A stretch of 23,811 nt of DNA. Source: a virus. Of the stretch, positions 1-23,811 are shown piece by piece. Where the stretch lies: IMG/VR virus record IMGVR_UViG_3300037189_013654, positions 1-23,811 of that record; one strand, 5' to 3'. The position numbers were made by a program, and so were the translations under genes. Numbering within the stretch: position 1 is the stretch's first letter; each line of letters starts with the position of its first letter. The notes beneath the pieces were generated by a model. The model was not told the DNA's origin and made no database searches. It saw nothing but the letters and a program-made list of their open reading frames with translations.

Positions 1-342
1 AATAAAGAAATTTGGAATGATGATCTGAAGTCAAGAATCTACACTATCGCAGAAAAGATGGTAGAACTAGAAGATAAATTTATTGACCTTGCTTTTAATA
101 TGGGAGGTATCAGTGGTCTATCTTCTGAAGATGTAAAGACTTATATTCGTTATATTGCAGATCGTCGTTTGATTTCTTTGGGACTCAAGGGTGTATTCAA
201 AGTTAAAAAGAATCCATTGCCATGGGTTGAAGAGATGATCAATGCACCAACACACACCAATTTCTTTGAGAATCGTGCTACAGATTATTCAAAGGGTGCG
301 TTGTCTGGTAATTGGGAAACTGTATGGGGTAAAGCCGCATAA
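1..342 (+). CDS. nrdB: Ribonucleotide reductase class I small (beta) subunit, C-terminal part
   Basis: The reading frame is open from base 1, so the gene begins upstream of the window; only about 113 C-terminal residues are present. The stretch YIRYIADRRL, the NPLPW segment and the block NAPTHTNFFENRATDYSKG are typical of the C-terminus of the class Ia beta subunit, including the tail region that docks on the large subunit NrdA. The enzyme makes deoxynucleotides for phage DNA replication, with NrdB holding the diiron/tyrosyl radical centre; those residues lie upstream and cannot be checked. T4-like phages commonly carry nrdA and nrdB together. It is followed by a 113-base gap before pstS, so it likely ends its own transcription unit. 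Confidence 0.93.
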   Translation, partial: NKEIWNDDLKSRIYTIAEKMVELEDKFIDLAFNMGGISGLSSEDVKTYIRYIADRRLISLGLKGVFKVKKNPLPWVEEMINAPTHTNFFENRATDYSKGALSGNWETVWGKAA

Positions 343-343
343 T

Positions 344-351
344 ACTAAATA
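344..351 (+). promoter_or_regulatory. Possible T4-type late promoter octamer (ACTAAATA)
   Basis: The octamer resembles the T4 late promoter TATAAATA with two mismatches and sits just after the nrdB stop and about 105 bases before pstS. It is weak on its own; it is listed because similar octamers occur before other genes in the window. Confidence 0.25.
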
Positions 352-399
352 TAAAGTCTGATTATCTTTTGTGGTCGGACTATTAAAAAAAATTCTCAA

Positions 400-421
400 T
401 TGTTACAATTCCGTTGCAATT
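400..421 (+). promoter_or_regulatory. Candidate PhoB box upstream of pstS
   Basis: Two tandem 11-base units, TTGTTACAATT and CCGTTGCAATT, lie 35 bases before the pstS start. PhoB boxes are 11-base direct repeats of a CTGTCAT-like heptamer followed by four A/T bases; the units here have the same architecture (heptamer plus AATT) with pyrimidine exchanges in the heptamer. Cyanophage pstS genes are known to be under host PhoB control, so the position fits. No clear -10 is seen; tagtct at 434-439 is a weak candidate. The repeat is seen; PhoB binding is inferred. Confidence 0.5.
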
Positions 422-455
422 GAAATGTTTTAGTAGTCTAACCATAGGAGATAAT

Positions 456-1481
456 ATGAAGCAGTTTTTAGCATCTATTCTATTAGCAGTATCTTCGGTC
501 GTATCAGCAGCAGAACTCACTGGCGCTGGTGCGACCTTTCCATTTCCAATCTATGCAAAGTGGGCTGAAGCATATAAAGCACAAACTGGCATTGGTCTAA
601 ATTATCAATCAATTGGTTCTGGTGGTGGCATCAAACAAATCAAAGCAAAAACAGTAGACTTTGGTGCAAGTGATATGCCACTGAAAAAAGAAGAATTGGA
701 CAAAGAAGGTCTTGTTCAATTTCCAGCAATCATTGGTGGTGTCGTGCCAGTTTTCAATCTTGATGGTGTAGCACCAGGTCAATTGAAGTTGACACCAGAA
801 GTTATTGCAAACATTCATATGGGTAAAATCACAAAATGGAATGACAAAGCAATTACTGATTTGAATCCTGGTGTGAATCTTCCAGCATTAGCAATCACTG
901 TAATTCATCGTGCAGATGGTTCGGGCACTACATTTATCTGGACAAATTTCTTGGGTAAAGCAAACGCAGAGTTTGCAAAAACTGTCGGTGAAGGCACAGC
1001 AGTCAAATGGCCTGTTGGTGTAGGTGGTAAAGGCAATGAGGGCGTTGCAGCACAAGTGCAGAGAATCAAAGGCGCATTTGGATATGTTGAGTATGCATTT
1101 GCAAAGAGAAACAAAATTGCATTTGCACAATTGAAGAATCGTGATGGTGTTTTTGTATTACCTGATGATTCTACATTCAAAGCAGCCGCAGCAGGTGCAG
1201 ATTGGAACAATGCACCAGGCATGTATTTGTTACTCACATGGCAAACAGGCAAAGATGCATGGCCAGCAACTGGTGCAAGTTTTATCCTGATGCACAAACA
1301 GCAAGCAGATGCACTAACGGGTCGTGCAATTCTTAAATTCTTTGATTGGTCATATAAGAATGGCGCACAAATGGCAACAGAATTAGAATACGTTCATATG
1401 CCAGCCGATGTAATTAAATTAGTTCAGGAAAACTGGAAGAAAGATTTCCGTGGTCCAGACAACAACCCAATTTGGAAATAA
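456..1481 (+). CDS. pstS: Phosphate ABC transporter periplasmic phosphate-binding protein PstS
   Basis: A protein of 341 residues. The start at 456 was chosen because it has AGGAG seven bases upstream and begins a clean signal peptide (MKQFLASILLAVSSVVSA); an in-frame ATG at 414 would place extra polar residues before it and overlaps the candidate Pho box. The mature start contains the PstS signature GAGATFPFPIYAKWAEAY, followed by IGSGGGIKQI and FGASDMPL, and later the GSGTTFIWTNFL phosphate-binding loop. It captures inorganic phosphate in the host periplasm and passes it to the host PstCAB importer, for which no genes are seen here. It is 9 bases from the porin gene, so the two are likely co-transcribed. 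Phage pstS is known from marine T4-like cyanophages as a host-derived metabolic gene. Confidence 0.96.
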   Translation: MKQFLASILLAVSSVVSAAELTGAGATFPFPIYAKWAEAYKAQTGIGLNYQSIGSGGGIKQIKAKTVDFGASDMPLKKEELDKEGLVQFPAIIGGVVPVFNLDGVAPGQLKLTPEVIANIHMGKITKWNDKAITDLNPGVNLPALAITVIHRADGSGTTFIWTNFLGKANAEFAKTVGEGTAVKWPVGVGGKGNEGVAAQVQRIKGAFGYVEYAFAKRNKIAFAQLKNRDGVFVLPDDSTFKAAAAGADWNNAPGMYLLLTWQTGKDAWPATGASFILMHKQQADALTGRAILKFFDWSYKNGAQMATELEYVHMPADVIKLVQENWKKDFRGPDNNPIWK

Positions 1482-1490
1482 GGATAAATC

Positions 1491-2897
1491 ATGAAATTAT
1501 TAAAAAAACTTTCTATCGTAATTGCACTGGCAACAGTAATTCCTGCACATGCTGATGAGTATAAAGATACTCTGAATATTCTAAGAGAGAAGAATATAAT
1601 CACTCAACAAGAATATGACAATAAACTCAAAGCATATGAAGAGAAAGAAGAAAACAAAAAATTTGCAGAGCAAAGAATTGATAAAGATGTTAGCGATTCA
1701 GTCAAATACAGACAAGCAAGAGCAAATGATGGTTCAGTTATGGAAAATGGAATCGGACTAAAAAGCAAAGATGGTAACAATACTATTCAGCTTACAGGGC
1801 GAGTACACATGGACTACCGTTACTACACACCAGACTATGGAACAAGTCAAACGACAGATGCATATCAAAACTTAACTGAAATTCGTCGTGCAAGATTTGG
1901 TGTACGTGGTCAGTTTCAAAAAGACTTCAAGTACGAAATAGTTGGTAACTTCGGTAACGATGTTGGCGCATCATCTACATCAACGTTGATGGATGTGGCT
2001 TGGGTAAACTATGCTGCAAATCCTGAAATGCAGTTTCAGTTTGGTCTGTTCAAAATGCCATTCAGTCTTGAACAGTTGACTAGCTCAAACAACATTGATT
2101 TTATGGAGCGCAGTTTGGTTGGTCAAGTTGAGGGTGAATTTATTCCTTCAAAAGAAACCGGATTTATGGTGCATGGTGTACCGAAAGCAGGTTTGACTTA
2201 TGCTGTTGCTGCAAGCCGTGGTCGTGGTAATAAAGATGCAGTCAATGATGGTTTTGATTACATCGGTCGTGTTACCACAAACATTGCTGAGTTGCAAGGT
2301 AGCAAAGCTTATATTGCACACCTAGGTGCTGCTTATAGTCTAGGCGATATCAAAGGTGGTGTGACTCCTGCAAGTGGTAGAACTGAGAGTAGATCACAAA
2401 GTGCTTTCTTTACAGGTCCTGCATTGAGTGGTGATACCGTTAGAACACGCCAAGGTCTTGAAGCAGCAGTTGCATACAATGCACTAAAAGTTCAAGCTGA
2501 ACACTTTAATTTCAAGTACGATCCAACAACAGGTAATAATCAAGAAATTAAAGGTTACTATGTACAAGCTGTGTACAATCTAACTGGTGAATCATTCAAC
2601 TACAAAGATGGTGCATTTAGTTCCGTCAAACCAGCAAACTCTATTGACAAAGGTGGTCGTGGTGCATGGCAAGTTGGTGTACGTATGAGTGAGTTTGATG
2701 CTGGTGATATTGCTGTTGCTACTGGTAAAACCAATCGTGCTACTGCTATGACATATGGTATCACTTGGCTTGCTACTGACAACCTTCGTTTCATGTTAAA
2801 TTATGTTGATACAAAGTTTGATGCATTAGTTGGTTCATCAGGTAGTCGTGTAAATGGTGATAAAGCCATTATGTTTAGAAGTCAATTGAATTTCTAA
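1491..2897 (+). CDS. Phosphate-selective outer-membrane porin (OprP/OprO type)
   Basis: A protein of 468 residues, close to the usual OprP/OprO length. It has a signal peptide (MKLLKKLSIVIALATVIPAHA, cut before DEY), a charged helical segment with IITQQEYDNKL at about residues 35-47, then a beta-rich barrel. Family features are the RRARFGVRGQFQKDFKYEI strand, the segment VAWVNYAANPEMQFQFGLFKMPFSLEQ and NNIDFMERS. The chain ends in a terminal phenylalanine (RSQLNF), the signal for outer-membrane barrel insertion. OprP and OprO form trimeric channels for phosphate or polyphosphate that bacteria induce under phosphate starvation. It directly follows pstS, with GGA (tAAGGATAAatc) as ribosome site. 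Ion selectivity cannot be judged from sequence, and a general porin of the same fold is possible. Confidence 0.86.
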   Translation: MKLLKKLSIVIALATVIPAHADEYKDTLNILREKNIITQQEYDNKLKAYEEKEENKKFAEQRIDKDVSDSVKYRQARANDGSVMENGIGLKSKDGNNTIQLTGRVHMDYRYYTPDYGTSQTTDAYQNLTEIRRARFGVRGQFQKDFKYEIVGNFGNDVGASSTSTLMDVAWVNYAANPEMQFQFGLFKMPFSLEQLTSSNNIDFMERSLVGQVEGEFIPSKETGFMVHGVPKAGLTYAVAASRGRGNKDAVNDGFDYIGRVTTNIAELQGSKAYIAHLGAAYSLGDIKGGVTPASGRTESRSQSAFFTGPALSGDTVRTRQGLEAAVAYNALKVQAEHFNFKYDPTTGNNQEIKGYYVQAVYNLTGESFNYKDGAFSSVKPANSIDKGGRGAWQVGVRMSEFDAGDIAVATGKTNRATAMTYGITWLATDNLRFMLNYVDTKFDALVGSSGSRVNGDKAIMFRSQLNF

Positions 2898-2912
2898 CCT
2901 TTTTAAAAATCG

Positions 2913-2949
2913 GTCACAACGATCAGGTGACTCTGGATCCGTAACCAGA
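2913..2949 (+). other. Two abutting small hairpins before the metallophosphoesterase gene
   Basis: GTCAC (2913-2917) pairs with GTGAC (2927-2931), and TCTGG (2932-2936) pairs with CCAGA (2945-2949), giving two adjacent 5-bp stems in the 58-base gap after the porin stop. No Shine-Dalgarno sequence precedes the next start at 2956, so these could act in RNA processing or translational control. There is no U-run directly after, so they are not a standard terminator. Confidence 0.35.
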
Positions 2950-2955
2950 ATTTCT

Positions 2956-3747
2956 ATGCAAAAAACATATCGTAGTATTTTCATCTCAGATGTTCACCTT
3001 GGCACGAAAGATTGCAAGGCTGAAGCACTTAACAATTTCCTCAAACACAACACATGCGACACGTTATATCTTGTTGGTGATATCATTGATGGCTGGAAAA
3101 TAAAACAGAATAAATGGCGTTGGAAACAAAGTCACACAAATGTTGTTCGTAGAGTTTTGGGCCATGCAAAAAAAGGAACAAGAGTAGTGTATGTTTTAGG
3201 AAATCATGATGAGTTTTTAAGACCATTTCTGCAATATAATTTAAGTTTTGGTGCCATGGAAATGGTCAATCAATGTGAACATATCGGTGCCGATGGTAAA
3301 CACTATTTGGTGATTCATGGTGATTTATTTGATGGTATTACAAGACTAGCACCATGGATATCTTTTTTAGGAGACAGAGCATATGATTGCATCTTATCAG
3401 TTAATAGTAAATTTAATTGGATCTTACATAGAATTGGTGTTGGTTATTTTAGCCTTAGTCGTTTCCTTAAGCACCGAGTAAAAAAAGCCGTAGATTTTAT
3501 CTTTCAATTTGAAAAAAATCTAGCAGGTTATTGCAAGAAAAAAGGATATGATGGTGTGATATGTGGACATATACATCATGCTGAGATAAAAGAGATAGAC
3601 GGTGTAACTTATATGAATGATGGTGATTGGGTTGAATCATTAACAGCATTAGTTGAGCATCACGATGGCCGATGGGAAATAATCACATGGACACAAGAGA
3701 ACGATAATGTGGTTGATGACAACAATGATTTACTACTTAAAATTTGA
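2956..3747 (+). CDS. COG2908 calcineurin-like metallophosphoesterase (LpxH/PlcP-like)
   Basis: A protein of 263 residues with all metal-binding motifs of the family: DVH at residues 12-14, GDIID at 41-45, GNHDE at 82-86, HGD at 121-123 and GHIHH at 204-208. The C-terminal stretch NDGDWVESLTALVEHHDGRWEI matches the longer COG2908 proteins of proteobacteria. COG2908 includes LpxH (UDP-2,3-diacylglucosamine hydrolysis in lipid A synthesis) and PlcP, the phosphorus-stress phospholipase C that removes phosphate head groups so that phospholipids can be replaced by glycolipids. The context (pstS and porin upstream, glycosyltransferase downstream) favours a PlcP-like role, but sequence alone does not separate the two. 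The start has no clear ribosome site. It probably acts at the cytoplasmic membrane surface. Confidence 0.82.
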   Translation: MQKTYRSIFISDVHLGTKDCKAEALNNFLKHNTCDTLYLVGDIIDGWKIKQNKWRWKQSHTNVVRRVLGHAKKGTRVVYVLGNHDEFLRPFLQYNLSFGAMEMVNQCEHIGADGKHYLVIHGDLFDGITRLAPWISFLGDRAYDCILSVNSKFNWILHRIGVGYFSLSRFLKHRVKKAVDFIFQFEKNLAGYCKKKGYDGVICGHIHHAEIKEIDGVTYMNDGDWVESLTALVEHHDGRWEIITWTQENDNVVDDNNDLLLKI

Positions 3748-3767
3748 ACAATTTAAGGTTATAGAAA

Positions 3768-4487
3768 ATGCCAAAAAATAAACTGAGTGAAAAAGTTACG
3801 ATTGTAATACCATGTAAAAACGAAGAAAGTTACATTCATAACTTATTAAGAGCTTTACGATTACAAAAAATCGGAGATACAAAAATTATTATTGCAGATA
3901 GTTCTACTGATAATACAAGGCAAGTTATAAGAGATAATAGTGCTTTCTTAAATATTGAAATCATTGACGGTGGACCAGTGGCAGTAGCTAGAAATAATGC
4001 CGCCAAGTTGGTTACCACACCTTATATTCTATTCATTGATTCAGATGTTTGTTTTTGTGATAGTTATACTATACGTAATGTCGTTGAAGAAATAGAATTT
4101 TATAATTTGGATTTAATCGGAGCAAAAATATATTGTTATGATGATGATTGGCGAGCAAGTATTGGATTTGCCATTTTCAATTTTCTGAATAATATTTTAA
4201 AATATTTTAGTCCATTCGCTGTCGGTGCATTTATGCTTACCCGAAGAGATAAGTTTGAAGAGTATGGTGGTTTTCCAGAAAAATACACAACTTCTGAAGA
4301 TTTCTTTCTTTCAAGAATGTACGATCCAAAAAAATTTAAAATTACTGAACATTATTTTGGACAAGATTCCCGTAGATTCAAAAAGATGGGATATTTCGGC
4401 ATGGCCACCTATCTCATTAAAAATTTTATAAATCGTAATAACAAAAAATACTGGGATAAGTTAGACGGGACCAAATACTGGGAATAG
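3768..4487 (+). CDS. Family 2 (GT-A fold) glycosyltransferase
   Basis: A protein of 239 residues. The N-terminal strand VTIVIPCKNEESYI (10-23), the IIIADSSTDNT segment (40-50) and the metal/nucleotide-sugar DSD motif at 91-93 define a GT-A fold, GT2-type enzyme. An acidic SED at about 181-183 after GGFPEKY could supply the catalytic base. Hydrophobic stretches at about 130-155 suggest membrane contact, as in lipid glycosyltransferases, but there are no clear full transmembrane helices. It lies 20 bases after the metallophosphoesterase with AAGGTT upstream. In phosphorus-starved proteobacteria plcP is paired with a lipid glycosyltransferase gene (agt), so glycosylation of diacylglycerol is a reasonable hypothesis; modification of LPS is the main alternative. 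Confidence 0.82.
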   Translation: MPKNKLSEKVTIVIPCKNEESYIHNLLRALRLQKIGDTKIIIADSSTDNTRQVIRDNSAFLNIEIIDGGPVAVARNNAAKLVTTPYILFIDSDVCFCDSYTIRNVVEEIEFYNLDLIGAKIYCYDDDWRASIGFAIFNFLNNILKYFSPFAVGAFMLTRRDKFEEYGGFPEKYTTSEDFFLSRMYDPKKFKITEHYFGQDSRRFKKMGYFGMATYLIKNFINRNNKKYWDKLDGTKYWE

Positions 4488-4495
4488 TCTAAATA
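4488..4495 (+). promoter_or_regulatory. Candidate T4-type late promoter octamer (TCTAAATA)
   Basis: One mismatch to the T4 late promoter TATAAATA, placed just after the glycosyltransferase stop and 31 bases before the next start. It could drive the exported-protein and nuclease genes late in infection. Confidence 0.4.
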
Positions 4496-4525
4496 AATGT
4501 TTACTGCCCAATATAGGGAGGCACC

Positions 4526-4981
4526 ATGAAACATTTATTTACATTTGTCATGGTAATTTTGCTATCTTTTTCTGCTTTTGCTGAAAACGAACGCTTTGAA
4601 TTAAACTTTAACGATAACAAAGTAGTGCATGATGATTCTGATTGGGAATTTTTAATGCATGAATACACATATATTTTCTCAGTCAGCAAAAAAATTCATA
4701 TGCTAGACAGAGATAATTTTATAGTTCATTCATATATTGAATTTGACACGCCGTACACATATTCTACATTCAGCGAACCCACATACAAGATATATACAAT
4801 GGGCATTTTAAGTTGCTCAAGAAAAGCATTTATGTTGTTGCGTCAAGTATATGTAAAAGAAGATAGTAAGATACAAGCAATTCAACCAATTCAACCAAAT
4901 GAATATGTCTCTGAAGTTGAAGTGCCGGGAACGGCAAGAAATCAGATGTATTTAAAAGTATGTTCAGGAGAAACTGTATGA
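4526..4981 (+). CDS. Exported protein of unknown function
   Basis: A protein of 151 residues with a clear signal peptide (MKHLFTFVMVILLSFSAFA, cut before ENE). The ribosome site GGGAGG lies seven bases before the start. The mature part is beta-rich with aromatic residues and two cysteines (ILSCSRKAF and LKVCSGE) that may form a disulfide in the periplasm. The layout (short exported domain, two distant cysteines) recalls small surface-adhesin-E-like proteins, but the similarity is too weak to name it. It shares a 4-base ATGA overlap with the exported nuclease downstream, so the two are translated together and may work in the same compartment. Confidence 0.8.
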   Translation: MKHLFTFVMVILLSFSAFAENERFELNFNDNKVVHDDSDWEFLMHEYTYIFSVSKKIHMLDRDNFIVHSYIEFDTPYTYSTFSEPTYKIYTMGILSCSRKAFMLLRQVYVKEDSKIQAIQPIQPNEYVSEVEVPGTARNQMYLKVCSGETV

Positions 4982-5424
4982 AAAAATTTTATGCCGCAGT
5001 AGGATTTTTATTTTTATGTTTAGTATTGCCAGCACATGCACAAAAAACACCGCAGGGTGTAATGTATGATGCACAAATCGTCCGTGTAAGTGATGGTGAT
5101 ACTATCGTTATCGCAGCACCATTTTTACCAGCACCATTAAAACCAGAATTAGCAGTTCGCATTTATGGTGTTGACACACCAGAGAAGGGCCATCGTGCCC
5201 AATGTCCACAAGAAAACGAAAGAGGTTTACTTGCATCTAAGTTTACCAATAATGCAGTTGCAAAATCAACCAAACGTCAAGTTGTTCTCTATGGTTGGGA
5301 CAAGTTTGGTGGTCGTGTATTAGGCGATATCGTGCTTGATGGACAAAGCCTTCGTGGTATGTTAATTCAAAACGGGTTTGCACGTGAATATTTTGGTGAA
5401 GCAAAACAATCATGGTGTAACTAA
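4978..5424 (+). CDS. Exported thermonuclease (staphylococcal nuclease-like)
   Basis: A protein of 148 residues. The ATG at 4978 was chosen over an upstream in-frame ATG at 4960 because it overlaps the previous stop as ATGA and begins a signal peptide (MKKFYAAVGFLFLCLVLPAHA). The SNase domain follows: VSDGDTI at 37-43 with calcium-site aspartates, VRIYGVDTPEKG at 60-71 with the catalytic-type R61 and E69, and DKFGGRVLGDI at 108-118 giving the second catalytic arginine (R113). The enzyme would cut DNA or RNA in the periplasm or outside the cell. Next to phosphate-uptake genes, one role could be releasing nucleic-acid phosphate; protection against superinfecting DNA is an alternative. Confidence 0.88.
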   Translation: MKKFYAAVGFLFLCLVLPAHAQKTPQGVMYDAQIVRVSDGDTIVIAAPFLPAPLKPELAVRIYGVDTPEKGHRAQCPQENERGLLASKFTNNAVAKSTKRQVVLYGWDKFGGRVLGDIVLDGQSLRGMLIQNGFAREYFGEAKQSWCN

Positions 5425-5597
5425 TGAATATCAATCATACCTGCTCCGCATGTGCATCCGAATTTAGTATCTCTTATGATGAGATGCACACAGAATCAGA
5501 TCCAAGCTTTTGCCCATTTTGTGGTGAGTATTTAATTCTTGATGAAGAAGATTTTGATCAGGATTTACATGACGATAAAGATGAAGAACCTCTATGA
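5424..5597 (+). CDS. Small acidic zinc-ribbon protein
   Basis: A protein of 57 residues starting on a TAATG overlap with the nuclease stop and ending on an ATGA overlap with the next gene. Two CxxC pairs, CSAC near residue 7 and CPFC near residue 29, form a likely four-cysteine zinc site; the rest is very acidic (DEEDFDQDLHDDKDEE). Its function is unknown. Such mini zinc ribbons are common in T4-like phages as possible binding partners of nucleic acid or host polymerase. Confidence 0.75.
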   Translation: MNINHTCSACASEFSISYDEMHTESDPSFCPFCGEYLILDEEDFDQDLHDDKDEEPL

Positions 5598-6010
5598 CAT
5601 GGTACTATGATGGTGTGCCATTTGATGACGATGGCACATCATTTGGTTTTGTGTATCTGATAGAAAATCTAATCACAGGTAAAAAATATATTGGACGCAA
5701 ATACTTTAGTAAAGCTGGTTACCGTCAAGTCAACGGCAAAAGAAAAAAAATCAGAAAAACCAGTGACTGGGAAACCTATTACAGTTCCAACGAAACACTC
5801 AAAAGAGAAGTAACCGAGTTAGGCGCACATAATTTCCGCAGAACAATTCTATACTTGTGCAAAAGCAGATCGGAATGTTCGTATTGGGAGACGTTTGAAA
5901 TATTCTCCAGACATGCATTATTAGACGAATCCTTCTATAACGATTGGGTATCGGCTAAGATACGCAAAGCCCACCTAAAAAATGTGCGGTTGCAGCATAA
6001 AACCGCATAA
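5594..6010 (+). CDS. GIY-YIG-type putative endonuclease (Seg-like)
   Basis: A protein of 138 residues. The segment FVYLIENLITGKKYIGRKYF (19-38) is a GIY-YIG core with the first triad as VYL and the second as YIG, followed by the arginine (R35) expected after YIG. A basic region KRKKIRKTSDWETYY (49-63) follows, as in phage putative endonucleases of the T4 Seg type. The catalytic glutamate further on could be in ECSYWETFE. It may be a free-standing homing endonuclease or a repair/recombination nuclease; no intron is seen nearby. Confidence 0.8.
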   Translation: MTWYYDGVPFDDDGTSFGFVYLIENLITGKKYIGRKYFSKAGYRQVNGKRKKIRKTSDWETYYSSNETLKREVTELGAHNFRRTILYLCKSRSECSYWETFEIFSRHALLDESFYNDWVSAKIRKAHLKNVRLQHKTA

Positions 6011-6013
6011 ATA
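6006..6013 (+). promoter_or_regulatory. Candidate T4-type late promoter octamer (CATAAATA)
   Basis: One mismatch to TATAAATA and of the NATAAATA form described for marine T4-like phages. It overlaps the stop of the GIY-YIG gene and lies about 50 bases before the next likely start. Confidence 0.5.
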
Positions 6014-6061
6014 AAGTTGACGGTGCCTAATGGGACTGTTCAATTTTATAGGAGAGTAGTT

Positions 6062-6208
6062 TTGTTTAAAAAAATAGTTGAGTGGTTTACAAAACCTCAA
6101 ATAACGGATATTGAGTATTACATCGCCTCAAGAGATCCGAAATCACCTGCCGATGTAGAACAGCTTATCAAAGAGTTCAACCAAAAAAGGAAATTACAAT
6201 GTTTTTAA
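6062..6208 (+). CDS. Small protein with TTG start, DUF3563-like helical
   Basis: The likely product has 48 residues and starts at TTG (6062) because GGAG lies at 6051-6054 with good spacing; the upstream in-frame ATG at 6017 has no ribosome site and lies close to the late-promoter octamer. The sequence (FKKIVEWFTKPQITDIEYYI, then SPADVEQLIKEFNQKRK) is an amphipathic helical protein recalling the small DUF3563 family. Function is unknown. It overlaps the next gene by 10 bases. Confidence 0.6.
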   Translation: MFKKIVEWFTKPQITDIEYYIASRDPKSPADVEQLIKEFNQKRKLQCF

Positions 6209-6459
6209 ATCAACCACAATTCCCCACATTCTATACCTGGAATGACATTCAGCGCAAATCTGAAACAATTGCCATGAAAACTGTTGACTTCAACAAGAGT
6301 TTAGTAGATAATACTCTTAACTTCATTGATGATATTACAGATAGAAACTTTACTACATATACGAAGAAAGCATTAAACTTCAATCAAAATGTAGCGGAAG
6401 ATGCGAAAAAAATCATCAAGTCAGAGTCAGTCTCAGAAAACAAAGGAACTAAGTCTTGA
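6199..6459 (+). CDS. Small helical protein, possibly phasin-like
   Basis: A protein of 86 residues with GGAAAT before the start. The middle (about residues 27-75: TVDFNKSLVDNTLNFIDDI and the following TKKALNFNQNVAEDAKKII) is an amphipathic helix without strong membrane segments, similar in style to phasins, which coat polyhydroxyalkanoate granules. The likeness is by pattern only. A structural or scaffold coiled coil is equally possible. Confidence 0.6.
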   Translation: MFLNQPQFPTFYTWNDIQRKSETIAMKTVDFNKSLVDNTLNFIDDITDRNFTTYTKKALNFNQNVAEDAKKIIKSESVSENKGTKS

Positions 6460-6673
6460 TATTGAATTCAAGACTAAATTCTGGCAACCAGTAGTAAAAA
6501 ACGGTTGGTGGATGAAATTCTCCACCTACCGTGATCATTATATATTATTGACTGTTGTATCAACACATACATGTCAAACAATCATACGTTATTATGAAGA
6601 TGAACAAGATGCAGTTCAGTTTATAAATTTCATCACCGCATGTGATTCCCAATCAATCTTTCAATCGGCATAA
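6401..6673 (+). CDS. Hypothetical protein, start uncertain
   Basis: The frame is open from ATG 6401 (90 residues), overlapping the previous gene by 59 bases. That ATG has a GGAAG only one base before it, which is too close, and the first residues (KKSSSQSQSQKTKE) look like out-of-frame noise. A start near 6455-6463 on a rare codon, just after AAAGGAAC, would give about 70 residues beginning DIEFKTKFWQPVVKNGWW. The rest has aromatic strands, and no family is recognised. Confidence 0.55.
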   Translation: MRKKSSSQSQSQKTKELSLDIEFKTKFWQPVVKNGWWMKFSTYRDHYILLTVVSTHTCQTIIRYYEDEQDAVQFINFITACDSQSIFQSA

Positions 6674-6676
6674 ATT

Positions 6677-7285
6677 ATGGATAAGTTACTTATGATCAAG
6701 TCTTTAACAGACACAAAAAACCTTTTAGAGACTCTCATTGAAAATAGAACACAGATGTTTGCAACGACTGAGATACCGAAGCCATTAGATCAATTAGTCG
6801 GAGCAGCAAACGCATGTGTTGAAGCTCTGCAAAATGGTAACAAAATATTCTTTATGGGTAACGGTGGTTCAGCAGCAGAAGCACAGCACCTAGCAGGTGA
6901 ATTGGTTTCATATTTCATGAGACAAAGTAAACCATATGCAGCAATTGCATTGAATACTGATACATCAGTGATAACAGCAATTGCAAATGATTTGGGCTAT
7001 GAGCATGTATTCTCACGCCAACTTCAAGCATTATCCAAACCTGGTGATGTAGCAGTTTATTTGTCAACATCAGGTCTATCAAAAAATATTTTGAAAGCAA
7101 TGGAATATGGTAAAGAAAATGGCGTAGTAAACATTGGATTTACTGGTATGAAAACAAGATACATGCATCAATATTCCGATTACTACATTGCAATTCCTTC
7201 TACATCAACGCCGCATATTCAAGAAATGCATTTGATTTTGGGACATCTTCTATGTGAACGCATTGAAGAGAGATTGGATGCCTAA
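6677..7285 (+). CDS. gmhA: Phosphoheptose isomerase (sedoheptulose-7-phosphate isomerase)
   Basis: A protein of 202 residues, the usual GmhA length, with one SIS domain. Motifs are GNGGSAAEAQHLAGEL at 61-76, LNTDTSVITAIANDLGYEHV at 92-111, STSGLSKN at 130-137 and TPHIQEMHLILGH at 178-190. H71, E75, Q182 and H190 match the zinc/catalytic positions of GmhA by spacing. The enzyme makes D-glycero-D-manno-heptose 7-phosphate, the first step to ADP-heptose for LPS core. No other heptose-pathway genes are visible here, so it would feed the host pathway. The first ATG has no strong ribosome site; a second ATG five codons on is possible. Confidence 0.93.
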   Translation: MDKLLMIKSLTDTKNLLETLIENRTQMFATTEIPKPLDQLVGAANACVEALQNGNKIFFMGNGGSAAEAQHLAGELVSYFMRQSKPYAAIALNTDTSVITAIANDLGYEHVFSRQLQALSKPGDVAVYLSTSGLSKNILKAMEYGKENGVVNIGFTGMKTRYMHQYSDYYIAIPSTSTPHIQEMHLILGHLLCERIEERLDA

Positions 7286-7592
7286 AGAGAAGATATGCCC
7301 ACAGTGTGGTGCTACACACAAAAAACGTGGACCATATTGTTCAATGTCATGCGGTAATGTTCGTACACATACCGAAGAAGACAAAGCAATTAGACGTAAA
7401 AAATTAATTGAATATCACCAAACACCTGAGGGTGCAGCAACAAGAGCCAAATCTGCCGAAATATCTTCAGCGATACGTAGAGGCGAAGAGTGGCAAAAAA
7501 CCGAAATGGAAGATTATGCGGTAGATATCCCAGATGTTACCGATTATGTTGCAGAGTATGATGAGAGTTGGGAAAGAGCAGAAAAGTGGTAA
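7278..7592 (+). CDS. Zinc-finger phage protein
   Basis: A protein of 104 residues starting at 7278, inside the end of gmhA (8-base overlap), with GAGAG upstream; this is better placed than an in-frame ATG at 7254 deeper in gmhA. Four cysteines in CPQCGATHKKRGPYCSMSCG form a treble-clef-like zinc site at about residues 7-26. A basic helix follows (EEDKAIRRKKLIEYHQTPEG), then an acidic tail. Similar zinc finger plus basic helix proteins occur in T4-like phages near HNH/NUMOD elements; nucleic-acid binding is likely, and function unknown. Confidence 0.75.
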   Translation: MPKEKICPQCGATHKKRGPYCSMSCGNVRTHTEEDKAIRRKKLIEYHQTPEGAATRAKSAEISSAIRRGEEWQKTEMEDYAVDIPDVTDYVAEYDESWERAEKW

Positions 7593-7602
7593 TAAAAATC
7601 AC

Positions 7603-7631
7603 TTGACAATATATGCATATTACAATAGAAT
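7603..7631 (+). promoter_or_regulatory. Sigma70-type promoter, possibly for a leaderless transcript
   Basis: TTGACA (7603-7608) and TAGAAT (7626-7631) are separated by 17 bases. The next start codon lies at 7638, seven bases after the -10, about where transcription should begin, and no Shine-Dalgarno precedes it. Confidence 0.7.
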
Positions 7632-7637
7632 AGAATC

Positions 7638-7805
7638 ATGGCTGACATATATACATTTACACCGAAAACAATTCCTAAGCAGACAGTTGAACTTGATCGG
7701 CTTAGGGCTAAACTAATGGAATTGTATGAAGCAAGAGATGCCCTCAATAAGGAAATCAGATATACAAAAGATGCTATTACCTTGCTTGAAAAGGGTGAAA
7801 AATGA
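7638..7805 (+). CDS. Small coiled-coil protein
   Basis: A protein of 55 residues. After a short N-terminus (MADIYTFTPKTIPKQT) the rest is a predicted helix with heptad-like leucines (VELDRLRAKLMELYEARDAL). It begins where the upstream promoter would start its transcript, suggesting leaderless translation, and ends in an ATGA overlap with the next gene. No family is recognised. Confidence 0.65.
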   Translation: MADIYTFTPKTIPKQTVELDRLRAKLMELYEARDALNKEIRYTKDAITLLEKGEK

Positions 7806-8044
7806 TTGATGACGATGATGAAATGCATGATGATGAAATTGAAAGCGTTACAGTCATTGATAAATTAGATATTTTGATTAGTCTCATCAAGAGAGGCAAT
7901 CCCGAAAAACAAGTTGCGATACTTTCGTTACTTGAAGAAACAAAGTTTCACCTTTTCCACGCATGGAACGAAGCACAATATTATCGTGAATTATGTGAGA
8001 GTTATGAAACCGCCATCAACAAAGTAGGCAGTAGACTGAATTAA
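7802..8044 (+). CDS. Small acidic helical protein, hypothetical
   Basis: A protein of 80 residues coupled by ATGA to the coiled-coil gene. It has an acidic N-terminus (MIDDDDEMHDDE) and a helical remainder (IDKLDILISLIKRGNPEKQV). No known family is recognised; the two-gene unit with 7638-7805 suggests they may bind each other. Confidence 0.65.
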   Translation: MIDDDDEMHDDEIESVTVIDKLDILISLIKRGNPEKQVAILSLLEETKFHLFHAWNEAQYYRELCESYETAINKVGSRLN

Positions 8045-8074
8045 TTTGTAGAGTCCACTGTCAAGGAGACAGAT

Positions 8075-8167
8075 ATGGACTTAATATACAAACAAATTTT
8101 AGGTTACGTTTTGCTTTTGTTTCTCGTACTTCTTTTACCAACCTTTTTTACACTGTTCACTCAATGA
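8075..8167 (+). CDS. Single-helix membrane peptide, 30 residues
   Basis: A strong ribosome site (AAGGAG, seven bases from ATG) precedes a 30-residue frame that is almost all hydrophobic (YVLLLFLVLLLPTFFTLF). It ends in an ATGA overlap with the D,D-peptidase gene, so translation is coupled. A one-helix inner-membrane peptide, perhaps tuning or accompanying the membrane-anchored peptidase. Confidence 0.65.
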   Translation: MDLIYKQILGYVLLLFLVLLLPTFFTLFTQ

Positions 8168-9042
8168 AAGACAGCCGACCATATAAACATTTTACTATTG
8201 TTGAGTGGATTGTTGTATTTGGTATTCTTTTCTTTATGGTGTTTGTATCTGCGGAAGCAAAGAGTACACACAAAAGACATGCAGTATATAATATTCCACA
8301 AAAAAACTTATCAGTGATGATTACAGATATCACTGAGAGTAGGATTTTGTGTGCAACGAATGCCGAAGAGATTCGTGCATTAGCCAGTATTACTAAGTTG
8401 ATGACTGCAATGATTGCATTGGATTATGATGATAACATGAATCACAAGATAGTGTTGAGCAGAAAATCTGGTTCACATTTGCCATCACGTGAATATACAC
8501 GTGGAGAGTTGTTTCATGCGCTATTGGTAAAAAGCGATAATGGTGCAGCAGAATCGTTTGCACAAAACTATCCGGGTGGTCGTGAAGCATTTTTACAAGA
8601 GATGAATATACGTGCTAAAACATTAGGAATGACGCACACACATTTTGATGATCCATCTGGATTGAGTAGTAAGAATGTAAGTACGGCACGTGATATTACA
8701 CTGATGGTCATGGCAGCTGGATACTATGAACATATTAGGGAAATATCAACAAAGAAGTCTGCATATATCACAACGCAAAGTAAACGAAAACAAAGAACTG
8801 TGGTATTGAATAATACTAACAGATTAATTCTATCACAAGTGGATGGTGTACAAGTAAGTAAAACTGGCTATACAAATCCTGCTGGCTTTTGTGTAGCAAT
8901 TATGGTTGAGAAAATAATCAATAACGAAAAACATTATCAAGTGTATGTTGTTATGGGTGCAAGAAACTCTAAACAAAGAGCAGACGAGGTGAAGCGATTG
9001 GTTTATACACAATACGGAGGACCAAATCATGGTGCAGGATGA
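8164..9042 (+). CDS. D-alanyl-D-alanine carboxypeptidase/endopeptidase (peptidase S11, low-MW PBP)
   Basis: A protein of 292 residues with an N-terminal membrane segment or uncleaved signal (about residues 11-30, IVEWIVVFGILFFMVFVSA). All three penicillin-binding active-site motifs are present: SITK at 75-78 (SxxK, nucleophile S75), SDN at 124-126 and KTG at 233-235. The length and the lack of a long C-terminal domain suit the PbpG/PBP7-like group. It would trim or cleave host peptidoglycan cross-links in the periplasm. Possible roles are preparing the wall for lysis, altering it to block superinfection, or balancing wall growth during a long infection. The gene is coupled to the membrane peptide before it and overlaps the next gene by 14 bases. 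Confidence 0.9.
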   Translation: MKDSRPYKHFTIVEWIVVFGILFFMVFVSAEAKSTHKRHAVYNIPQKNLSVMITDITESRILCATNAEEIRALASITKLMTAMIALDYDDNMNHKIVLSRKSGSHLPSREYTRGELFHALLVKSDNGAAESFAQNYPGGREAFLQEMNIRAKTLGMTHTHFDDPSGLSSKNVSTARDITLMVMAAGYYEHIREISTKKSAYITTQSKRKQRTVVLNNTNRLILSQVDGVQVSKTGYTNPAGFCVAIMVEKIINNEKHYQVYVVMGARNSKQRADEVKRLVYTQYGGPNHGAG

Positions 9043-9244
9043 ATTCAATACGATTATGAATCGCATTAAACATTTGACGGAATATGAAGTTGAAATAAAT
9101 GTCCCAGATGATTTTCAATTTTATGGTGAAGTACCATATGATATGAGTATAGCAGGAGACAAAGCATGGGTAAAAGTTTTAGCAGAAACAATGGAAGAAG
9201 CAAAGATAAAAGCAAATGAATACTTTGAAGGCAAATACAAATAA
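9029..9244 (+). CDS. Hypothetical small acidic protein
   Basis: A protein of 71 residues with a good ribosome site (GGAGG). The C-terminal half (VKVLAETMEEAKIKANEYFE) resembles a common phage/bacterial motif in which a beta strand is followed by a helix reading 'A.. eEA...A.e.f'. Function is unknown. It overlaps the peptidase gene by 14 bases. Confidence 0.65.
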   Translation: MVQDEFNTIMNRIKHLTEYEVEINVPDDFQFYGEVPYDMSIAGDKAWVKVLAETMEEAKIKANEYFEGKYK

Positions 9245-9365
9245 ACCTTGGATGTCATCCGAGTACGATATACCAGTATTGGACAATGAAGAGATGTGGT
9301 CGCAAGAAGTAATTGATACAACTGCAAAATATCTATTGAATGATATTGAAAAAGAAGAAAAGTAA
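9216..9365 (+). CDS. Hypothetical small protein before the tRNA cluster
   Basis: A frame of 49 residues overlapping the previous gene by 29 bases; a second in-frame ATG at 9252 would give 37 residues (from MSSEYDIPVL). Neither start has a clear ribosome site. It is acidic and probably helical at the end (TTAKYLLNDIEKEEK). It ends five bases before the first tRNA. Confidence 0.45.
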   Translation: MNTLKANTNKPWMSSEYDIPVLDNEEMWSQEVIDTTAKYLLNDIEKEEK

Positions 9366-9369
9366 TATT

Positions 9370-9454
9370 GCGGGTATGGGGAAATTGGTAAACCCAGCGG
9401 ACTTAAAATTCGCCGCCGCAAGGCTTGACGGTTCAAGTCCGTCTACCCGCACCA
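9370..9454 (+). tRNA. tRNA-Leu (anticodon UAA)
   Basis: The acceptor stem GCGGGTA pairs with TACCCGC, the anticodon stem GCGGA/TTCGC encloses loop CTTAAAA with TAA at 9404-9406, and the T arm ends in GGTTCAAGTCC. A variable arm (about 14 bases) fits a class II leucine tRNA. CCA is encoded (9452-9454). Confidence 0.92.
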
Positions 9455-9460
9455 AACAAT

Positions 9461-9537
9461 GGGCCTTTAGCATAATTGGTTATTGCAGCAAACTCATAAT
9501 TTGTACTGTCTCGGTTCAAGTCCGAGGAGGCCCACCA
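9461..9537 (+). tRNA. tRNA with CAU anticodon (Met or lysidine-Ile)
   Basis: The acceptor GGGCCTT pairs with GAGGCCC (one T-G pair), the anticodon stem GCAAA/TTTGT encloses CTCATAA with CAT at 9495-9497, and the T stem is CTCGG/CCGAG. The anticodon stem lacks the three G-C pairs of an initiator, so it is elongator Met or Ile2; phage T4 carries an Ile-CAU tRNA. CCA is encoded. Confidence 0.9.
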
Positions 9538-9542
9538 AATAC

Positions 9543-9617
9543 CTGGCGTTCGTTCAACGGATAGGACAGGAGTCTTCTAAACTCTTAATGGGGGTTCAAT
9601 TCCCTCACGCCGGACCA
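9543..9617 (+). tRNA. tRNA-Arg (anticodon UCU)
   Basis: The acceptor CTGGCGT pairs with ACGCCGG, the anticodon stem GGAGT/ACTCT encloses CTTCTAA with TCT at 9576-9578, and the T arm has GGTTCAATTCC. CCA is encoded (9615-9617). It reads AGA codons, which the AT-rich phage genes use. Confidence 0.92.
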
Positions 9618-9639
9618 AACACTATGAAAAGGGATTATT

Positions 9640-10002
9640 ATGATGAATACACTTCCACCTCCAGTTAGAGACAAATTTTGGATTGATGATACCAATAGTT
9701 TTGGTATTAATTCACTTAATGCAATCAATAGTCCTGGTAGTCTGATTATACAACCGTTGGATACAATTCAAGGTAAGATGATAACAGCAAAACTTGAAAT
9801 TGATGAACGCACCGCTGTTACTATGGATGATGTTGCGTTAAAGAATAAAGTTCTGAATATGTTATTGAATGAATTGATCAGCGCAAAATGTATAGAGTTT
9901 ACAAAACAGCAAGATGTTGCTACAAATACAACAGTTATTCGTGCTAGAATCTTTGCCACACCCGACACCCAAGTAAGAATTATCAGGGAGACAACAAAAT
10001 GA
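9640..10002 (+). CDS. Hypothetical protein, possibly structural/decoration
   Basis: A protein of 120 residues starting 22 bases after the last tRNA, with AAGGGATT upstream. It has a proline-rich beginning (MMNTLPPPVRDKFWIDD), a central beta region and a long amphipathic helix (about residues 66-82). Nothing catalytic is seen and the family is not recognised. Confidence 0.7.
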   Translation: MMNTLPPPVRDKFWIDDTNSFGINSLNAINSPGSLIIQPLDTIQGKMITAKLEIDERTAVTMDDVALKNKVLNMLLNELISAKCIEFTKQQDVATNTTVIRARIFATPDTQVRIIRETTK

Positions 10003-10061
10003 ATGAAAAAGTTGTCAAAAAGAAATCATTATGGCGTAAAAGGCAGGCACCTAGCAGATAA
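9999..10061 (+). CDS. 20-residue basic peptide
   Basis: A very short frame with a good ribosome site (GGGAG) that overlaps the preceding stop by four bases (ATGA). It is strongly basic (KVVKKKSLWRKRQAPSR). It could be a real micro-protein or only a translated tail; the spacing to the promoter at 10065 marks the end of this transcription unit. Confidence 0.4.
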   Translation: MNEKVVKKKSLWRKRQAPSR

Positions 10062-10064
10062 TGC

Positions 10065-10093
10065 TTGACAATCTTACCGCTCTTTGATACTAT
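10065..10093 (+). promoter_or_regulatory. Sigma70-type early promoter
   Basis: TTGACA (10065-10070), 17-base spacer, TACTAT (10088-10093). The spacer begins atcttaccgct, shared with the promoter at 19509. It precedes the 10123 gene block. Confidence 0.8.
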
Positions 10094-10122
10094 ATCAATG
10101 TGGTGTGAAAGAGAGATAAGAG

Positions 10123-10395
10123 ATGAGAAATATTGTTGACAGATTTGATATAAGTGAGTTGTGTGGCTGGGTTGGTATGGTGTTGATTCATGCTGCTACT
10201 CTTCCTACTAGTTTGGGTGTGATTCTAGGGTATAACGATAGACTTCCTCCTGTTAGTATGGTTTTGATGGTATGGGCTGGTTTGTTTCTGTTTCTGGTTC
10301 GTGCATTAGGTCGTAACGATAAATTATACATAATAAGTAACGCTGTTGGTTTCTTCTTTAACAGTGTATTGTTGGCTTTGATTGTGTTTAAATAA
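10123..10395 (+). CDS. Three-helix inner-membrane protein, hypothetical
   Basis: A protein of 90 residues with three hydrophobic segments at about residues 13-34, 44-61 and 70-88, separated by short polar loops (GYNDRLPP, RALGRNDK). GAGAG precedes the start. It is the first gene behind the 10065 promoter, so it is expressed early. Function unknown; membrane-acting early phage proteins often block superinfection or alter host transport. Confidence 0.7.
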   Translation: MRNIVDRFDISELCGWVGMVLIHAATLPTSLGVILGYNDRLPPVSMVLMVWAGLFLFLVRALGRNDKLYIISNAVGFFFNSVLLALIVFK

Positions 10396-10406
10396 TGGAG
10401 AACATG

Positions 10407-10604
10407 ATGAACTACGGAATGTTTACAGACTACGGTAATGAAGTAGTCGGTGGTGTTGTGATTGCTGCGAAAGAACTTGGTTGGTCGGTTGCTGAAGTTA
10501 TTGAAATTCTGGATGATATCTCTACCGTTCGTGGTCTGCACGAAGCAAGTGATACCGCTGTTCGTGAGTCCGTTTATAGCGCAATATTCATGGAGAATAC
10601 ATAA
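10407..10604 (+). CDS. Hypothetical small protein
   Basis: A protein of 65 residues. GGAG at 10397-10400 best supports the ATG at 10407; in-frame ATGs at 10404 and 10395 also exist, the latter overlapping the previous stop. The middle (AAKELGWSVAEVIEILDDIS) has a helix-turn-helix-like look. The end overlaps the next start as TAATG. Confidence 0.65.
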   Translation: MNYGMFTDYGNEVVGGVVIAAKELGWSVAEVIEILDDISTVRGLHEASDTAVRESVYSAIFMENT

Positions 10605-10834
10605 TGAGTGATTTAGCGTGGGAGTTGCAGGCATACGGCGCCTCTAAAGCCGATATTCTTGAGTCAATTACTGATTCAATGACATTCAAACTATCTGGTC
10701 CTGGTATGATTGCTGCAAGCTATCTGTCGGATGCACAAGAGGTTCTTGTACGTAATCCTGAAGCGGCTCGTCAGTATATCAATATCGCCAAAATGATTAT
10801 GTTTGAATACGAACTAGGATTCAATCAACGATGA
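10604..10834 (+). CDS. Hypothetical small helical protein
   Basis: A protein of 76 residues, overlapping both neighbours (TAATG before, ATGA after). It is predicted helical throughout, with SYLSDAQEVLVRNPEAARQY resembling small phage proteins found in early regions of proteobacterial myophages. No function is known. Confidence 0.7.
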   Translation: MSDLAWELQAYGASKADILESITDSMTFKLSGPGMIAASYLSDAQEVLVRNPEAARQYINIAKMIMFEYELGFNQR

Positions 10835-11085
10835 AAATAGATCCATTCTATATCGTAGCGGGTAACAGAGACCAGTTTGATAATTTTGTTATTCGCAAAC
10901 GTGTGCTTGGTTTTAATTATGATTTTAAGTATGTAAGTGATGCAAATGTACTGCGTGGTTTGACCAAGATTCGTGGCTTTTATGTTGGTGATTATGAAAG
11001 CCATCCTGAATGGCCAAATATCAAAGTGATGATTCAAATTATTAAGATGAAAGAGAAAGGTGTTTGTGATGAGTGTGCCGTTTGA
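10831..11085 (+). CDS. Hypothetical protein
   Basis: A protein of 84 residues coupled by ATGA to the gene before. Mixed alpha/beta with a charged centre and a C-terminal pair of cysteines (VCDECAV), perhaps half of a metal site. It overlaps the next gene by 17 bases. Family not recognised. Confidence 0.65.
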   Translation: MKIDPFYIVAGNRDQFDNFVIRKRVLGFNYDFKYVSDANVLRGLTKIRGFYVGDYESHPEWPNIKVMIQIIKMKEKGVCDECAV

Positions 11086-11251
11086 AAATGAAATTAATGA
11101 ATTGTGCCGTGATATTGCTGAGGCTACATTGACCGACTTTACTGAAGACGAGTACGAAAATATGATGGACGAAATGTTTGCCGAGCATCAAGCGTTGATG
11201 TATGCTGCTCAATCATATGATAACGATGCAGTTGCGTATGGACTAGGATAG
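11069..11251 (+). CDS. Hypothetical acidic protein
   Basis: A protein of 60 residues. The ATG at 11069 has AAAGGTG at suitable spacing; another at 11060 lies within that ribosome site. Strongly acidic and helical (DFTEDEYENMMDEMFAEHQA). Small acidic early proteins can mimic DNA or bind host polymerase, but there is no direct evidence here. Confidence 0.65.
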   Translation: MSVPFENEINELCRDIAEATLTDFTEDEYENMMDEMFAEHQALMYAAQSYDNDAVAYGLG

Positions 11252-11470
11252 ATGGTATTAAAGTTGTGCAAAGACTGTAAAAACTTTTTAGAGGGTCCCG
11301 ATGCGGACCCTGTTTGTACTCATTCCCATGCAACAAAGTATGACGATTTGGTGTATGGCAATCATAGCAAACGAACATGCATTGAGATGCGCCAAAATAA
11401 AACTTTATGCGGGACGTTTGGTAAACTCTATGCTGCAAAGCCTGGCTTCATACCAATGGCAATTGAATGA
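11252..11470 (+). CDS. Small cysteine-rich (zinc-binding) phage protein
   Basis: A protein of 72 residues beginning directly after the previous stop, with AGGAT upstream. Cysteines in the order CKDC (6-9), VCTH (22), TCIEM (about 43) and LCGTFGK (about 53) match a recurring small family in proteobacterial phages whose pattern is CkdCk-F..., C.H, C..mR, CG..G. A structural zinc site is likely. Function unknown. Confidence 0.75.
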   Translation: MVLKLCKDCKNFLEGPDADPVCTHSHATKYDDLVYGNHSKRTCIEMRQNKTLCGTFGKLYAAKPGFIPMAIE

Positions 11471-11724
11471 AACAATTACTAGAGATACTACCTAAACTTT
11501 TGGGTGCAATGCCCGAAATAGTTAAGTACATCAAATATATTCCTATCCTTATGGTCCTTGCGGGTATAGGATACGGTGCATACTATTTTGCAATGAACTA
11601 TCGTGATCCCTACAAATGCTACAATAATCAATTATTCAAACAAAAATCTATAGATTCAAATGTTTATATTTTCGTTGGTGAGACTTGTATAGATGGCAAT
11701 GAAAAACCTGTTCCTGAAGAGTGA
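11467..11724 (+). CDS. Single-pass membrane protein, hypothetical
   Basis: A protein of 85 residues coupled by ATGA. One membrane helix at about residues 25-45 (IPILMVLAGIGYGAYYFAM) follows an amphipathic start, then a polar tail with two cysteines (YKCYNN, GETCID) that would face the periplasm and could pair. Its tail resembles the tail of the next protein, suggesting related partners. Confidence 0.65.
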   Translation: MKQLLEILPKLLGAMPEIVKYIKYIPILMVLAGIGYGAYYFAMNYRDPYKCYNNQLFKQKSIDSNVYIFVGETCIDGNEKPVPEE

Positions 11725-11923
11725 CTTTCATCCTGAAAAGATGATATTGATTACCGCATATGTGCTTATCATATTCGGTATCCTGACCACCATAAGTATT
11801 CTCCACGATAGACGAAAGATAGCTGAGGACCACTGTACCGGAAAGAAAGGTACGTTGATTCAGGACAAGAATGGCCAATTCTATTGCATAAAAAGCAAGT
11901 CTATCGTTTCGTTGTCAGAATAA
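11693..11923 (+). CDS. Single-pass membrane protein, hypothetical, start uncertain
   Basis: The frame is open from ATG 11693 (76 residues, 32-base overlap, GGTGAG at moderate distance); ATG 11741 would give 60 residues starting directly at the membrane helix (MILITAYVLIIFGILTTISI). After the helix come a basic patch (HDRRKI) and two cysteines (DHCTGKK, FYCIKSK) as in the preceding gene. Not recognised. Confidence 0.6.
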   Translation: MAMKNLFLKSDFHPEKMILITAYVLIIFGILTTISILHDRRKIAEDHCTGKKGTLIQDKNGQFYCIKSKSIVSLSE

Positions 11924-11929
11924 CACCAC

Positions 11930-11958
11930 TTGACAAAGTTTCCGAAGTCTGCGATAAT
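11930..11958 (+). promoter_or_regulatory. Sigma70-type early promoter
   Basis: TTGACA (11930-11935), 17-base spacer, GATAAT (11953-11958), followed by GTTGAG about nine bases on. It drives the block from 11989. Confidence 0.8.
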
Positions 11959-11988
11959 GTATACATGTTGAGAGATAAGGAGATTGTG

Positions 11989-12201
11989 ATGTATACGAAT
12001 TTACTGGCTGAGGCGAAAGTGATTCAAGACGCATGGGGCTACGGGCTTCTGGAAGCGATTGAATATATTATTGAATTAGAAGATCAGTATCCTTCTGAGG
12101 TGCGCCGAGAGTTGAAACAATTCTTGCGTGATGGTGCCCGTATGTTTGCGCCTAAAGTTGAGTATGTTCTGGTTAATTCTGATGGAGAAGAAATAGTATG
12201 A
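11989..12201 (+). CDS. Hypothetical small helical protein
   Basis: A protein of 70 residues. The start at 11989 is fixed by AAGGAG six bases upstream and by the promoter at 11930, which excludes the longer frame opening at 11884. Two helices (LLAEAKVIQDAWGYGLLEAI and RRELKQFLRDGARMF) end in a beta hairpin (VEYVLVNSDGEEIV). Overlaps the next gene by ATGA. No known function. Confidence 0.7.
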   Translation: MYTNLLAEAKVIQDAWGYGLLEAIEYIIELEDQYPSEVRRELKQFLRDGARMFAPKVEYVLVNSDGEEIV

Positions 12202-12404
12202 TTGGCGAAAATTATTTGGACGGTCAGCGTGTCATCGGTATGTACATGGGTGATATTGCTGTATCGGGTGTGGTACGTGTATCACGTGTGACTTATGGTG
12301 GTCGTATGTCGCATCATGTAACATTAGATAATCCCATCAATGTGTTTGGTGCGGTGCGTGATAGCGTGATTCTTGAATCTGAGTGTGTTAAAGGAGTGTT
12401 GTAA
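12198..12404 (+). CDS. Conserved small beta-rich phage protein
   Basis: A protein of 68 residues, ATGA-coupled. Beta strands with the pattern GQRVIGMYMGDIAVSGVVRV, then SHHVTLDNPI and RDSVILE, suggest a small barrel. Similar proteins recur in early regions of myophages of proteobacteria. Function unknown. Confidence 0.72.
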   Translation: MIGENYLDGQRVIGMYMGDIAVSGVVRVSRVTYGGRMSHHVTLDNPINVFGAVRDSVILESECVKGVL

Positions 12405-12619
12405 TGTATAAAGTTGATTTTGGTAATGTTCGGATTGTCTCCGATGGTAGTCCGTTTGATGTTGCATATGATGTCCGAGTTGAATGGCTAGTTGATGGTG
12501 AGTGGAAACTGTACCATGGCATCAATAGTCTGAGTGATGATTATGCCCTGACCAATGCACGTGAATTTGCTGGTCGTGCGAAAGCAAAGATGGAAGCCGA
12601 TGCTGCGGCTCTAGCATAA
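12404..12619 (+). CDS. Hypothetical protein
   Basis: A protein of 71 residues on TAATG overlaps at both ends, with AAAGGAG before the start. An N-terminal three-strand sheet (VRVEWLVDGEWKLYHG) is followed by a helix rich in alanine and lysine. Not recognised. Confidence 0.68.
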   Translation: MYKVDFGNVRIVSDGSPFDVAYDVRVEWLVDGEWKLYHGINSLSDDYALTNAREFAGRAKAKMEADAAALA

Positions 12620-13206
12620 TGTTCATGTTTGATGTTGAAACGCTAGGCGTAGAATCCAATTCTGTGATTCTATCCCTAGCCTGTATCTATTTCAATCCCG
12701 ACGATAAGCCAACGTATAAAGAGTTGGTTGATTCGGCCTATTTTGTTAAGTTCAATGTTCGTGACCAAGTGGAAAACTATGGGCGAAAGATAGATAAGGG
12801 CACTTTACAGTGGTGGGAAAAACAGTGCGAAATTGTGCGTAAAAAATCGTTTTACCCGTCAAATAATGACGAAAATCTGAAAAATGGCATAGAATCCTTT
12901 CATAATTGGATCGCATCAAAAAACGATAAGAAATGTTGGGTTTGGGCACGTGGATCATTGGATGATACATTATTGCATTCAATTGAACGCCAATTGAAAG
13001 TTGAGACACTGCTGCCCTATAATCGTTGGCGTGATGTCCGTACTGCGGTAGACTTTCTGACGGGTGGGAACAACGGCTATTGTGAGGTGGACCATATTGA
13101 CTTTTTATATGAGCGTGATATAATAAAACATGATCCTGTGATTGATTGTGCGTTAGATATAATGATGCTGCTATATGGTGTACCAAAAACCGATGGAGTG
13201 AAATAA
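12619..13206 (+). CDS. 3'-5' exonuclease, DexA-like (DEDD family)
   Basis: A protein of 195 residues, near the size of T4 DexA. The first exonuclease motif is FDVETLG (D5, E7); GTLQWWEKQ at about residue 61 matches the 'tl.WW..q' element of the DexA/Rv2179c branch; WARGSLDD at about 108-115 gives the second acidic motif; PYNRWRDVRTA precedes a final HDPVIDCALDIMML with the histidine and aspartate of the third motif. DexA degrades single-stranded DNA or RNA from the 3' end. It sits among early genes and overlaps both neighbours by TAATG. Confidence 0.82.
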   Translation: MFMFDVETLGVESNSVILSLACIYFNPDDKPTYKELVDSAYFVKFNVRDQVENYGRKIDKGTLQWWEKQCEIVRKKSFYPSNNDENLKNGIESFHNWIASKNDKKCWVWARGSLDDTLLHSIERQLKVETLLPYNRWRDVRTAVDFLTGGNNGYCEVDHIDFLYERDIIKHDPVIDCALDIMMLLYGVPKTDGVK

Positions 13207-13610
13207 TGTTAGAATGTCTGATTGTAGGTGATAGTATTGCTGTTGGTGTCAGCCAAGTTCGGACTGAGTGTCAATCAATAGCTAAGAGTGGTATTAATTC
13301 AGCCAACTGGAATAAGTTGCATTTGCATAAGTTGCAACCGACAAAGACGTTGATTATCAGCCTGGGTGCGAATGACCTGGGTATTGATACTGAAGCCAAT
13401 ATTCGGAAGTTGCGTGAAAATGCACAAGCGCAAAGAGTATTCTGGCTGCTGCCTAGCCAGAAGTTGAAGCCCGACCAAGTTCGTGCAGTGAAGTTTGTTG
13501 CTGGTGATTATGGCGATACTGTAATACCACGCCCAGAAAAAGATATATCTGGAGATGGTGTTCATCCTACCTACAAGGGCTACAAAGTCCTTGGCTACTT
13601 GACTGAATAA
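13206..13610 (+). CDS. SGNH/GDSL-type hydrolase
   Basis: A protein of 134 residues with all the family blocks: GDS with nucleophile S10 (VGDSIAVG), GAND at 54-57 (block III oxyanion Asn) and DGVH at 117-120 (block V Asp-His). The start at 13206 overlaps the exonuclease stop by TAATG; a frame opening 60 bases upstream lies inside the exonuclease gene. The family removes acyl or acetyl groups from lipids or polysaccharides. It lacks a signal peptide, so it acts in the cytoplasm or is carried in the virion. It is short for the family, a minimal domain. Confidence 0.82.
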   Translation: MLECLIVGDSIAVGVSQVRTECQSIAKSGINSANWNKLHLHKLQPTKTLIISLGANDLGIDTEANIRKLRENAQAQRVFWLLPSQKLKPDQVRAVKFVAGDYGDTVIPRPEKDISGDGVHPTYKGYKVLGYLTE

Positions 13611-13611
13611 T

Positions 13612-13791
13612 ATGTGGACTCTGATTGTAATGCTTCATGCTGTAAATCCTAATGTACCACCTGCAAAGGGTTCTATTATGTTGTATACACAAGGACATGA
13701 TGAATGTAAGCAGATAAGGGAAACGATTGTTCGGACATGGAGTTCGGACAAGTATCGTGTAACGGCTAATTGTATTTCGGTAAAACAATGA
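13612..13791 (+). CDS. Hypothetical small protein
   Basis: A protein of 59 residues, starting one base after the previous stop and ending in an ATGA overlap. Two predicted strands around a helix (GHDECKQIRETIVRTWSSDK, then YRVTANCISVKQ) give a small alpha/beta fold. No ribosome site stands out; coupling to the upstream gene is likely. Not recognised. Confidence 0.62.
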   Translation: MWTLIVMLHAVNPNVPPAKGSIMLYTQGHDECKQIRETIVRTWSSDKYRVTANCISVKQ

Positions 13792-14039
13792 TCAGAGAAT
13801 TCAAGTGGGAACGATTTGGCGACAAATACTATTTTTATGACATAATGACGGGTAAGATTGTCGGCGCAGTGAATAAGATAGCACTACAGGAAGTTTGGAT
13901 ATCCCTGGTGTATACGGGTGAGTTGAGTTTTACGATACATGATGAAAAACACCTGGGTCAGTATATTTCATTGGACTATGCTAAAGAAGCGACACAAAGG
14001 TTCTGGGACATTCAAAATAGGACACTGATAGAACAATGA
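13788..14039 (+). CDS. Hypothetical protein
   Basis: A protein of 83 residues. The start at 13788 overlaps the previous stop (ATGA); an in-frame ATG at 13770 is possible but lies deeper in the upstream gene. Aromatic and beta-rich at the start (WERFGDKYYFYD), with a C-terminal helix (LDYAKEATQRFWDIQNRTLI). Not recognised. Confidence 0.65.
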   Translation: MIREFKWERFGDKYYFYDIMTGKIVGAVNKIALQEVWISLVYTGELSFTIHDEKHLGQYISLDYAKEATQRFWDIQNRTLIEQ

Positions 14040-14296
14040 ACGAGAAAATCAAAGACCTCATGACTGAAGCTGGTATCAGTGTAGAGTACGTTACGAATAC
14101 CAAGCAGATAGTGATTCTGGAAAAGTTTGGTGAGTTGATTATACAGGAATGCATAGCATGTTGTGGCTCACAGGCTGACATGAGAAACATTCGAAACCGA
14201 TTTGGACTGCCCACTGAAAGTAATGTAAAGTATCCTGGGCCAGAAGCACATGGACATCATTCACAATATGGCCGAGAGTATAATATACCAAAATGA
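14036..14296 (+). CDS. Small phage protein, paralogue of the next gene
   Basis: A protein of 86 residues. It shares with its downstream neighbour the start MNEK(I/L)K.L..EA and the helix ILEKFGEL(I/V)I.EC, so the pair arose by tandem duplication. The C-terminal part (after residue 50) differs and is polar with several histidines. This 'kFgeLiv.EC' helix recurs in small proteins of T4-like phages. Function unknown. Confidence 0.7.
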   Translation: MNEKIKDLMTEAGISVEYVTNTKQIVILEKFGELIIQECIACCGSQADMRNIRNRFGLPTESNVKYPGPEAHGHHSQYGREYNIPK

Positions 14297-14496
14297 ACGA
14301 GAAACTTAAAGAACTAAAGAAGGAAGCATTTAGTCAAACTGAATGGGAAGAGTTGGATTATGATAGAATTCTGGAAAAGTTTGGTGAGTTGGTAATCAAA
14401 GAATGTGCAAGCTTATTTCCACTGACATTTACGGATGAACAGTATCAGCGCAGGATTGATAAAACGATTCAAAAACATTTTGGACTATACCAATGA
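14293..14496 (+). CDS. Small phage protein, tandem paralogue
   Basis: A protein of 67 residues, ATGA-coupled to its paralogue. It has the shared ILEKFGELVIKECA helix, preceded by an acidic tract and followed by a helical tail (DEQYQRRIDKTIQKHFGL). Two copies side by side with divergent tails suggest a family under diversifying selection. Confidence 0.7.
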   Translation: MNEKLKELKKEAFSQTEWEELDYDRILEKFGELVIKECASLFPLTFTDEQYQRRIDKTIQKHFGLYQ

Positions 14497-14705
14497 ATGA
14501 CGAGAGCCATTTACCGGTATCTGAGCAGAGTTTAGTATACCGTCTGCGAAAACGAGCAGAGATTCGGCGAAACATATCTGACCGCAAGAGTGTCCAGGAG
14601 AATAAGCCCGACCGCATAGCCGATTTGTTAGAAGAGGCTGCCAATGAAATTGAAAGATTAACTAATGAACGAAACCCTAGTGATTCTGCAAGAGGAAGCG
14701 GCTGA
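14493..14705 (+). CDS. Conserved small helical phage protein
   Basis: A protein of 70 residues, coupled by ATGA. The core LVYRLRKRAEIRRNI, then RKSVQENKPDRIADLLEEAA and NEIERL, is a pattern seen often in phages and prophages: two basic/acidic helices forming a likely coiled coil. No function is assigned. It overlaps the MazG-like gene by 41 bases. Confidence 0.7.
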   Translation: MNDESHLPVSEQSLVYRLRKRAEIRRNISDRKSVQENKPDRIADLLEEAANEIERLTNERNPSDSARGSG

Positions 14706-14925
14706 AGTAATTCAAGCGATATCAAAGATCCACCGATTTGGGCTCGGTAATACGAATCCTATCACGGGTGAATCAAGCCTTGAAACACTCCACAAAGAAC
14801 TAGGCGACCTCCAGTGTATGATTGACTTATGCATAGAGCAGAGTATAATCAAACCACTGCGCCTCCAACACTATGCACAAGCAAAGAGAGAAAAACTCAA
14901 GCTATGGTCAAATATATCATTCTAG
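14665..14925 (+). CDS. MazG-like NTP pyrophosphohydrolase
   Basis: A protein of 86 residues. EEAAEVIQAISKI (10-22) and KELGDLQCMIDL (44-55) make the EExxE...ExxD magnesium-binding pattern of the all-alpha MazG/PRA-PH superfamily, with the phage-typical insert RFGLGNTNPITG between. The enzymes hydrolyse nucleoside triphosphates or alarmones to the monophosphate; phage forms may clean up modified nucleotides or adjust ppGpp. It overlaps the previous gene by 41 bases and the lipoprotein gene by 22. Confidence 0.8.
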   Translation: MNETLVILQEEAAEVIQAISKIHRFGLGNTNPITGESSLETLHKELGDLQCMIDLCIEQSIIKPLRLQHYAQAKREKLKLWSNISF

Positions 14926-15032
14926 CAATTCTCCTCACTGGCTGCACAAGCCCAACCACAATCCGCGTAATCTCAGAGTTCAACACTACTAAAAACCATT
15001 GCCTAAAAGGTAACAAAATAGTCTGCGATTAA
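14904..15032 (+). CDS. Tiny lipoprotein
   Basis: A protein of 42 residues starting with a short lipoprotein signal (MVKYIILAILLTGC, lipobox LTGC with the lipidated Cys at 14). The mature part of 29 residues has two more cysteines (NHCLKG, IVCD) that may pair. It overlaps the MazG-like gene and has only a weak upstream purine stretch. Size and lipobox recall outer spanins (Rz1), but the proline richness and an inner-spanin partner are missing. Confidence 0.6.
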   Translation: MVKYIILAILLTGCTSPTTIRVISEFNTTKNHCLKGNKIVCD

Positions 15033-15034
15033 TC

Positions 15035-15063
15035 TTGACTTTCCTACCAACTCCGTCTATACT
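15035..15063 (+). promoter_or_regulatory. Sigma70-type early promoter
   Basis: TTGACT (15035-15040), 17-base spacer containing taccaa, TATACT (15058-15063). It precedes the 15095 gene. Confidence 0.8.
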
Positions 15064-15094
15064 AGAACCATAGAATATCACTAGGAGAAGCAAG

Positions 15095-15247
15095 ATGTTG
15101 GAAAAAGTCTTTATTGTCGTAACAGTCCCAGAGAATGCGGTTATGCGAGTATTTGCAAATTATGATAGGGCTATCGTATATGGCGAAGACTTGATCCTTG
15201 AAGGTATTATAAGCGATTTTGACATATATGAGCGTGAAGTATACTAA
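15095..15247 (+). CDS. Hypothetical small protein
   Basis: A protein of 50 residues, alone behind its own promoter, with AGGAG seven to eight bases before the start. It is a compact alpha/beta sequence (VFIVVTVPENAVMRVFANYD) ending in acidic and aromatic residues (FDIYEREVY). It is followed by a 278-base stretch without a clear gene. Not recognised. Confidence 0.65.
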   Translation: MLEKVFIVVTVPENAVMRVFANYDRAIVYGEDLILEGIISDFDIYEREVY

Positions 15248-15335
15248 GAAATATATTGCATGTTGCATAATTCCGTGTGAAATAGTGGGGGAAAGTGTTA
15301 TTTTGTGTCATGCAACCGCACTAGTCTAGGGGTGC

Positions 15336-15343
15336 TATTTATA
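15336..15343 (-). promoter_or_regulatory. T4-type late promoter octamer on the minus strand
   Basis: TATTTATA read on the minus strand is a perfect TATAAATA. It would fire leftward into + strand genes, giving an antisense late transcript. It lies in the structured non-coding region. A perfect octamer can occur by chance in AT-rich DNA. Confidence 0.3.
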
Positions 15344-15409
15344 CGACTACTATCCCTAATACAGGCGCCCGGCTCCGGAACTAGGCCTAGTAGTTGTCAG
15401 ACAAGCAAT

Positions 15410-15431
15410 CCCAGGTGCCGCCCAGGTACCG
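15410..15431. repeat. Tandem 11-base repeat
   Basis: CCCAGGTGCCG and CCCAGGTACCG follow each other directly with one difference. The 11-base period (one DNA turn) puts both copies on one face, as for a dimeric protein site. They lie 34 bases before the promoter at 15466, so an upstream operator is possible. Confidence 0.6.
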
Positions 15432-15465
15432 CAGTAAATTCCCCCAAAAAATAATATAAAACCGC

Positions 15466-15494
15466 TTGACAAAGGCTACCGATCCTCATATAAT
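15466..15494 (+). promoter_or_regulatory. Sigma70-type early promoter, full consensus
   Basis: TTGACA (15466-15471), 17-base spacer with ggctaccg, TATAAT (15489-15494): exact consensus in both boxes. GTTGAG follows six bases on, at the expected transcript start. Confidence 0.85.
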
Positions 15495-15525
15495 GATTAT
15501 GTTGAGTGATGAATTGGAGAACGAA

Positions 15526-15609
15526 ATGATTGCATTTTTGGTAATTACTTTTGCGGTGCTGGTCCTGATAGGTGTCCTTGCTGGTCCTACTGTTACTACT
15601 CTGGGTTAA
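15526..15609 (+). CDS. 27-residue membrane peptide
   Basis: First frame behind the 15466 promoter, with TTGGAG before the start. Nearly the whole sequence is one hydrophobic helix (MIAFLVITFAVLVLIGVLAG). A single-pass membrane micro-protein; function unknown. Confidence 0.6.
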   Translation: MIAFLVITFAVLVLIGVLAGPTVTTLG

Positions 15610-15613
15610 TACT

Positions 15614-15775
15614 ATGATAATGGCTTCTACTTATTATTCTGTATACTGTAAAGCTACTGGTTTGATTACGGCCAAGGGTAACAAAAAAGCAATGATGCGA
15701 ATTATAAAAAGTAATCCTGGTGTTTATCAATTAGCAATTACTAGCCGCCCGATTGGTGCGGTGTTTGGAGAATAA
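15614..15775 (+). CDS. Hypothetical small basic protein
   Basis: A protein of 53 residues from ATG 15614 (a second ATG two codons on is possible). The frame opens earlier, at 15572, but that would overlap the membrane peptide. It starts with aromatic strands (STYYSVYCKATGLI), then a basic helix (GNKKAMMRIIKSNPG). Not recognised; weak ribosome site, so probably coupled. Confidence 0.55.
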   Translation: MIMASTYYSVYCKATGLITAKGNKKAMMRIIKSNPGVYQLAITSRPIGAVFGE

Positions 15776-15776
15776 T

Positions 15777-15869
15777 ATGGAACTGATAGAAATTATATTT
15801 TGTGTGGCTGCTATTCCTGTGGGAATCCTGATTGTTGTGGATGCTATGATTGACCGAGGTGAACTATGA
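15777..15869 (+). CDS. 30-residue membrane peptide
   Basis: Starts two bases after the previous stop with TTGGAG seven bases upstream, and ends in ATGA overlap with the next gene. One hydrophobic helix (IEIIFCVAAIPVGILIVV) with a polar tail (DAMIDRGEL). Function unknown; it is the second such peptide in this operon. Confidence 0.6.
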   Translation: MELIEIIFCVAAIPVGILIVVDAMIDRGEL

Positions 15870-16129
15870 GAACGAAAACTCTAATTCCTGGAATGAAAAA
15901 TTCCGATAATGTCCGTATTCTGTTTAGTGATTCGGGCATTGCCGTCTACATGACCGTGAAGCAAGCTATGAATAGTTTTGGCAGAGTGTCGCAATGCATA
16001 GCCGTGGAGATGGCACTGCGGGCGTTGGGTAATGCACGACTAGACCCAGGGCTTGCTGGTACCGCTTGCGTTGGCCTGTGCGGGACCTGGGAAGGTCTGA
16101 ATGTGCAAGTGAACTATTACACACCTTAA
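15866..16129 (+). CDS. Hypothetical protein
   Basis: A protein of 87 residues coupled by ATGA. It has beta strands at the start (VRILFSDSGIAVYMTVKQA) and a helix (QCIAVEMALRALGNARL), ending in an aromatic strand. No family recognised. Its 3' end is GC-richer than its surroundings. Confidence 0.65.
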   Translation: MRTKTLIPGMKNSDNVRILFSDSGIAVYMTVKQAMNSFGRVSQCIAVEMALRALGNARLDPGLAGTACVGLCGTWEGLNVQVNYYTP

Positions 16130-16137
16130 GGAAAATC

Positions 16138-16329
16138 ATGTTTACGGATAAAGAACTTGCAGCCGCTTATCAAAATTACAAGGGTCCTATAGCCGTCGGA
16201 AAACTAGCAAAACCGCGCCCCAACGAAAAGACTTTCCGAAATAACAAGTATTCGGTCTTTAATCAAGGTCGTCTGGCCAGTAACTTCGGCCGCGGCGGTA
16301 CCTTCATTTTTACCGACAAAAAAGCTTGA
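16138..16329 (+). CDS. Hypothetical small basic protein
   Basis: A protein of 63 residues. The start at 16138 is set by AAGGA seven bases upstream; a longer frame from 16066 would run through the previous gene. It begins MFTDKELAAAYQNYKGP and continues with basic, glycine-rich sequence (KLAKPRPNEKTFRNN, SNFGRGGTF). The opening resembles the gene at 16529 (QFTNKEVAEATQGMG), suggesting distant paralogues. Its stop lies inside the next promoter's -35 box. Confidence 0.65.
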   Translation: MFTDKELAAAYQNYKGPIAVGKLAKPRPNEKTFRNNKYSVFNQGRLASNFGRGGTFIFTDKKA

Positions 16330-16354
16330 CAAGGTTTTGCACTGTCTGTATAAT
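16326..16354 (+). promoter_or_regulatory. Sigma70-type early promoter, full consensus
   Basis: TTGACA (16326-16331), 17-base spacer, TATAAT (16349-16354). The stop codon of the preceding gene is embedded in the -35 box. Confidence 0.83.
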
Positions 16355-16383
16355 GGTTTTGTGATGATTAAAATGGAGACTAT

Positions 16384-16518
16384 ATGATTATCCGACGAGA
16401 AACACTGAACGCAATATCTACACTGTACGCTGCTGGTCGCTCTACTGGCCACATTGCATGGGCACTGAACATTGCAGTGGCCGATGTGAAAGCAGCAATT
16501 ACAGCATGGAAACTCTAA
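16384..16518 (+). CDS. 44-residue helix-turn-helix protein
   Basis: First gene behind the 16326 promoter, with TGGAG upstream. The sequence LNAISTLYAAGRSTGHIAWA, then LNIAVADVKAAITAWKL, fits a bare helix-turn-helix of the resolvase/sigma-region-4 type: a scaffold helix, 'aGrSt..IA..L' turn, and recognition helix. It could be a mini transcription regulator or partner of RNA polymerase. A second mini-HTH lies at 16839. Confidence 0.62.
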   Translation: MIIRRETLNAISTLYAAGRSTGHIAWALNIAVADVKAAITAWKL

Positions 16519-16528
16519 GGGAGATGGT

Positions 16529-16708
16529 ATGTACCCAGTAGCACAATTTACGAATAAAGAGGTAGCAGAGGCCACACAGGGCATGGGGGCTACAGTGTTG
16601 AAGCCACGCAAAGCACCACGTGCAGTGGCCCGAGTGAAACAGAGCAAGGGTTTTGTGAAGGGCAGCAATGGTTTTGCAGTAGGTTATCCAATAAAGGTAT
16701 TTGTATAA
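16529..16708 (+). CDS. Hypothetical small basic protein
   Basis: A protein of 59 residues with GGGAG before the start at 16529. A start-proximal helix (FTNKEVAEATQGMG) is followed by a lysine/arginine-rich, proline-containing region (KPRKAPRAVARVKQSKGFVK), suggesting nucleic-acid binding. It may be a distant paralogue of the 16138 gene. The next gene begins immediately after the stop. Confidence 0.62.
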   Translation: MYPVAQFTNKEVAEATQGMGATVLKPRKAPRAVARVKQSKGFVKGSNGFAVGYPIKVFV

Positions 16709-16906
16709 ATGAGTAAAGCAAAGTTTAACGCACAAGATGTGGAGTTGGCCCTAGCACAGTTCTTGGCTAGTACCACACCAGCAGAGGTACCTGGACTAGG
16801 GTACAATGGTGATATTACAGTATACAAAGGAAAGAGTGATGGGCAAAGTAAAGGACCTATTGATGGATATCTTGAGGATGTACAACCAGGGCTGGACAGT
16901 GAGTGA
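16709..16906 (+). CDS. Hypothetical small protein
   Basis: A protein of 65 residues starting directly after the upstream stop. It opens with a helix (AKFNAQDVELALAQFLAS) and a glycine-rich polar tail. The last 68 bases are shared with the mini-HTH gene in another frame, which is unusual even for this compact block. No family recognised. Confidence 0.55.
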   Translation: MSKAKFNAQDVELALAQFLASTTPAEVPGLGYNGDITVYKGKSDGQSKGPIDGYLEDVQPGLDSE

Positions 16907-16976
16907 GATTGCAAACCTCACAGGTATACCGGCATCTGAGATAGACCGACTGTTGACTACACACGGTGTACTATAG
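16839..16976 (+). CDS. 45-residue helix-turn-helix protein
   Basis: AAAGGA lies eight bases before ATG 16839, supporting this start although it is inside the previous gene. The product MGKVKDLLMDILRMYNQG is followed by a canonical HTH: WTVSEIANLTGIPASEIDRL. Short proteins with a helix and 'G.s..EIA..lgi...eV' are frequent in T4-like phages. Likely a small DNA-binding regulator; it immediately precedes a repeat-rich non-coding segment that could be its target. Confidence 0.65.
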   Translation: MGKVKDLLMDILRMYNQGWTVSEIANLTGIPASEIDRLLTTHGVL

Positions 16977-16980
16977 AGTA

Positions 16981-17053
16981 GTGTAGTATAGTGCCCTGGG
17001 CGGCAGTGTCCGAGGGCAGTGCTTGAGGGCAGTTCGTGTGTAGTATAAGTGCC
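16981..17053. repeat. Direct repeat flanking a triple 13-base repeat
   Basis: GTGTAGTATAGTGCC (16981-16995) recurs as GTGTAGTATAAGTGCC (17038-17053). Between them three 13-base units start at 17001, 17014 and 17027 with the shared core GGCAGT spaced exactly 13 bases. The region 16977-17198 has no convincing gene. The layout resembles iterons or an operator array and lies right after the mini-HTH gene. Confidence 0.6.
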
Positions 17054-17123
17054 GAAATAAAAACCGTTATAAGGCCAAAAAAGCTACAATCAAAAGGAAC
17101 ATGCTATTTCAAAGAAACCTTTT

Positions 17124-17137
17124 CGAGACACTTCTCG
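17124..17137 (+). other. Small hairpin in non-coding gap
   Basis: CGAGA (17124-17128) and TCTCG (17133-17137) form a 5-bp stem with a 4-base loop. A run of eight T bases occurs 27 bases later (about 17165-17172), too far for a standard terminator. It may be part of a longer leader for the 17199 gene. Confidence 0.3.
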
Positions 17138-17198
17138 GCTTTATCCATTGAATCGCACCAAAATTTTTTTTCTGGCCATTTTTCACTGAAAGAGTGTC

Positions 17199-17540
17199 AT
17201 GCCTATCTTACTAAGACCACTGGAAGAAACAGCCGCAGAAGGCCCGATTACAACCACAGCCGGTACGCCACCCGCGCCGATACCTACTGAGAAAACATTG
17301 GACCCTGGTGAGACTGTTGTATCATCTGATGCAGTTGACATTATGGCAAGTATTATTTCACTGAGTAAAGAGATTGATAATGGTGGTCTACCAAAGCCAG
17401 AGATAGATCCCAGTACAGCTACTCTTATCATTTCTGCAATATTCATTTACTTTCTTATCAAAATAGCACTGAGAATACTACCCTGGATTCTTGGTATTGG
17501 TGCTATTATTCTCTTTGCGAAAATGGGCGGTGGTGCTTGA
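17199..17540 (+). CDS. Membrane protein with proline-rich N-terminus
   Basis: A protein of 113 residues with GAAAGAG upstream. The first 45 residues are polar and proline/threonine-rich (TTTAGTPPAPIPTEKT), then an acidic helix, then two close hydrophobic segments at about residues 75-91 and 94-109 (IISAIFIYFLIKIAL and LPWILGIGAIILFA). A holin-like or membrane-anchored role is possible; no lysis gene is adjacent. It ends before the promoter at 17557. Confidence 0.65.
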   Translation: MPILLRPLEETAAEGPITTTAGTPPAPIPTEKTLDPGETVVSSDAVDIMASIISLSKEIDNGGLPKPEIDPSTATLIISAIFIYFLIKIALRILPWILGIGAIILFAKMGGGA

Positions 17541-17556
17541 CGGGCGATGGAATCGC

Positions 17557-17585
17557 TTGACAATCTAAGCAAGTGAACATATAAT
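17557..17585 (+). promoter_or_regulatory. Sigma70-type promoter before the nuclease/methyltransferase pair
   Basis: TTGACA (17557-17562), 17-base spacer, TATAAT (17580-17585): exact consensus. TATGGAG ribosome site and start at 17615 follow. Confidence 0.83.
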
Positions 17586-17614
17586 CATGTTTCTTTATAT
17601 TATGGAGAAGTGGC

Positions 17615-18181
17615 ATGGCAAAAAAGAAAAAAGAACCAAAATACTTCACACCCGCAGTAATTTCTGACATGGCCAGTGTTCGAGATTTGATCTATGCTGA
17701 ACGAGCCAAAATCTGGAACAAATACGCTGTTGATATACTAGATACTGATTGTCTTTCATCACTCCAGGTGTATGAAGTTGTTAAAGTCTATGATGATGAC
17801 TTTAATGTTAATTTTGCACGGAATGGTGAAGATGGTACATCAAGAGGTGTGTTAATTGAGCAGAAAACCTCAAAGGTAGACAAGACAAGTAAAAAAACAA
17901 CGTTTATGTTTCATGCTATGGGTGATCTATTCAGTGACAGGTATATCTTTGCTGTACGAAATAAGAAAAATTTGGAACTAATTCGATTATACGATATTGA
18001 TAAGAAAGAGAATATAGAAAAAGTACAAACTGAATTACAACGTCTGAAATCTAAGTATCTGAGCAAAGGTTTTCGCAAGTATGATGTTATTCATCTTTCA
18101 GAAGATTTTTTGATGGCTCAAGTGGAGTTTCGTGAATCGTTCGTTATAAACTCTTGCGTTGTGTATAGAGATGCACTATAA
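17615..18181 (+). CDS. Putative PD-(D/E)XK-type nuclease, candidate restriction enzyme
   Basis: A protein of 188 residues with GGAGAAG upstream. A core reading NGEDGTSRGVLIEQKTSKV (about 70-88) has the order D73...E82-x-K84 expected for a PD-(D/E)XK active site, followed by strands (YIFAVRNKKNLELIRLYDI) and helices that fit the fold. An N-terminal basic tract (KKKKEPK) may contact DNA. The next gene is a DNA methyltransferase 27 bases on, so a type II restriction endonuclease is the best reading. The motif is short and could be chance; a phage nuclease directed at host DNA or a partner of the methylase is an alternative. No named family is recognised. Confidence 0.6.
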   Translation: MAKKKKEPKYFTPAVISDMASVRDLIYAERAKIWNKYAVDILDTDCLSSLQVYEVVKVYDDDFNVNFARNGEDGTSRGVLIEQKTSKVDKTSKKTTFMFHAMGDLFSDRYIFAVRNKKNLELIRLYDIDKKENIEKVQTELQRLKSKYLSKGFRKYDVIHLSEDFLMAQVEFRESFVINSCVVYRDAL

Positions 18182-18184
18182 ATA
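18177..18184 (+). promoter_or_regulatory. Exact T4-type late promoter octamer (TATAAATA)
   Basis: A perfect TATAAATA overlapping the stop of the nuclease-like gene, 25 bases before the methyltransferase start. It would let the methyltransferase be made late and separately from the upstream gene. Confidence 0.55.
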
Positions 18185-18208
18185 CGTCGCTATACACAAG
18201 GAGAGAAT

Positions 18209-19459
18209 ATGAAGAATCTAGTATTTACGGAACATGATTTTTTGAAATTATTTAATTTACCTAACTTGACTTATCAAGAGTTTTGTGAAAAAGTATGTGT
18301 TTTGGATGTAATGGACCGATCTGGATCTTTTGTTGTTCGGTCCAATCTTAAAGACTTTGTTGACCGAGTGAGTAAAAAAGACGATCGGAAAAATCGCCTT
18401 GAGAAATATCAACGAAATCTTTATGAGATTTTAGTTGTCAATGGAAAGAATACACTCTTGTCTTGGTTTCGCCAATATGGTGAATTGCGTGAGAGTGTCG
18501 ATTGGTATCTCAATTTACCTCGAAATCAAATCTTTGCTGATGGTGTGTTTTCTGGCAATGTCAATTCAAAGTATGGTAAGATATGTAAGAACATAAATTT
18601 TGAAAACTTTTACAATACCAAAAAGTTGTATGTCAATGATTCAGAGTACACCTTTGGTTTGATGAAAGTTATGTTTGAAGAATTTAAGTTACGGAATAGT
18701 TTGGTAGGTCCTGCTTTTTTTGATCATATCTGTAATTATGATGGAAATGCAAAACAGTTCTGGCTAGACTTTATGATTGGCGCCAATCGTGCAAGTATTT
18801 TCAATCCAGTTACTTACCTGAGTATACTCAATGAGATTTTTGAGGGTAAAACGCTGTTCGCACCAGTGATGGGTTGGAATGCATATCAACTGGCTTTTTA
18901 CAATAGCTCTTTTGATCACTTTATTGCAACCGATGTAATTCCTGCTGTTGTGCAAAATGGCACTCTTTTGCACAAAGAATATAATCGCACCAGTGCTGGT
19001 ATTTTATTTGGCGAACAAACCAAAAGTATTGATTTGTATCTGTGCCCCTCAGAACAACTCAATGCTCGGCATGACTTTTGTAATAAGTATCGGTCTTCTG
19101 TTGATGCTGTTTTGTTTAGTCCACCTTATTTTGATTTAGAATTGTATCCATCAGATGAACAAAGTTTTGATAGTTTTCCAAATTATGAAGATTGGTTAAA
19201 GGGTTATTGGGAAGAGACTGTAAAAACATGCGTTGAAGTAATGAAACCTAATGCCAAATTTGGATTTGTTATTTCAAACTATAAAAACAGGCAAAGTGAA
19301 AATATGACCATTTCCGAAGATATGAGAGATGTTGTTGGCAAGTATTTAAAATTGGAAAATTCGTACCGTGTTCGCTGGAGTGCAATCTCTGGTTCCAGAC
19401 AAGCCAAAAAAACAAGAGATGGCAATTTTGAGGATCTTTGGATTTTTACTAAATGTTAA
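18209..19459 (+). CDS. DNA amino-methyltransferase (N6-adenine or N4-cytosine)
   Basis: A protein of 416 residues with AAGGAGAG before the start. The catalytic motif IV is DAVLFSPPYFDLELY (SPPY at 304-307). Upstream, KTLFAPVMGWNAYQLAF (214-230) fits the SAM-binding motif I (normally D-P-f-x-G-x-G, here with A-P-V-M-G-W) and FIATD (238-242) supplies the acidic residue of motif II. The first 200 residues show no clear motif and may hold the target-recognition part. The order I then IV fits the beta/gamma-type layout. It probably modifies phage DNA against host or its own restriction. Following the nuclease-like gene, it may be the M half of an R-M pair. Confidence 0.85.
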   Translation: MKNLVFTEHDFLKLFNLPNLTYQEFCEKVCVLDVMDRSGSFVVRSNLKDFVDRVSKKDDRKNRLEKYQRNLYEILVVNGKNTLLSWFRQYGELRESVDWYLNLPRNQIFADGVFSGNVNSKYGKICKNINFENFYNTKKLYVNDSEYTFGLMKVMFEEFKLRNSLVGPAFFDHICNYDGNAKQFWLDFMIGANRASIFNPVTYLSILNEIFEGKTLFAPVMGWNAYQLAFYNSSFDHFIATDVIPAVVQNGTLLHKEYNRTSAGILFGEQTKSIDLYLCPSEQLNARHDFCNKYRSSVDAVLFSPPYFDLELYPSDEQSFDSFPNYEDWLKGYWEETVKTCVEVMKPNAKFGFVISNYKNRQSENMTISEDMRDVVGKYLKLENSYRVRWSAISGSRQAKKTRDGNFEDLWIFTKC

Positions 19460-19508
19460 TTGCCATTATAGCATTTATTTACATTGTTTTTTGACAATTA
19501 TATAATGC

Positions 19509-19537
19509 TTGACAATCTTACCGCTTCTGGTTATACT
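19509..19537 (+). promoter_or_regulatory. Sigma70-type early promoter
   Basis: TTGACA (19509-19514), 17-base spacer, TATACT (19532-19537), then GTTGAT eight bases on. The 19 bases GCTTGACAATCTTACCGCT are identical to the promoter at 10065. Confidence 0.85.
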
Positions 19538-19566
19538 AGAGTCTGTTGATTGATTGGAGAAATAGC

Positions 19567-19818
19567 ATGTTGACATTATGGAAACATAACTGGAATTTCA
19601 CTTCTGTTGCTTTATATGTAAATATCAAAAAAGAAACAGAAAAAGCCATTCAGTTTGAGGCTGCTGATAATCCGAAGTATACCTTCTGGTTACCCAAGAA
19701 AGCTGTGAAGTTTGAAGAGATTGAGGGTTCGCCTATGGCGACTATCGCCCGCTGGTGTACTCCTGGCGAGTGGTACTTCAAAGCGGCTGACCGCTATGCT
19801 AATTATTACAAGAGGTAA
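19567..19818 (+). CDS. Hypothetical protein
   Basis: A protein of 83 residues. The start at 19567 has TTGGAGAAA upstream and lies after the promoter; the frame open from 19546 is discarded. It is aromatic and beta-rich (WKHNWNFTSVALYVNIKKET) with a KAAD..ANYY tail. It stands alone between two promoters. Not recognised. Confidence 0.68.
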   Translation: MLTLWKHNWNFTSVALYVNIKKETEKAIQFEAADNPKYTFWLPKKAVKFEEIEGSPMATIARWCTPGEWYFKAADRYANYYKR

Positions 19819-19831
19819 TTGGCGGTACCGC

Positions 19832-19860
19832 TTGACAAAGGTACCGAGTTTCGCTATACT
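19832..19860 (+). promoter_or_regulatory. Sigma70-type early promoter
   Basis: TTGACA (19832-19837), 17-base spacer with aggtaccg, TATACT (19855-19860), then GTTGAG six bases on. Confidence 0.85.
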
Positions 19861-19891
19861 GATTGTGTTGAGAGATTAATTGGAGAATAAA

Positions 19892-20215
19892 ATGACTAAG
19901 TTGCTAATTACTACACAAGTTTACGAAAACTACGCTTGGCGTGAAGACGGTACGATTGGTACCGGTGTTGATGCTTACTTCAAACCCAAGGGTGGTGATG
20001 AGTATGTCGTGCGTGGCGTAGATCCAGAGCAGGTGTTTGAAGTGCTGGAAAAAGTCGCTTTGCAAATTGAGCAAGCAAACGATTACTTTCAAGAGTTTAT
20101 CATTGATACTCAAATTGTCGATGATGACTATCTGACTGAGTATGAGCGGGATCAGTTAGAGTATGATGGTCAGATTATGTTTCCTGCTAAAGAATTGACT
20201 TTGGAGGCAGCATAA
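19892..20215 (+). CDS. Conserved phage protein of unknown function
   Basis: A protein of 107 residues; the start at 19892 has TTGGAG at the right distance, so an in-frame ATG at 19880 is discarded. The opening LLITTQVYENYAWREDG and the following GGDEYVVRGV belong to a family seen in many phages and some bacteria. The remainder is helical and acidic. Function unknown. Overlaps the next gene by TAATG. Confidence 0.75.
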   Translation: MTKLLITTQVYENYAWREDGTIGTGVDAYFKPKGGDEYVVRGVDPEQVFEVLEKVALQIEQANDYFQEFIIDTQIVDDDYLTEYERDQLEYDGQIMFPAKELTLEAA

Positions 20216-20412
20216 TGGATGCAATGGGATTTTTGGATCGTGCTGAGAGATATGCTGCGGCACGTGGTGACCAGTATTGGTTCAAAGAACGGTACACTAC
20301 ATACCGCGAATGGTACAATGTATCTGATTCAATCTGGTGTGCGTTGACTTGGATGTATGATGAAGATACGGCTAGAATGTTGAAATACAAATATTGTGAT
20401 ACGATTATCTAA
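20215..20412 (+). CDS. Hypothetical small protein
   Basis: A protein of 65 residues coupled by TAATG. Rich in aromatic residues (YWFKERYTTYREWY, IWCALTWMYDED), predicted helical. No family named. It is part of the 19832 operon. Confidence 0.68.
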   Translation: MDAMGFLDRAERYAAARGDQYWFKERYTTYREWYNVSDSIWCALTWMYDEDTARMLKYKYCDTII

Positions 20413-20422
20413 GGAGTATATG

Positions 20423-20752
20423 ATGAAACCTACTGTTACTGGCGATTTGGCTACTGCTCTGATTGGCTATAAAGATGCGATTGTTTCAAACTACTACAAC
20501 AAATGGGCGCCTGATACGGGCGTTGATGTTGATGTTTCTCGCTTTGCGATTGAGTTTGAAGAAGGCTCAAAGTACGTGAAAGTGGTGTCGGTGTCGTGGA
20601 ACTCCCGCTCGGTTCATTCGTTCGTTGAAAAGGCTACGGGTGATATCTGGAAAGCGGCTTCGTGGAAAGCACCAGCACGAAACTTTACACGTGGTAATGT
20701 ATTCAAACCTGATTCGTATCTGAATCGGACAACCTGGACAGGTGTGGTGTAA
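20423..20752 (+). CDS. Conserved small phage protein
   Basis: A protein of 109 residues. AAGGAG at 20411-20416 best fits ATG 20423, with ATG 20420 next to it. The blocks DVSRFAIEFEEGSKYVKVV, SVHSFVEK and GDIWKAASWKAPARNFTRG are recurrent in phages of many proteobacteria. A beta-rich single domain with no known activity. Confidence 0.78.
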   Translation: MKPTVTGDLATALIGYKDAIVSNYYNKWAPDTGVDVDVSRFAIEFEEGSKYVKVVSVSWNSRSVHSFVEKATGDIWKAASWKAPARNFTRGNVFKPDSYLNRTTWTGVV

Positions 20753-20982
20753 TGAATCTTTACATAGGTGATTACTGGGCACCATTTCCATCGTCCGAGT
20801 ATGGCGGCATGTGGGTCGTTATCGCAGAGAATGAGAATCAGTGTATTGACATTCTTTGCGGATTACGATATGATGATGAGCATGAATCTGATATTCGTGA
20901 TGCAGTTGCAAAAGCAAAATATTTTGAATTGAATCCCGAACAGAATTACGTTCCTGGTATCGCTGATTACTTTTTTACTTGA
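20752..20982 (+). CDS. Hypothetical phage protein
   Basis: A protein of 76 residues, TAATG-coupled. A strand-helix pattern (GGMWVVIAENENQCIDIL) with an acidic middle (DDEHESDIRDAV) and a tail ENYVPGI. Similar short proteins occur in T4-like phages; function unknown. Confidence 0.68.
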   Translation: MNLYIGDYWAPFPSSEYGGMWVVIAENENQCIDILCGLRYDDEHESDIRDAVAKAKYFELNPEQNYVPGIADYFFT

Positions 20983-20993
20983 ATGGAATAATT

Positions 20994-21155
20994 ATGCTAA
21001 AATGGTTTACGAAAGAAAATCTTCGTGCAGCCATCGGACTTACTTTTGCAGGTCTGATGGTTCTTTGTTTATTCTTGGGCCGAATTGATTTGAGTATCTT
21101 TGCAGTGCTGTTTTTGATTCTGATGGAAATTGAAAAGATGAATGGCAATAAATGA
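20994..21155 (+). CDS. Small two-helix membrane protein
   Basis: A protein of 53 residues with GGAATAA before the start. Two hydrophobic segments (AAIGLTFAGLMVLCLFLG and IDLSIFAVLFLILM) are joined by a short arginine-containing turn, so both ends likely face the cytoplasm. It ends in ATGA overlap with the next gene. Function unknown. Confidence 0.65.
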   Translation: MLKWFTKENLRAAIGLTFAGLMVLCLFLGRIDLSIFAVLFLILMEIEKMNGNK

Positions 21156-21553
21156 GTCCACATCTTGACAAAGAGTTGTGTGAGAAGTATACTAACATAA
21201 TGGTCGAGCGGCACCTTGGTGCTATGCAAACGGCTATGTGTTGGGGCTTTGATCACGGCGACGGCTGGTTTCATATCCTTGATTCGGCTATGAGGCTGGT
21301 CCAATCGCACATTGATATGGAACGGCGCCGCGGAAAAGAAATTGACCAAGTTGTATTTGAGCAGGTCAAAGAGAAGTTTGGTATGCTGACAATCTATCAT
21401 CGTGGCGGTAATGCATACACCGACGGTATCCTTCGCATGGCAGAAGAGGTCAGCCGTTACACCTGTGAAGAATGTGGCTCACCGGGCACACCAACAAAGT
21501 CTGGTTGGATTCGGACACTGTGCGATAAACACCATGAAGAGATGGGAAAATGA
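21152..21553 (+). CDS. Conserved phage/bacterial protein with zinc ribbon
   Basis: A protein of 133 residues. The order GDGWFHILD (about 36-44), VKEKFGMLTIYHRGG (72-86), MAEEVSRYTCEECGSPG (96-112) and CDKHHEEM fits a family found widely in phages and proteobacteria. CEEC together with C...H near the C-terminus forms a zinc site. Function unknown. ATGA overlaps at both ends. Confidence 0.78.
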   Translation: MSPHLDKELCEKYTNIMVERHLGAMQTAMCWGFDHGDGWFHILDSAMRLVQSHIDMERRRGKEIDQVVFEQVKEKFGMLTIYHRGGNAYTDGILRMAEEVSRYTCEECGSPGTPTKSGWIRTLCDKHHEEMGK

Positions 21554-21696
21554 TGGTTATTGTAAATGCTTTTTTTGCAGTATTATTCTGGAACATGAGT
21601 GATGTTGCAAAAGAAGAAGAACGCCCAGGTTGGGCTTTTATCTATCTGTTAGCGTCTGCTGCAAATGGCGCTGCTGTTCTTGCAAGTATTTTTTAA
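21550..21696 (+). CDS. Small membrane protein
   Basis: A protein of 48 residues (47 if ATG 21553 is used), coupled by ATGA. One hydrophobic start (VIVNAFFAVLFW), a charged loop (DVAKEEERPG) and a second hydrophobic stretch (WAFIYLLASAANGAAVL). Function unknown. Confidence 0.62.
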   Translation: MMVIVNAFFAVLFWNMSDVAKEEERPGWAFIYLLASAANGAAVLASIF

Positions 21697-21707
21697 GGAG
21701 AAGTGAA

Positions 21708-21863
21708 ATGAAAGAATTGGTTTTTGGCGCATTTGTATTTTTGACGTTTTTAGGTATGATGGTCTTCGCAGGAATTTATAACGATACTCTTCGCATGGAG
21801 TGCCGTGAACAAGCAATGGAAAAACCATATACCTCTGCTGAAATTCAAGTGATTTGTAAATAA
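21708..21863 (+). CDS. Small single-pass membrane protein
   Basis: A protein of 51 residues with AAGGAG upstream of ATG 21708; a longer frame from 21630 belongs to the neighbouring gene's shadow. N-terminal membrane helix (LVFGAFVFLTFLGMMVFAG) and a periplasmic-type tail with two cysteines (MECREQ, QVICK). Confidence 0.65.
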   Translation: MKELVFGAFVFLTFLGMMVFAGIYNDTLRMECREQAMEKPYTSAEIQVICK

Positions 21864-21873
21864 GGAGAAGACT

Positions 21874-22410
21874 ATGCCTAATTGGTGCGATAATTCACTG
21901 ACTCTAACTCATTCAGATAAAACAAAACTGGATGAGTTAGCCGTAGAACTTGATAAGGGTGATGATTCAGAGATATTTAAATATCTGCGCCCATATGAGG
22001 GTGAATGGAATTATGGATGGTGTTGTGAGAATTGGGGCACCAAATGGGAAGCACGTGTCTACGGCTGGGAACGTATTGATGAAAATACATTATTCATTAG
22101 TTTTGAAACCGCATGGGGACCACCCATTATGTTGTATGAGTATCTTGAGCAACAAGAATGGGAAGTAGAGGGTCTATATAATGAACCCGGCATGGCTTTT
22201 GCTGGCATGTACGAACAAGGCTCAGATAATTATTTTGAGTATGGCGAGTTGTCTGCTGATGAAATTGAAGAAGAATTGCCTGTAGTATTAGAAGAAACAT
22301 TTGGCATGGCACAATATAAACGTGACTGGGAAGATGAAGAAGAATGGGACGGTTCATCTGATGATTCAGACACCACAGAATGGCCAGAACCTAAAGAAGA
22401 AAATAAATGA
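21874..22410 (+). CDS. Api92-like protein with ferredoxin-like (YubB-type) domain
   Basis: A protein of 178 residues with AAGGAGAAG upstream. It begins MPNWCDNSLTLTHSD, the hallmark of the Api92/YubB-like family of phage and plasmid proteins, followed by WGTKWEARV and FETAWGPP blocks. The last 35 residues are very acidic (DEEEWDGSSDDSD). These proteins are common in mobile elements; function is unknown. It is coupled by ATGA to the phosphatase-like gene. Confidence 0.82.
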   Translation: MPNWCDNSLTLTHSDKTKLDELAVELDKGDDSEIFKYLRPYEGEWNYGWCCENWGTKWEARVYGWERIDENTLFISFETAWGPPIMLYEYLEQQEWEVEGLYNEPGMAFAGMYEQGSDNYFEYGELSADEIEEELPVVLEETFGMAQYKRDWEDEEEWDGSSDDSDTTEWPEPKEENK

Positions 22411-22778
22411 GTAATTACGGAATCCACTCCAATCGCTTTCAGGGTGATTATAAACGTGTGCTGACAGTGTGTTCGGCTAACATGTTGCGGTCGCCCACGA
22501 TTGCTCATATCTTATCTGCTGACCCATATAACTTCAATACACGGTCAGCTGGTACAGAAGGATATGCATTGATTCCTGTTACCGAAGATTTGCTGATGTG
22601 GTGTGATGAAGTTGTATGTGCTGATACGGAACATGCAATGTGGGTACGCAATAAAATGATGGAATGGATGTTAGATAAGCCAATCATTGATTTGCAAATT
22701 CCCGATCATTATGAGTATCGTAACCCTGAATTAATTGAAATGATCAAGGAGCGTTATGGATCACGAACTGCTGACTGA
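22407..22778 (+). CDS. Low-molecular-weight protein-tyrosine-phosphatase-like protein
   Basis: A protein of 123 residues. RVLTVCSANMLRSPTIAHIL (17-36) has the C-x5-R phosphatase loop (C22, R28) followed by serine, FNTRSAGT matches the family's second block, and IPDHYEY (98-104) holds an aspartate that could be the general acid. It could dephosphorylate host proteins or small molecules; many phage versions are uncharacterised. Loop sequence SANML differs from the usual GNICR, so activity is not assured. It overlaps the next gene by 23 bases. Confidence 0.78.
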   Translation: MSNYGIHSNRFQGDYKRVLTVCSANMLRSPTIAHILSADPYNFNTRSAGTEGYALIPVTEDLLMWCDEVVCADTEHAMWVRNKMMEWMLDKPIIDLQIPDHYEYRNPELIEMIKERYGSRTAD

Positions 22779-22995
22779 AATAGGAATGAAGACCGGTGGG
22801 GCGCATTTTCCCGCAGTTTTTCATCATTATCAAAAAGACTACGTTTTGAACGTGTTGTCAGAAATACAACACGTGTTTCAAAAACAACAATTTGATGGCT
22901 ATGCAATAGACTTTTGGGATGACATCATCAAGCATTTCCAGCTGGACTATTACGAAATTGATAAGTTGCTAAAAAACAACAAAGAATCTGCTTGA
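22756..22995 (+). CDS. Hypothetical protein
   Basis: A protein of 79 residues with AAGGAG before ATG 22756, inside the previous gene. Predicted mostly helical (VLNVLSEIQHVFQKQ, DIIKHFQLDYYEIDKLLKN). Its stop falls in the -35 of the next promoter. Not recognised. Confidence 0.68.
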   Translation: MDHELLTEIGMKTGGAHFPAVFHHYQKDYVLNVLSEIQHVFQKQQFDGYAIDFWDDIIKHFQLDYYEIDKLLKNNKESA

Positions 22996-23020
22996 CAAAG
23001 GTACCGACCTTCTGTAGAAT
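22992..23020 (+). promoter_or_regulatory. Sigma70-type early promoter
   Basis: TTGACA (22992-22997), 17-base spacer with aggtaccg, TAGAAT (23015-23020), then GTTGAT seven bases on. The 16 bases from GCTTGAC to TACCGA match the promoter at 19832. Confidence 0.85.
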
Positions 23021-23053
23021 TATACATGTTGATTGATTATATAGGAGTTTGTG

Positions 23054-23449
23054 ATGGCTTACGTATCTCAAGAGTTGAAAGCAAAATTGGCACCTAAGAT
23101 TAAGGCAATCTGCAAAAAGTATGGCGTGAAAGCCAGCCTTGCAGTTCGCCATCATTCTACGTTGGTGTTAAATATTAAGTCCGGTAAAGTGGATTTTATT
23201 ACTGACTATAATGAGAACAATCATAATAGTCCACGCTTTGAACCAGCAAAAGATTCTATTCAAGTGAATCCTTACTGGTACAAAGAACACTTCGGTGGTG
23301 AATCGTATCATTTTCTGAGTGAAGTAATTCCAGAGATGAATGATGGTAACTGGGATAAGTCTGATATTCAAACAGACTACTTTAACGTGGGTTGGTATAT
23401 TGACGTTAATATTGGTAAGTGGAATAAACCTTATACTCTGGAGGCTTAA
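23054..23449 (+). CDS. Conserved phage protein of unknown function
   Basis: A protein of 131 residues with AGGAG upstream. The opening MAYVSQELKAKLAPKIKAIC, the phrase SLAVRHHSTLVLNI, and the end WDKSDIQTDYFNVGWYIDVN are a widespread signature in T4-like and other phages. An alpha/beta single domain; role unknown. Confidence 0.8.
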   Translation: MAYVSQELKAKLAPKIKAICKKYGVKASLAVRHHSTLVLNIKSGKVDFITDYNENNHNSPRFEPAKDSIQVNPYWYKEHFGGESYHFLSEVIPEMNDGNWDKSDIQTDYFNVGWYIDVNIGKWNKPYTLEA

Positions 23450-23451
23450 TC

Positions 23452-23619
23452 ATGGATCAGATTGATAAAATCATGGCGTTTGAATCTGGTGAACTAGACT
23501 TTGATTCTACGGTAGAATTGTTTCAAGATTTGATTGACTCGGGTCTGGCGTGGCAATTGCAAGGTTCGTATGGTCGTATGGCAAATTCTCTGATTGAGAA
23601 TGGTTATTGTGAGCGATAA
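23452..23619 (+). CDS. Conserved small phage protein
   Basis: A protein of 55 residues with GGAGG upstream. The sequence MAFESGELDFDSTVELFQDL and DSGLAWQLQGSYGRMA is a very common short family in phages of many hosts. All-helical; function unknown. It follows the previous gene by two bases. Confidence 0.8.
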   Translation: MDQIDKIMAFESGELDFDSTVELFQDLIDSGLAWQLQGSYGRMANSLIENGYCER

Positions 23620-23620
23620 A

Positions 23621-23811
23621 ATGAGTGAACCAAGAATCGTATCAAACCGAATTCGTACTCCTGATGGTACGATTCTTGAATCTATACATCGGCACGATTA
23701 TAAAACTTATGTTGACGATAATGGACTTGAATACATGGTTGATGGCGGCTTGGACTATCTGCGCCGTAACGTACATGATGATGCACCGCATGAAGAATGG
23801 TCGGTATATTC
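23621..23811 (+). CDS. Conserved phage protein, cut by the window end
   Basis: The frame runs from ATG 23621 to the last base without a stop (at least 63 residues). RIVSNRIRTPDGTILESIHR and EYMVDGGLDYLRRNV belong to a family of small proteins often found next to the preceding one in phage genomes. Function unknown. Confidence 0.75.
   Translation, partial: MSEPRIVSNRIRTPDGTILESIHRHDYKTYVDDNGLEYMVDGGLDYLRRNVHDDAPHEEWSVY

Follow-up and report, generated by a model that had tools for sequence, protein, structure and literature searches.

We identified a gene for an outer-membrane porin lying directly behind pstS in the window (the whole 23.8-kb stretch of viral DNA analysed here; Table 1). The observation is real, and sequence, profile and fold all place the porin in the OprP/OprO family. 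We propose that it is probably an outer-membrane anion or phosphate channel, and that its gene serves as an auxiliary metabolic gene for a T4-like phage whose hosts are Burkholderiales-like aquatic bacteria. The protein family is ordinary but its carrier and partnership are unusual; the genomic case is strong, and from it we infer the phosphate role.

Table 1. Features of the window around the porin gene (positions are those of the whole window).
Feature	Position	Strand	Basis
nrdB 3′ part, ribonucleotide reductase small subunit, gene before the module	1..342	+	Pfam 2.8e-16; phrog_86
Degenerate Pho-box-like repeat TTGTTAC-AATT-CCGTTGC upstream of pstS	400..417	+	Weak, score 8
pstS, periplasmic phosphate-binding protein with signal peptide	456..1481	+	NCBIfam equivalogs; phrog_5385
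OprP/OprO-family porin, 468 aa, 16-strand outer-membrane barrel	1491..2897	+	Pfam; phmmer; AlphaFold model
Porin signal peptide, residues 1-21, Sec-type, MKLLKKLSIVIALATVIPAHA/DEYK	1491..1553	+	Inspection; pLDDT <50 there
N-terminal helical region of mature porin, residues 22-84 (helices 23-33, 39-78)	1554..1742	+	Model secondary structure
Loop L3, residues 189-220, MPFSLEQLTSSNNIDFMERS..., expected inward constriction loop	2055..2150	+	Alignment; variability
Calcineurin-like metallophosphoesterase, PlcP-like	2956..3747	+	Pfam; catalytic motifs
Family-2 glycosyltransferase	3768..4487	+	Pfam Glycos_transf_2 1.9e-21

The porin ORF is complete, begins with ATG and ends in Phe, a terminal residue that is typical of barrels inserted by the BAM machinery. 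It matches the Pfam family Porin_O_P (PF07396) with an E-value of 7.6e-49 and 167.3 bits against a curated cut-off of 20.9. Moreover, OprO and OprP are its sole significant matches in the PDB (phmmer, 3e-18), and a profile of the porin reaches 1e-53 to 8e-56 against them. No family in PHROGs or NCBIfam matched the porin. Comparison with its relatives gave dN/dS values of 0.09-0.12 (NG86, rough at these dS values), indicating that the reading frame is under purifying selection.

An AlphaFold model based on phage sequences alone had a low pLDDT of 54.5; adding bacterial relatives gave the model used here, with a pLDDT of 83.3, 16 strands and most barrel residues above 90. By VIA-align this model matches OprO/OprP with Z 41 over 361-363 residues at 2.4-2.5 Å, and Foldseek agrees on the match. 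The next family, PorB, reaches Z 25.7, and general porins stay at or below 26 among the structures listed, which exclude PhoE. The N-terminal helical region lies outside the part that aligns with OprP, as structural matches begin at around residue 82. Pore residues were mapped onto OprP numbering by sequence alignment rather than from coordinates, using those OprP residues which we take to be pore-lining. R34, R59, R60, R133, D94, S124, S125 and R226 are conserved, the main viral clade also retains K74 and K323, and Arg stands in place of K378. K121, K109 and K126 have become Gln, Gln and Asn, respectively, and the loop arginines R218, R220 and R242 find no counterpart. Y62 and Y114 correspond to Arg135 and Lys188 in every viral sequence, these being the two positions altered in the OprO F62Y/D114Y mutant structure. 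Loop L3 is among the least variable parts of the porin. The alignment thus points to a pore that is likely basic, but not identical to that of OprP, and given the Gln at K121 and the unmatched R218, R220 and R242 its selectivity may be broader than that of OprP.

These results bear on the sequence-only reading of this DNA, which had described a complete, signal-bearing 468-residue outer-membrane barrel directly after pstS. The ORF, the signal, the 16 strands and a gap of only 9 nt agree with that description. Both the profile search against the OprO/OprP family and the comparison with non-phosphate porins came out on the side of OprO/OprP. That reading had also expected a basic pore ladder: most of the OprP arginine constriction is indeed kept, but not K121 or the R218/R220/R242 group. 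Its name for the protein, a phosphate-selective porin, holds as regards family and phosphate-regulon context, but goes further than a basic pore that is only partly OprP-like.

The gene upstream of the porin is a PstS equivalog by two NCBIfam models, scoring 419.9 bits against a cut-off of 339 and 380 against 205. Its coordinates are counted from an ATG, the listed ORF beginning earlier at a TTG. The 9-nt gap separates the pstS stop from the porin ATG, and an AAGGA motif overlaps that stop. We examined 80 contigs carrying pstS of the window type. The porin is directly downstream in 74; in two more the contig end falls inside the porin, one contig ends before a porin could appear, and three lack it (L401, L420 and L431). 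Therefore 76 of 79 readable loci have the porin directly behind pstS, these loci being related by descent and not independent. L420 and L431 have the next flanking gene immediately after pstS, as would be expected for a porin lost or not yet gained. A different clade of phage pstS has the porin on only 2 of 80 contigs (L293, the same contig as L276, and L294). Its absence from the other 78, together with the three window-type loci, indicates that the porin is dispensable.

The L293 and L294 porins are 33-38% identical to that of the window and also lie directly behind their different pstS, with a Pho box. In the tree they nest among other bacteria (L145-L148; support 100/97), whereas the main viral porin clade, with 41 representatives and 100/100 support, is sister to a Burkholderiales group (L082-L087). 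The placement of these two lineages argues for two separate viral gains, each of them behind a pstS. An apparent exchange of the porin allele between conserved flanks is seen inside the main clade, where one relative (L027, 8001-9407) differs from the window by a dS of 1.12 in the porin but only 0.10 in pstS.

The window carries nrdB, a DexA-like exonuclease, a SegE-like protein and three tRNAs, and no capsid or other structural gene was found on its 23.8 kb. pstS is preceded by nrdB in many related contigs. One of these, a 172-kb contig bearing gp23, the T4 major capsid protein (L080/G009), has an nrdB 95% identical to that of the window and shares the order nrdB-pstS-porin-SNase-SegE. The phage origin of the window follows from this synteny and from its own nrdB, DexA-like, SegE-like and tRNA genes. 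Relatives of the porin were found on at least 102 IMG/VR contigs in a first scan and at least 133 in a second, broader one, and none was found in the isolated-phage collection. Hence the earlier suggestion that phage porins are rare holds for isolated phages but not for environmental viral contigs. Of 14 long porin contigs searched, 8 carry gp23, and these are 95-223 kb long. By gp23 score they form two classes, with three contigs at 472-501 bits and the other five at about 330-332 bits, pointing to two T4-like lineages among the porin-bearing contigs. Elsewhere in the window are further envelope-related genes, for a SIS-domain protein (possibly a heptose isomerase; 6677-7285) and a D-alanyl-D-alanine carboxypeptidase (8164-9042). 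An ORF at 22407-22778 resembles a low-molecular-weight phosphatase from its VCSANMLRSP start.

Upstream regions were scored for Pho boxes with a 7-4-7 model built from the known consensus (quoted in PMC8528852). Among pstS-porin regions with no nrdB seen next to them, made distinct at 85% identity, a strict Pho box precedes pstS in 22 of 33, compared with 0.67% of random 150-nt windows. In all 22, and in one weaker case, a TAAATA starts exactly 11 nt past the box. In scans over somewhat longer regions, made distinct at 80%, a Pho box was found in 38 of 71 phosphoesterase upstream regions (31 of them also having TAAATA at 11 nt) and in 40 of 45 upstream regions of porin-less phage pstS (30 of them with TAAATA at 11 nt). 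The composite of Pho box and TAAATA 11 nt on (21 nt at some loci) occurs in distinct phage lineages (for example L008, L062, L293 and L262). TATAAATA is also present in the gp23 loci of three relatives, so the element resembles the core of a T4-type late promoter. A canonical Pho box is absent from the window and from all 14 distinct nrdB-linked upstream regions (scores 7.5-9). The repeat in the window is, taken alone, without significance; nrdB-linked relatives have a better version, TTGTGAC-GGTT-CCGTTAC, and the canonical boxes are in the other lineage. On the bacterial side, a scan of the porin-ppx intergenic region in Polynucleobacter and most other islands gave no strict-score Pho box; two other bacterial loci (L085 and L088) have one. 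PMC10976474 places a cyanophage pstS under the host PhoBR system, and regards Pho-box predictions in phages as unreliable without binding data and in need of experimental proof.

Downstream of the porin, the phosphoesterase has all of its expected motifs (DxH, GDxxD, GNHDE, HGD and GHIHH) and is ~52% identical to the enzyme of bacterial phoX-olsB-MGDG synthase islands. An assignment as LpxH (UDP-2,3-diacylglucosamine diphosphatase) was rejected, with scores of 44.2 and 35.1 bits below equivalog cut-offs of 134 and 190. Relatives of this phosphoesterase are very common, being found on at least 595 viral stretches, often with a Pho box of their own. Cyanophage S-SRM01 also has one. In the isolated pelagiphage Mosig (L452, MT647606.1 93031-94866), a phosphate ABC transporter gene is divergent from a PlcP-like gene annotated as a UDP-2,3-diacylglucosamine hydrolase. 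In 43 of the 79 viral loci examined, the glycosyltransferase comes directly after the phosphoesterase. Both genes adjoin the pstS-porin pair in the window, as they do in 17 of 80 related loci. In bacteria, PlcP frees diacylglycerol from phospholipids under phosphate starvation and a glycosyltransferase is often next to it (PMC4796936; PMC8528852). A PlcP-like step in the phage is plausible on these motifs and neighbours, with the family-2 glycosyltransferase perhaps acting on the product and phospholipid as the presumed substrate.

The nearest cellular porins are from Burkholderiales, at 48-56% identity, and they are scarce, being present in 7 of 393 Burkholderiales genomes in a family sample and 2 of 300 in an order sample. 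These nearest bacterial porins lie within phosphate-starvation islands together with ppx, phoX, olsB, a PlcP-like phosphoesterase and an MGDG-synthase-like gene. In a Polynucleobacter MAG (L087), for example, porin and ppx are divergent, and the genes that come next are phoX (alkaline phosphatase), olsB (ornithine lipid), a metallophosphoesterase and an MGDG-synthase-like glycosyltransferase. L449 again has the ppx-side genes together with phoX and the phosphoesterase, and so, by gene order, does L450. G016 brings together the porin, ppx, phoX, phosphoesterase, MGDG synthase, ppk and pstS inside ~13 kb, and one MAG has pstS ~11 kb from the porin with phosphate-island genes between. The window PstS shares 75-77% identity with that of these bacteria, suggesting a Burkholderiales host.

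We hypothesise that, when the phage infects a phosphate-limited cell, its PstS and porin would be co-produced from one transcription unit. Phosphate, and perhaps pyrophosphate or small phosphate esters, would cross the outer membrane through the arginine-lined constriction of the barrel. PstS would then catch phosphate in the periplasm and pass it to the host PstCAB pump, supplying phosphate for phage DNA, to the presumed benefit of the phage. The PlcP-like phosphoesterase and the glycosyltransferase may in addition free phosphate from host phospholipids, with glycolipids as replacement. More tentatively, and with rather less confidence than in the channel itself, these genes could form a mobile, Pho-regulated envelope module of T4-like phages that infect aquatic bacteria. 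Such a module, comprising porin, PstS, PlcP-type phospholipase and glycosyltransferase, might import phosphate, strip it from lipids and rebuild the membrane with glycolipids, under a composite promoter of a host PhoB box and a phage-type TAAATA.

The porin could instead be a general or organic-anion channel within Porin_O_P, kept because it widens outer-membrane permeability to nutrients, nucleotides or phosphate esters. The substitution of K121 by Gln and the missing counterparts of R218, R220 and R242 would fit such a channel, as would the fact that many Burkholderiales genomes carry several Porin_O_P paralogues, since it is unlikely that every one of these is a phosphate channel. We nevertheless consider this unlikely, since it does not account for the near-constant pairing with pstS, the two independent viral gains behind pstS, the Pho boxes at many loci or the bacterial relatives in phoX/ppx islands. 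That the gene is a functionless recent passenger from a host, or a misbinned host fragment, is highly improbable. At 23.8 kb and with no structural genes, the window might look like such a misbinned piece, but the same gene is found on gp23-bearing contigs of 95-223 kb, its viral clade has 100/100 support and its dN/dS is ~0.1. Moreover, we saw neither a host chromosome with the exact neighbourhood of the window nor broken porins on most phage contigs.

The sequence-only reading had further raised the idea that the porin replaces the phage's own receptor, excluding superinfection. A porin that alters the cell surface so as to exclude other phages or hide a receptor has a parallel in lambdoid phages, which bring general porins that replace those of the host. 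The same phage also has candidate envelope-altering genes in its glycosyltransferase, SIS-domain protein and D,D-carboxypeptidase. Receptor escape would be expected to leave hypervariable loops, but the entropy of the extracellular loops (0.65) is only mildly above that of the strands (0.51) and below that of the periplasmic turns (0.73). Defence-system models gave no match to the porin, and exclusion leaves the pstS linkage and the Pho boxes unexplained. We therefore found no support beyond analogy for superinfection exclusion and regard it as very unlikely. An anion or phosphate channel acting alongside PstS remains our preferred reading.

Known phage phosphate genes (PstS, PhoA, PhoH and others) act in the periplasm or cytoplasm. 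If the phosphate role is true, a porin tied to pstS would mean that phages relieve the outer-membrane step of phosphate uptake too, and it raises the question of whether this step limits phage growth at low phosphate. The PlcP-like phosphoesterase on at least 595 viral contigs suggests that host membranes are maybe also a source of phosphate for phage DNA. We found no description of a pstS-linked phage porin of OprP type in the open-access literature. However, 'phoE' is listed without detail among viral phosphorus genes (PMC9958192), and an earlier annotation of a phosphate-linked phage porin is therefore possible.

Taken together, the module resembles several known systems and departs from each. 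With OprP and OprO of Pseudomonas aeruginosa (2o4v, 4rjw) the porin has in common the 16-strand barrel (Z 41 over ~361 residues), but it is only 24-26% identical to them, has Gln, Arg and Lys at K121, Y62 and Y114, and has a shorter loop lacking R218/R220/R242 and extra N-terminal helices. It is moreover carried by a phage, behind pstS. The best fold match in BFVD is the 'Phosphate-selective porin O and P' of Siphoviridae sp. ctBLh2 (A0A8S5S2G8), which likewise has a Porin_O_P annotation in a phage assembly, but at 612 aa is only 17% identical to the porin of the window. Cyanophage pstS is also a phage-encoded PstS on a T4-like phage with a phosphate-regulon-type promoter, as in relatives of the window. 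In contrast, the window PstS is of Burkholderiales type (75-77% identical to bacteria, <60% to phage-collection records) and is followed by an outer-membrane porin. Lastly, bacterial PlcP-Agt lipid remodelling (PMC4796936, PMC8528852) shows the same order of metallophosphoesterase then glycosyltransferase, with Pho boxes in front, as in the phages, and similar islands also house bacterial relatives of the phage genes. The phage glycosyltransferase differs in being of family 2 and not MGDG-synthase-like, and lipid remodelling is a putative role of the phage pair.
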